Origin: Amyloporia xantha
Lineage: Eukaryota; Basidiomycota; Agaricomycetes; Polyporales; Adustoporiaceae
NCBI GenBank assembly: GCA_036971615.1
Contig: JAYKKR010000004.1
Span: 1,240,001-1,304,000 of the forward strand
DNA length: 64,000 bases
Direction of reading: 5' to 3'
Every line of letters begins with the position of its first letter. Position 1 is the stretch's first letter. A model generated the notes under the pieces. That model was not told the origin of the DNA. It did not search any database and saw only the letters and a list, made by a program, of their open reading frames with translations. Below are positions 1-64,000 of this stretch, piece by piece. A program made the translations under genes and the position numbers.

Positions 1-2759
1 GCGCCTCGGAGGAAGTACCCGTTGTGCATGCCAAGGCATTACATTGGCCGTGGGACATACGGGCGGATGATGCCCATTGAATAGCATACCACCGCCGACG
101 AGGACTGCACCCAACTGCACCCAGTTCAGCTACGTTCCGACAGGCTGGCGTTGCTGCTGCCCAGGTACACACTGGCAGCTCAAACAGCCGTCTAAAAGGA
201 TAGAACAGTGAATAGCATGACCTAGGAGCTTCCAGTCCGAACAGACTGCCGAAGGATCTATCATGTACCTTCCGCAGAAGACGGTGCACAAAGCAAAAGG
301 TACGTGGGGCCGTACAACGGGCTGACGGAGCGGCATCATGGTACCAACAGGTAATTGCGCCTCCCAAAGCACTGTCAGACCATCAGAAGGAGACAAATGC
401 ATATGAATGTCCTGAAACACAGGGAAGCAGCCGCTCCAATCGAGACGATCGAGCGCTGACTCGGTACCGGATGTCACGCTAACATGTCGTGTGCATGCTC
501 TCTCCTGGCTCTGTTGCATTTCTCGTCCAGATACCCGGTTGCCAAACGCACACAGCGTAGCAGTACGATAAGAATGTTGGCCTCTTCATTCATTTGTATA
601 CCGGAACATACACAAGGCATCTAGTACATTTTCTACGGTTGAAGGGAGAGAATTATCAGTGGCTGAGAAGAGAGGACAGATCTAATGAAGTACGTACACC
701 ACCGCACTTCCACATCGGCAGCAATTGGAAAATGACAGCTGAGGAGCGGACGTCCGACGACCACTTTCTCGGAGCCATGTAGTGGGACAGTACGCCGCCG
801 CCGCAGGAAGATCCGTCGGCAGCTGAGGACCATCGAGATGCAGATGCTATGTCAACATTACGGCATATGAAAACGCCTTGTCGCCACGGCTCGAACATGA
901 GATTATCCGAAAATAAATGTTAATGAACAACGTAAATGTGACGGTGGGGTACTCACTGAAGCGTGACATCTAAATGACTCGATATGGTAGCGAGTTAATT
1001 GCAGCTTGATCTGAGTAAAGGAGTCCCGAGCTTTCTGAGATGTCTAGCTTCGGAATGTACAGACAAATGTAAATAGTAAATGTTGTTCAAGTCGAACCTC
1101 CTGTAGAGTATGCAGCCTTACTATAACGGGACCGAGGATACCATCGAGGGGGTGTTCTCACACCGCAAATACAGATAAAATGGATGGTCTATGAGTGCGA
1201 GGTGAAGATTCAATGGAGTTGTCCGTGAACAGCATATAGCAGAAGTCCGAGCACGAGAAACTATACTTGCCCCAATAGTCGGATCACTGTGACGCCGGAG
1301 ATACACGGATGCTGGTAGTGTCAGAGAAGTGACAGCAACAATTACAATTACTGCAATCGATGTATGAGCGGACGATGGTATTCAGAAGGAGTCTACTTGG
1401 AGTAGACTTGAAAAATATGGTGACAGTAGATTGGACGTCGAAACTGTGGCTGCAGCACCTCACTGAGCGTCTATCCGTTATCTGACCGATCACTCCGAGT
1501 CTCCAGGAGTCTCCTCAGCCTCCCTGTCGAACGTTCAGAGTCCTCGCCGGTGTTCTTTCGATACACCACCGTTACTCCTGCCAGTGAATACTCCAGTATG
1601 AATGTATTAGTTCTTGCCCTTTCTGTCCTGTTTACTGATTGTCGAGAAGTCCACTGCTCATCCAATACTGACTTTAGATACCGCTACTAGTATGTTCATC
1701 TGTATTCAGTTTGACTTCGTCGGAATGCATGCAACAGGCTTGCAACAACTACCTCAGGTCAAGAACTCAAATGTTCATAATATATCACTCTACGTTGGCT
1801 TTTGAATTGATGTGCTACCGAGCAGGAGATCTCTATTGCTGGATTTGTCCGACTTGAAAGATGAGTTCTCCCATTCAAGGACAGATAAGATCGCAGCCAT
1901 GGGCACCGTAGCGGCGTATTGGCTATGTTACTGATTTGTGTGACGGAAACCCTAAATCAGGAGTAACAGACACAAACAATTGTATATCGGATAGTTCTGC
2001 TGCTGTTCTTAGAAGCATTGCAAAATTCCACAAGCGGAATCAATCAATTTGATGGACAGTAATCAGTCGTATTCTCTGGCGCTCTGATGTTCGGCTGCTT
2101 GACTCAACTACGTACTTGCCTGAACATCAGAGAAAGGAACAGGAGGAACATTCTGGTCGCCATCTGCCCCAGTCATATATACAGCCACTGATCTTTGGAC
2201 GCACCTCCCAATTTTCCTAGTGTTGTGTCATGATGCCTGTCCCTCAGCTGTCTATTATTGTTCATCACACACTTATCAACCTGGTCTCAATGTGAACTGT
2301 TCTTGGGTGGCAGCAATTGTTTCTTGGCTGCCGATATGTTCAGTTAGTGCGGCGTGGGTTCCGATCGTGCTGTATCTGTCTGACAAGTGTGACTGTCAGA
2401 ATCCATGTTTTTCAAATCTCGCAGAGGGTATAATTGTGCATGCAGGTGCATCGGAGGGTGATCTTCAGGGGGCGGAGGATGTGCGTAGCATGGTTTCCCG
2501 TGCACATCAGTCATCTGATGAGTTGTCCGTTCAGAATTCGAGATCGCGTCTGACAGCAGACTCGAAAGCGATGGGCGCGTCGCGAGTTTGTCGTCTTGCA
2601 TGTTGTCTGGATGCTGTGGGGCATACTCGAATAGTACCCTACAGTCTTCCCTCGCTGCGCCTCACCCATCTTCGGTTTTGCGTAATTTCGATATCGGGAG
2701 AAACAGCCAGGGAAGAACACGTGTTAGCAATGGAGGCCGTGATTGAAAGTCTTTAGTCC
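1..2759. other. Gene-poor stretch, no supported gene
   Basis: I see no convincing gene here. Short open frames exist on both strands, for example 130-519 (minus) and 2220-2756 (plus), but none shows a recognisable domain, a signal peptide, or a set of exons joined by good splice sites. The composition is ordinary. A UTR or a lineage-specific gene cannot be excluded. Confidence 0.5.
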
Positions 2760-2789
2760 ATGCTTACCTGCATCATCTGCGCGTCCAAA

Positions 2790-5060
2790 GTGTGCGCCGC
2801 GCGGCCGAAGGAATGACTTTCGCCACACCTGTTGGAGGAGCATGTCAGAGAGGGTGCTCGTCATCCGAGTCACTCAGAACGCACCTTGCGCGCTGCGTGC
2901 GTCTCCAAAGGTGCACGAGTCCCCACCGGACAGCCCCCACGGCACCCAGTGCAAGTCCCTTGAACGAAATTCGCCAATTTCGTTCTACGGTGAACACACT
3001 GGCAGAGAGCTTGATGCGAGGGCTTCACAGCGCGCTCGCTGGCATCGCCCGCCTACACCGAGTACGCCCCGCACCGTTCGAACGTCCTCGAACCGCTGCT
3101 CATGATTTCTGTCACAGATCATAGGGGGTGACATCGGCCGGCAAGGGCGCATTCAAGACGCACCGGACGTTCTCACCACGTCATGCCCGTACTGTCTTCA
3201 TCTACGCGAACCCGCCGTCAACGCTTCCCGGCCGTCCCGCAAGCGCTTCAGGCGAAAATGGAAGATTTCGTTTGTCGGCGAAACCACTGGTGGAGAATGA
3301 TCATCAGTGACTGGAACGGTGATGCGAAAGCTTCAAACCATGCTTAACTTCATTGCCCGCTGGTTCTGAGTCCGCCGCGCACGGTCTAAATGTCCCCCGA
3401 TCACTCTTGACAAAGTCCACGGAGGGGGGTATCAGCGAGCACCACGATCGTGTTCAAGCACATCAAGGACGCACCGGACGTTCCTGGCACATCGTATCCC
3501 CACTCTCAATGTACGCCCAAATCCCTCGTGAACGTCGTGTATAAATCGCGCTAGCGCTTGGCACGAAACGCGAAATCTTCGGTTTTCGGTCAAACCCCAG
3601 CGGAGAACGTGTATTGACGGCGGGCGACTCAATGCGCTGGCTTCGAGAGGTTCTCATCTTCATCGCTTGCCTGTTCTGAGCATGCCCCGCCAAATTTGAA
3701 CGGGCCCTGATCACAACTCGAGATTTCCCCAACAGGTCCTGGAGGGGGTATCAGCGAGGGAGATCGTCGTTGAGCGCGTCGAGGACGTATCGTACGGTCT
3801 CGCCACTTCACCCCCGCACTCTCCGCATATGCGCGATCCTATCTTCGACAGCCCTTGCCTATGCGCCAAGCGCTTCGAGCGAAATTCGAATGTTTCGTTT
3901 TTTGGTCAAACTCCCGCGGAGGACGTGTATTGACGGCGCGCGACTCAATACGATGGCTTCGAGAGGTGCTCATCTTCGTCGGTTTCCTGTTCTGAGCGCG
4001 CCCCGCCGAGTTTGAACGGCCCCCGGTCGCTGCTTGAGATTTCCCCAACAGGTCTTGGAGGGGGGCATCAGCGAGAGAGATCGTCGTCGAACACGTCGAG
4101 GACGTACCGGACGGCCCCGCTACTTCATCCCCGCGCTCTCCGTATGTGCGCCAGTCTATTTCCGACGGCCCTTGCCTATGCGCCAAGCGCTTCGAACGAA
4201 ATTCGAAACTTCATCTCCTGAGGTTCTGCTAGCAGAGGGAGTGCATGGGTGCTGGGTGTTTCAATTCAAGGCCTCCGGAGCGAGCTCACATGCATCGCTC
4301 GCTTGTGCTAGTGCGCTCTATAGCATCTGGATGGCCCCCAATCGCTTCGCGCGATCTCTGCAACTGCTGCTAGAGAGGTGCATCAGCTAGGGCGATCGCT
4401 GTCGGGGGCCTCCAGGACGTACAGCACGGTCCTGACATGAGATCTCTGGACTCTGATGGCTCTCCCCCATCCGCATTGCACGGCCCTCGCTTGCCTTGCA
4501 AATGCCTCGGACGAAAAGTACGAATTTTGTCGTCCGGAGAGAGCGCTGGCGGGAGGCGTGTATGAGGGTCGAGGGCGTGCAAGCGGGGACTGCGGACTGT
4601 GCTCACCATCCTCCTCTGTCTCTGGCCCGCTCTTTCCGAACGTCCACCGATCGAAACTCGAGATTTAGCAGTCCGGTGAAAGGCCCGCTGGGGAGACGGG
4701 TGAGTGCGAGCTGTTGACGGTGGGGAGGCTGCGGGGCTGTCTCGTGACGTGTTCTCGACGCTGTCCGGATGTGTTCGGGCTCATGAACCTGGCAGGGCAG
4801 TCCGCGGTTGTTGATGGGCTGTCTAGCAAAGGATGACGGGGAACGAGCGCGCATCGCTCCGGGCACGCTCGGAACCTTCGTGTGCAGGTTCCTGCTATCG
4901 TCTTATGGACCGTCCTGGGTGTTCCAACTCGATAAGGCGACTCGGAGGTTATCGAGTGACTGGAGGGCTGCAAGGCAAAGGATGAGCGGGGAGCGGGGAG
5001 CGGCCAGTGTTTGCGTAAGTACATACTATGCACGGCCTCCCGCTCGACGTCCGGACGGTC
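2790..5060. repeat. Degenerate tandem satellite, monomer near 317 bp
   Basis: A diverged GC-rich unit recurs head to tail. The landmark GGAGGGGGTATCAGCGAG (and variants) falls near 2838, 3124, 3420, 3736, 4053, 4370, 4687 and 4985, so the spacing is 286-317 bp and settles at about 317 bp in the middle. The copies starting near 3736 and 4053 are the most alike; they share blocks such as CTTGCCTATGCGCCAAGCGC and the GACTCAATRCGATGGCTTCG region. Outer copies are increasingly mutated. The many open frames in the array are by-products of its GC content and do not persist from copy to copy. The role is unknown; a satellite or decayed minisatellite is the simplest reading. Confidence 0.75.
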
Positions 5061-5467
5061 TCGCGAGTGGATGTAGTCGGTCTTCCAACGGACGGAAGCG
5101 CTGCTCGAGAAGAGAGCTGACAGCGGACAAGGCTGTGGTGCGAGGTATGTGCGCTATTTCTTTGAGGTTTCGGCTTCATGCCGAGCATTGTGCAGGCGAG
5201 TACGCATGTCCAGAATGGGGATTCGACGTCCTGTGAGCGGACGTGAATGGCGGGGCTTGGGGCGATACGTTGGTGGACGCGTGGACGGCGGGAATATCGA
5301 GAATGGTACGATGCGGGCAGCGAGCGGGAGGGTGTAGCATGAATGGGCAGAGGAGACAGCGGAGGATCGGCGAGTGACTGCACGGCGTAGAACGAAAGTC
5401 GTCAGTGGACACGAACACGTCCGCTTTTGCTGAGGTGTGCGGGACAGATGACTACCACGAAGTTAAG

Positions 5468-5596
5468 AGCACGCCTACGGATACCTAGGAGTGAACAAAA
5501 ACACTTACCGATCCTATGAGTGATAAACACAACACCTACCAATACTATGCCTGCAAAACACATTGCCTACTGATACTATGAGTGAAAACCCCACCT
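5468..5596. repeat. Short tandem repeat of about 30 bp, about four copies
   Basis: A unit resembling CCTACYGATACTATGAGTGA followed by an AAAACAC tract is repeated about four times with roughly 30 bp spacing (near 5472, 5505, 5536 and 5567). The copies are imperfect. No gene is associated. Confidence 0.5.
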
Positions 5597-5599
5597 ATC

Positions 5600-7063
5600 T
5601 CTTGTATTTCTCTCGTACACATTCCACGCCTTTTACAGGCATCCCCGCACGCAGACAGAGGCAACGACAACAACGCAATCGGACACGATCGAGAGCAGTG
5701 AGCGGGCAGGAGGCAGCCAGGTCGTTTGACGTCACCGGCCAGAGCGGAGGCTGTGCGCGCGCAGACTTGGCGCCCACGGTACACTATCTCGGGTCGCTTC
5801 GCTCAGGTGGCAATTATATGAGTACCCAATTTGGACCCAGTGAGCCCTACTTAAGTACGTCTTGCCATGCACTCGTGTTGTTGAAGTTTAAACTTTATCC
5901 GCTGAAGGAGCAATCGCCGTATCTTTTGAAATATCCATAAAGTCCTACAGGTGCTCCCGACGGCCGGCGATGCATGATCCTGGACCATATCGGTCACCGT
6001 TGACGCCGGATTGACCGACGAGTCCCGACACGGGGCGCGTGCATCTATTCATAGAACCGTATTACAACGCATGTACAGTACTAGAGGTCGGTTCGCACAG
6101 CACATGCGCATGCACTCCCACTGTCTCGATGCTGCAATATTCATGCCACGACCCTCGCACAAAGCTGTGGTGAAGTTGATATGAAGCCGCGATGCTGTAA
6201 CCCTACACTGTGGCTACACAGGGCGCTGCGCGATACGCTCAGGCACCTGGCCGGCCACAGAACCACAGCCACCAACCCAGAATGGAGATCCCCGGGCGTC
6301 AGCTGTCTGATTCTCGTACTGCTCGCATGCAGACGAATAGCAAACCACATACACACAGGTCCAAGTGCATAGCAAGATGAGCAGCATGGGAGGCGCAGTG
6401 GACACTGCGCAGAGCAAGGCATTGCAAAGCTGGGGTAAGTTTCTTTTTATATTGACTATCCTCCCACAGGAGAAGAGTGTCACCGTTGGACCGTATACAC
6501 ATTGGCGGACTGCGCGAACAACGGAGAAGCATTTATGTCCCCTGTACACGAATGGTTAACGTTGTGGCGTAAGCGACCATTGGAATAATGCTAACACAAG
6601 CCTTCTCTCACACCGGCGTTTCTCGTTTGGCATTGTACTGACCGTCTCTTATCTGGTTTGCCAACGCCGCTTTCGACGATCGACTCCAGTCGACGGCAGA
6701 ATGTGACTGTACTCTACTCCGAGTCCTTCGACCAGCTGTTTGGTCACGCTCACAGCGTCCCTTGAACATCGATCTCGTTCACCGTCAATCCATTCGCATC
6801 GGTCTTCCCTATCATCACCATGGTTTAGCAGCCTCCTGAACTGAACAGTTGCTGTGGTCACAGGTCACCTAGGCCTCTGAACAGCTGAACAGTTGGTACT
6901 TTGGTGTCATGCAGCAAAGGGTCGAACAATTGATCGAATTAACAGTGTGATAACTGGTAACAGGTACAATAGTGATACAATGCAAACGGGTATTCATCTC
7001 TTCGCGTTCAATCCACTACTACGGAACATCCTCCATATCCAGAACGCCCGGACCAATAATCAA
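5600..7063. other. Intergenic, nothing recognised
   Basis: No protein family, RNA gene or clear mobile element was recognised in this stretch. Small open frames on both strands lack supporting features. Confidence 0.5.
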
Positions 7064-7662
7064 TCAGCCGATGCTGCGGACTTTGTGCTCGCCCAGCTTC
7101 TGAGTACGAGCGTCGTCTGTGCCCTCTGGCGCGACGGTCGCAGCCTGCTGCATCCTCCCATGCTCCGTGGGGTGCGACGTGTCTGGGACGCTTGGGGGCT
7201 CCGATGCGTGCTGGTTGTCGTCGCTCTTTGGCACGGACTCGGAGCTCGCGCCCGCCTTCCTATCGCTATCCGCGGCGCCGGCGAACGAGTCCTGTGCGAG
7301 TTCTGTGTTAAGTGACTCTTTCGAGACGGACAGAACCGCGGCTACGACTTACCACGTCGTCCTGTTGCTGTTGCTTCTTCTTCAGCTCGCCCGTGCGCAG
7401 CTCCTTCCCGTGCTGTACGAGATCGGGCTTGCGCAGGATCTTGCCCTTCGCCTGCTCCTTAACTCCCTCGAGTTTGTCTCCTGTAGTCTATAGTCGCCGG
7501 TGCGTGAGGTTGGCCGTATACTAGACACTGGGAACCGCTAGCACTTACCACTCCCCGTCCGTACTCTGGGCCGAGACCGACGGCACCCGCGTGCCGTTGC
7601 TCGGGGTATTCATTGTTGCCTTGTGCGCCGGTAGAGTTACCGCTGGAGTTTACTGATGCCAT
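7064..7662 (-). CDS. Small CsbD-like hydrophilic protein
   Basis: Three exons on the minus strand (7549-7662, 7353-7487, 7064-7291) give a 158-residue hydrophilic protein. Both introns (7488-7548 and 7292-7352) have GTAAGT donors, AG acceptors and phase 0. The N-terminus is rich in Ser, Asn and Gly. The middle exon carries GDKLEGVKEQAKGKI, the Lys/Glu/Gly pattern of CsbD-like stress proteins, then KPDLVQHGKELRTGELKKK, which I recall as typical of small basidiomycete proteins of unknown function. The C-terminus is acidic and Ser/Pro-rich. There is no signal peptide or membrane segment. The start was chosen at 7662 because a TATAAAAG box lies about 85 nt upstream (7746-7753), inside the longer open frame. 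The role is unproven; a stress-related function is inference from CsbD similarity. Confidence 0.75.
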
Positions 7663-7745
7663 GGCAGAGTTTGTATTATGTGTTTGGTGGGAGTGGATAT
7701 GTCGTTTGGTGGGTGGTGAGTAGATGAGCATGGCCGAACCACTGT

Positions 7746-7753
7746 CTTTTATA
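7746..7753 (-). promoter_or_regulatory. TATA box of the CsbD-like gene
   Basis: TATAAAAG reads on the minus strand about 85 nt upstream of the ATG at 7662. It rules out the longer open frame that would start at 7761. Confidence 0.55.
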
Positions 7754-8301
7754 GTAGGCAACCCGAACGCAGCGCCATGGCTTTGACGTCATGAGATTTA
7801 ACGTTCAATGAGTAGGCGGTGGAAACGAGTGGGGGGAAGCGTCATCCACAGCACTTTCCAAAACAGGTATGGCGACGTCAGTGGCGCGATCACCTGATCG
7901 CGGTGAGGACGCGTCTTACACGCATCGAGGACAAATGAGAGTACTTCATGATAGTAACGGTCACCTCAGTGGTACTGGATAAGACTACTGATCGTAGTGT
8001 CTGCCAAATGAGAAATATCGGCGGTGGCCATGAGTAGCGAATTCACCGGCCGCGCAAAGGAGTTCACGCGCTCTAGTGCACAGCTTACCGGATTCGTAGG
8101 AATAGCACTCGCCTAAGTGAACATAATCAATAGTACTGTAGGAAGTGTAAAGTAAGATCAAGCACGTAACAGACGCGACAAATAAAAGACAGGTAAAGTA
8201 TCGTTAGAATGAGAGCGTAGTAAGTCATTAGTGCTTCGTAGTGATAAGATATTTTTGAGACAGTGTTCGGAGTAGGGATCCTCAACTCATCTTTGCCGAC
8301 C

Positions 8302-9892
8302 TTAGATCACAACAGCCCCTGCATCTGCAAGAGCACCAGCCCCCAGCACATCGGGAACGACTGCGCCAGCAGCTGCATTAGCGACCGCTCCGAGAACAGT
8401 GACTTCCTCCACGACGGGCATATCTCGAGCCACGCTTGCCACAGCACCCCCAAATTCTTCAACGCCCACGACAGGTGCAATGAGAGCACCGACACCCTCG
8501 TCGCCTACAACGCCCACGAGATCGCGAGCCACTTGAGCACCAAGAATACCGGCCTCTCCAACCGCTGCGACAGGTGCGACGACCGCACCCAGTTCTTCGG
8601 CCCCGAGGACGTCGAGGATATCGCGTCTCAGATGGACGCTAGCCACCCCACGCTCGCCCGCTTCTACGACGTGCTCCCCATCGGCCCGGGCACCCTCGAA
8701 GGCACTGACATCACGCAAAACCTTCGCACCGACGCCGCCGACTTCGCCTACAGACACGAGGGGGATGACGGAATCGATCGTAGCACCGAGCCCCTCAACA
8801 GCACCAAGATCAACGAGATCGCGCGCAACATGAACGCTGGCAGCGCCGGCCTCGCCCAGAGCCGCTACATGATGCACGTCCGCTGCTGCTTCCTCGAGGA
8901 CAGACGCCTCAGCGAGATCCCGCTTGCGCAGAGAGGGGTCCACGAGGCAAGAGTCGCGGGTGGGAGAAAGCACAAACCCAGCGACACAGTTGGAGACGAC
9001 ACACTTGCTCTGGTGGCAGCCGACCGACGCGACGTTGGGGATGGCGGAGCAGTCAAAACCATTCGCGGAAGCAAACGGAGTAAATGGTGACGCTGCCATA
9101 CATCCACCGCCTGTAACAATAAAGGAATAAAAACATATGACCGTCAGCAAAGTGAAAAGCGAAACTGTAATGAGAACGTACAAGACTCCAAATCGGACGC
9201 GATGTCGACGCACTCCCAACCTTTCCCGCTGCTACCACCGGCAATGCCGCAGAGTTGCTTGCCTGCCGCACACGAAGGTGCAGAACGCTTCTTCCGAGGC
9301 ACTGCGGAACCGCACCCATTCGGGAAGCTGCCACATTGGCCGTTGCACTCCATGAGCGGTGGGGCGCACGTGCATTCGGTCGGATGTGCGCTGCCGGGCG
9401 GGGTGAACGGCGAATAGCCGTCCGCACAGTCGAATCCGCACGGCCAGTCGAAGCTGCAAATGGGCGAGGCGTGTGTGGGGTAGGCGCAGGTCTGCTTCCC
9501 GTCTGCTGCATTGATCTACCAACACCAATATAGTATAAGCTCCGTGCGACCTTTCAGAAGATGGAACACAGACGTACGAGAGCCTCCAACTGAGCGAGAA
9601 CAACCTCTTTGCCGGCAACAGCGACTGCGGCCTGGGCCACAACGTCGACTTCGATGAAGTCCGGGAGGAGCGAGATGCACAGACAGACATCGAGGTGGCC
9701 GAAGACGATGTTCAAGACGTCGAGGTCAACGTCAAGCCCGGCACACACGTCTATGAGGTCGCGCTGCACATGTGCCTGGCGAGCGGAAATCACGTCTCGC
9801 TGAACGATCCCTCGCGTGAGGGACGAGCGAGTGACAGCAGCGAGGGAGGATGCAGCAGCTAGGAGAGGAACGAATGTTGTGGGGACCTTCAT
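8302..9892 (-). CDS. priA-like: PriA-like secreted Cys-rich protein with C-terminal repeats
   Basis: Three exons (9578-9892, 9182-9515, 8302-9110) encode 485 residues. Residues 1-20 look like a signal peptide. The body has the cysteine pattern I know from Lentinula PriA and Cpl1-type proteins: CAYPTHASPICSF, CTCAPPLMECNGQCG, then WECVDIASDLESCGGC and FDCSAIPNV, where intron 2 splits the ESC|GGC cysteine codon in phase 1. This agreement fixes the splice sites. After a basic RKRD site the protein continues for about 180 residues of Ala/Val/Gly/Glu-rich sequence built from about five tandem units of 30-36 residues. Each unit starts D-[LIV] and ends in Arg, or Arg-Arg in one case. PriA proteins are extracellular and often abundant in fruiting stages; their molecular function is not known. 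The tail looks like an addition to the family. Confidence 0.85.
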
Positions 9893-10059
9893 GGCGAACG
9901 AGTCGACAAATCTAGAGGTGAAATATAGTGGCGGCAAGTATGAGTGCGGTCAATAACGCAAGACACACGTCAAGGAGAGGCAGTAATTAGGACGGTAGGT
10001 CAAGACTAGGATTATGGGAGCCTCGATGAGGAGGTAAAGTGAAAGGATGCATCGAAAGG

Positions 10060-10068
10060 CCTTTTATA
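10060..10068 (-). promoter_or_regulatory. Possible TATA box of the PriA-like gene
   Basis: TATAAAAGG reads on the minus strand about 170 nt upstream of the ATG at 9892. A weaker TATATTT lies nearer, around 9918. Either could serve; the distal one would imply a long 5' leader. Confidence 0.35.
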
Positions 10069-10069
10069 C

Positions 10070-11220
10070 GAGCAGTTCCCCGACGGCGCACTAATAGTTC
10101 TTTTGACATCGGACAACAATGCATCGTGTGAGAAATGGGTCCTTGCCTTCTTGAACGGCTTCGCCAGGAATTGCAGGGTCGAAAGCCTAGATGACTTCGG
10201 AGCGTACATACGAGGCTCAGCAGCCAATCACAGCAGGCGACATCGAGGTGTAAGCATCTTGTTCGTTGTACGTCAGTATGAAACGACCCCGCAGGCTAGG
10301 GCAAGAAGTTTTGAATTTGTATTGAGCGGAAGCAAACTCACGGATATTACACGTAAACCCTCCGCTGGATGGTCAAGAGTCATGTCAACCGCAGTTTCGT
10401 GGCTAGATATGTACACATGCAGCGTTTTGTCAATGTTGCTGCAAGGTGTGGAGTCGGAGCTTTTCCCTCAATCCGCGACAGAGCAACGAGATGATTACGG
10501 ACGATACGACATTCTCGTGAAAGCGCCCAACTTCTGGTACTGGTAGGCGCTGCATGAATTCTGGAATGATGCCCGAGATTTCTGAGCTGCACTGTCCAAT
10601 CACTGTCAAGGAAGCCGCATCAATTCGATAGTACTTACATAATTTGGCCGACGTCGGTATCAGTAAACGAGCGTTTCAGAACCTCAAACGTCGAGATTCC
10701 GAGGAACCCGAGCCAGCTTCGAGCTGTGAGGCTATATAGAATCTTCGATTTCCTTTTCGAAAAAGAGACTGTTGCCAGCCAGCTTGAACCGTAGTCACAG
10801 AATAAATTCACATTGGACGCAAATTCTGAGATATGAAGGCCTCCGAGCAACGTGTTCCTCTCCGTCATGCATTGGGAGAATTACACATTTTACCAACTTG
10901 ACAACTGACCAAGTGATTTAGATTGCAATGCGCTGCCCAAAAATACGCACCATAGAGCCCTATCCGCCCTCGAACCAGATGTGAATTCGCCGTTTACCAA
11001 ACAGTAAGATTATTTGGAGAACTGGATAGCTGGCACTAAGGACTCAGGAGAGTCGGTTCCAGCAGATTCAGACGCCGGCGCAGGTGTAATTATAGCGTCA
11101 CGTGCGTTGCGCGTTAACGCCTGCATTGAGGAACTTACGCGTACACGACGCGTACTGTACATTCTCTGCGTACAACTGTTCCTCAACCTTTCCTCTCGAG
11201 CTCCTTTCTAATCGTTCACT
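10070..11220. other. Intergenic, no supported gene
   Basis: A 147-codon frame on the plus strand (10103-10546) has no recognisable features and no conserved splice signals. It presumably includes the promoter of the proteasome gene, whose ATG lies after a pyrimidine-rich leader. Confidence 0.45.
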
Positions 11221-12057
11221 ATGGTAAGCAGGTGCTGTCAAATACATTTTTTGGTGCTCACCCATATCCCTAGTCTATCATGGAATATAACGGTGGCTCC
11301 GTCATAGCCATGGTTGGGAAGGAATGCGTTGCGATCGCTTCCGACTTGCGACTAGGGAACCAAGCATTGGGAATCTCGTCAAAATTTGAGAAGGTAGTCT
11401 TCATTCTACGTTGCGGTTATCTGTCTCTGAGCCAGCTCCAGATCTTCCCCATGACAGATCGAGTATACCTCGGATTACCTGGTCTCGCATCTGATGTAAC
11501 AACACTGTGCGTTACACGATATCCAACGTTTACTCCTTTTCGCTGATTCTTAAGGTCCCATAAATAGGCGGGAGCAGTTCCGTTTCCGCCTGAACATGTA
11601 CACTATTAAGGAGGAGCGCGAGATCGAGCCAGAAACCTTCGCGCATCTCGTCTCCTCGACACTGTACGAGAAGCGTTTTGGACCATACTTCATTGAACCG
11701 GTCATGGCGGGCTTACAGAAGAAGCCTAATGGCGGATACCAGCCGTTCATTGCCGCCACGGACCTCATTGGATGCATCAATTTCGCGAAAGACTTCGTCG
11801 TTGCAGGTACGGCAAGCACCAAGCTGTTCGGTGTGGCAGAGGGACTTTGGGAACCGGATTTGGAGCCGGAGGACCTGTTTGAGACGATCTCACAGACATT
11901 GTTGAATGCAGTTGACAGAGATGCATTCTCAGGTTGGGGGGCAGTGGTACATGTTATGTGAGTGGCCGTGTTCTTTGTTCTGCGGCTGTTTTTCTTACTT
12001 GCATATAGAACAAAAGACAAGGTGATCAAGCGTACGCTCAAGGGCAGAATGGACTAG
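11221..12057 (+). CDS. PUP3: 20S proteasome subunit beta-3
   Basis: Five exons (11221-11223, 11274-11393, 11442-11506, 11568-11957, 12009-12057) give 208 residues, the usual size for PSMB3/Pup3, a non-catalytic beta subunit of the 20S core. The first exon is the ATG alone: GTAAGC follows directly, and after the 50-nt intron the frame continues [20 protein letters not shown], matching the conserved MSIM-x-YNGG start. Further family blocks are [36 protein letters not shown] and the C-terminal KGRMD. Intron 3 uses the acceptor at 11566-11567; this gives [14 protein letters not shown] and avoids the stop that an earlier AG would create. The protein acts in the nuclear and cytoplasmic proteasome. 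Confidence 0.95.
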
Positions 12058-12824
12058 TCTGTGTGCTGTATATTATGTTTCATACGACTTTTATCCTCCA
12101 AACGCCCAAGATGGGGCAAGTGCTGTCTAGGAAGATGTGCGAGCTCTAAGCAATTCGATTGACAGGGTTATCTACCTTTTAGCAAAACTACCTTAGGGAA
12201 AGGTGACATCTGTGAGTGCCAGTGACTCTTCTGACTGATGCTCTGCCGACTCATTCACAAGTCAAGGTATTCCGGGGTGCTGCTCTTCCACCGATCTCCT
12301 TACACCTCATCTGCCCATGATTGAGTCATGTTCTGTCTCCAAGTTGTCAGTCACCTGTCTCAGCAACCACCGATCAGGATTCGCGCCGTTTCTCTGTTCA
12401 CAGATTTGTCCTGACATGGCCTGCATTCATCCCGCTGTTATTTGCTGGACACACTGACCTGCGATCCGAGGACATGTACTTTCGCATATACCATGTGCGT
12501 CAAACGGTTATTATTGACAACGGTGTGGCCTGTTTTTGCTTGTCTTGGGCGATAACCTGACTTGTCCGTCAAATAATATCTGTTGTGAGCCGTCGAAGGC
12601 ATCTTTGGTCACTTGAGAATTGTTGCTTTAGCACTAAGTGTCTTAGTCGACGTTGAGTACGAAGAACACTATGTACAAGAGACTCTGCCCTATCCTGTCG
12701 GACTCCATCACCAAGTAATATGTTCAAACTTCTGATCTGGTTAGGGGGCTACAAATTCCCATCACAAGCTTCAAGCTTGCAACACCGGTCTGCCTTCTCC
12801 TCCACATGGCTGTTCATGATATAC
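12058..12824. other. Intergenic, 3' flanks of two convergent genes
   Basis: The plus-strand proteasome gene and the minus-strand protease gene both end towards this stretch. Nothing else was recognised. Confidence 0.5.
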
Positions 12825-14115
12825 TTACTCTCGTCCGAACCAGAATTCGGTGAACTATATACCCCGTCAGCAGAAGCTTGGTTTGGGAGATTGAACAGCT
12901 TACCAAATCTTTATTGTCGTCAGGATAGTTCACCATTGATACTTCGGAACTCTCTGCGTCATCTCCGTCGATTTCCCTGATCCTTGTTCCCTGCATCCTT
13001 AACTGGAAATATTTCCCCCCTTTTTCCACCACAATTCTCATGCTTTTTTTCTTCTCGCTGATGTTCTTCTTCTCGAAGAGGCATCCATCTTTCAACCTCT
13101 CTGTCAGCACTATCTCCTTCCTGATGGGGTTGAACATTGCCCATTTATGACCGACAGCCAGGGCGTATAGCTCCTTCTCCGAAGTCACCTGTGCCAGCCA
13201 CACATCGAATTGGGTTCCACGTCGCCTAGCCGTACGCGGCCGAAGGCAAAGTCCTCCGAGAAGTTGAGGTAAAGCCCACGTGGAGGAGTTGGAGCAGCTT
13301 TCTTGCCTTGTGCACGTAGTCTGACGCCATATTCTCCTACAGCTACCCAGTCGTAAACCTCACGTAGAAGTTCTCGCGCAATGCGGGAGCCTCTACTCCC
13401 GGCCCGGAGACGCGCAGGACGGTGGTTGCTGTGTAACATTCATTAGGCAACTCCGAAGCATAAGATGGCAGACAGCGTACTGAATAGCGACTACAGTCGG
13501 TTGACCATGATACTCCATCCAAACGGGTGAGCCACTGATACCCTGTTCAGTTCCAGCGCGATACTCCAGTTGTTGACTGTAGCAACCCACGCAAGGGCCG
13601 GAGGACTCCAACAGTTGACCGACTTGACCTTGCTGCTGCGGAGCTCGGTAGCCATGCACGTGTAGGTCTCCTCTGATATGTTCTTCGAACCCTAGTTTGA
13701 GACTAAACCCAAACCCTCCCTTACCTCCGCCATTCCGAGGGAGTAGGATAGCGCCATAGTCTGCCGCCGGCGTCTGCTTGACCTTGTAGGCTTCGCAAAT
13801 TCGAACATTGGACATTGGCACAGGGACAGTGCCGCCATTCGTCAACACCGCCAGGTTAGTCGAGGGGTTATCTTTGGGGCCGATGAGGTTGTGTGCAGCG
13901 GTAAGGATCACGTCATGCGAGGAGCTAGGAATGTTGATAAAGAATCCGCTGCCGTAGTTGACGCCTCCGTCTCTTTGGAATACCAGCTGAACGACCCAGT
14001 CGTGGAGTACACCTGCGCTAGTGAGGTGAAGGCCAGAAGGCCGCACGACGTCGGGGACATCTGCTGACCAACCAGGATGCTGGAGATCTTCTCCAATGTC
14101 GAGTTTTCTGACCAT
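12825..14115 (-). CDS. V8/trypsin-like serine protease with an apparent 1-nt frameshift
   Basis: The N-terminal part has the chymotrypsin-fold triad of glutamyl-endopeptidase-type proteases: ILTAAHNL (His75), AADYGAILL (Asp119) and GISGSPVW (Ser194). No signal peptide is visible. Intron 1 (GTACGC to ACAG, about 13430-13484) joins the protease exon to a second exon. The reading frame then breaks near 13217: upstream is GLYLNFSEDFAFGRVRLGDV, downstream FDVWLAQVTSEKEL, and no GT-AG pair links them. One extra G in the GTGG run would restore continuity. The rest of the frame runs to a last intron (12855-12903) and ends FTEFWFGRE. The start at 14115 is preferred to 14217 because a TATAAAAG box lies between them. 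Either a sequencing slip or a decaying gene fits. Confidence 0.65.
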
Positions 14116-14164
14116 GGCTGCGGCTAGGGTGACAGCATAAGGAGGATACAGTACACCTCTCGCC

Positions 14165-14172
14165 CTTTTATA
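14165..14172 (-). promoter_or_regulatory. TATA box of the serine protease gene
   Basis: TATAAAAG on the minus strand lies 50 nt upstream of the ATG at 14115 and inside the longer open frame starting at 14217. It therefore decides the start. Confidence 0.55.
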
Positions 14173-14394
14173 TTGAAGTCGAACAGAGGCTAGATCGTAT
14201 ATATCTGGATAGCTCACTTCATTCCGGAGCGTGGCATGCGCCTCATGAATTTTGTCACGGGTCTGAATAGTGAGTGATCAAACCGAATTTATGTAGTTAG
14301 GAGCTGATGACAACATTCTAAGATTTTAACCCCGACCTATCTGCTGAACCGCCGCTTCTCGTACAAACCTATCGGCGACCACACGAACGCACAT

Positions 14395-15216
14395 TCACCA
14401 GCACCAGCACCGCTGCACGAAGCATACTACTGGCACCCAAATGAAGCAGCAGCATTCCGCGCTTGTGCCCGGAACAAATTTCCCTTCCTTATCCACTTTT
14501 CCCAGCTGCCTCGTCTCTCCATTTCCCTCCGCAATAGCTTGTAGCAGCTCGTTCCCCTCGGTTAAGACGTATGCTTCCAATACTCCGCTCTCCTCATTCA
14601 ATGCCACCATAAAGCGTTTGACATCACTCTCGAACTTCCACCCAGATATGGCACGGCCATGCCAGCTTCCATCCTTCTCCTGGAACATGCAATGTACACA
14701 TCTATCTGTCGCCGAGATGTAGAACACGTGCAGCTTCTCCTCGTATATCGCGATCGACAGAGGACTGCCTTCTGCAGGGTCAGCCGGGAGCACCTCGGGG
14801 ATCCACGCGTCGTTGAGGTATATCAGACGACCGGATACATCCTGGAAGAACACGCAAATGGAATCGTCCGCATCGAACGATGCCGCGAGTTTGCCGTTCG
14901 GGTGAACGTCGTGATGCCCGATAAGGCTGTCTTCGACCCATTCCTCGTCGTCATCGTCATAGCGAAGAGCGAGAAGAGTGGAAGAGGATGTAATGCAAAC
15001 GATGAGGCGGGTGGTCGGGTTAAGGAGGTACGATGCCGGCGAGTTCTGGCGCACGTTCGCAGCAATCAGCTCTTGATCGCCAAAGGAATTGCCGGTCCAG
15101 TGCTTGGATGTGAGTGAAGACCGATCTGTGTAGAGGAGGTAGGAGCCTTTACCCTCCGGGTGCGTCGCGCCCCCCGCGGCGAGCAAGCAGCGAGTGAGGT
15201 CTTGAAATTGGGCCAT
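14395..15216 (-). CDS. Fungal fucose-specific-lectin-like beta-propeller protein
   Basis: A single-exon frame of 273 residues. Repeated short beta-strand blocks such as GSYLLYTDRSS, NPTTRLIVCITSSST, SICVFFQDVSGRLIYLNDAW and KLHVFYISATDRCVHCMFQ, each with a Trp or aromatic near a turn, resemble the six-bladed fungal fucose-specific lectin family. That family binds fucosylated glycans in defence or recognition. There is no signal peptide, as is usual for that family. The C-terminus after GTSAECCCFI is Cys/Trp-rich and may be affected by an unseen intron. The assignment rests on remembered pattern rather than a search. A TATAAATA box sits about 45 nt upstream of the ATG. Confidence 0.6.
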   Translation of the reverse strand: MAQFQDLTRCLLAAGGATHPEGKGSYLLYTDRSSLTSKHWTGNSFGDQELIAANVRQNSPASYLLNPTTRLIVCITSSSTLLALRYDDDDEEWVEDSLIGHHDVHPNGKLAASFDADDSICVFFQDVSGRLIYLNDAWIPEVLPADPAEGSPLSIAIYEEKLHVFYISATDRCVHCMFQEKDGSWHGRAISGWKFESDVKRFMVALNEESGVLEAYVLTEGNELLQAIAEGNGETRQLGKVDKEGKFVPGTSAECCCFIWVPVVCFVQRCWCW

Positions 15217-15260
15217 GACGATATTGTCTATTCGACTGCAGCCTGTCAGGACGTATGGCT

Positions 15261-15270
15261 GGTATTTATA
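15261..15270 (-). promoter_or_regulatory. TATA box of the lectin-like gene
   Basis: TATAAATACC reads on the minus strand, ending 45 nt before the ATG at 15216. The spacing is close to that of the neighbouring protease gene. Confidence 0.55.
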
Positions 15271-17003
15271 CCTTGAGCGCGCATAGTATTGGATCTCCGT
15301 CCACGGTATATTTCATGAGACACTGGTGGTATGCGATCGCTTTCATTTGGATGCTCACAAATTTCTGTGAGACGATTATTCTATTGGTGGCCACACACAG
15401 GACCTGCTGATGAAAATATGACATGAGGTTTCTGCAAGGCTTTGCTGACAGGCAGGGAAGCCCTCCACGTTAATATTGTGACGCCCGGTGCAGCCACGCC
15501 AAGACGTGCAGTGGCAAGGTAAGCTGATTCAAACCACTGGATGATGAATAGAAGAGTTCCTTCCAGGTTCACTGATATGGGCTTCCTTATCAGCGCAGGT
15601 TCCTCCGCTGTCGCTATCATATTCTCACAACGCTCATCTACCAAACCAGCAGCCGCGGATCGGTGAGCTCACTCACGCACATATCAGCGTTTTTGAGCCG
15701 GATTGCTGTCAGTGCGCAACATCAGACATGTGGTCAGTCGCTTTTGAACATAGGCCACCTTCGACGACCACTTCCCTTCCTATATGCTCCTTGATATCCG
15801 CATATGCAGTTCCGGGAGTTTCCTGCAGCGACTCATATTATTAAGTTCCTGATCGATCGTTCCAGACATTATTTGTCAAGGTGAGATGCTCTTCCCAATG
15901 TTGTAATCAGCAAGTCGATCCCTTTTGTCAAATTTTCCGCTGCCACGACTAAGTGCTTATGGTGTCTTATAGCGTCTAATGTGCGCGTTCTGCATGACGA
16001 AGAGGTATGAGATCTTCCCTCATGGGGTTACTACTTACCGTCATCTGTCACCATTCAATTTAAGGAGCTTCCCGTAGCCCAGACGCATAAGCGGCACCAT
16101 TGTTATTTGATTCGCCAAACTCTGAATGTTTGTTACGGTATCCTGTGCTCCCACTTCATGGAAGTAGGATTTCTATTTTCTGCAGAAAGCCCAAGACGTA
16201 CAGCAGTGAGCGATCACAGGTATCTGATATGTCGTCGCGTGTGTGCTACTGACACTGCGCTTTTCATATCTCAGATTTGAAGGCTGTATCATGATCGAAT
16301 ATAACGTTAGGAGCTCTGATGTCAGGCAAGTTGCCAACATCGCCTCGTGTTAGCCTCGCGGACTCCGGCTGTATACCAACCACAACGCTACTGTGGACCA
16401 CTAATAGATTGAATGCGGATTCTATATGGCACCAGTAATCCGCGTCAACGACCCATCGGCGGCTGATACCAATTCATTGGTGCCATCATCCCGGACGACA
16501 ATAGATTTCTCGCTGATAGCTGGGTGCATGGCTGAGGCATAGATCAGACGGCCGGGCTGCGCAATGCCTTCATGATGCTATTGACATGCTCGAGTAAGCC
16601 GTCGATGTGTCTGATGCAAAAGTACGACCAGATGACAACACAAAAATGGCAAGAACGAAGGTCAGAATCAGGTTCTTGAATTATTTCTTTTGCTCTGCTA
16701 GTGGTTAGCTGATTGCATGGGAAGAGGTGTATTGTGGCCGGGATCGTCGTGCTCTTCTTTTAGAGAGCCGGCTTGTACAGGTTTCTTACGTTACACAAAA
16801 GTATCCTTGCCATAGGCCTCCGTGCTGCTAGCGCTGTCATAGGGAAGAAGCGCTTGCGGCGAAGTGACCGATTATGGCAAGCGTTGTAGAACGGACGTGT
16901 TGGACCACATACCATGGACGGTCAACCACCGCATAGACTCAAGCAGAGTTCTCTTAAATAGTGAGTCCACTCCATTCTCCCTCCACACGATAGAACCCGC
17001 AAA
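15271..17003. other. Intergenic, no supported gene
   Basis: About 1.7 kb without a convincing gene. A short minus-strand frame at 15381-15644 has no recognisable domain. Single promoters for the flanking divergent genes (lectin-like on minus, Ank-VWA on plus) must lie at the two ends. Confidence 0.5.
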
Positions 17004-18567
17004 ATGGCTAACATTCACGACGACGCTTGGCGAGGCACGCTCACCCTAGATCGCCTCGACACATACTTAGCCAACGCCACCCCGAGCATCATCGACTCTC
17101 CCGGCGGCCAGAAATCTGTGACACCGCTCGCAGCCGCCTGCTGGCGTGGCCATCTCGATATTGTCCGTCTCCTCCTCGACAACCCCTACCGCCTCGCGGA
17201 CCCGGACGCCCGTTCTCCGCATGACCGCACGCCTCTCTTCTACGCGACGTCCCGCTCTCCCGCCCTCGATCGCTGCGCCATCGTCCGCACCCTGCTCGAC
17301 GCGGGTGCTGATATCGACGCGCGCTCCTCGGAGGATGACGGAAACACGCCGCTCATGCTCGCGGTTCTGGAGTCGCGTGACAGAGACGTCGTACACGAGC
17401 TCGTGGACCGTGGTGCCTCGCTAACAATCAAGAACAACGCAGGAATGACGGCAGAGATGCTAGCCAAGGCGGTAGGGATGGAGCGCGACGTGCGTCCCCG
17501 CGAGGACAGAAATTCCAGCCGCGGAGAGGTTATCGACCTCATTGTCTCTGTTGTTCTGTTCATCATGGCCGTTGTCAACAGCGGCGTGCTCAAAGACGTC
17601 ATGAAGAGCGCCGTTAGCAAGCTCTACGCGATCACCGGCGCCAAAGACCAGGAGATCGCACAGGTACGTCGAAATGCTCCTTTAAAAGTATGATCAGAGG
17701 CACTGAGCCGCCACATGTTTACACAAGGACATTCCCGAGGCTGACAGCGTGGAGCAGTTCACGGAAAACCTGGACACTTACGTCGCAGAGACGGGCCTCG
17801 AGAAGTTCTTCGCTCCTGGAGACCCGTTCCTTCAGGACCTTGCTCGCAAGGCTGCCGCCTTGCGGGACGACCCAACGACGGCTCTCGGCTCGCCGGAAAA
17901 CCTCAAGCGCCTCACGGTTCTATCTCTGTACCAGCCCGTCATCTACTGCGACGACAGCGGGTCCATGTCGCACGACAACCGGTACCAGAACCAGCGCGAA
18001 CTCGTCACCCGCATCGCCCGTGTCGCCACCAAGATCGTGCCCGACAGCTATGGCGTGGAGCTGCGCTTCATCAACGCCAGGTCCGCCTCCAACTTGTCTG
18101 CGGAGGCCATAGAGACTGCGATGGATGCGGTATATCCCAATGGCGGTACCGCGATCGGCACTGTCCTCCGGCGTCAGATCCTGGAGCCGCTGGTGTACAA
18201 TGTTCTCGCAGACGCCAGCAAGCATCTCCAGCGCCCGCTCCTGGTGTGTACCATAACCGACGGCCGCCCATCCGGCGAGGACGAGGACACCTATAAGAAC
18301 GCCATTGTGGAATGCAGGCGTAAGCTCGTGAACGCGGGCTACGAGCCGACTGCGGTGATGTTCAGCATCAGCCAGATTGGAAATGATAAGCATGCGGCTG
18401 CGTTCCTGGAGGGGCTGAGGGGGGATCCGGAGATCGAGGACGTACTGTATTGCACTACTGACCGACTGGATAGCAAGTTCGAGGAGATGAAGACGAACGA
18501 GGGGAGGTTGGAGGAGTGGCTGCTGAAATTACTCACAAGACCGATTATGGAGAGGGATCAGGCATAA
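17004..18567 (+). CDS. Ankyrin-repeat and von Willebrand A fusion protein
   Basis: Two exons (17004-17663 and 17728-18567; a 64-nt phase-0 intron, GTACGT to AAG) encode 499 residues. Residues about 1-150 hold ankyrin repeats, seen as TPLAAACWRGHLDIVRLLLD, RTPLFYA, VRTLLDAGADID and NTPLMLAVLES. A hydrophobic stretch (about 174-190, VIDLIVSVVLFIMAVV) may be buried or membrane-associated. The second exon carries a vWA domain with an intact MIDAS motif, DDSGSM at 295-300, later GGTAIG and TDGRPS. Metal-dependent protein binding is expected of such a domain. No catalytic domain was seen. The pairing suggests a cytoplasmic scaffold or adaptor; the partner is unknown. Confidence 0.85.
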
Positions 18568-19010
18568 GTCGAGTCTTGTTTTTTGTCTCCATTTATTGTC
18601 CGCGATGGCAGCGCCCTGTGTAGACAGTACGTACGGGTGTAGCTACGGGTTGTCTCAAGTTTCTTGACCGACGATCTACTGGTTCTCTTTTTTTCAGGCA
18701 GGTGGAGAATGTTGTTCTCTGTCGAATTATGCGCTACCACCCCACGGTATGGAGGATCAGTCCTGTGCTGAGCACGAGGTTAAATGAGAATTCTAGTTCC
18801 GGTTACGTTGCCGTAAATTCGCTACAAGTAATAACTGGAGTGCAGCGCTGAGAATGGCGCTGGTTCCCACTCCGATCAACCATTGGATGCAGTATTCCTT
18901 TGAATTATGCCTTCAAACGACAATTATACATAAACACCGAGTCCTCTACATCCTGACAGATCCCAAAACGCAAATAATACAGTTGATTTGTTTGCTACAG
19001 CATACTGGTC
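18568..19010. other. Intergenic, 3' flanks of convergent genes
   Basis: Nothing beyond the untranslated ends of the flanking genes was recognised. Confidence 0.5.
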
Positions 19011-19383
19011 TCAACCCTGCTTATTGGCATTGAGCTGTGCGGAGCGTGCCTTCAGTTCCTCGCGACTCTGCACGACGAGAATGGCGTGAGTGAAACATAA
19101 GCGCGGCCACATTCGAAACGAGTGTACATACCAGAGGCTGCTCAACGCCTTTCAGCAGGTCCTTACTGGGAACATACGGGTCACGCGCGTGGAAGGCCTG
19201 CTGTTCGGGGTTGCTGTTCAAACCGCCGCCGGGCTGTGGAGCCTCGAGGTCTTTCGGGTTGTTTGACTTCTGCGGGTGTATCCGTCAGCCCTCCAGCGAA
19301 CGGCAAATTCTAGATGCCGGATAACGTACAGCGGGGTGGGGGAGGATGTTAAACGTCTGCTCGCTGTTCTTCGATGGAGACAT
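19011..19383 (-). CDS. Conserved small basidiomycete protein, function unknown
   Basis: Three exons (19330-19383, 19132-19269, 19011-19067), all phase 0, give 82 residues. The introns are 60 and 64 nt with GTACGT and GTATGT donors. The protein begins MSPSKNSEQTFNILPHPA and has the block QQAFHARDPYVPSKDLLKG in the middle, then a charged helical end (SREELKARSAQLNANKQG). It is hydrophilic, with no signal or membrane segment. I do not recognise a named family. Clean splicing and the coding character of all three exons make it a real gene. Confidence 0.75.
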
Positions 19384-19439
19384 GATGGTCGTCGTGGATA
19401 TCGAAATCGACAAAGATAGGAAAGAGATATCAGGGGTTA

Positions 19440-19475
19440 CCTGAGCTGTGGTGGTGGTGGTGGTGGTGGTGAAAG
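19440..19475. repeat. GGT microsatellite upstream of the small gene
   Basis: A (GGT)n run, about eight units, around 19448-19471. It lies just upstream of the small minus-strand gene. Confidence 0.6.
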
Positions 19476-19813
19476 GTGCAGCTCGGTCACATCAGTGGTC
19501 TTTATAGGTGCTGCAGATCTGTCAGCAGAGCTAGTGCTGCGGGCCACCGGTGACAATACAGTGGCCCGCGCAGCGGATGGGTGGCGGAGGAGGGCGATGA
19601 CGTCTCGCGGAGCATTGCCGGAGCGCAATCGCTATGTCCCGAAATGGCAATATTCCAATATCCAAGCGCGATCGAAAATTAGCAGCCTCAGACGAGAGCC
19701 TCAAATGCGCATATTCATCAGAAATTCATATTTGTTATTGTACTAATCATACCGACAAGGATAGTGATAGGAGAAATAAGCAGACGGAGAAGAAACCTAT
19801 TCGTACAGTCCGA

Positions 19814-20710
<897 letters not shown>

Positions 20711-21555
20711 GGTGGGGGGAAAGTACGAGGGGATGTATAGGTATTCCGGACAAACAGCGCCTTATAACAGGAATTAGGACGGTGCGGTGCAGTAATATGT
20801 AAATGCGAGAGGCTCTGCAGAGGGGACTGCAGACTGCAGTACACAAGATGGCTTGCATCTCGGCAATCGCCATTCTAAGTTTAGCTCCCTGATATGATCC
20901 GAAAAGTCGGGACAAATCATACTTGAGGTGTGGAAATCACTATTCACTGGATGGGGTTTCCAATGTTTTACACAAAGATATAATACAGATACAGTAAAGA
21001 AAATTAGAATCGCTGCATCGCTTTGTACCATTTATGATTGGAAAATCACCAAGAAATCAGTGAAGATGGTGAAGATATTAAGTGGAAACAATCCAACATT
21101 TTGACCATATCTTTACCATATTAGGAACCCTGATATGGCGTCACGGCAACATTCATTCCTTTCTTACATTTTTATCAAGTCCTATTGCAAAATATTGGAG
21201 TGATTTCTCCCTAGATGCACCTTTCAATAGGTTTGCCGAAATTGCTAAAATATTCAAGTGATATTCAAAATTCATATTGTTCTGCTCATGATGCTCAAAA
21301 GATTTACATTGGAATGACTGAAACGATAGCCTTGTGAGCTAATATTTCTATTGCAATACCTACTTAGTTGTATCACGTGCCCTGACTTAAACATCACAAT
21401 ACAAGTGAATATTTCTTCTTACTATGACAAGATAACTCAACTGCGGGCACTTATGTACCCTTATCTCCTCAAAATCTAGTTCTGCACACACTGCGCAGCT
21501 TGGGTACAACGGTGACCGCAGCGCAGTCGGTGGTCTCTCCTGAACACAGTCAACG
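20711..21555. other. Intergenic between divergent genes, AT-rich core
   Basis: The 5' flanks of calmodulin (minus) and WASP (plus). About 20960-21420 is markedly AT-rich compared with its surroundings and resembles the AT-rich patch at 46520-46800. It may be a decayed insertion. No terminal repeats were found. Confidence 0.45.
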
Positions 21556-23194
21556 ATGCCGGCGCAATCTACTCTATCTGGCGACGAAAAGTCCAAGGTC
21601 AAAGCTGCCATCCCTGCTGGTTCAAACAAGATACACACCGCGGCTCTAGCACGCATATACTATGCACATCCAAATCCGAACGAGTGGTCGTATGCCGGCT
21701 TGCAGGGTGCGCTGGCGTTCGTTAACGACAAGTCGAAGAACTCGCTTTATCTGAGGATGGTGGACCTGGCGGGCACGCGGGGTGTAATTTGGCAGCACGA
21801 ATTGTACGAGGGATTTGAGTATTATCAGGACCGCCCGTTCTTTCACTCTTTCCCTGGAGATGTGAGTCATGATAATCATTTTCGATGTATGTACTCACAC
21901 CGAGAATAGGACTGCATGATTGGAATCGTATTCGCTGAAGAAGGCGAGGCCAAGACGTTTTACAAGAAGGTCACCACTACGAAGGTGGGCAATGGTACGT
22001 CTTGCGATCTCGTTCTCTTCAATTGTCACATATCTCCTTTCAGATAAGCCAAAAGCCACATCGTCGAAGAAGAAAGCTTCAAAGGGCGGCAAGATCGACA
22101 AGTCGATGATTTCTGGTCCCACATCTGGCTCTTTCAAGCACGTCGCGCATATGGGCTACGACCCTGTCAAAGGCTTTATGTCCTCTAACGTCGACCCGTC
22201 CTGGTCAGCTTTCCTCTCGCAGCTGGAAGGGCAAGGCGTGCCTCGAGACATCATGGAGCAGAATATGGACTTTATCAAGGACTTTGTACGCGATGCACAG
22301 AACAGTGCCCCGCATGCTGCGAAGAAGAAACCACCCCCGCCGCCTGCGCCGCGTCGCGGTGTTAACGCCCAGCAAGAGAGTGCGCCGGCAGCTCCTTCCG
22401 CGCCTCCTCCTGCGCCTCCCGCGCCTCCACCAAGTCGTGCACCGCTCCCGCAACGCAACGCGCCGCCTCCCGCTCCCAAAGTACCCACGCCGCCACCTGC
22501 AGCCCCCTCACGTCCAACGCCCCCGCCAGCACGCAGCAACGTACCGACGCCGCCACCAGCTGCACCGTCACGTCCGTCGCCTCCGCGCAGCAATGCGCCC
22601 ACACCTCCTGTCCCCGCTGCCCCGCCGCCTCGTCCGTCTGCTGCCCCTCCGGCCCCTCCTCCGCCACGCCCTTCTGCAGCTCCGCCCGCGCCCCCGCCGG
22701 CACCGTCCAGACCAGCTCCGCCATCAGGTGGTCCTCCCCCTCCTCCACCCCCTCCGCCATCAGGAGGTCCTCCTCCTCCTCCACCCCCGCCGCCTCCACC
22801 ACCCTCTGGCGGCGGCCCCCCACCACCACCACCGCCGCCGCCGCCTCCAATATGCGGAGGTGCACCCCCTCCACCACCGCCGCCTCCGCCTCCACCAGCT
22901 GGCGGTGCCCCTCCGCCTCCTCCGCCACCACCGCCTGCAGGAGGGGGAGGAGGACTACCAGCGCCTGCGCCTGGACGAGATGCGTTACTGGCGTCGATCC
23001 AAGGCGCGGGAGTACACATGTTGCGCAAACGCACAGACTCGACAGCGCGCCAGTCGCCGCCGCCCGCGGAGGAGCCGGCGGCGTCCGGTGGAGGTGGGGA
23101 CTTGACGGCAGCGTTGGCGGCAGCGCTGATGGAGCGGAACAAGAAGCTTGGTGATAGCGACGAGGAGGACGAGGATGATGATGACTGGGATTAG
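21556..23194 (+). CDS. LAS17: WASP/Las17-type actin nucleation promoting factor
   Basis: Three exons (21556-21861, 21910-21994, 22044-23194) encode 513 residues. Residues about 20-130 form a WH1 domain (IARIYYAHPN-type start, LYEGFEYYQDRPFFHSFPGD). A CRIB/GBD motif follows at about 153-172 (ISGPTSGSFKHVAHMGYDP), so Cdc42-type control is likely. The centre, about 240-440, is an extreme poly-proline tract with PPPPPPPP-SGG repeats, expected to bind profilin and SH3 domains. A WH2 motif (DALLASIQGAGVHMLRKR) lies at about 443-460. The acidic Arp2/3-binding tail ends in DDDWD with the expected Trp. The protein promotes branched actin at endocytic sites. Start and splice sites follow the WH1 sequence. 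Confidence 0.95.
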
Positions 23195-23858
23195 TTACGC
23201 TTTATGTATCAAGCTTTGTCGTCTAACTGCCCCTTCTTTTATTGCTTTTGTTATGGATACTTTCTGAGCTTGAGGTGGAGAATTTAATTATTATTCGCGT
23301 TTGTGCAATTTTCATTGATGAAGCGACAACTGCGCTCAACTCTAATGTGGATCACTCTCGCTATTAAGATTACATGGAAGAGATGAATACATCAACATCT
23401 ATCTGTGCATGCCCCTTTCTGCTCCAAACATGAGTTGTTCGAAGCCCGTTTTCTTTATTAATCATCACATCATTGGCCAAAAGGCAGAATATGCCCTGAC
23501 ACATGGATATGGCTGCTCCTATTATCGAGGAGATTGGCACAGCCGTTAAACCAGGAAGCCAGTCGCCCGTCGCTTATCTTGATATCGTGGATTGCACATA
23601 CAGCAATATCGACTTCGGACGAGTTCGTGATATATGGTACAACTTGGAAACGAGTACCAGACATTCCAGCACGGCAATTGGATATATTTCTGGAAGCACA
23701 AGAATATTTCGAATGGAAGCAGGAGAGAGCCCAGTCGAGGTAGTACAGCCAACAAGGACAGCATACAAATGATACGCAAAGCAGAGCACAGACGAGGCGA
23801 GACGAGCCAGACGAATGCTAGAGAATTGTATTTCGAAGGTGCTGATTGCACGAGCACC
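23195..23858. other. Intergenic, 3' flanks of convergent genes
   Basis: Short open frames occur on both strands, but the true coding of this side begins with the last exon of the peroxiredoxin gene at 23859. Confidence 0.5.
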
Positions 23859-24916
23859 TTATGCGGGATTGAGAGTCTTGACAAAGTCCAGAGCCAGTTT
23901 GGGGCTATACCCAGGGAATATTAGATGCCATTGTATCAACGACTCGGATGACTTGCCTATCAGCTGGTTTCACGGGGATCTTCTTGTCGACAAGTTTACC
24001 ACCCTTCTCGAAGATAAAGTGGCTGCGTTTGGTCTTGCCGCCCTCGCCTGCACCGAGAGCACTGATCAATTGACGTTTGGGGTCCGACAGTAAGGGGTAT
24101 GGAAGCTCTTTCTGTGCACAAGTTCAGTGGTCAACAAAAGTCAGCGTCACATATCACCACCAGCACACACCTTCGCCTGCCATTTTGTCTGCGCAGACGG
24201 GCTATCCGCGCTCAAGCAGTAGACGTCGAAGTTATGTGACGTGAAATCTGGGTAGATATCGCGGAAGCCACAGGCTTGGTTGGTACACCCAGCTAATGGA
24301 CTTGGTAAGATGTGGGGTCCGTAAGACCTGATTATGAATATAGTAACTTACGCGTATCAGCCTTGGGTACAAGGAACAAGATGACGCCCTTATCCGATGC
24401 GAGGGTCGCTACATCGACATCCTCGCCCTTCTCATTTTTAAGGACCAGAGAAGGTAAAGAATCCCCTATGTCAACCGTAGCCAACTTGGCCGCCGCTGAG
24501 AAATACTCAGTCATGAATATAATTGGATAACACTCAGGCTATGGTGAAAGAGACAAACCTTCATTTGATTCAGCCGTGTCCGGAGCTTCAGCAGCCTCTT
24601 CTTCGGCTTTGCTCTGCGAAATGTGGAAATAGTTTACGTTGATATCAAGTAGAACATATCACCATAAATACAAGATAATCACACCCCGCACATCACGAAT
24701 GATAGACTAGGATGCGGGGATATAAATTGGCAAGGATCGACATACCTTTTTCACAGCAGCATTATTCTCCTCCGCATCGGCGGTCCTCTTCTTAGATTTA
24801 GCTGCAGGTTTATTGACTGTCTCCTTGACCTCAGTTTTGGGCTGCGCTGAAATCCGTGAAGACCTCCTAGTAGGCTCGGTCGCGTCGGCGGACGATTTAG
24901 CTGCACGGGCAGGCAT
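23859..24916 (-). CDS. Peroxiredoxin Q/BCP type (Dot5-like)
   Basis: Six exons (24746-24916, 24559-24613, 24352-24465, 24171-24292, 23957-24111, 23859-23904) encode 220 residues. The N-terminal 75 residues are Lys/Ala/Ser-rich with KKRTADAEE-type basic clusters, suggesting nuclear entry as in yeast Dot5. The catalytic domain has VPKADTPGCTNQACGFRD, placing the peroxidatic Cys at 116 and the resolving Cys at 121, the C-x4-C spacing of atypical 2-Cys PrxQ. It should reduce peroxides with thioredoxin. The last intron is GC-AG: the exon ends GCTGATAG, then GCAAGT. Splicing there restores the conserved DSPKLALDFV end, whereas reading through would give an unrelated tail. Confidence 0.93.
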
Positions 24917-25521
24917 GATAGTAGAAGACAAGATGGTTTGAAGCCCTAATATGGTCGGCGCGGGCAAGACGCGATTCTAACACGACGCAATGACCAGCCT
25001 CCTCGTTGTCTTTGATATCTTATGGAGCTCCGAGGACATGCATTACCAGTCCCGTCCACCTCGTATATATGTTAATTCAAATTACCCTACGATCAGTGCA
25101 AGGTTCGAGTCGGCGCCCAAGTACCATCTTAGTATATCCCCGCGCGAATAATCAAACAATGGCATCACCATATGATATGTAGTATTAACATATATATACT
25201 GTGATGACCGCAATGAATGTGCATCAGAATTGGAGGTCTGAGAGGAAGGAGGTCTAAGGAAATTATACCTTCACTCCCACAACGAAAAAAATAGAACACC
25301 ATAAGGGTATGTCCAAAGTAGAATTGTTAAGAATGGAGGGGAATAGCAAATGCAGGTGAGCGGATATCCTGTGCAAGAATAGTGTATGTATGGACATCGG
25401 GGGCGAAGCACGGTCGTAAACGAGAAACATGTACCATCCTGTGGCTACATGCGACTAATGGTAAGTTGTGCGGACTCCGGTTGAGAGAATCATCCTCACC
25501 ATGACGTAGAATGATTGACCC
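24917..25521. other. Intergenic
   Basis: Promoter side of the peroxiredoxin gene and the 3' flank of the LRR gene. No further gene or repeat was recognised. Confidence 0.5.
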
Positions 25522-28500
25522 TCAATCTGAATCTTTAGAGGCGGAGGATGCGGAAGACAGCCTCCTACTCAGAAAAGCTTTGATCTGCACGGTTGGAGAA
25601 GACGGTTGTCCTGGGCTGCTGACACCTGGGGCAACGCTTTGTGCATCTGGTAACTTATCGGCGCCGCTTGCATCAAGGGCATTGTCGCCTACGGAAATTG
25701 CTGAAGATGATGACCGGGATCGACGGATGTAGGGACGTGGTGGAGGCTTCTTATCTTGTGGTGACATAGGAGGCGATACCGGAGGCTCTGGACCCATGTC
25801 AACGCCGAAGTCATCGAGCACTGCCCTCGGTGGAGGACGCTCTACCATGGCGTCTAAGAGCTGAACAAGAACCCTGAGAACAAGCAGCAGTGATCAATAT
25901 ATGGTTGAGCTGACCTCCCGTCGCAGTTCTTCGCCATCGTATTCGCCCTCCATTTCTTCTGGACCTAAGAGGACTGCTCCCTTGCGAAAGACTTCGCCTT
26001 CTTCTTCAACCCAACTTCGCGATCTATGGAAAAGTCGGACGCAGATCAATGAGCACTTCGGACGGACATAACACAGTGTTGTTTACTCACCGATCGGTTG
26101 GAGAAACCAGGCCATCTGGTGGTTCAGTCAACGAGTGGTGCGCATCGCTATCCTCATCATCAGACTCGATCAGGAAGGTCGGGCTGAGCACTTTTTCCGG
26201 CTCCTCTGGCTCCGGTTCAGCCCTGCCTTTACCTTTGTCGATCCGAGGAGTGACAGGTTCGTCCTCGCTCTCCTCTCCTGAATGACCGTTGCCCATTCCT
26301 GCATATCCTGCATGTCCGTTGGCCGGTGAGGCACCTCCCGCAGATCCATTCGTCATGCCATTTTCAACATGAATACCCAGGCCATGCAGTTTCAAATTGT
26401 GCTTCTGAGGCCCCGACTGAGGGGCACAGCGACCCAGCAAAGCTGTCAGCTCGTCATTGAGGCTCAACAGTTCCTGCAGGCGTGCGGGTTCCGAGCTCGT
26501 CTCGATCACACTCATAAGCGACTTCTGCACCTCCTTAACGCTGACAGTCAGATCAGCAACAATGTCCTGAACTGGAGTGGCCGGTGCGGAAGAGGATGAT
26601 GGGGACCGCGTGAGGAGGTCTTCGAGCTGGTCCCTACAACCGCGCGCCTGCGTAAGAATGTCGGACTCGGTCTGTGTTTCGGCGGAAGGGACGTCAGCCG
26701 GGTCTTCAGAACGAACGGGCGAAGTGTCAACAGGGTCATCAACCTTTTTCTGGTCGTCCTGCCGCAGGGACTTCGCCAGCTCGCTCTCTTCGATCATTCC
26801 CCAGACACCCTTGCCTTGACCTCGCCCGCTGGCCCCATCAGGACTCGATGACTGTGAATTCTTCTCGGCTTCTTCCGTATTCCGTACACAAGAATTGAGG
26901 ATATCGCGACATAGCCTTCGGAGTTGGCATGTGAGAGGAGAGAAGGGTAATTCCAGTATGAAGTGACCCACCGAGCCATTTCTTCATCTCCCGGGGGAAT
27001 GTTCAGGTCTAGGCATCGCATGGTGTGATTCGCTTTCAGGCCTGAACTGAGTGCCATCACTCCTGCGAGGTCGAGATTGTTCATGGTTAGATCTAAGTGA
27101 AGGAGAGATGTCGACTCGGGCAAGAACTCGGCCAGAGCAATTGCGCCTGCAGACGTCATTGACGTAGAAGACAGGAATAATCGCTTTAAGGCGTCATTTA
27201 GTGTGAACGCGGTTCTCAACGACTGGATCTAGAGACAGAGTACCAGAGTATATCAGTTTGTGTATCGAAAGACAGGTTGAGGACCAACCCCTTCCAGTCC
27301 AGGACCACAGCATGGATTCTTGCTCAGATCTAATGTTTCCAAAGATGAATTATATTTCTGCAAGAACCCATCAGTGAGGCGCCTCCTACACTATCGCCGT
27401 GGAAACTTGCCAATGCTTCGGCGACTGCAATGAGCCCTTGAACGTCCAGCTTATTCTCACTCAGATTTAGGACCTTCAGTGTACGATTCCGCTTGAGTAC
27501 TTGAGCGATATACGTGATACCTGTCTACAGCCCCGCAACTAGATTTCAGTAGGTATAGTCATCGTATTGAAGACTAACTTACGCGGATATCATTTCCTCG
27601 CAGATCCAGAGTCCGCAGAGCCCCTAGCCTCGGTAGATTATCCAATGCGCGCACCTTATCCAGCAGAGCTGCACTAGGTCCATGATCATACCGCTGCGTT
27701 GCACCCGGCCCATGTGCCGACGCTAACGAAGGATGTGGTGGAGGCGGCACTGGATGGCGCGTCGTCACGCCTCCCTGCGCGGAAGATGTGATAATCGGGA
27801 CCTGATGGCCACCTGACGAAAGCGGATTCACAGCGACGGACGCCGCTGCAGGCGCTCCAGCTGCACGTCGTGCACGGGGGACGTAGGGTGTGTATGTTGT
27901 CTGCGGGGCGGATGTCGGATGGCGGGGAGGGGGAGGGAGCGGCCCTACACGTGATGGCGGTGGTGGTGGTGGTGTCGACGTCCTGTCCATGCTCGGTAGA
28001 GTCATGGGGGAGAGTGTGGGAGTAGACGGTGGTGAAAGGAAAGAGGAGCTGAAGGTTGGGCTAGGCGAGGTAGGTGATCCCGGATTCGAGTTGCCATTCG
28101 TCGATGGAAAGCGGTCGGGATAGTCTTTGATCATGAGCGCGATCGCGACCGCACCCGTCGCGTTGATCCTGTTCAGTCTCAACGAGATGTTGCGCAATGA
28201 TGATTTGCGTACGCTGTTGGCTGTACAGCGTTGAGTTTTAACGACACACAGTATAAGAGTCGAAATGAACTCACCGAGCGCATCTAATGCGGTAGGCTTG
28301 AGCGAGCAATCATCCAATCGAAGCGACACCAGGCCTGCATTGGGAGCCTCTGGCAGCGCGGCTGCGATGTACTCCACGGACCGCTTGTCCAGCGAGTTCT
28401 GCGAAAGGTCCAAGAACTGCAGGCTCGTAGTCTGCCCAACGTTAGACACATGTGCAAGAATATACAGCCACCGAACACACCTTCACCAGGTACGCAGCAA

Positions 28501-29658
28501 GGAGTCGAAACGCTGCGGCTTTCAAACGTCGGTTAGATGCCACAGAAAGAAATGTGAGGCTATCAGGTATGAGCAGCGCGTGCAATATCGGTTTCAATAT
28601 CTAAGTGCTGATGGATAAGTATATAGGCCACTTCTATGACATGGACAGACGCACCTGGTCATCTAGGTCACATTCCTTGAATACCAGTTTGCGGAGGCCC
28701 CACTCAATCGTAAAGACGTCCGACAAGACAAACGCGGAGCCTACGGTCAATTGGATGCCGGAGAAGTCTACTGTTCGAGGTTGAGTTCCCACAGCGCGCT
28801 GCATAAGAGAATAGAGTCAATGACTGTCATCCTTGAGACATAGTGTGGTGACGTCAATCAAACAGGCATACTTGTGCCCTGGCCCTGGCCTCCGACATCG
28901 TATAACAGTAGACAATTTCATAATGCATAGGCCGAGCCGGGAACCAACTTGGGGTCAGCCACCTAGTTGTCAATATGCTCATGCATAAAATCTCATAATG
29001 CATACGCCAGGTGGGGGACCAACGTGATGCATTATGAGATTGTCTACTGTATATCGATATTGCGCACTACGAGCAAGTCATTCACGACAATGGTTACTCT
29101 GCGCCTGCCCACACAATACAGGCATTCCCGGGAGAAGGAATATACAGTTTGCGCATAACAAATCCTGTCCAACTTCATAGCGAGACGAAACCAACTCACC
29201 TTGAAAGCGGCAGAAATGTTTGCGTCTGGTTCCTCCTCTCGACCAACGCAGCACTCTCTATAGAACGACTCGACCTTGTCCAAATTCCACCATGCATCAG
29301 GCGTATTTGAATCAGCTGTCGTGGAGTTACCTCGCACGATCCGCCGTCTGCGTTCCGCTTCGCGCTCCTCGATGGACCTCTTCTCTTCCTTCACATTTGG
29401 GGTTGAAGGAGGGTTCGCCGATGATATCGGGTACACCGTGGTCATCTCTGGAAGTATGAAATGGGCCCTCTTGAGTGTCGTTGTCTCATCTTGCGAAGAG
29501 TTGGCCTGTTGGGTTGGCAGGAGCTTGGAGAGTCGCGCGAGGGAGAAAAATGACTGCTGAGGAGGAGGTGGACGCTTCAATATTGACTTTCCTGGTGTCG
29601 GAATAGTCACTGCAGACGACGAGGGCGATGAGGCGAGCATCCCTGTAGCATTGCGCAT
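25522..29658 (-). CDS. Large RNI-type leucine-rich repeat protein, PP1-regulator-like
   Basis: Eleven exons: 29200-29658, 28655-28798, 28481-28600, 28275-28431, 27583-28220, 27411-27524, 27289-27357, 26972-27228, 26091-26915, 25915-26023 and 25522-25860. The product is about 1076 residues. The N-terminus holds KSILKRPPPPQQSFFSLARL and KRAHF (63-67), an RVxF-like protein phosphatase 1 docking pattern as in PPP1R37-type proteins. Ribonuclease-inhibitor-like LRRs follow (LQFLDLSQN, LVSLRLDDCSL, LRNISLRLNRIN), interrupted by a Pro/Ser-rich insert, then more LRRs (LRTLDLRGNDI, LKVLNLSENKLD, LETLDLSKN). The C-terminal third is acidic and low-complexity, ending RRLSSASSASKDSD. One intron (27358-27410) is GC-AG. 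Intron 1 is far longer than the rest and contains a MITE; a possible 18-nt extra exon (ARARAQ) near 28874-28891 remains uncertain. Confidence 0.85.
28906..29049. mobile_element. 144-bp MITE in intron 1 of the LRR gene
   Basis: The ends are inverted: CAGTAGACAATTTCATAATG at the left and, reversed, CAGTAGACAATCTCATAATG at the right, one mismatch in about 23 bp. The flanks are TATAA and TATAT, so the target is TA-rich. A further internal copy of the CATAATGCATACGCC part makes a nested inverted repeat. There is no coding capacity. It lies inside a 401-nt intron of a gene whose other introns are about 49-56 nt. Confidence 0.8.
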
Positions 29659-31260
29659 GCAGCAGTGATGACCTGGAATAATTGCACCTCGTCTAAGTAG
29701 CTGAAACCTTTACTGGAGGTCTAAGTGAAAGCACGTGATTCAGAAACACTCAAGAGTCAAGTCCGAGCACAACTTGAATTTGAACTTGAAGTCGAAAGCC
29801 AAATTCGACGATGTCATCTACTTGACTTGGGCCTTGACTTTGGCCCTGCTTGGAATATTGGCGTTCGGGAAGGCTGAGCAGAGCCGTTCGTTGTGGGGAT
29901 ACGACGGCGGTAGACGCGGAGTATAGGTACGATGTGCACTCCTCTATATTATTTGATCTTATATTTTAGCGCATGCCGGCATGGTCGAAGCCACGAAATG
30001 GCTTCATGGACGGCTTTTCAAACTGTTTCCTATCTGTGTTCGACCGCAGGATGTCGGGTATACTCTATTGTAAAGGGCCCCAGGCGTAGGCGCTTGTGAA
30101 TAGTCGGTGCTTGGGACCCTGCTTTTACTCCGTGGACGCCTTTTCTTCCCTTTGTCTCTTATTTTACCACCTAAAATTTCTCCCGAAGATTCCCTACCTT
30201 CGCAGTCGATGGAGCGAATAGAGTGCTAAATATGAGCCTCTGTCCAATCAATAAAAGATTGCCCAGATCTACGCCTTCAATGAAACCATCAGAGTTATGC
30301 TTCTGCCGCCGACCAAAGCTGTGCATGTGCAGTCGGGAAAGCTTAGCAGTAAGTATGCACCAATATTGGAGCATGATTGTTCAGTCCAGTCGCTTCGCTA
30401 GATCGCTCGGGCTCCTGTTGCATCGTGAATTTTAGCTCAAGATTGCAGGTATACACAGATTATCTATTAATTGTTTCAAACTCCAGCCGACAATGGAGCA
30501 TGCCTCACAAAGTACAAATTTCGTCGCCGGGTATACTCCAAGCTCTAAGGACAACCGCAGGCATTCTTCAGTCTCTGATGGCGCTTGTGATGCAACAACA
30601 TATGCGATGAATGAAACTATGGCTTACTTCTTTCCTAGGCGAATGACTGGATTAGTCGACTCCTAGTGTCTCTTCGAGTTGCCGGTTTGAACTTCTTGTA
30701 CGCTCTCGAGTTCCTTGCCCAAGAGCGTTCCTCATGTCGCTTTCAAGTTGTTGCAGTCTCTACCTTGTATCGACCGGACTGTATTAGCGAACCTGTCTCA
30801 GCAGACCGCTCTTTCTGTGAATCAATGCGCCTATAGATTGCACTTGTTCTGTGCATCATCCTGATTCTGGACTTTCACATTCCCAATCGACCCCTCAAGC
30901 GGTTTATTGTACTCCGTCTACACTCATAACATTATCCTTATCTGGAGAGCGTTTGACCTCTGGAAATATTCAGTGCCCCATTTCGCTCATGGGGGAAGTA
31001 CTATCGATTCCTTAGCTATCTCGGTCGGTAAGTGGTCTGGCACTTCGTTGAGGGACATGTATTGGCTGAAATCGTGTAATTGCGCAGGTATAGGTTCAGC
31101 ATAGCAAAACGAACGTGCGTGGAGTACTCATATCCAGACTCAAACTCCGGCCGAACTGCCTAGAGGTGCCAACAAACATACGCCTGCAACACCAACTATC
31201 TGAGTGTTTTACAAAACAATTCGTATTATTTGAAGGCACTCATATGCTAAAGCACTGTTT
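29659..31260. other. Intergenic, no supported gene
   Basis: About 1.6 kb. Around 29750-29860 there are repeated AAGTC/TTGACTT words giving a low-complexity stretch. No gene, RNA or terminal repeat was recognised. Confidence 0.5.
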
Positions 31261-31939
31261 CTACGCCTCCCACTTCCACCCCTCGTAGTGTTCTTCCAAG
31301 TACTCCCTGACCTGTGTCCAATCTCTGCATTCGTGAGTCACATTCATCCCAGTCGCAGCCTTTACAAGAGTGTGTCCATCAAAGTCTAGCACCATCCGGA
31401 CAGGCTCCGCCGTAATGTCTGCGTGGCAGAGAATCATCTGGCGCAGATATTGGAGACAGTGCTGAGCATGTCCCGTCTCGGAAACCGATAAGTTATGCTG
31501 CCGGGCGACGAACTTCCGCAGGGCGTTCAAGCAATGAAGTTGATGGTAAACGGATACTGCGAAGAAATCGTCCCCATGCTCAGCCTGCGGAAGTCGCAGG
31601 AATCCGCCTCCGATAGGGATAGATGAGGTCCATTCGTCGTCTGCATGTAGCCCGTACCGATCTGAATCTTCCACAGATAATGCAACAGGCCGTGCTATGA
31701 GGCCAGGAAATTGCGTGGATCTCGCAGTTCTGAGGTAGACTAAGATTGACCAGGTTATCTTTTATGATTCTGAGCAAGACGAGTGCCGACGTACCATCAG
31801 AGGACCGCCATTGCCATAGTATTGCGATGCATACGCAGTGAAGAAGGATAGATGAAACTAGAACAGTTGCCACCCAGAGGATGATGCCGAATGGAATCCC
31901 ATGGACCTTCCTCAGACGATTACGAGAAGAATTGAACAT
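31261..31939 (-). CDS. UstYa-like oxidase (DUF3328), copy 1
   Basis: Two exons (31795-31939 and 31261-31739; 55-nt intron, GTACGT to TAG) encode 207 residues. A single membrane segment (about 16-43, IPFGIILWVATVLVSSILLH) precedes a lumenal domain. Both family motifs are intact: HQLHC (114-118) and HAQHC (139-143), followed by CHAD and THECRDW. UstYa proteins are membrane-anchored oxidases of the secretory pathway that cyclise or modify core peptides in fungal RiPP pathways; the two HxxHC motifs are thought to bind metal. The next gene on the same strand is an S33 hydrolase. Three other copies lie within 21 kb. The start was chosen so the membrane segment has a short basic N-terminus. Confidence 0.88.
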
Positions 31940-32563
31940 AAGGGGTGGCGCGATCGAAATTTGTGGGGCTTGATAGCTGTATGTACATATACATGTGGAG
32001 GGTGAGTCTGACACCGAGAACATCGTTTTTTGATTATGTGCGCTCATCTACGAACTCAGGGTCTTGCTTTCCGCCCGGCGATATCCCAATTTGGCTTTTG
32101 GCATTTGCTTTGTTTGTCGTCAGCCATTGTATTTTGGGATCATTGCTGATGGAACAGGCGCCTGCGATAAGCAAGGTCCGTGCCAATTTTTCATCAGTCG
32201 CTGTGCGATGAAATCACGGTCGAAAGAGCGAATTTGTCGCAGATGAAGTCTGTGGCGCGTATTTCCAACGTGGTATAGATGGACGCTCAACATTTTGATA
32301 CGGGTCTGCTCAATAATCAGACGGCCTCGTTCCCGGGTACAACTGTCATAGCAGTGGGCATGTCAAAAGGAGCCTGGGCAGGCTTTCGGACAAAATTATA
32401 GCATGCAATGGACGTCAGATGTCAGGCGTCCTCACTCGCGGTTCGGAATCCTGGATATGTCTGGGCCAGGCCAGAGTCTCCGTTATTCGAGAATGCTATT
32501 GCAAGCATACAATTCAAGTAGAGCGAACCCGTTGAGATATGTCTACCAAGGACAATCCCCGAT
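31940..32563. other. Spacer between UstYa copy 1 and S33 copy 1
   Basis: No gene was seen. It contains the promoter of UstYa copy 1 and the 3' flank of the hydrolase gene. Confidence 0.5.
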
Positions 32564-33509
32564 TCAAATCTCCAGAAAGCCAAGAATTTCTTTAATGTAG
32601 CTTTCACGTTCCTCCAACATAGGCGTATGACTGGAGTTCTCAAATCTCCGCCACTTCACCTTTGCTATCTTTTCGAAGAATGGTCTTACGACGAAGTCCT
32701 GCGCTACATCCGCGCGGCCATTAATAACGAGTGTAGGGACCCGGATGAGGTGCAGCTGATCTAGGATGGACCAGTCTTTGAGTTCCTGGGAAAACCTGTC
32801 CATCCGTAAGTTACAGTAGGCATGACATCGAAAATCGGTCTCACATCGCCCTCTCAACCGTGGGCATGTAACCCTCCCCGAAAACTCGATCAAGTGGTCC
32901 CCAAAATTCCTTCGGTGGCGGTTGCACCGTACAGCCATGTTTGGCTTGGAATTGCCTCATAGCGCGACCCAATCGTTTCGGGTCATCCCAGCCTACGGAA
33001 AAAGCATCCCGCACTTCTTGTGGGAATGCTTGAAGTAGCTGCCCGGTGGATTCACTCCACATCGCGGACGACGCGAAAGAATCGGTGAGTATGAGGCGCC
33101 TGAGACCAGGAGGCCGTCGTCTGATCTCGAACTCAGCACCAAGCTGCCCTCCCCATGAATGGCCCAATATGTCAAAGTTGCCTTCGATGTCGAAGTACTT
33201 TAGTACATTGACAAGTTCGTCAATGAAAAGATCGATGTTCCAAAATGTGATGGGTTTGTCGGGAAAGTACGTGGAACGACCGCCACCGATCTGGTCGTAG
33301 ACTATGACTGGAATCGATGCCTTCTCAGCCAGGTCCGCTAGCGGTAGGAGGCAGTCGTGGGCAAGCCCAGGGCCTCCGTGTAGAGTGACGAGAGGTGTGC
33401 GACTGCGATCTGAGATGTCCCCAAAGACCTTGTACCATGTGTGGCAGATGTCACCGTCGACGGCGAAAGGTATGGTACCCTCAATGGCAGGTACAGAAGA
33501 AGAAGCCAT
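32564..33509 (-). CDS. S33 proline-iminopeptidase-like hydrolase, copy 1
   Basis: Two exons (32845-33509 and 32564-32795; 49-nt intron, GTGAGA to CAG) encode 298 residues. The alpha/beta-hydrolase marks are HGGPGLAHD (oxyanion region), DQIGGGRST, the nucleophile elbow GHSWGG with Ser118, the Asp region INGRADVAQD, and the His in SSHTPMLEE. This is the pattern of proline iminopeptidases and related L-amino-acid amidases, which remove N-terminal residues, often Pro, or cleave amides. No signal peptide is evident. It is about as long as, and has the same intron position as, the copy at 40365-41316, so the two are paralogues. Its place between UstYa-like genes and near the SYGY precursor suggests peptide trimming; that is inference. 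Confidence 0.88.
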
Positions 33510-33908
33510 ACGTCGCTTATTCAAGTTGTCGAGTTTGTAGGTACTGTTCTCTAGTGTATATCGACGGTCAATCAGCTGTCAAATGGTATCAGCAGAGGAG
33601 ACATACGAGTGTCTCACTGCAAGCGCGCGCCGTAGGCCCTAGGGTATTAGGCCAACTAATGGAGCCAGAGGACTTGGGAAATATACCAGTGCAGACGGAA
33701 CATGACGGTCATTTTACCCTTCTGTGACCTTTACCCGTTCCCGACACGCTTCCATCACCATTCATTTGATATATCAGGAAAAGAATAAGATTCGGGCAAG
33801 GAGAATGCTGTACATGAGACCTTCCATAATGATTGAGGGCCACATGCCTCAGAAGCTTTGCATCGGGCAAGTGTCCTGATATTATTGTTGAGCAGACGCC
33901 ACACTGGG

Positions 33909-34314
33909 TGACTTTCCGTAAGAGTCTGCGGCTTTACGGACGTCCGTAGTTCTATTTCGCCCTTTTGGCCGAGGAGCCGGGGGCCAGTTTTGAGCACCGC
34001 TGATGAAAAGGAAGCCATCAGTGCCCACTGCAACTCCGTTGATGGGAAATCTAGGAGGGGGGGTCGGACCCCCCTTCCAACCTAAATTCGACGAAAACCA
34101 GGCTGTAAACGGGCGCTCATCAGAGAATTCGACACTAATTTCCCGATTTCCCGCGAAACCAATCTCTCACGTGCTGCTTTGCATCTCGTGATGACGTTCG
34201 CTGGGTTTTGATTTCCCTTCCCATTTCGGCTTAGCAGTCTTTTCAGAAAGCGGAGACTTAAGCTGTTTAGAATCTACGGACGTCCGTAGAGCCGCAGACT
34301 CTTACGGAAAGTCA
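33909..34314. mobile_element. 406-bp MITE-like element with 41-bp terminal inverted repeats
   Basis: The left end begins TGACTTTCCGTAAGAGTCTG and continues GCGGCTTTACGGACGTCCGTAG. The right end is its inverse with one mismatch (GGCTC for GGCTT). The subterminal TACGGACGTCCGTA is itself a palindrome. The interior has a G/C-run hairpin near 34057-34077 and no coding capacity. No clear target-site duplication was found. It sits between S33 copy 1 and the 7TM gene. Confidence 0.8.
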
Positions 34315-34889
34315 TCCACTATCAATCCGTGATCGTGATCGGAATATAAGGATCGGTCCAGTTCCGTTTGTTACTAGTGTACAAATGTTGACAGTAGGAG
34401 CTCTCACACGCACGTCTACAAAGGGAAGCAGCGGAATCAACGCATGTCGAATGCACGGGCACCCTTTCATATGCCCCATTGAGTTGTCGACATCGCCGGT
34501 ACCACTGTTACTGTCTTCATGTCCGAATCGACTCGGATCGCAACCGGGATGTCAGCTGTGGAGGCAGTGGAGACAGTGGCGAGAATTTATATCTTCCTCG
34601 AATAGGGGCGTCGGATATGGTGCCCACATAACTGGGTATGTACACTCCGGACATCTCTATGCATCATTCTGATTCCTGACGGAGTGCACTGGCAAACGGC
34701 ATCCATCATATACCAATTGAGTGGAACGAGTTCACTGCATGCTATCTTTACCTGAATTTGTCGCCGCATCCTCGATAGCCTGATGTATTATGATTAAGGT
34801 CTCTGCATCACTCCCGGGCATGGATGACTCGGAGAGTGGCGTATATAGAATACAAATATGAAAATGCGTACGCCCTTATTCAAGTTTTC

Positions 34890-36155
34890 TCATACGCTAT
34901 CCTGCGCGAGGGATCCGGTAGAGGCTTTGTGCAGAAGGTCAGGATCTGATAGGCCGAAGGTCATCGAGGAAATATCAGTGCCTGTGGTCCGTGGGACCGT
35001 ATCCAACCCCGTCAGATCTTTCGGCTCTACGAACTCCATTTCTGACACAGTCGATGCGTTGGCAAAGGTCGACCTCGACCACGCTCGGCCTTGCGCAACG
35101 CGGAGCATAATGAGCGTGGGGGTGATGCACTGCAATAAAGAGAAAGCACAGTCAGGGGAGTAGTGAATTGATAATCGGCAGCTACTGCTCACCTGCACTT
35201 GGGAAAGCAGCGGTATGAACAGGTTCTCTCCGGTGTTCTGTTTAGCGTACAGGACAATGAAGATGAAGCTGACGAGCCCGTATGGGATGGCACACTCCAC
35301 GACCATAGCTGCAATGTACGAATATGTCTTGCCGTGCTCGCTGCCAAGGGTACCGATAATCTCCCGGCGCATCCGCAGGAGACGGGACACGAGCATCAGC
35401 GTGAGGATGATGTTGAGCGACATGGAGAGGGACCAGTATGGCACGGAGAAGTCGAGGGTTCCTTGCGCCCACAAACTCGAGTCCGGCTGCGCAGCTTGAA
35501 TCACGAAGAAGACGGAGAGCACTGTGTCGTGAGCGGCATCTAATCAGTCATCAAGTTTCGTGGAAGAATGTTTGAGTCATTTACCAATAGAAGCCAGATA
35601 CATCAGGAAAGGAATCACGAGGAGTAGCCATCTGTTATTCCAGACCACAAAACAACGGTAGAGCTAAATATAACACGGTTGTTCATTTCTCACACAGCTA
35701 TTCCTGAGGAATTGAGAGCACGCACTAGCAATCCGTCCGCCATGAACGGAGCGATGATAGCCGCGCAATTGGCCGCAGTGTTGAGGGGATTCTGCTCTTG
35801 CTCCATGATGTAAGCAAACGGCCCACCGGGGTAGTTGCGGTCGTCAATCCAGGTGAATTCATTGAAGCGAATATTGCATGCAATGTTGACGGATCCAAGC
35901 CCAAAGAGGATAGTGACAAAGAGTACGGGAAGCCAGGAGCGCCGAAGTCCCTTGCGGTGTAAGAGATGGTAGATGCTTCTCATGAAGACGATTGCATGCA
36001 TCCCTGCGCGCAGCAGAGTCAGCATCACACCCAAGTCTGGTACATCATTTTAAGAACATACCGTATGCTACCGCACCAATGTAAGTGCCTGCATTGATGG
36101 ACTGCTCTATCCACAGGTCTGCCTGGGATTCGTCCGGAGCATATGGGTTAGACAT
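34890..36155 (-). CDS. Multi-pass (about 7TM) membrane protein, function unknown
   Basis: Five exons (36062-36155, 35726-36003, 35585-35663, 35193-35521, 34890-35129) encode 339 residues. All introns are GT-AG and the phases agree. Hydrophobic segments occur near residues 20-45, 55-75, 105-125, 130-150, 160-180, 205-230 and 240-255. A loop with WIDDRNYPGGPFAYI follows segment 2 and a Ser/Thr-rich cytoplasmic tail ends the protein. This is the layout of a large family of uncharacterised agaricomycete 7TM proteins, receptor-like but without a known ligand. It lies inside the UstYa/S33 zone, 1.4 kb from the first SYGY precursor. A sensor or transporter for the peptide is possible but unsupported. 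Confidence 0.8.
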
Positions 36156-36339
36156 ACGGGACCCGGAATCAGTTGTCCACAGTGTTCGAAGGAGAGTACT
36201 GAGGAACCAAGCTGGTGTGATCCAAGAAGATGTTCCCCATTTAAGAATGTAGAGGCCTATATGACAGCTTATCGCGAAGCGGAGCACGTTGCACCCGGGT
36301 CGTCTGGATTCAGCGGCCAGCGCCCAAATGTCCAACTAG

Positions 36340-37544
36340 AGCGCCGACTCAGCTGGCTATTTCCTCACAGGAACGCTTTCTGGGGTAGAACTCAGCCTAC
36401 GTCGGACGCAGAACCGCATGTCACACGCAGCAGGCCTGAGTAAAATTCGGTCAAAACAGCATAACTCTAATTGATTTACGCCATACTAAGACAGCACAAA
36501 ACGTACCGTGACAGAGGGGTACAGGAACGTTTGAGAGGCGCGGCTGGAACTTTGGAAGCAATATAGCATCCATTGTCGAAAGTATCAACTCTGAGCATGT
36601 GATTCTCCCAGGCTAGGGTCTCCCATCATCTCGACGACTCTCGGTGCGCTGGCATCATCCAAACGGAAGTACTCGGTCTTTCACCGACATCCCCGGAAAG
36701 ATTCTGACCAAGTAGTAATCAACGCATGTGTAGCTTCGTATTCGCAATTTGGGCGAAAAACGTGAAGGTGCTTGATCTTTGATCGGACGGTCGGACGGTC
36801 ACGGCCCATTAATATTGCGGCCATAAGTGCCAATACCTCTACTCCTTCGTCCCCTACGACAGAGTTTGTATGTCCCAAATATAGGTTTGAGCTGTTGCTC
36901 TGCTCCCCTGCCAGAGTACGGAGTACGGAATGACCCTCCCTAGCCGCTCTCGCTCTTGATAAATTCGAGCATTATGGTTCATACTGGGCCCGAGTATCAA
37001 CGTAGCACGTAGTATGTATACTACCGGATCACGACTTCCTGTTGGGTCTACGTTCGATGTATATGCTAACTTCTATTCTCAGGCCCCGGGCAAAGCCCAT
37101 GCCTCTAGATGCGCCCATCGTGGCGGTATCAACGCTGTCGCAGAAGGTTTGATTCACAAGCTTTCAGTCAGTGATGCAGACGCTTTCGTGGAGGTCGACT
37201 CTCACAGTTCTGGCAAACAGCTGCCACCATGTGGTCTGATACCATCAGCTACTTACGATTGCAAGCATAGTGACTGTCAGATATGTTTGTCTCGTTTCCA
37301 TTGTGGCGCTACGCACTGATCATCTGCCAGTGCGAGTGGAATATGGATGCGAAATCAACGCCGAATACATCACCATTGCATTATGATCACTTTTGTGCTT
37401 TGTCTGCGGTGCCGTTCCATGCTTCTTCCGACCTTGTACTTCCTAATACCTTGGAAAGCCCCGGCGTCCCGTAGCATCATATAACACACTGATAAAGCTG
37501 CCAGTGCGCTCGGACGCTTAACAACACTCACTCCATCTGCCTCC
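36340..37544. other. Spacer upstream of precursor 1
   Basis: No gene was supported. It includes the conserved upstream region shared with precursor 2, probably the promoter, ending in a pyrimidine-rich leader directly before the ATG at 37545. Confidence 0.45.
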
Positions 37545-37739
37545 ATGCATTTCTTTAGCAAAGTCATCACTGTCTGTCTCTGCATGGTCCTGCTTGCGGC
37601 CGCGACTCCGACACCTGCTGAGAGCGGTACGTAGTTCATTCCTCCCTTTTGCATATTGGTCGCTCAGGTCCTTCCCGCAGATGTCGCCAGTGCCCCCGAT
37701 GCCGTTGCAAGTGCTGACCCCCTATCCTACGGTTACTGA
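37545..37739 (+). CDS. Small secreted peptide ending SYGY, candidate RiPP precursor 1
   Basis: Two exons (37545-37626 and 37681-37739; 54-nt phase-1 intron, GTACGT to GCAG) encode 46 residues. Residues 1-20 are a strong signal peptide (MHFFSKV, then a Cys/Leu/Val/Ala core). The predicted mature part starts TPTPAES, runs through an acidic Ala/Pro/Val spacer (DVASAPDAVASADP) and ends LSYGY-stop. The copy at 48420 has the same exon plan, a similar signal, TPTP and the same SYGY end, although the spacer differs. There is no Cys in the mature part and no Lys/Arg pair, so Kex2 cleavage is not expected. Proximity to UstYa-like oxidases, which act on Tyr-containing cores in dikaritin RiPPs, makes SYGY the likely core. 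Confidence 0.72.
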
Positions 37740-38192
37740 ATATGTAGCGAACTCCTAGGTATTCAAGCTATAAATCCCCTGCTCTCTTAGTGCTTACCGT
37801 TATTACTGTCCCTGATTTTATAAGATGGTCAGGAAGGCGGAGACGCGGAGATGGTTCCGCTTGCGCTGTAGTATTTGATAATCATATTGAATTAGCGAAT
37901 TTAGGATGGGGGGCATGTCATTATTTGATTGATTTTTATGTCAAAGAAACGCTGTACAACCGCTTAGTTGCGTATATATGCATGCACGGATGTACTACGA
38001 ACTACCTTTGCAAGCATCGCCGCTCCTAGTGATTTCTCTGCCGCCAATCTCAGCTCGTATTTCGAAATTTTGAACACCCCTGATGAAAAGTGAACTCTCA
38101 TTTGTGTTATTGACTGTGCACTAATGATATGTTGACCTGAATCAGGCGTCTGTACAAGTCCTGCCGGTGTCAGGTCTATCGTCCTAGCGGCG

Positions 38193-38795
38193 ATGACTCT
38201 TGTCGCTGCCCTCGGTATTATATACCGGCATTTCCAGCTCTCGTCGACGTTCACAAGGCTTTATAGTGCGTGTTGGCTTCTCATGAATACAAATGATTTC
38301 ATTCAATGAAAGGATATCCATGTAGGCTACCGAGGGTCCGACTTTCCGTTGAATTGGGACATACCAGAGCTGGAATCCGTGTATATGACCCTGGAGAACA
38401 CGGTGCACTACGTGCTGAACACGTCTTTCGGCGACTTAGAGTGGGACAGTGCCCTTCCGGCTGGCGGTGGGATGCTCTACCTCGGAGATGATCTGGACCC
38501 GTTCAGCATCTCCCTGTTTCATCAGCTTCGATGCCTCGACATCATTCGGAACTCCCTCGTCACCCGCATAGGCCACAGTAATACGAGTAAACCTGGTTTA
38601 CTGGATACGCATTGCATGAACTACATCCGTCAGATGGTGCTATGTCGGGCAGACTTACGTTTGGAGTATATTCGGGAGGTTAGAATATCTGGAACCGCTG
38701 TCGCAGATGTTACTCACATGTGCAGAGACTGGAGCGCCTTGTTTACAGCTGCTGAGGACAATCACGCGATATATCTGAAGCGAACTCAAGCATGA
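38193..38795 (+). CDS. UstYa-like protein (DUF3328), copy 2, with altered HxxHC motifs
   Basis: Two exons (38193-38265 and 38326-38795; 60-nt intron, GTGCGT to TAG) encode 180 residues. The second exon gives LYSYRGSDFPLNWDIPELES, the block that precedes the catalytic domain in this family, which supports the join. The first motif reads HQLRC (90-94), with Arg for the second His. The second reads LDTHC (117-121), lacking the first His. CRAD and THMCRDW are kept. The N-terminal membrane segment is short and an upstream exon may be missing. It starts about 450 nt after precursor 1 on the same strand, so it is the closest partner. The changes suggest a specialised or non-catalytic subunit, as UstYa and UstYb work together in ustiloxin formation; the activity is unknown. 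Confidence 0.8.
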
Positions 38796-38918
38796 TGTAG
38801 CAGAGCGTATCAGTTATTACCAATATTTATATTCGTAGACCACAGTATGGGATATCCTAGTACACGTGCATTCAGTACAAGACATGCATGTCCTCAGTCA
38901 AACGTCCGAGACTCGCAC

Positions 38919-39572
38919 CTAGTCCTTATTCATAGACTCCCATTCCCTCCAATTATCCTCCATGACAGCATATGCTGTACTCCAATCCCTGCATACATGG
39001 GTTGCCCCCTCTTTCTCGGCCTCATGATCGCGCAAAGTAAAATCGCCACGTTCCAACGTAGTATCTGCCGCACACAGCGCCATCTCACGCAGGTATATCA
39101 AACAATGGTGGACATGTTCGATAGGAGCCATTGAAGAGCCCCCGTACGCAAAGTTCAAGACCCGAAGACAGTGTAACTCATGGAACATAGTCACGAGGAA
39201 TAGACGTTGTTCGGGCCCCAAACGGACGTAACCAAAGCTAGTTGTTGTGAGGCCGCTCCAGTGAGCGTCGGACTGATCTCCCAGTAGAGGAAAATGGCTG
39301 CTCTCCTCCACCGTCAACCAGACGGGCTCGAGCTCGCCATCCGGGAGTGGAAGAGTCATAGGGATGTCGTGAGCTTTGTATTCTGGGCAGTATATGTCGT
39401 TAATGTGGACGACAACTACATAATGATATAAGGTCAACTGTAACTCACCAAAGTCATGTCGTCCATGTTCGATGTAGGCAGTTCTCGGTAGGAGATGGTT
39501 CACCAACGTCCAGAGGTTGAAGCAACTGATGAAGAGCAAAGACCCCGCCAGCATAACCTTCCCGGATAGCAT
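38919..39572 (-). CDS. UstYa-like oxidase (DUF3328), copy 3
   Basis: Two exons (39449-39572 and 38919-39382; 66-nt intron, GTGAGT to CAG) encode 195 residues. The intron is a multiple of three and open, but removing all 66 nt joins RHDF to EYKAHDIPMTLPLPDG, matching the family layout seen in copy 2. The N-terminal hydrophobic segment (about 6-27) is a membrane anchor or signal. HELHC (109-113) and HVHHC (131-135) are intact, followed by CAAD and THVCRDW. The gene is convergent with copy 2, leaving only about 120 nt between the stop codons. A role in oxidising a secreted peptide is inferred from family and position. Confidence 0.87.
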   Translation of the reverse strand: MLSGKVMLAGSLLFISCFNLWTLVNHLLPRTAYIEHGRHDFGELQLTLYHYVVVVHINDIYCPEYKAHDIPMTLPLPDGELEPVWLTVEESSHFPLLGDQSDAHWSGLTTTSFGYVRLGPEQRLFLVTMFHELHCLRVLNFAYGGSSMAPIEHVHHCLIYLREMALCAADTTLERGDFTLRDHEAEKEGATHVCRDWSTAYAVMEDNWREWESMNKD

Positions 39573-40364
39573 GATAATGTCCGAGTGCTTCTGCTGAGAT
39601 GCAAGTGCTTAGGACGATTATATTCCGGAACAGTTGCATCTTCACACCCCCACCACTTCGGAACAGACACAGAGTCATACACGGGACATCCATATTGGCC
39701 GCGTGAAGTGCATATACCTTGGCTCCCACCATCAAGACTCATTTGAATTGCGCACGGGCGCAATCAAATTATCTGACGCCTAAATGATAACATCTAATGA
39801 TTAATGGCTATGACAAATAGATGCTGTAGCGATTAGTGCGCTCTGAAGTACCGCCCACAAAATATTGGGGGAAACCATCATCCGTTCGTTCACCAAAGCG
39901 TGCTAACTGCACTTGGATGATAACGCATGCGTCAATGTGAACATTGTGGGGCAGGAGGACGGGACGATGTATCAAGAATGGAACTCACGGATATAGTTCA
40001 GAGCCAGTTCCACAACTTCGGGTAACCGCTGGATCAACATGCTCCATTTTGGACACGGGCTTCTGATCTTCCCATCCCTACCAGTAACAATGCTTCTTCG
40101 CGAAATTCAGGCTGGGGTTTCTCAGGAGAACAGTTGATATTTGAGTGATATGCACAGCATAGAAACACTGTTTGCCTGTCCATGTGCAAGTCAAACAATT
40201 ACGAATCTCTCAGCAATTTATCTCCATGCGGCTGAGGAGGGTTCATCAAGGCTCACCAAAGGAGAGACTGTGTTGTGAGTACCTCCATTGCGACGCTCTG
40301 CATACTGACGGACCCTCGGCCTGATAGGATAACCCTTCTGTTGTCAAAGCCGCTGCTTTACGTC
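39573..40364. other. Spacer between divergent UstYa copy 3 and S33 copy 2
   Basis: A shared upstream region of about 0.8 kb for two divergently transcribed genes. No other gene was recognised. Confidence 0.5.
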
Positions 40365-41316
40365 ATGGCGACGCTTCACGATGTTTCCAGTACCGAAGGC
40401 TTCGTACCGTTTGTTGTCGACGGCGAGACCTACCAGACATGGTATAAAGCCTTCGGTGACTTATCGGTCCCAGGTCGCACACCGCTCGTCGTCTTGCATG
40501 GCGGACCAGGTCTCGCCCATGACAACATGCTCCCTTTAGCCGACCTCACACGAGAAAAGTCCGTCCCCGTCGTGTTCTACGATCAGGTGGGCGGGGGTCG
40601 ATCCACTCACTTACCGCAAAAGCTGCATTCCTTCTGGACCATCGATCTTTTCATCGATGAACTGGTTAACGTGCTGACCTACTTCGGGATACAAGATAAA
40701 TTTGATATCATTGGTCATTCGTGGGGTGGCATGCTGGCCGCTGAATTTGAGGTTCGACGTCGACCGCCAGGCTTAAGGCGCCTCATCCTCACGAACTCGC
40801 TAGCGTCACACGCGTTGTGGCAGGAATCAATAATGCAGTTGGTTCAAGCATTCCCGAAGGAGGTCCAGGAGGGCCTTGCAGTGGGTTTTGAGAATCCGAA
40901 GGTATTCGGGCGTGCTATGAGGAAATTCCACGAGAAACACGGATGCACCGTGAAACCAATGCCCAAGGAGTTCACCGATCCTATGGACGCTGTCTTCGGA
41001 GAAAACGGTGATCCCACCGTCGAAGTCGCAATGTGAGCTCTTTCGATTTGGATACACATGTTATGGTGACTTACGCGATGTAAGGTGGACCCACGAGCTC
41101 AAAGACTGGAGCATTATTGGCCGCCTTCACCTTATCCGAGTGCCAACACTGATCATTAACGGGCGCGCTGACATCGCGCAGGACTTTGTCATCAGGCCTT
41201 TCTTCGAAGAAATTCCGACAGTTAAATGGCGTACCTTCGAGCAATCAAGCCACACGCCTATGCTCGAGCAACGGGAGGACTACATAAAGGAGATTTCGAC
41301 TTACTTAGACATTTAG
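40365..41316 (+). CDS. S33 proline-iminopeptidase-like hydrolase, copy 2
   Basis: Two exons (40365-41032 and 41085-41316; 52-nt intron, GTGAGC to AAG, phase 2) encode 299 residues. The motifs match copy 1: HGGPGLAHD, DQVGGGRST, GHSWGG with Ser119, INGRADIAQD and SSHTPMLEQ. The intron splits the same Met codon as in copy 1, showing common descent. The longer frame that starts at 40275 adds a tail absent from copy 1, so the ATG at 40365 was chosen. It is head to head with UstYa copy 3. Removal of N-terminal residues from the TPTP-starting peptides would suit this enzyme class; the substrate is inference. Confidence 0.9.
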
Positions 41317-43760
41317 TATCCTATACTTTACTGAGACTGCTTGTTCTAGGACGCAATGTTTGCTGATCATGCCTGAGCGCCACTAAAGTCGACATGAATA
41401 AGGTCCTCAGAGAATACCGGTACTGAGACGGTGTACAAGAGCCAGCGTCGCAGTTTGAAGAACTCGTCCCGACAAAATATAAAACAGTTCCGAAGGAGAA
41501 ATGCAAGGCTTTGGCCCTAGCAAATTCAAGGCGAAGTCGCAAGTGAAGATGTGCGAGCACTGAGTACTGAGTACTGAGCGCTGAGCATTGAGGTAGCGGA
41601 CATCGGCAAATACCGAGTGTCGACAAACTCAATGCTTCGCTGTCGACAACGTTGGTTACGGCACACAACAATTGACTTCAGCCTCTACAGATTCGTCTGC
41701 AATCCTATAATATCTACTGGCTGGTTTTGCCTGGCGTTCGACGCGAAGGTACCTTTTTTTCACCTTGAGGGATGCGCAACTGCCAGGTCATATACTAGTA
41801 TAATTTATATCCGCCAAAAATCACCACCGCCTGCCCTCAGTAAAGAATGTTCTGCTATGTCTAGATTTTTGTCCCTTGGCCCTTAAAGTTGAAATTATAT
41901 CCTGAGGCGGCCTGGGATCGATCTATTTCTCGTCAATTTGGAGTCAAGCAACTCTACTACTGTGGACGAAGTGTACCGCGCTACGACGTCGTCGCTACGT
42001 AGAGATCATCTTAGCAGTGTCTCTCGCGGAGATTGACACCGTAGCAGAAACGATGTTTGTCCACCCTCTGCATCTATCATAAATGCGGAAATATTTACAT
42101 CCCTACGAGCGCATGCGCGATAGAGCGTGGCTCTAGATGTGCTAGGATGAGAGGTGTTCATGTCCATGTTCAAATGTAGCTTGTACACGTACTGATACTC
42201 GAAGAACATTCTGGGGTCGGGGGAGTTGTGAGGGCGAGAGCTGCGGTAACTCTGATAAACAAGGCATGTCCTGTGTATTGACTTTTGCGGACAGAGACTA
42301 TCTATGTTGTGTATGATGTAGGTGCACGAGATGACATGAAGCTCGACGTCACCAACCTGCAGCTGGCAGAGACATGGGCAATTCTTGCAGGCAGCCCGAT
42401 ACGGTCAGATATATTGCTTGACGAAGAGTGCGTTCGAACAGGTGAGTGATCTTATGAACAAGCTATTAGCAGATGCAAAGATACACGCGATCCGATGTTC
42501 GTAACGCTCTGCTGGACTCCTGAGCGGAGACTCAGATCCGATAGTTGAAGCTGTCGCGAAATGCTTGTGTTATCTTCTAAGGCCTGTGCGGACAGAGAAA
42601 GGTTGGTGCACTCACCCATAAGTACGACCGCTGTTAACTGGAATAAGTAACTCCTTCTCATTCTAGAGCAGACCCAACTTCCAGGATACGCACGACATTG
42701 CTAATCAACGTAGCTGGTCCAGCCTTGTATCGCTGATCAAGCGCGGACGTTGTGAGCACGTATGTCGGACTAAGACGTAGCTGCCCTGACGCATGCACCT
42801 AAATATGTCGTGGGCATTGGTGTGTGGTCCGCACGATGGCGACCATCTAGTGCCTCGATTGGAGATCGCATATGTGGTCTGTCGTTCCTGAGACGCAAAG
42901 CATCACGGTTCGCTCACAAGAGTATCAGCTGTAGATAGCAGCGATGCGGTCTGCTCGCACCTCTCCTGTTCATGTCCATCATGCTCATAAGAGAGGGTGC
43001 GCCTTTCTCATATCCGCTTGAGGTGCCGCTATGGGCGTGTGTCCCATTCCGAGAGCAAATGCAAAGTGGCTGGTGCACTCTGGATGTGAGCGAGTGTCAT
43101 CGTGTCGAATGGTTGACCTGTTCTCGTATCAGTCCGTCTTCATTTACTTCCAATGGTTGCGCAAACTGACCTCGAGGCCGAAACCAGCACAGGAGCTATT
43201 GACCACCCCCCTCGGCCATAATTTTCCTTCGCCATCATCGACCTGCTAACGGCGCGCAGAGCTCGCCGCTTGAAATAAGCAAATGCAATGAAGCTCCAGC
43301 CTACAGGCGATCGCCAGAAAATGACGCAGCCTCTGGTCATAAACGACGCTCTGGCGGGAACTATACACACTTACAACGCCTTCCTGTGGTGACACCCATG
43401 TACCGCACCCGCGCGGACGCCTTCGACGAGATGAAAGGTAGAAAACTGCTTTGCACAAGCGGATTGGTTCACTGCGGGCCTTGGACTATGCGTCTTGCAT
43501 TGTCCGAGACGAGCGGTGGGCGGCAGGTCGGTGAGCATCGGTACTACGGCGGGAGACTGGCCATCGGGTTTCGACGCGCAATGAACCTATAAGGGTACGA
43601 TCGGGATATAGTTCCTCGTGCCCGAGAGGTCTGTAGAGGGTATTCCTGGGGCTGGCTCTCGTAGGTGGTCGGAAGGGACCCCGGTCTACCGTTCAGTAAG
43701 TGTGGCAAGCTACACGCGGATGGCACTCATTCGCGACCCCGTGACCGACGCGATAGACGA
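41317..43760. other. Intergenic, about 2.4 kb, no supported gene
   Basis: A small ACTGAGT tandem lies at about 41557-41590. Frames at 42006-42209 and 43140-43370 (minus) are short and featureless. From about 43490 onward the sequence begins to match the region upstream of the second basic-protein copy (about 56380). Confidence 0.45.
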
Positions 43761-43763
43761 AGG

Positions 43764-43773
43764 ATATTTAAGA
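43764..43773 (+). promoter_or_regulatory. TATA-like element of the basic-protein gene
   Basis: ATATTTAAGA lies about 120 nt before the ATG at 43892. The following promoter and leader (GGCTCTCTCACAGTACGG, then CTCACTCCATCTATTTGCAT) is almost identical before the second copy at 57251, so it is conserved or recently duplicated. Confidence 0.5.
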
Positions 43774-43891
43774 CCCGGCTCTCTCACAGTACGGCTCTCT
43801 GCCCTCACTCCATCTATTTGCATTCAAGCCCTCCCATCTCGACTCAGCAGTCACCCCGTGCTGATATCTACCACTACATTTCCTCCTCGAC

Positions 43892-44412
43892 ATGCAGACG
43901 ACTAAGCGAGGGTCGGCAACCACCATGGGGGGAGCAAGTGCGGGCCGAAGGGGAGACAAAGAGCCACATCTGCCTCCCAAGCACGACAGGAAGATCGACA
44001 GTGCGCGGCAGCTGTCGATAAAACATATGAGAAAGTTGGGCAGAATGCCCAAGCCCATTCTCATGGTCAAAGGCGAGCCCGCCTTACTTCGTCGGAGCGC
44101 CCGAATACGGGCCCAAACCGTCGCAGACGAGAGACCATCTCGTGCAAACACCCTCCTGAGGAAGGAGGCTCTAGATATTAAACCACGTCGCGCCGCGACA
44201 AAAAGGTGGGTATATTCTCATTATATGCTTTCTCGATGTGTCACCGCTATGGGGGTGGTGGCACCATATGTCGCACGCTACGAGCCAGTATAACTGGGGT
44301 GTAGACTCTCAGTCGTGACCATACAGTTTGCTGACGACTGTCATCATCCAGGAAACGGCCCCAGGACAAGTCAGACGATGCGTCGGGGAGCGCAAAGAAG
44401 GCCAGAACTTAA
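43892..44412 (+). CDS. Lineage-specific small basic, probably nuclear protein, copy 1
   Basis: Two exons (43892-44205 and 44352-44412; 146-nt phase-2 intron, GTGGGT to CAG) give 124 residues. The protein is rich in Lys and Arg: GRRGDKEPHLPPKHDRK, LLRRSARIRAQ and KPRRAATK. The second exon adds RKRPQDKSDDASGSAKKART, which together looks like a bipartite nuclear localisation signal. No domain was recognised. A second copy at 57251 shares promoter, exon plan and sequence. There the tail continues as ERLTILVKPIRPPT; here four extra nucleotides create an earlier stop. Function unknown. Confidence 0.55.
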
Positions 44413-45435
44413 ACGGAGCGGCTGACAATACTAGTAAACCCGATCAGACCGCCGACATAGCGGTACAGGCATGCTATTCCGTTGCACTCAGCCTCCGACG
44501 CCAAGAACAACAGTGTCAAACAAGCTCTTGCAGTCTTTCTCTGGGTGATCGTCCTGCCGAGTAGGTACCAGCACCTATAGGAAGGTGTGGCGCGCGCGCC
44601 GTACGCTCTCTGCGTTCAGAATGCTCCCCTGTGCGAAGTTATGGCGGGCGTCAGGACGTACTTGAATACTTCGAGGCAGGTGTATGTCCTCTACTCGAAA
44701 GAGACTGTACATCAATGGGAGACTCAGGAAGGGGAAGCTGACTATTTGTATTCTTTGACAAATTGTTTGTAAGATTTGTATTGGCATGGCCATTATATCA
44801 TACAACTGTATCTTGCTTCCGGGTATATGTGTGGGTCCCGATAATATTCTAGTGCTATCACCGCTTGACCACGCCGATAAAGTTGGATAAACAAGTTGTC
44901 ATCACTGGCAGTCGATTCATAGAGGCCTAGAACGACTAAAAATACGCACATTGAGTTACTACGATCTAGTTTATTTCACGCGCCTTATGTCAACGTTGAA
45001 TGGATACCTTTCCAGAGGTGCCTGGAACAGTCATGTTTCCGTTCAAAATGACGCCTCAACCACATCACCGACTTCCTTGTAATTATGAGGGAAAATAGGC
45101 GGGACGAACCTACAGCATCCAATGCTCAAAAGAACTTTGCTTCTGGCAGCAACATCATTCAAGCAAGGTATCAGAAGCAAAGCAAAAATCCCGAGCCTAG
45201 CCCAAGACGCTGTCATTGTCCATCAAAGTATCGCATAGCCAGACAGAAAGAGATCCGGCATCAGCTTATCATTGCTTACATCCATGCACCGGCAGTCACG
45301 GAAACCTTGAAACATGAAACGTAGCAAGACTGCGCGCATATATAACGATTTGTCTTACTGTCTCTAGTCCCACTCTCCGTTAACCCTAGTGCTGCACTAA
45401 CACGCAGACGTCTTCAAATAGCCAACGCCAGTACT
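44413..45435. other. Intergenic
   Basis: Nothing recognised. It ends with the promoter of GNA1. Confidence 0.5.
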
Positions 45436-46117
45436 ATGCCACTCACGCCCGATTGCGACCTCGAACTCTTCTTCCCTGCCGAGATCGTTCCTGCCGAGGC
45501 ACGAAAGGGACTACCGCCAGCCTTCCACGTACGTCTCGCCGCATCCGTTTCCCGATTAATCCAAACACATAGATCTGGCGTTTACACTCACCACTGCAGA
45601 TACGCCCGCTCGCCTTGACAGACTACCATCGCGGCTATCTCTCCGTCCTCTCCCTTCTGAACGCTGCACCAGACTTGGGCGAGCACTCCTGGATTGCGCA
45701 GTTCGAGACCCTGCGCTCGATGCAGGACGTCTACTTTCCCATCGTCATCGTCGAACGGGAGACGGACAGCATCGCAGCGGCTGGTACGATATACATCGAA
45801 CACAAATTCACATTCCGAGGCGTGGGGAGGGGTATGGCGCCGGCGAATGTAGGTAACATGGAGGATGTCTCAGTGGCGAGAGAACATCAGGACAAGCACC
45901 TCGGCGTCTTCCTCATTCGCGCGCTGGCAGCGCTCAGTGAGGCACTAGGGTGCTATGATGTAATGGGGACGTGCAGTGACGAGAACCTGCGTGCGTGAAC
46001 TGCATGTTGAAAACAACACGGGTACAAGTTGGACACTGACCGTGGCTAACGATAGCATTCTACCTCAAGTGTGGAGCGGTAAGGCGAGGGAATGGGATGG
46101 TGAATGATTTGACTTGA
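45436..46117 (+). CDS. GNA1: Glucosamine-6-phosphate N-acetyltransferase
   Basis: Three exons (45436-45528, 45600-45990, 46056-46117) encode 181 residues, close to the usual size of fungal Gna1. GNAT-fold marks are VGNMEDVSVAREHQDKHLGV, the acetyl-CoA loop with the Q/R-x-x-G-x-G/A-type turn, then LGCYDVMGTCSDENL and FYLKCGA, matching the conserved C-x-E-N-x-x-F-Y-x-K-C-G end. Both introns are GT-AG and the joined frame stays in phase. The enzyme makes N-acetylglucosamine-6-phosphate for UDP-GlcNAc, chitin and glycosylation. It is a housekeeping gene and its place in this rearranged zone is probably incidental. Confidence 0.93.
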
Positions 46118-46890
46118 GTTATGTGTGCGCCTCAGTCGATGAGCTGATTTCTTGCCCGGGTTTAGGTCAAGCTGGCACTGAGTCTTGCCTCGAGAGTGCC
46201 CTCAGGCTCAGTCCTTCCGAGGCTGTGAACTTATTGAGGCGGCAGTTTCGGGGGTTTCTCCGCAATTTTGGTAAGTACACGGAGGTGGAATTCTGCAGAA
46301 GCGTTGCAGCCCATGAGGCTCGAGCAGATGGAATTATTTTGGCACAAGTGTAATTTGACATAGTCAAGATCGCTGACCTCCGATACGGAACAACAGGAAT
46401 CGCCGCAAAGAGACGAGGGGACTATCGTTGTAGATTGAGAATCCGCATGTATTCAGATATACTTTGAGGGACCCATGAGGACAGCTGTGAGGCTAAAACA
46501 ATGTACAAGGCACTCACCCAATTCTATGAATAAGTTCTTAGCACTGGATGCGGTTTAGAATATTTCTGACAAGTATATTCTAAAGATATTCTAAAGATAG
46601 TCAGAATAAGTTTTGCCCTTTACAGCAAACAAAATCCTAATATTTTCCAATTGATATCCTAATCTTTGGAGCACATTTACAATATCTTCTAGCCTACACA
46701 ATATATTTTCCATATGTTCCAAATATTCAAGAGTCGATTATGCTAAAAGTATTTTGACTTACTTTACAATATTTTCACCATACCACACTGGAAAATAGTC
46801 TAAACTGCATCCAGTGTAGAGGGACTGCTGATTCCATTGTTGAGGCTGAGATGTAAACCCCTGGTTTAGATAAATGCTGAGTCTACTCAG
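46118..46890. other. Intergenic with AT-rich patch
   Basis: About 46520-46800 is AT-rich with repeated AATATTTT and TATTCTAAAGATA words, much like 20960-21420. It may be an old insertion. No gene was seen. Confidence 0.5.
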
Positions 46891-46893
46891 GCA

Positions 46894-47420
46894 ATGATCA
46901 TGATCGTCAATCCTGGATGGACTTATGAACTCAAATACTCTGAGTCTCCTTTGGTCGATTTTATCTTATCCAGCTTCCGACGGCGATCATCATTACCCGC
47001 GCGGACACAATGGGTTTCATCGAAGAAATTACGATCACGTACCTTCTCATGGGAGGCGCGTTGGCATTGGAATTCGAAGTCCGGCGTCCGTCTGTTGGTC
47101 TTCGCCATCCTAGAGGCTGCACAGTACGCGCCCAAGTAATGCCTTTGCTCGCTGGAGCAGAACAACCCTGAAAATGACGACCCCGTGTCGTACAGGCCAC
47201 GTACATATCCTGTCGCCAGTCGTGGGTCCTTACCCTCTACATCATGATTGTATTGCTAGCATTCAGCAAGAACTGGTCAATAGTCGATCGGCTACACTGT
47301 GTCCGGGGGTCATCTTTCGTGATAAATGGGACACTGGCAGGTCCAACAGCAGGTTTTCACATAGCAACAACTGCTACAAACCGTTGTTCGACCGTATTGC
47401 AGTGATGATGCCTTGAGTGA
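46894..47420 (+). pseudogene. Decayed S33 proline-iminopeptidase-like gene
   Basis: Fragments of the S33 genes survive out of frame with each other. Around 47055-47110 the translation GGALALEFEVRRPSVGLRH matches GGMLAAEFEVRRRPPGLRRL of the intact copies. At 46918-46940 WTYELK recalls WTHELK, the start of exon 2. From about 47190 the DNA matches the relic at 49120 that still encodes part of exon 2. The nucleophile motif is lost (LLMGG for GHSWGG). No continuous product is possible. Confidence 0.6.
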
Positions 47421-48419
47421 ATTGGAGCCACGGCTAGGTCTAGGGCGTACGTGATAGATATATGCCGACAGTTGTCACTATCTCCCGTAGTGACACTCCA
47501 GTTCTCGCAGTAGAAATTTGCATAGCAGGACAGACCTCTGAGTTGCGGCTGTCTGAAGATAGTTTCTGACAGCTTTCAGTGGAATCAGTTGTCGACAGTG
47601 TGTCAAGGAGTGCCGAGGAACGAAGTCCATATGATGCAAGAAGATGGTGCCCATTTCACAGTAATATGCTAGAGCCTCGAGGGAAAGCTGAATACTGTTA
47701 ACGTTTGGGTGGAAAAGATGCTCGATCTTTGATCGGTCGGCATTCGGGCAGCCACATTGATTGTGGCTACACATGTCATACTGTTATCCCTTCCTCCTCT
47801 GCCAGAGTACCGAGTACGGCCCGCCCACCCTACTATAACAGCTCTCGCTCTTGACAGCTTCAAAATATACGGTTCATACTGGGCTCGGTGAATATCAATT
47901 AAGTACATATGCTACAGGATCACGACTTTCTGTCGGGCCCATGTTCTATACATGTATACGACTTCCGTTGTCAAAGTCTCGGGCAAAGCACAGGTCTCCA
48001 GATGCGCCCGTCGCGGCTGTATCAACGCTATTGTAGAAGGTTTGATTCGCCAATTTTATCGTACTAGTAGGTGACGCAGACGCCTTCATCAGGGCCGACT
48101 CTCACAGCTTTGGCGGACAGCTGTCGGTGCTATCTACGGTCTCATGAGCATGACACTGCCAGATAAGTCTGTGCCGCTTCCGTTGCGGCGCTCTGTACTG
48201 ATTATTTGCAATACATGCAGAATCAACACCGACAATATCATTTCTGCATTATGATACACTTGTGAGCTTTGTCTGCTGCATCATTCCACGCTATTTTCAC
48301 CTTTGTGATTTCCAATCCCCTGGTATCCTGAACACCTCCGGTGTCACATAGCCACATTTAATGCAGTGATAAAGCTGCCAGCACATTTGGACACCTGACA
48401 ATACTCACCCCATTTGCCC

Positions 48420-48713
48420 ATGCAATTCTTCAGTAAAGTCATCATTGCCTGTCTCTGCATGGCTCTCGCTGTAGCCTCGACACCGACACCACCTAGTGAT
48501 AATGGTACGTGGCTCACTCCTTGTCTCGTACCCAGACAGTATATGCCGCACCCAGCCACCGAACACTCTTACCTGTGGTGGTGAGTACGGCATGAAAGGT
48601 CTGGGTACGAGACCGCTCGTTCCTTCCTCTTGCGTATTGGCCGCTTAGGTCCTTCCGCAGATGTTTCCAGCCCCCCTGAAGACGTTAGCGATGTAGCATC
48701 TTACGGTTACTGA
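48420..48713 (+). CDS. Small secreted peptide ending SYGY, candidate RiPP precursor 2
   Basis: Two exons (48420-48504 and 48661-48713; phase-1 intron of 156 nt, GTACGT to GCAG) encode 45 residues. The signal peptide (MQFFSKVIIACLCMALAVA) aligns with precursor 1. The mature part starts TPTPPSDN, has the acidic spacer DVSSPPEDVSDV and ends ASYGY-stop. The intron has gained about 100 bp, mostly a hairpin element, which does not disturb the splice sites. An alternative AG 12 nt upstream keeps the frame here but not in copy 1, so the shared downstream acceptor is preferred. The spacer has changed more than the signal, TPTP and SYGY, as expected if those parts are functional. Confidence 0.7.
48523..48615. 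mobile_element. Hairpin MITE in the intron of precursor 2
   Basis: GTCTCGTACCCAGAC at the left is inverted as GTCTGGGTACGAGAC at the right, with TATGCCG and CGGCAT as inner arms. The paralogous intron of precursor 1 lacks this block, so it is an insertion of about 93 bp. There is no coding capacity. Confidence 0.75.
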
Positions 48714-49114
48714 ATATATGGCGAGGTTCGAGGTATTCAAGCTATAGTTCTGCTGCTCCATCAGTGCTTACCGTTAATACTATCTGTGAATGTTATAGGA
48801 TGGTCAGGGAAGTGAGGAGAGAGTCCCGCTTTAGCTGTGATACCTGACAAACCATATTGAATTAGCGAAATCAGGATGGGTGATATGGCATTGTCTGACG
48901 GACTTCTCTGTTATATATAAACGCATGCACGATTGCGCGACCCAGTCTGCCCACATCGCCGCTCTCACGAAGTGACGACCCTGGCACCATTCTCAGCGCG
49001 CATTTCAAGAGTAAACGCTCATTTGTGCTATGAATTGCTGAGAGAACGCGCATCACATTCGGGTCGGACTCAGGCATCTGCATAAGACCTGCTAGTGTCA
49101 AAAGTACCCTCATA

Positions 49115-49400
49115 TGTTGTCATGCAAGCCACGTACATATGCTGTTACCAGTCGCGGGTCATGGTTTACCTTTTGCTCCGTATCGCTAGGATTCGACAAG
49201 AAATGGTCAATAGGCGAACGCTACACCGCGTCGGAGTACCATCTTTCGTGATGAATGAGAGAGCAGAATTTTCAGCAGATGACTGCTACAAATCGTTCTC
49301 GACCGTATCCCAGTGGCGAGTTAGAGAACTCGCACCACGCGTCGGTCTGGGGGGTACGCGATAGATATGTGCAAGTAGTTGTCAACTTCAGTCTCGCACA
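49115..49400 (+). pseudogene. Relic of S33 hydrolase exon 2
   Basis: The translation of about 49185-49320, RQEMVNRRTLHRVGVPSFV then MNERAEFSADD, aligns with exon 2 of the intact S33 genes (QELKDW, LHLIRVPTLVINGRADIAQD). The first exon and the catalytic serine are missing. The DNA also matches 47186-47480, so both relics derive from one duplication. Confidence 0.65.
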
Positions 49401-49861
49401 AAAATTAGATTATGGAACAGACCTCACTGCCGTCTGAACGTGCTCTTTAATGGCCTTGTCAAAATCAAATCTGCATTTAAACAGGCCGTCCTAGATAATA
49501 TTCGTCCTCATCCAGATCATTTCGTGTGCATCGAGCTTGTTACCAATGGAGTAGCATAGATGGAACACGGTCCATCTTGAAAAACACACTCTTAGGAGGT
49601 GCGTCGAAACCCTACTGCATTTGAAGTCTAGTCAGTATCGTGGTCAGTGAGCATGCGCAATACGTTTCATCAAGGCGTACGCGCTGTACTAACACAAAAA
49701 GGCGCCTGCTGCCGAAAAGCAGATGTCCACGGCATACCCCGAACATGCCGGTAGGCCGCGTTGACTGCAATGGTCGCTCCAGCTCGACAACGTCGCTGAC
49801 GGCACACCAGCAATATGTATGTCTTCAATCTATCCATGCCCTTTTGCTTTTCCCCTTCACC
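49401..49861. other. Intergenic
   Basis: Contains the promoter of the Suc/Fer-type gene. Nothing else was recognised. Confidence 0.5.
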
Positions 49862-50818
49862 ATGATTGCCACCTCTAGCATCTCGACGCGAGCGCGCATT
49901 CCTCATTGTCTCAAGCAATGTACGACATCCAGGTCGTTTGCTAGCACCGCACGCGTGCAGTCCCTCGCGGGCACCGCGCCTCACCATACGAGCTACGTCC
50001 TGCTGCACACCCACCGTCCGCCCAAAGACTACCCTCCCAAGTCGAAATCGCCCCTCCTGCGGGCCCTCATGCGACGCACGCTCCCCTGGGGCGGATTGGT
50101 CAACTTCTCGTGGTCTGAAAGCCAGGTGGTGCACCCGGGATACGCGGGGCTCGGCGAGGGGGAGGGGAAGGAGGAGGTGTACCACGCGACGGCTTTTTCG
50201 CGGGCAGCGGGGAGGCTGGATGTCTCTGAGGTCTCTCTGGCCAATGTGGACACGGTCGCGGAGGAACTGAGGGCGCATGCGCTTGGGAGCGACCATGGCT
50301 CACCCTCTGCATCTGCTGTGGACCCCGGGAAACTGCATCTTTACGTGTGCACGCACGGCCAGCGAGACTGTAGGTGTGGAGACAGTGGGGGCGAGGTCGC
50401 CGAGGCGCTGCGGAAGGAGGTGCAGAAGCGGGGTATGGCGGAGGATATCATGCTGGGGGAGGTTGCGCATGTGGGTGGACACAAGTGAGTGTTCACCATA
50501 CAGTCCTCGTGACATAATATTTAAATACGACACGCTTGAAACTTCAAGGTATGCAGCAAACCTCTTGATCTACCCCTACGGTGAATGGTTCGTAGCATGC
50601 AATCACTTTCGAGAGGATTCAGGAATGCTGACATCTTCGCCAGGCTGGGCACGCTGCAAGCCGTAGACGTCCCGATGGTTCTAGATGAGATTCTAGAAAG
50701 GCATGCTGCAGGCTGGAGTGTTTCCGCCGACTCGCCGCCCCTCTGTCCGCCTTTCTGGCGCGGTCGCATGGGTCTTAACAAGGAGGAGCAGCTCGCACTT
50801 CATTCCAGACGTTCTTGA
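49862..50818 (+). CDS. Sucrase/ferredoxin-like (Aim32-type) protein with a doubtful 3' join
   Basis: The first exon (49862-50484) begins with an Arg/Ser-rich mitochondrial-type leader, then holds YVLLHTHRPPKDYP and the thioredoxin-like iron-sulfur signature CTHGQRDCRCGDSG. The 64-nt intron (GTGAGT to AAG) leads to HKYAANLLIYPYGEWF, also typical of the family. The final part, RLGTLQAVDVPMVLDEI to 50818, is clearly coding, but I cannot connect it in frame after GEWF with any GT-AG intron. One additional G before GTAGCA at 50592 would solve this. A sequencing slip or a recent lesion fits. Aim32 acts in the mitochondrial matrix and intermembrane space. Confidence 0.75.
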
Positions 50819-51406
50819 CCTAGCATAATGGTGGTAATGCATTGCTCATAGAGCTTTATCTTTATTTTATACTTGTGAGACCGTTGGGGATACATATACT
50901 TGACCAAAGGCGAAACGTAGATCTGCGCATCGTTGATGTGTTGTTTGCTCATTAATCGAGACTGAATTGGGTACCGGTATACTTGGAAATCTGTCGCGCA
51001 ATGCGTTTCAGCATCGAATCCACCTTGAAGCAGTTCATGGCAGCTTCATGGCTCGTACCCTGTCCTGCGAAAGGGACGCCCGTGCCTTTTTTACTCGGTT
51101 CCGGTCGAGGGCTTGACGCTGATCTGTCAGGGAAGCTTTCGCTTGTGCACAACTCTATATCTTGTCCCGATTGACGTCACGCATATGTCGAGAAAGTCAA
51201 TGGACATAGCAACGCTTACCAGATTTCATCGCAAACGCCTCCTAGCTCACTGTAGCGTTACGTGAAAGAGGTTCCTTAACCCGAGCATTATCTTGAGGAC
51301 ATCCAGTATAATGACTTAAAACATCAAAATTATACACAACTAGATCCATCCTAAGCACCTCGTCTCGTGCACATACTGTAGCCGTGTGGTATCACACGCA
51401 TCCCAG
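50819..51406. other. Intergenic, 3' flanks of convergent genes
   Basis: A short plus-strand frame at 50983-51174 is featureless. Nothing else was seen. Confidence 0.5.
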
Positions 51407-52095
51407 TCATACAATATCCTTGTACCCGCCCTTCGCAGGCGAGAAATCGTCGCTGTCCTCCCACGCCTCGTAGTTCGCCTCGACCCACTCGCGCACCTGC
51501 ACCCAGTCGCGGCACTCGTGCGTGCTCGTCAGGTTCGCAATCTGGCGCACGGTGCGCCCGTCGGGCAGGAGTTGGAGGCGCGCAGGCTCCAGCGTCGTGT
51601 CCGCCTGGCAGAGCGCCATCTGGCGGAGGTAGTGCAGGCAGTGCTCCGTGTGGTGCGCGCGCGCGGCGGTGTCGGTGTACCGCCCGGTCGTCATGCGCCG
51701 GAGCACGTCGAGGCAGTGGAGCTGGTGGTAGAGCGAGACGCCGTAGTACGCCTCGCCGGGGCCGAGGAGGACGAAGCCGTGTCCGAGGGGGATGAGCGAC
51801 TCCCAGTCGTCGTCCGCGTCGAGGTGGTATCGTTCGGATTTGTGGGTGATCAGCGCCGCGCGGCGGACGTCTAGAGGCAGGATGCGCGGTGTACTCCCGC
51901 TTGCAGGGTATCCTGCTCACGATGCCGTGTAAGTGCGATGTCATCCGGGGCTCAGTGGTTGCGACGCTCACCTCGTCCGGGGCGCAGACTCGAGATCTGC
52001 GAGACGATGCTCACGAAGCTGGTTATGGACAAGACCACGATGGTCAGGACAGCACAGACGATGGCTCTGGCTGGAACGGCATAGGCTGCGCGCAT
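51407..52095 (-). CDS. UstYa-like oxidase (DUF3328), copy 4
   Basis: Two exons (51972-52095 and 51407-51912; 59-nt phase-1 intron, GTGAGC to CAG) encode 209 residues. The first exon is almost entirely a membrane anchor (about 11-32, AIVCAVLTIVVLSITSFVSI). The second follows the plan of copy 1: HLDADDDWESLIPLGHGFV, then HQLHC (104-108), HTEHC (129-133), CQAD and THECRDW. Both HxxHC motifs are intact. The exon 2 DNA is much more GC-rich than that of the other copies. It lies 2.7 kb from precursor 2's nearest S33 relic, beyond the Suc/Fer gene, so membership of the peptide cluster is less certain than for copies 2 and 3. Confidence 0.88.
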
Positions 52096-52806
52096 GTGAG
52101 TTATCGCATGCGCAGAAAATAGGATGCGGTGTGTGGGCGTGAGTCAAGACGTGAAAATCGAACGTCTCATGCGCTGAGAGGCGGGAGGTCTGTTCGCATA
52201 ACGGCAAGGCGGAGGTGGGACTCGGAGGGATGGTCCACGCTTCTGATATTTGTATTTGCAGATCTCACTTTTCCCTAAAAGTAAGTGGATAACTCGTCAC
52301 GTTAGCGCCGACTTCAAGCCCAGCTGGTTATCCCAATCTCGGGCAACGTGGACAGTGAGCCGACGATGATCAAAGCATCAGGCTCATGGAACGAGAAGAA
52401 GCAGGCAGAATCCACGGAACGGAGCATAGGATAACAGTAAGGTATCTTGAACAGCAAAAGCGCAGTGTCCCCCAGTTATACAGCTTAAATTTGAACCATG
52501 AAAGTCGAGCCATGGGAAAGTCCACGGTAAAGTCACAAAGTTCATAGAAAACATATAATTTCGTGCGTAATCAGGCGCGCAGGGAGCATCATGCGGATGC
52601 CTCCACGTTTGATGTTGATGCTGATGGCGGCCATGTCCGCATGCCTAACGCCTCCACGTATCCCACCTTTCCACTTATGGATCTCTCCTACTTGACCACC
52701 TTCCCACCAGGAGGAGGTTAACGAGCGCGACAGGCCGGCAGCTGCTATATGCATTATTCCACTTGATTCCTCAGGATCGCAGTTCACGCTCTCCCTCACT
52801 GACACC

Positions 52807-53070
52807 ATGCCCTCTCCGAGCTACGCACCTCTCCCAAGCGCACCAAATGATTCAGAAGAGGGCGTGCCGGAGTCCAAGAGCTCTAACGGCCTAGGCTCGC
52901 AGCGCTTGCCCACCATCGCCGTTAGGGCCTTCTATGTCGTCTGCGCGCTGGCCGTCTGTCTGGCCTTCACGAATCTGACGCTCACCCTCATGACGGTGCG
53001 CGACTATCGCAGTCTGGACGACTTGCCCCGTCCTGACGTGAATGTCGGTCTGCCGCGCAAGTCGGGGTAG
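52807..53070 (+). CDS. Small single-pass membrane protein, possibly a truncated DUF3328-like gene
   Basis: An 87-residue frame: hydrophilic Ser/Pro-rich start (MPSPSYAPLPSAPNDSEEG), one membrane segment (about 36-60, AFYVVCALAVCLAFTNLTLTL), then DYRSLDDLPRPDVNVGLPRK. The LPRPDxxVGL end after a membrane helix is common at the N-terminus of basidiomycete UstYa-like and related proteins, where a second exon carries the main domain. No such exon follows here. It may be a genuine small protein or the leftover of a longer gene. A pyrimidine-rich leader precedes the ATG. Confidence 0.5.
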   Translation: MPSPSYAPLPSAPNDSEEGVPESKSSNGLGSQRLPTIAVRAFYVVCALAVCLAFTNLTLTLMTVRDYRSLDDLPRPDVNVGLPRKSG

Positions 53071-53779
53071 TGGCTGGTAAGTTGATTCTGAGGATCCATT
53101 CGAGTTATGGCTGATGAAATTGTTCACGTAGGACATGGAAGCGGATGATACTGTGTACTTGGGGGGCAGGGTGTGGGATTGACGGCAATGCTCGGACTCG
53201 GCTTCTACGCATCTCGACATTTGGGCGAATATGGAGTCAGAAGAGGCGTTGGCTGCGACAGTTGAGCGATCGGAGACATTCTGTGTACTATGACTGTATT
53301 ACACGCAACGGGAGAACATCCGTACCTTACGCTTTGCGCTGAATGAGCGCGTCTCCCAAGGTCTTGAGACAACTTCCTCTTGAATGCAGGTATCAGTCCG
53401 TGCGAATGCTTACTGGCCTGTGGAGAGGTAAGCCATCCCATTGAATAGGTATCAGCCAGACCACAGGTACCGTGAATGAATGTATGAGACGACACGAGGG
53501 TAGCACACGAGCTGCAGTGTTCAGGTGTTATTCGTGTGTGGTCGGAGTCGCGTCACCGGGCATGCCATCGCGCGCTGTTTGTGAGAGAACGGCGTTTCCG
53601 AGGAGGATTGCACGAAGTCAACGTTACTGGGTCCTCCTATGGTTCGTGCAGATAGATGTCAAACGGGATTCCAGGCAGTGAGTTCGAAGAGTGTGTGGCA
53701 TGTACCTTTCGTACAGGCTTAATCTTATGTAATTGTCGGAATTTCCAGTCTCTGTGCGTACGAGTCACATGTCCTAGGA
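53071..53779. other. Intergenic
   Basis: No gene recognised between the small membrane protein and the LINE insertion. Confidence 0.5.
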
Positions 53780-53794
53780 TTTGATATTGTTCTT
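53780..53794. repeat. Target-site duplication, left copy
   Basis: TTTGATATTGTTCTT, identical to 55627-55641. It marks the insertion site of the LINE. Confidence 0.85.
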
Positions 53795-55626
53795 TTTTTT
53801 TTTTTAAATTCTACGAATTTATACTCCATACTACTAAGTACATGTAGAGTGCCGGGTATAAATGAACTATGGGCTCCACGCCCTACTGTGGTCGCTTTCC
53901 AGAGTGGTCTGCAACCTGGGGCGGCGAAGCCGCCCTACCTTAACACCATACCATAACCGTCCCCGTAAGGCCGGTCCCCGGAGCGCACTCAGGGGGAACC
54001 CCGGTTAGAGGCTCCCACGCACGCCCACGACCAAAGGCACTTCCACCTAAGGCTAGTAAAGGATGGGCGCCCGGTAAGACATCTCGCCGCTAGGTGCCCT
54101 CACCTCCACCCCTACAGTTTTCAGGGCGAAGAAGCAGGCTATTCGTAATCTAGTGATTGTCTACTAGGTGCAGGAGAAGGGGGGTCCGGATTGTCTAAGT
54201 GTTTGTTACGATTTCCTTGATTATTTCGTCTTACTGTTCATTTGCTTCGTTGTCATGCCTAACCATGACTCACTGTACTATACTTAGCGCGCAACCGCTA
54301 TGACTCCTCCTCCATTCCACACTGCCTCGTCGTCATGCGCAACCATGACTCATCTCTTACTCAGCTACCACCTGACTCCTACTTCGCATTACTCATGCTC
54401 AACCATGACTAGCCATATAAACCCCTACTTACTCGCTCTATCCCTTAGTCTTTCGCTCTTGTATAACTACTGTCTTACAGCACTACTTTGAATAACATCG
54501 CCCTCGCTCTACGTCGCACCGTAGGCTACCCTCGTCCCCACTGCGCTCCTAACAGTGTTCCCGGATCCCCCTCCATTCTTTCTGAATGTCTTCCGACGCC
54601 TTGAGCACGTCGTACCATTCAGTAAATTCGTTGAACTTAGTGCTAAGCGCTTCAGTTGCATCCGGGTCTAAGTGGCGTTCGTCATGGAATTTCTTCCAAG
54701 CTGCCACTCGTCCTTTAGTGTGGGCATGGAGCGTCGCATTCGCCAGCGAATGGTAATCTCCCTCCTCACGATCCTCGTGAGCCATAGATAAAATCTCAGC
54801 CCATTCGAATGTTGCCACCCAGCTATTTAGCCGGAGGAACTCCAATACGTCATCTTCCGTCCAGTGGCGCTGTGACCGCCTCCTTCTATCTTGATGACTT
54901 TCCTCTTGAGACGCAGGGGGTACCCACGCTCCTTTGGTGCGTATCCAAAATGGACACTCAAACAGAATGTGCTCCCGTGTTTCCGGGCCGTTACTGAGGC
55001 CACAAAGACACTCAATGGGACCCGCTATGTTGAATCTCTCTCGGTATGCACCGCTAGGGAAATGATTTGTAAGGACCCGCGCGACGCGCGCTGTTTCCTT
55101 ATTCGATTTTCCCACTCGCTTTAGCAACCAAGTGCGCTTGGCAGTGGCTGCATGCAATGGTGCTTCTGTAACCCACAATTGGTTACCCCTATATTTAGTG
55201 TTTTCCAAATCATTGGCTAACGCATTCCATTTGGCCATCATGCGGGATTTAATCCGCTGGAGTGCCATTGAGTATGAAACAAACTCAGGTTGTTCCGATT
55301 CTAGTGCCTCTTTCGCTAGTTTATCTACTAGCTCATTTGGCTCGATTCCCTTGTGTGACGGTATCCACATGAAGGTTACAGTGCGATCTGGTCTATCTTG
55401 CAGGAATGCCCGGATCGATTGGCAACCCGATATGGTTGCCATCTGTGATGGCCCCACAATGGGTCGTATGATTTGTTTCAATGCTGCCTTGTTATCAGAC
55501 AAGATTGTGATGTGGATGATGTCATACTCGGCTTCACGAGTTACCTCGCGAATGCCTCGTGCGAGCGCCATCATTTCGGCATCATAGCTGAGGGATTTCC
55601 CCCCACCAAATTTGCCGCTGTTTACC
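53795..55626 (-). mobile_element. 5'-truncated non-LTR retrotransposon (LINE)
   Basis: The element lies on the minus strand. Its 3' end is a T run on the plus strand (53795-53805), that is, a poly-A tail, and its 5' end is cut inside the RNase H region at 55626. A perfect 15-bp target-site duplication flanks it. The 3' untranslated part (about 53810-54545) has three CAACCATGACT words. 5' truncation, a poly-A tail and long target duplications are the hallmarks of target-primed reverse transcription. The perfect duplication indicates a fairly recent insertion. The reverse transcriptase domain is missing, so the copy cannot move on its own. Confidence 0.92.
54549..55626 (-). pseudogene. RNase H domain and C-terminus of the LINE ORF2
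   Basis: The frame is open from the truncation point to the stop at 54549 (341 residues from the first Met). It shows RNase H blocks: YDAEMMALARG (Glu), ILSDNKAAL (Asp) and WIPSHKGIEPNELVDKLAKEA (His...Asp). A Cys/His cluster CLCGLSNGPETREHILFEC follows, the usual zinc-knuckle-like ending in Tad-type fungal LINEs. No stop interrupts it. It is a remnant, not a host gene. Confidence 0.88.
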
Positions 55627-55641
55627 TTTGATATTGTTCTT
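55627..55641. repeat. Target-site duplication, right copy
   Basis: TTTGATATTGTTCTT, identical to the left copy. Confidence 0.85.
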
Positions 55642-57120
55642 ACTTGCTGGCGTAGTCCAGTTCAAGTACGGATGTCATCTGTTCATCCTGTGACTCCCCA
55701 CTGAAATCTAATAGTTGCTTTCGGTTGAATGGGGACTTCATGGAGAGTAATTGAGTATCCAACACTCGGTGAAGGTCACAGAGGTCAGTGTGATTGCGAG
55801 TTTGCGAAATTTCAACTTGAATGTCTCGGTCAGAGATAATGCAAATTGTTTATTATCTCTGAGTGACAAGTTGGCAGCATTACAGTCTGCTCAGGAGAGG
55901 ATTTCTCGCAAATGATAGCTATATGATCTGGTACAGCATTTTCCGTTCATACTCATCGTTGCCACTGCTACTGAGAATCTGCGCCTCCTATTAGTTATAG
56001 GAACAGATGCAAAGCGGTCAATATGCTCTGGATATCGACGAGGACTTCCCGTTGGTTTCATTCTATCCAGTTACAGAACTTATAGTTCAAGTGACGTAAC
56101 GAACACTTCTATCCCGCTTACATCGCATTACAGTGAGTCTTGCAGGGTTCACGGCTGTAAATCGACGATGGTCGAGCGTGCACTACTGGTCGCACGAAGG
56201 TGGCCTAGCCTCACGCAATTAGCGATGCCCTGGACGGAATTATAAACGTGCGTAGCGATGATTGTCTCCGAGCCGCGCTATTTCAGGGACGCTCTAAAGG
56301 GAACAAAAGGTAAATTTTGAGCTTTCCGCAGGCTGTCTATTCGATCTACTTAAGGACAGCATTATAGACCGTGGTCGTTGGATTGTCCGAGACGAGTGGC
56401 GGACAATGTACCCCACGACGGGGGATCGGCTATCTGGCTCATACGCCATGAACAATATACGGACGCGCTCGGCGTGCTCGCGGTTTATCCAACGGACGGA
56501 AGGTGTTGCAGTTGAGGGCTCGTGCATTGTGCCATTCCCTTTGTCCAGCTTTCCACGCCATGCCGCACAGATCAACTACCAATCTGCGGCTGCGCACGCC
56601 CATTATCCCATTATTGGCGAGTTGGAAGGAGCTTTGTCTGTGTCTCATTTTAAGACCTACAGCAAGACACGTGTGTGTGTCCAGTGGTACCTGGTCGAGG
56701 CCTCGTGTTCAAGACGACGAAAGATATTTAAACGGTGCCGCGTCTCTCTCAGAAAGCATCTGATTTTATCGTCCTCGTCCTCGCCTACCATCTACCCAGG
56801 CTCTAACCCCCCAACTCTCCACTCACATGCATGCTGAGGTTGCTAGAACCCGATGCAGCACCAACCCGCCGAAATTTACCTACAAAATCCCATTTCCCGA
56901 AATTATGACGACCACGCCGTTCGTGTCACGTCTCGACTCATCACTCACCCGCTTTGCAAGAATTCCCAAGAATGCAATACCAGTGTCGGAGATCACGTCC
57001 ACCGCAACGTTCATCCTGAACATGCAGCAGGTGTCACTGAGCTCTTTAGAACAAGGTGACGAAGGCCAGAGGAGGAATCACAAGGAGCGGCATCTGCCTG
57101 TCAAATACCGGAAAAAGATT
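55642..57120. other. Intergenic, later part duplicated from upstream of the basic-protein gene
   Basis: No gene. From about 56380 (ATTGTCCGAGACGAG) the sequence resembles 43500-43760, so the duplication that produced the second basic-protein copy extends this far. The frame 56827-57516 runs through promoter sequence and is not a gene by itself. Confidence 0.5.
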
Positions 57121-57250
57121 AGTGATTTAAGACCTGGCTCTCTCAAAGTATGGCTCTCTCCCCTCACTCCATCTATTTGCATTCAAGCCCTCCCATCTCG
57201 ACTCAGCAGTCACCCCGTGCTGATATCTACCACTACATTCATCCTTGACA

Positions 57251-57818
57251 TGCAGACAGCTAAGCGAGTGTCGCCAACCACCATGGGGGAAACAAGCACG
57301 GGCCGAAGGGGAGACAAAGAGCCACATCTGCCTCCCAAGCACGACAGGAAGATCGACAGTGCGCGGCGGCTGCCTATCAAACATATGAGAAAGTTGGGCA
57401 GATGCCCAAGCCCATTCTCATGGTCAAAGGCGACCCCGCCTTACTTCGTCGGAGCGCCCGAATACGGGCCCAAAATGTCGCAGACGAGACATCATCTCGT
57501 ACAAACACCCTCCTGAGGAAGGAGGTTCTAGATATTAAACCACGTCGCGCCGCGACAAAAAGGTGGGCATATTCTCATTATATGCTTTCTCGATGTGTCA
57601 CCGCTATGGGGGCGGTGGCACCATATGTCGCATACTACGAGCCAGTATAACTGGGGTGCAGACCTTCTAGATTCAGTCGTGACCATACAGTTTACTGACG
57701 ACTGTCATCGTCCAGGAAACGGCCCCAGGACAAGTCAGACGATGCATCGGGGAGTGCAAAGAAGGCCAAAACGGAGCGGCTGACAATACTAGTAAAACCG
57801 ATCAGACCGCCGACATAG
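57251..57818 (+). pseudogene. Basic, probably nuclear protein, copy 2 (frameshifted)
   Basis: Same promoter, leader and two-exon plan as 43892-44412 (57251-57562 and 57716-57818). One A is missing near 57400: GGGCAGATGCCC here against GGGCAGAATGCCC in copy 1. This breaks the frame between HMRKLGR and MPKPILMVKG. An internal start at 57402 could still give the C-terminal part. The tail is longer than in copy 1, 34 residues ending IRPPT. A reading error is possible, but other differences show that the copies have diverged. Confidence 0.6.
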
Positions 57819-57899
57819 CGGTACAGGCACGCTATTCCGCTGAAAACAGCCTCCGACGCCAAGAACAACAGTGCTAACCCGACTACAAGCCCTACGACT

Positions 57900-58361
57900 C
57901 ATTATAAATGGGGTGGAGACTTTCTAGACTGAGTCGTGACCATGCACTTTACTGACGACTGTCATCGCGCAGAAAGCGGCTACAGAAAACTGAATCTCTA
58001 CACAAGTCAGATGATGCGTCGGGGAACGCAAAGAAGGCAAAAGGCGAGAAACCCTCAGCCGACAATTCCCTTGGCTAACGCACGCAACTCGAAATACGGG
58101 ATGACACTAAATCCCGATGGGCTCTTGTCATGTGGACGACAGATGCAAGAGGAAAATAGATTGCCACTAGAGAGTGGGTCAGCCCCACTCCACCGGATCG
58201 CTAGACTACATGCGCACAACGTAACAAGAGTAGAGCGTGCCAACGAACATGCGCACATGGGAATGACAGGTAGGAAGACTAGTAGGCTGCTGAGGGCTCT
58301 TACTCACGTGTGTCATGTAGCTCAGACAGCTGGAATCCTTAAATATCTGAAAAACCTGTAA
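57900..58361 (+). pseudogene. Divergent third copy of the basic-protein repeat
   Basis: The stretch at 57905-58045 repeats the intron end and exon 2 region of copy 2 (GAGTCGTGACCAT, ACTGACGACTGTCATCG, ATGATGCGTCGGGGAACGCA). The following open frame has GSAPLHRIARLHAHNV, resembling GEPALLRRSARIRAQTV of copy 1 exon 1. The order is therefore scrambled relative to copies 1 and 2. Whether it makes a protein is unknown. Confidence 0.4.
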
Positions 58362-58371
58362 TCATCAACTG

Positions 58372-58938
58372 ATGGATGGTAAGTCTCGTGATACCACCCA
58401 GACAACAAGCAGAAAGGAATGCCACAATCGCTTTGATGGTCCAATGTTGCTCAGCCTGGAGGATGCGGGAATCCGTGTAACTGCCAGGTCACCAACAGCA
58501 GTGAGCTTGACGACCACGTTTGAAGCACATTTGCTTCGACAAGGTGAGCTACACGTGTCTAAGCACAGGGAAAATAAACTGAGTTCTAGATGCCTAAGAT
58601 ATCCACATGCCTCCTCCGTGACCAGTCAACAAAACGAGCTCGATCATTACGGCACAATTACAGACGTTGCTCGCGCTATCCAAGCAAAGAATCCGTGCGC
58701 ACGCTTCCACGGACTAAATGACCGAGTGTACCTGATACTAATAGGTCACGCATCGACTCTGGGTTCAGGTCAAAAATCACAATCTGACCTCAGATTAGAC
58801 CCATTGAACATCACTAGAGACCTTATAATCAATGCCCTCGAGGAGCTCGTCATGACGATGATGTCTGCAGAAGGTCACCATGAACATTGCGATCAACCAA
58901 AATGGACGACGCTCACGCGGCGTGCAAATGGCCGATGA
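58372..58938 (+). CDS. Hypothetical 188-codon open frame
   Basis: An open frame without a recognised domain, directly after the third basic-protein copy. Composition is plausible for a protein but there is no splice, promoter or family support. It could be the end of a larger lineage-specific gene or chance. Confidence 0.22.
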   Translation: MDGKSRDTTQTTSRKECHNRFDGPMLLSLEDAGIRVTARSPTAVSLTTTFEAHLLRQGELHVSKHRENKLSSRCLRYPHASSVTSQQNELDHYGTITDVARAIQAKNPCARFHGLNDRVYLILIGHASTLGSGQKSQSDLRLDPLNITRDLIINALEELVMTMMSAEGHHEHCDQPKWTTLTRRANGR

Positions 58939-59595
58939 TATTTGCCGCATATGAATAACGTGCAAGCATTGCCGGGCAATGCAAGCAGGCTGCAGACATA
59001 TGTCACCCGCTCTCTTCAGAGTTTTGGATGAGTCCTAATCGTGGGCCTATTATGGGTTGGCTCGGTTTAGGGTACCCTATGTATGCTATACACTGCGATT
59101 CTCTGCGCCAAAAGGGCACAACATGAAAGAAATCCCGTCCTTCTCTAGGTAGGTCGACGTCATGGCTGTAGATGATCAAACCCCAAGAGCATAAAAATGA
59201 GTCCCAGGCTGAAATCGACTGGTCGCTTACGCTTCCATCACATCCGTGATCCCGAATCTCTGCGCTTTCGTAAGTAGTACTAGTCGACAAGAGGGGGGCA
59301 AGATGTGAATCGGGGACACGGACCTCACTTTGTGGTGTGTAGGGGGCGGGTGTACGGGGGCCATTTTCAGCCACTTTCGCGGTTTGCGCGAGGTTTTCCT
59401 GAATTATCACTATGACAACATATATACATGCAGTTTATTCACGAGTACGCGCACATGTACGTCCTTTGCTTATCCAAACGAAAGAAAGGAGAAAGACCAA
59501 CACCATGGCATGATATTTGAGAAAGACGAAGCTAGTACACGCGCGGCGAGGCACGTGATGTCCGTCCGCGGTACGCGTCTGTCCCTCAGGCTCTG

Positions 59596-59936
59596 CCTCC
59601 CAGATACGCGCATTGACAGTGGCACAGTCAGCAAGATGACTACGGCAATCTGGAAGTACAATATGCCCGAGCATATACATCTAGTCCACTCTGGTTATTC
59701 AATAGATGGAATAGAGGTTGGTGCCCCTCTCCCTGCTTCGTTACTCGACGCGATGCATATTACACCTGAGGAAGCACGTTTGGGAATACCGCACGATCGC
59801 ATCCCCGTTCCACACCCTTCTTTCGCCGGATCATCTCTCCAAGCCACAGCCTGCGAGCCTGCGGCCGATCATCCACGAGGTACACGACGACTATCTCAAG
59901 AGTTACAACGCGACCGTCGAAATTGCCCCACCTTAG
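59596..59936 (+). pseudogene. Unrecognised gene fragment with a frameshift
   Basis: Two adjacent frames both look coding. The first reads HIHLVHSGYSIDGIEVGAPL and continues to PHDRIPVPHPSFA. The second, one base out of register after about 59832, reads DHLSKPQPASLRPIIHEVHD and ends NATVEIAPP-stop at 59936. Joined, they would form one smooth C-terminal segment, so a 1-nt loss is likely. I do not recognise the family. No upstream exons were found, so this may be a truncated copy. Confidence 0.4.
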
Positions 59937-60766
59937 TATCGACGACTCGAGGTAATTGAATTAATGTCTATTACCCTTTCAATTGATTTGTGATCTAGTA
60001 TATAGTGTATTCATTTATAGTAGATACTGTAGTACTTATATTGTAGTCGGACGGATGATACATAACGGACATTGAATACACCTTAATACATCGCACCTTT
60101 TGTCCACCGTTCTCCGAAATTGGTATAGCTTCGTTTACTTGCCGTCTCGGCATAGCCTAAAACGGGGGGGGTGTATATACCCCCCCCAAGTTTCCGGGGT
60201 CCTCGGATTTTGAGAGGTCCGTGTCGAAAATTTTGTAAACGCACCCCTCTTGCTAGTCGAGGATGAGAAGAACTTGAAGCGCCGACAGCATGGACGCCGT
60301 GACTGGATAGCTCGTATGTGCAGCTAAAATTGAACTTGGACAATGTCCTCCTATATATAAACGGTCTTTTGTCTGGCGATCAATTGCAAATATCGGACGT
60401 CTTCCTGACCGTCTAAGACGATCCTATGGCCCTCATTCGTTGCGGATTCACACAACGTCTACAAAATGTCTTTGGCCAGCTTTGGCCCCTCCAAGTTCGT
60501 ACCGGATGACTTGACACTCCGAACATTCCATCTCCACACCATGAAACCCGTTGAGAGTGACTAGTGATGTCGATGACCGATGACGTCGAGCTGGCCGCTG
60601 ACTAGCAGTGACTCCTACCGCCCTCTTCGGGATACAACGGATAGCTTGAGATTGCCAATGGAAGAGACGCGGCCTCGCGTTGCGTTCATTTAAATATCGA
60701 CATCGGCTCGACCAGTGCAGCACCAGCCCCTTCAAGCTCCAGAGTGTCCTTTCGATAACATACACA
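59937..60766. other. Intergenic with a G8/C8 palindrome
   Basis: No gene. A G-run, TGTATATA and a C-run at 60164-60187 form a near-perfect hairpin. The rest includes the promoter of the DUF1348 gene. Confidence 0.5.
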
Positions 60767-61434
60767 ATGTCAGGTATCAAACCTCCGTTCACCGCTGAGA
60801 CTGCGCTCCAGAAGGTGAAAGCCGCGCAGCGCCTCTGGAACACTCGCGACCCCGTCAAGGTCGCCCAGGCGTACACGGTCCGTGCTTGACATGCTTGACT
60901 GGCTGGCGCTCCCAATGGCAGATGCTCATGTATCCCGGACAGCCAGACACGATTTGGCGAAACAGAGACCAGTTCATGCGGGGCACGGCGGAGGTGGTAC
61001 AGTTCCTTACGAAGAAATGGGAGAAAGAGAACGGATACCGTCTGCGCAAGGAGCTGTTCGCGTTCACGGATAATAAGATCGCAGTGCAGGTTAGTTCAAA
61101 TTGCAGCTTGTGGAATGATGGACGCGAGCTATGGTGATGCAGTACACTAACTATCCTGCGCCTAGTTTTTCTATGAATGGTTCGGGACTAAAGAGGATGG
61201 AGAGAAGCAATGGTACCGATGCTACGGCCTCGAGGTATGTGAACTGTCATAGTGCCATTGTATTGCATAGCTAAAGTAGGCGCTTTATATCAGGATTGGA
61301 CGTTTGCTGAGGATGGCCGTATGCGAAAACGCCAGATGAGCGGGAACGACGTCCCCATCACAGAGGCGGAGAGATGGTTCAAAGACAACGTTGCAGACGA
61401 GGACTCTGTCGATATATCGGAGAAGCATCTCTGA
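60767..61434 (+). CDS. DUF1348 protein, SnoaL/NTF2-like fold
   Basis: Four exons (60767-60877, 60943-61089, 61166-61234, 61294-61434), all phase 0, encode 155 residues, the usual size for DUF1348. It starts [20 protein letters not shown], then [64 protein letters not shown] and ends after [12 protein letters not shown]. The acceptor at 60941-60942 gives the family's [11 protein letters not shown] join. The fold is a small alpha+beta barrel seen in many enzymes and binding proteins; the function of this family is not known. It is probably cytoplasmic. Confidence 0.9.
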
Positions 61435-62897
61435 ATTTCTGATGTCAAAATCGAGGATTCTGGTCCGGTTGATACGCATCTCTTACTCGCTGACAGCTAG
61501 CAGTATTCATCATCCCAGCTCGTATATTTTTGGCCTGCATGCATCGTCCTCCCATCGAGAAGTAACACCCGCCTATATCAATCTGACAGGCGCTTCAGTC
61601 CGCTATGAGTCAATTTTTCAATGCACTTTATTGGTTATGACAGCGACAGTGCTCGGAGGCGATCGGTGGCGGCCACCGGACCCTCGTACCCTACCCATGA
61701 CCTGAGCAACTTGATTGAATCGAAAGTAATCTGAACATGACTTGAGTTTCATCGACTCCGCTATAGACTTGAAGTGGCATTCCGAGCCATTGAACAGTGG
61801 TGTAAAGTCGCGACTTCAGTCTTCAAAGCTTCAGCAGCCACAGACGCGTCAATTGCGTAATACGCAGTTGAGTACGCGTCGCGACGCGCCTGAAACACGT
61901 TGGGAATACTACAACCTAGGTGTGCTCAGCGCTATGTACAGTCATCGTGTTCGACTGCTCTGGTGCTACCATTTAGTAAAGTCAGAGTGCATGATGAGCT
62001 CTATCGGGCCGCGGCAGTACAAAGGGAGTTGCATTTCGAGGTCATCAATCAGACGAATTAACTCCTACGACCTGCCGGTTCTCACGACCTCACGACCTTG
62101 GAAGGCACGTGGCCTGCCCGTCGCTTTTGAAAGTTAAGTTTCTGAACTACCGAGCACTGTTCTCCTCGTCTGCGCACCCTCCAGCCTAACTACCGCTTCC
62201 CCAACTCGGAAAGGCTAATAGAAAGCACGTCGTTCTCAATCGTCGAGCTGAAAGCGGTGTCCCGCATCCCAGATATTGACACCACGTGTTGTACCTGGCC
62301 GCTCGACGCCGCGATGTGTGCAATCGTTTACGGCGCCTTCACACTTCTCGACTTCTCTGTCAAGCAAGTTCCCGCGAAGAGGAAAATCTCTCACCTTCTT
62401 ACTTTGAACTGCCCGGGGCAATACTCAGGTCTCCGATACATGTTTCAGCAGCTGGACATATGAGGCAAATCTTGACATTCATGATGTGCAATTGATAGCG
62501 GGCCCTTTGGGTCGCGGACTCCTCTTCGAGGCAACTTAATTTGAATCTCCTTTCATGTCGGATGGAAAGTTTTCGCAAACGCCCAATAGCCTATTCTAGC
62601 CGAAGACGTACAACGTAATGACGAGCCCAGAAACTGGGCCCTAAGGCGAGTATAAAGCCCGGCTTCGTTACCGCTCGACTAAAACATATGTATCCTTGTT
62701 CTCTGCGCTTCTTGCCAGCGGAGTCCTGAATTCTGCATCTTCATCTGAAGCTTCTGGCATTCTGATATATACCCCGCCCTCGTATTATCGCGTCCCTCCA
62801 ACTCACCGCGGACACTCGCAAGTCAGGCTGGCTCTGGCGACCTCACCGGACGCACTCTGACTATCCTGAAGCTGTCCCCGCGGAGAACACACTCTCT
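61435..62897. other. Intergenic, promoter of the P450 gene at the right
   Basis: No gene recognised. Frames at 61742-62137 and 62236-62463 have no support. Confidence 0.5.
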
Positions 62898-62915
62898 TTG
62901 CTAAGTTATCTCACT

Positions 62916-64000
62916 ATGGGCGTTATCACTCTTGCGCTGGTTCTTGCGGCCGCGTACCTCGTCTGGTCTCATCTGAACAGGCCCCAGAAGGCGTTGCCTC
63001 CTGGGCCCGAAAGCCCTTCCTCTCGTCGGCAATGTGACGAATCTCACCGCCCAGGAGCTTTGGCTGCGTGCGTCGCAGTGGGCTCAAGAATATGGTGAGG
63101 CTTCCTCCGTTCGATCGGCCTCCAAGGTTCCTTGTGCCTGTGGCAACGCGAAGCGTATATTTCCTCTGCAAGGCTTCGGCTTGCGTTGGAAGTTGTACTG
63201 CTAGTTACAGAGCTGGCGTCATCCGGCGAGAATGTTCACATTTGGAGTTGTCGTCTTTAGAGGGATGACTGTCTTCCGCTTAGGGCATCGCTCGGATGTG
63301 CGCTCGGCTGTATCAGACTGGAGATGCCTCGTGCCTCCGAGGTGTCCGGCAAACTTTGCATGAAGGTCTTGCTAGTAGCCGCACGGCGTGGTGATGTTCA
63401 GACTTTGCGGCAGCTTTCGGATTTCCAGTTTACGTCTCAGGTTTCATAAATATTCTCCGAGCTGACTGTGTTATGTAGGAGATACTGTCTATCTGCATGT
63501 ATTCGGACAGGGTCTCGTCTTCCTGAACAGCTACGATGTCGCTGTCGACCTGCTCGAGAAGCGGGGTGCTATTTATTCTGACAAGCCAGGATTAATCATG
63601 GCCGGAGATTTGTGCGTTTTCTCGCCGGTAATATCGCTTGTCTCTATCTCATTATTACGTTGTTATTGCGTTCATCAATCGTAGATGCGGCTGCGAGAAC
63701 ATGGTACGCCACATCTATCAGTGGTGCGGTTCTGCCCGTGATCTGATATAGGGACCTGCAATCGGGATGACAGGTCGCTTTTACCCGTTATGGTGATAAA
63801 GCGCGCCGTCAGCGCCGGCTTATGCAGCAGGCGCTTGGTGTCAACAGCGTCCGTGCATACGAGCCCTTGCTCGAAGTCGAAACCCGCGATTTGCTCAAGC
63901 GCCTCCTCGTTGATCCCAATGATTATGTTGGCAACCTTCGTCGGTAGGCTCATCTTACTGCTACCCATGGGGCTTAACCGTGCTCACTGACGGACATCCT
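62916..64000 (+). CDS. Cytochrome P450, N-terminal part, cut by the window edge; frameshift near the hinge
   Basis: The start MGVITLALVLAAAYLVWSHL is a membrane anchor, followed by the proline hinge ALPPGP. The next coding piece, KALPLVGNVTNLTAQELW to QEYG, is one base out of register: GGGCCC near 63001-63006 has one G too many. Later exons fit well: 63479-63611 (DTVYLHVFGQGLVFLNSYDV, LLEKRGAIYSDKPGL), a 19-nt exon 63685-63703 (CGCENM) and 63774-63943 (VAFTRYGDKARRQRRLMQQA). They match the microsomal P450 families abundant in basidiomycetes. Intron 1 is about 384 nt, far longer than normal here. The heme-binding part lies outside the window. Confidence 0.8.

What the first reader, a model, noticed from the sequence alone, without database searches (positions are those of the whole stretch)
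37545..48713. Paired SYGY peptides: a candidate new basidiomycete RiPP precursor family
Two short genes encode secreted peptides of 46 and 45 residues sharing a signal peptide, a TPTP start, an acidic spacer and an identical SYGY C-terminus, while the spacer differs. UstYa-like oxidases surround them. In known dikaritin pathways UstYa proteins act on Tyr-containing cores, but those precursors carry many Kex2-separated repeats; here there is one core, no basic cleavage sites and the core ends the protein.
Basis: partly seen in the sequence, partly recalled or inferred. Interest (0 to 1): 0.92.

Follow-up and report, generated by a model that had tools for sequence, protein, structure and literature searches.

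The report
Single-core peptide precursors beside UstYa oxidases
Two tiny fungal genes that end in the same four residues look like stripped-down precursors of a peptide natural product made with neighbouring UstYa oxidases, without the repeats and cutting signals such precursors usually carry.

Summary
SYGY1 (37545-37739, 46 aa) and SYGY2 (48420-48713, 45 aa) are two-exon genes with a signal-like N-terminus, TPTP, an acidic spacer and a C-terminal SYGY. They have no basic residue after the signal region and no repeat. Four UstYa genes lie between 31.3 and 52.1 kb, with two proline-iminopeptidase-like genes between them. The pair is a segmental duplication with flanks as similar as exon 2, so likeness alone proves little. 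But dN/dS is 0.37, and 9 of 20,000 neutral simulations kept both frame and SYGY end.

The main new support: 11 of 14 UstYa loci of this genome (10 of 12 without probable copies) carry a short secreted precursor gene. These include Kex2-type repeat precursors, a six-gene single-unit family (C26) and a single-unit gene without a dibasic site (C4). UstYa-B and UstYa-C of the window have their closest relatives at C26.

Verdict: probably UstYa-type RiPP precursors in a single-core form without Kex2 sites. They work like dikaritins but fail two defining features. Transcript, product and protease are untested. No homologue was found in the protein database, and no other fungal genome's DNA was searchable.

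The parts
37545..37739 (+). SYGY1 precursor gene (46 aa); exons 37545-37626 and 37681-37739, phase-1 intron
   Evidence: no Pfam match
48420..48713 (+). SYGY2 precursor gene (45 aa); exons 48420-48504 and 48661-48713, phase-1 intron with a repeat insertion
   Evidence: no Pfam match
36903..37941 (+). Duplicated block, copy 1
   Evidence: self-comparison, 68.7% and 73.7% identity to copy 2
47794..48911 (+). Duplicated block, copy 2
31261..31939 (-). UstYa-A; both HXXHC motifs present; N-terminal hydrophobic segment. Start codon chosen by eye
   Evidence: PF11807 E 6.5e-24
38145..38795 (+). UstYa-B; degenerate motifs HQLRC and LDTHC; N-terminal hydrophobic segment. 5' end approximate
   Evidence: PF11807 E 1.7e-13
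38919..39572 (-). UstYa-C; both HXXHC motifs present; N-terminal hydrophobic segment. Start codon chosen by eye
   Evidence: PF11807 E 9.7e-14; 74 relatives in the protein database
51407..52110 (-). UstYa-D; both HXXHC motifs present; N-terminal hydrophobic segment. Start codon chosen by eye
   Evidence: PF11807 E 5e-23
32564..33509 (-). PIP1, proline-iminopeptidase-like hydrolase (possible trimming enzyme)
   Evidence: Abhydrolase_1 E 6.7e-11; best NCBIfam matches are proline iminopeptidases but below their cut-offs
40365..41316 (+). PIP2, proline-iminopeptidase-like hydrolase
   Evidence: Abhydrolase_1 E 5.9e-14; NCBIfam below cut-offs; best PDB match 3wmr proline iminopeptidase E 4.9e-47; 66% identical to PIP1
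34893..36157 (-). Multi-pass membrane protein of an expanded family, read away from SYGY1; role in the cluster uncertain
   Evidence: five hydrophobic segments by a crude scan, 25 exon matches in the genome, no Pfam match above cut-off

Best explanation
SYGY1 and SYGY2 are the precursor genes of a UstYa-dependent RiPP cluster (about 31-52 kb). Proposed route: the signal peptide takes the precursor into the ER and is removed near TPTP (inferred). Membrane-anchored UstYa oxidases oxidise and probably cross-link the two tyrosines of the C-terminal core (inferred from known UstYa chemistry), with the acidic spacer as leader (inferred). The core already ends the protein, so one cut on its N-terminal side frees it. 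That cut cannot be Kex2 at a dibasic site, because there is none (shown). A cut beside the Asp that stands three residues before SYGY in both copies, with trimming by the cluster's proline-iminopeptidase-like enzymes, is a guess. Shown: gene structures, signs of constraint, clustering with UstYa and PIP genes, absence of basic sites and repeats, and short secreted precursors at most UstYa loci of the genome. Inferred: that UstYa acts on SYGY, the chemistry and the protease.
For: Four UstYa genes within 31.3-52.1 kb, each with an N-terminal hydrophobic segment and three with both HXXHC motifs. No other signal-exon gene and no repeat precursor found by the same scans in 31.0-53.5 kb. Short secreted precursor genes at 11 of 14 UstYa loci, with signal-exon hits 15 in 160 kb of UstYa stretches (12 judged precursors) against 1 in 97.5 kb of other DNA. 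UstYa-C pairs with the intact C26 protein (99/97) and UstYa-B with the degenerate C26 protein (98/95) in a tree of nine segments; C26 carries six single-unit precursors. C4 has a second single-unit precursor without a dibasic site. Frame kept, dN/dS 0.37, 9 of 20,000 neutral runs keep frame and SYGY.
Against: No transcript, product or enzyme assay. Exon 2 is no more conserved than the flanks, and the intron is the best conserved part. No homologue in a database that holds many agaricomycete UstYa proteins. No Kex2 site or repeat, unlike known dikaritins. UstYa-B with the C26 partner is unresolved when shorter segments are used. The precursor scan was tuned on the way and its control set is small. 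None of 12 C26/C34 comparisons shows a shared core: C26 cores lack Tyr.
Confidence: 0.66

Rival explanations
1. SYGY1/2 are secreted signalling peptides that stay unmodified, perhaps sensed by the adjacent membrane protein, and the UstYa genes act on something else.
For: A multi-pass membrane protein is read away from SYGY1, and a remnant of its 5' end lies before SYGY2 (47581-47656 matches 36165-36242). Relatives of it lie near the C26/C52 UstYa loci (C26:46620, C26:49333, C52:38110), where 0.016 exon matches per 30 kb are expected. Unmodified secreted peptides exist in Agaricomycetes (PMC9769878, passages).
Against: Four UstYa genes with no other precursor candidate found nearby. The membrane protein belongs to a family with 25 exon matches, most far from UstYa. 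STE3 receptors are only on C3 and C58, and SYGY1/2 have no CaaX end.
Confidence: 0.13
2. The two genes are decaying remnants, or chance frames kept by recent duplication, with no product.
For: Parts of the second block are remnants: PIP pieces at about 46.9-47.4 kb, a repeated stretch 47186-47477/49118-49384 and a 7TM 5' remnant; the intron took a repeat insertion; coding parts are no more alike than flanks.
Against: Frame kept in 257 of 20,000 and frame plus SYGY in 9 of 20,000 neutral runs; both exon indels in frame; dN/dS 0.37.
Confidence: 0.1
3. SYGY1/2 are small secreted proteins unrelated to UstYa, and the UstYa enzymes of this locus serve a precursor encoded elsewhere.
For: Three UstYa loci had no precursor in the 10 kb examined (C45b, C35, C42), so UstYa genes need not sit beside their substrate.
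Against: Precursors lie 0.8-3.7 kb from a UstYa match in the 12 pairs listed, and SYGY1 is 957 bp from UstYa-B.
Confidence: 0.08

Closest known systems
Dikaritins (ustiloxin, phomopsin, asperipin-2a, victorin)
   Same: Signal peptide, Tyr-containing core, UstYa/DUF3328 genes beside the precursor (PMC7329392, PMC9233826, PMC10512285, passages).
   Different: One core instead of repeats, no KR/RR/KK site, core at the very C-terminus, basidiomycete, no tyrosinase in the cluster.
KEX2-processed repeat proteins of Agaricomycetes
   Same: Short secreted precursor; several such genes lie beside UstYa genes in this genome (C13, C19, C45a, C18).
   Different: No repeat and no Kex2 site in SYGY1/2.
C26/C52 precursor family of the same genome (six genes at C26)
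   Same: Signal exon, phase-1 intron, one unit, multiplied by gene duplication; closest relatives of UstYa-B and UstYa-C lie at this locus.
   Different: RR site in 5 of 6, no Tyr, a shared (S/M)P-x-DA-x-VL stretch in 6 of 6.
C4 precursor of the same genome
   Same: Single unit, no dibasic site, PxPxES after the signal region (as PTPAES in SYGY1), Tyr-Gly in the unit, UstYa 1.5 kb away.
   Different: Three exons, core not at the end (TYGRALDDKL), another UstYa branch.

Membership tests
Dikaritin | UstYa/DUF3328 genes beside the precursor | tested here: met
   Four PF11807 genes at 31.3-52.1 kb
Dikaritin | N-terminal signal peptide | tested here: met
   By own hydropathy and cleavage-site filter, not by SignalP
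Dikaritin | Multiple repeated cores | tested here: not met
   One unit in each gene; no repeat precursor found in 31.0-53.5 kb
Dikaritin | Dibasic Kex2 sites (KR, RR, KK) | tested here: not met
   None after residue 22; no K, R or H from TPTP on
Dikaritin | Tyr in the core (as in ustiloxin, phomopsin, asperipin-2a) | tested here: met
   Two Tyr in SYGY
Dikaritin | Tyrosinase in the cluster (Ding et al. criterion as cited in PMC12048977) | tested here: not met
   The only PF00264 matches are on C11. The same paper says its absence is not uncommon
Dikaritin | Side-chain cross-linked peptide product | not testable with these tools
   Needs LC-MS/MS
KEX2-processed repeat protein | Repeats flanked by Kex2 sites | tested here: not met
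Basidiomycete CaaX pheromone | C-terminal CaaX and a linked STE3 receptor | tested here: not met
   C-terminus SYGY; STE3 matches only on C3 and C58
Borosin | Methyltransferase domain fused to the core | tested here: not met
   45-46-aa proteins with no Pfam match

The most novel reading that the evidence does not exclude
A Kex2-independent class of UstYa RiPPs: single-core precursors whose core is the free C-terminus, released by one N-terminal cut and expanded by gene duplication instead of core repetition. It would be one end of a continuum, visible inside one genome, from one-exon-per-core repeat precursors to a two-exon signal-plus-core gene, which mining rules that require repeats or dibasic sites would miss.
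Probability: 0.42. Interest if true: 0.72.

Novelty: new variant of a known kind. Interest (0 to 1): 0.62.

Why it matters
The survey of repeat precursors reports UstYa-linked ones as rare in Basidiomycota (103 of 1680; PMC7329392, passages). In this genome short secreted precursors lie at 11 of 14 UstYa loci once one-exon-per-core and single-unit genes are allowed for. If that holds in other species, many basidiomycete UstYa genes look orphaned only because their precursors are hard to annotate. SYGY would offer a very short two-tyrosine substrate on which UstYa chemistry, and release without Kex2, could be tested directly.

Tried and rejected
Mating-locus reading: rejected (STE3 matches only on C3 and C58, no CaaX). 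Other SYGY genes: a DNA search with 601 bp around SYGY1 found only the two copies. The pattern search gave 5 matches, with 6 for its reversed control; the three outside SYGY1/2 showed no such short gene when translated around the match, judged by eye. Protein search with the two-row alignment: one candidate shared words, none scored. PIP as a cluster marker: not exclusive; the closest outside copy, on C3, is 58% identical, and C3 has no PF11807 match. NCBIfam proline-iminopeptidase models match PIP1/PIP2 only below their cut-offs, with first-exon queries. The membrane protein as a cluster marker: 3 of 25 exon matches lie near C26/C52, suggestive only. Solved UstYa relatives: none (best E 0.88). 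A shared motif between SYGY and C26 precursors (S-P-x-D-A-x-V-like) was seen by eye and not tested. No structure was predicted.

Limits of the counts: the signal-exon filter gave 8 hits in 160 kb (UstYa), 1 in 91.5 kb (control) and 0 in 31.0-53.5 kb in its first form, which missed SYGY1/2. I then loosened it: 15 in 160 kb, 1 in 97.5 kb and 2 (SYGY1/2) in 22.5 kb. Of the 15 I judge 12 to be precursors by eye. Sixteen of the 18 UstYa stretches L022-L039 were used; L034 and L035 (C52, near-copies of C26) were left out. C26 genes P3 and P6 came, and C45a and C18, not from that filter. Exon borders of the repeat genes rest on splice-site patterns, without transcripts. The 10-of-12 count drops C52 and C42, which look like copies of C26.

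Papers: 10 searches. PMC7329392, PMC12048977, PMC8893723, PMC9769878, PMC9233826, PMC10512285 and PMC6339444 were seen as passages only; all others as listings. UstYa with proline iminopeptidase: 0 papers. One search was swamped by unrelated splicing papers and says little.

I rebuilt the trees from DNA by script. One search has 21 short segments: UstYa-C with C26 at 100/98, UstYa-B unresolved. One search has nine longer segments: 99/97 and 98/95. The report uses.
Full report
WHAT IS THERE. SYGY1 is 37545-37739 with a 54-bp intron; SYGY2 is 48420-48713 with a 156-bp intron. Both introns are GT-AG and phase 1. The peptides are 46 and 45 aa and 61% identical, with TPTP after the signal region and then 4 or 5 acidic residues and no K, R or H. 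Around them lie four UstYa genes between 31.3 and 52.1 kb, each with an N-terminal hydrophobic segment. Two hydrolases, 66% identical to each other, have proline iminopeptidases as their best NCBIfam matches, though below the curated cut-offs; for PIP2 the best solved relatives are proline iminopeptidases too. A multi-pass membrane protein is read away from SYGY1.

MORE THAN CHANCE? The pair is a segmental duplication that includes upstream and downstream DNA. Aligned identity is 72% (5' flank), 77% (exon 1), 87% (intron, 53 bases), 70% (exon 2) and 76% (3' flank). So likeness by itself is no sign of constraint, and the intron is the best kept part. Other measures do point to constraint. Both exon indels are multiples of three, against 1 of 16 in flanks plus intron. 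dN/dS is 0.37 with Fisher P 0.012. With rates taken from the flanks, 1,309 of 20,000 neutral runs kept start and splice sites, 257 also a 40-52-aa frame and 9 also the SYGY end. Taken alone, the near-identity of the last 15 bases is not significant (P 0.059). SYGY2's intron took a 103-bp insertion of a dispersed element with 25 match rows at about 20 places.

THE REST OF THE GENOME. The window lies in contig C34 of a 46.8-Mb assembly. PF11807 gives 32 match rows there (a lower bound), which I group into 14 loci. In stretches around the others I looked for signal exons followed by an intron and for repeated peptides. Short secreted precursor genes were found at 11 of 14 loci, or 10 of 12 if C52 and C42 are taken as copies of C26. 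C13: GGEVYT occurs 13 times in one gene, with KR before repeats, apparently one repeat per exon, and there are two sister genes. C19: DDLFIK 9 times, with RR. C45a: at least 12 FEKSYSDYY units, apparently one per exon, KR partly formed across exon borders by my reading, and a relative at C18. C32, three loci: exon repeats around SDLVTAGAL or SD(S/V)VTSGD without clear dibasic sites. C26: six single-unit genes, five with RR, and four such genes in the C52 copy. C4: a 57-aa single-unit gene without a dibasic site, 1.5 kb from its UstYa and read away from it. C34: SYGY1/2. None was found at C45b, C35 and C42. The tuned scan gave 15 hits in 160 kb of UstYa stretches (12 judged precursors) and 1 in 97.5 kb of other DNA; this is exploratory.

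THE ENZYMES. UstYa-A, -C and -D show both HXXHC motifs; UstYa-B reads HQLRC and LDTHC. Degenerate partners also occur at C26 (HQLRC, LARHC) and C13 (RQLRC, ESGRC), about 15 and 14 kb from an intact one. In a tree of nine segments read from DNA, UstYa-C joins the intact C26 protein (99/97) and UstYa-B the degenerate C26 protein (98/95); the two C13 proteins join each other (89/88), so degeneration there may be separate. With 21 shorter segments UstYa-C with C26 stands (100/98, C42 included) but UstYa-B is unresolved. So close kin of the window's B and C enzymes sit at a locus with single-unit precursors, though with another core.

HOW IT MOST LIKELY WORKS. Signal peptide into the ER, UstYa oxidation and probable cross-linking of the tyrosines, then one cut before the core. 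These steps are inferred from dikaritin biology (PMC7329392, PMC9233826, PMC10512285, passages). A Kex2 cut at a dibasic site is excluded by sequence. An Asp stands three residues before SYGY in both copies (DPL-SYGY, DVA-SYGY), so a cut beside it is an attractive guess; a proline iminopeptidase could then remove the Pro of copy 1 only. Nothing here decides which atoms would be joined.

KNOWN OR NEW? In the papers seen, dikaritins come from repeat precursors cut by Kex2 (PMC9769878, PMC10512285, passages). SYGY1/2 fail both tests, so I do not file them as dikaritins; they probably work like them. PMC12048977 mentions a single core peptide only as a possibility (passage). My ten searches found no described single-core UstYa precursor and no described one-exon-per-core precursor, in a library without most subscription journals and partly from listings alone. 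The precursors had no match among about 5.8 billion predicted proteins, while UstYa-C found 74 relatives, many named from Agaricomycetes, the best from Wolfiporia cocos at 64% identity over 67% of the query. Genes this small are often not predicted (recalled), so the absence is weak.

OPEN. No other fungal genome's DNA was searched, so whether SYGY is lost where these UstYa genes remain is unanswered. Transcription, splicing, modification and release are untested.

Noticed in passing
L037:5222 (-), L036:8623 (-), L037:1553 (-) (C13); L025:9614 (+) with L040 (C45a); L022:2471 (-), L023:7559 (+), L024:2824 (-) (C32): Repeat precursors beside UstYa genes in which each repeat appears to lie in its own small exon; standard gene prediction would probably miss or mangle them.
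   Followed up: partly
L025:9769-9900 (C45a): Units of the C45a precursor begin KR-EAEAEVEA, which resembles the KEX2 plus STE13 signature that PMC6339444 (passages) reports for some Basidiomycota repeat proteins, here beside UstYa genes.
   Followed up: no
window 38145-38795; C26:36097-36465; C13:498667-498915: UstYa proteins with degenerate metal-motif positions recur at three loci that also hold an intact UstYa: a possible catalytic plus non-catalytic pair.
   Followed up: partly
window 48505-48660: The intron of SYGY2 holds a 103-bp element with inverted ends, found at about 20 places in the genome.
   Followed up: partly
window 46944-47402, 47581-47656, 49118-49384: Remnants of a PIP gene and of the membrane-protein gene around SYGY2, and a stretch 47186-47477 repeated at 49118-49384.
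   Followed up: partly
window 52807-53067: A frame with an acidic N-terminus, one hydrophobic segment and a DDLPRPDVNVGLP stretch that resembles a UstYa N-terminus by eye; no Pfam match.
   Followed up: no
window 43766-44515 and 57125-57873: A 750-bp stretch repeated at 92.7% identity, holding an open frame without a Pfam match.
   Followed up: no
window 62766 onwards: A frame starting MGVITLALVLAAAYLVWSHLNRPQKALPPGP that looks like a P450 N-terminus by eye; no Pfam match on that exon.
   Followed up: no
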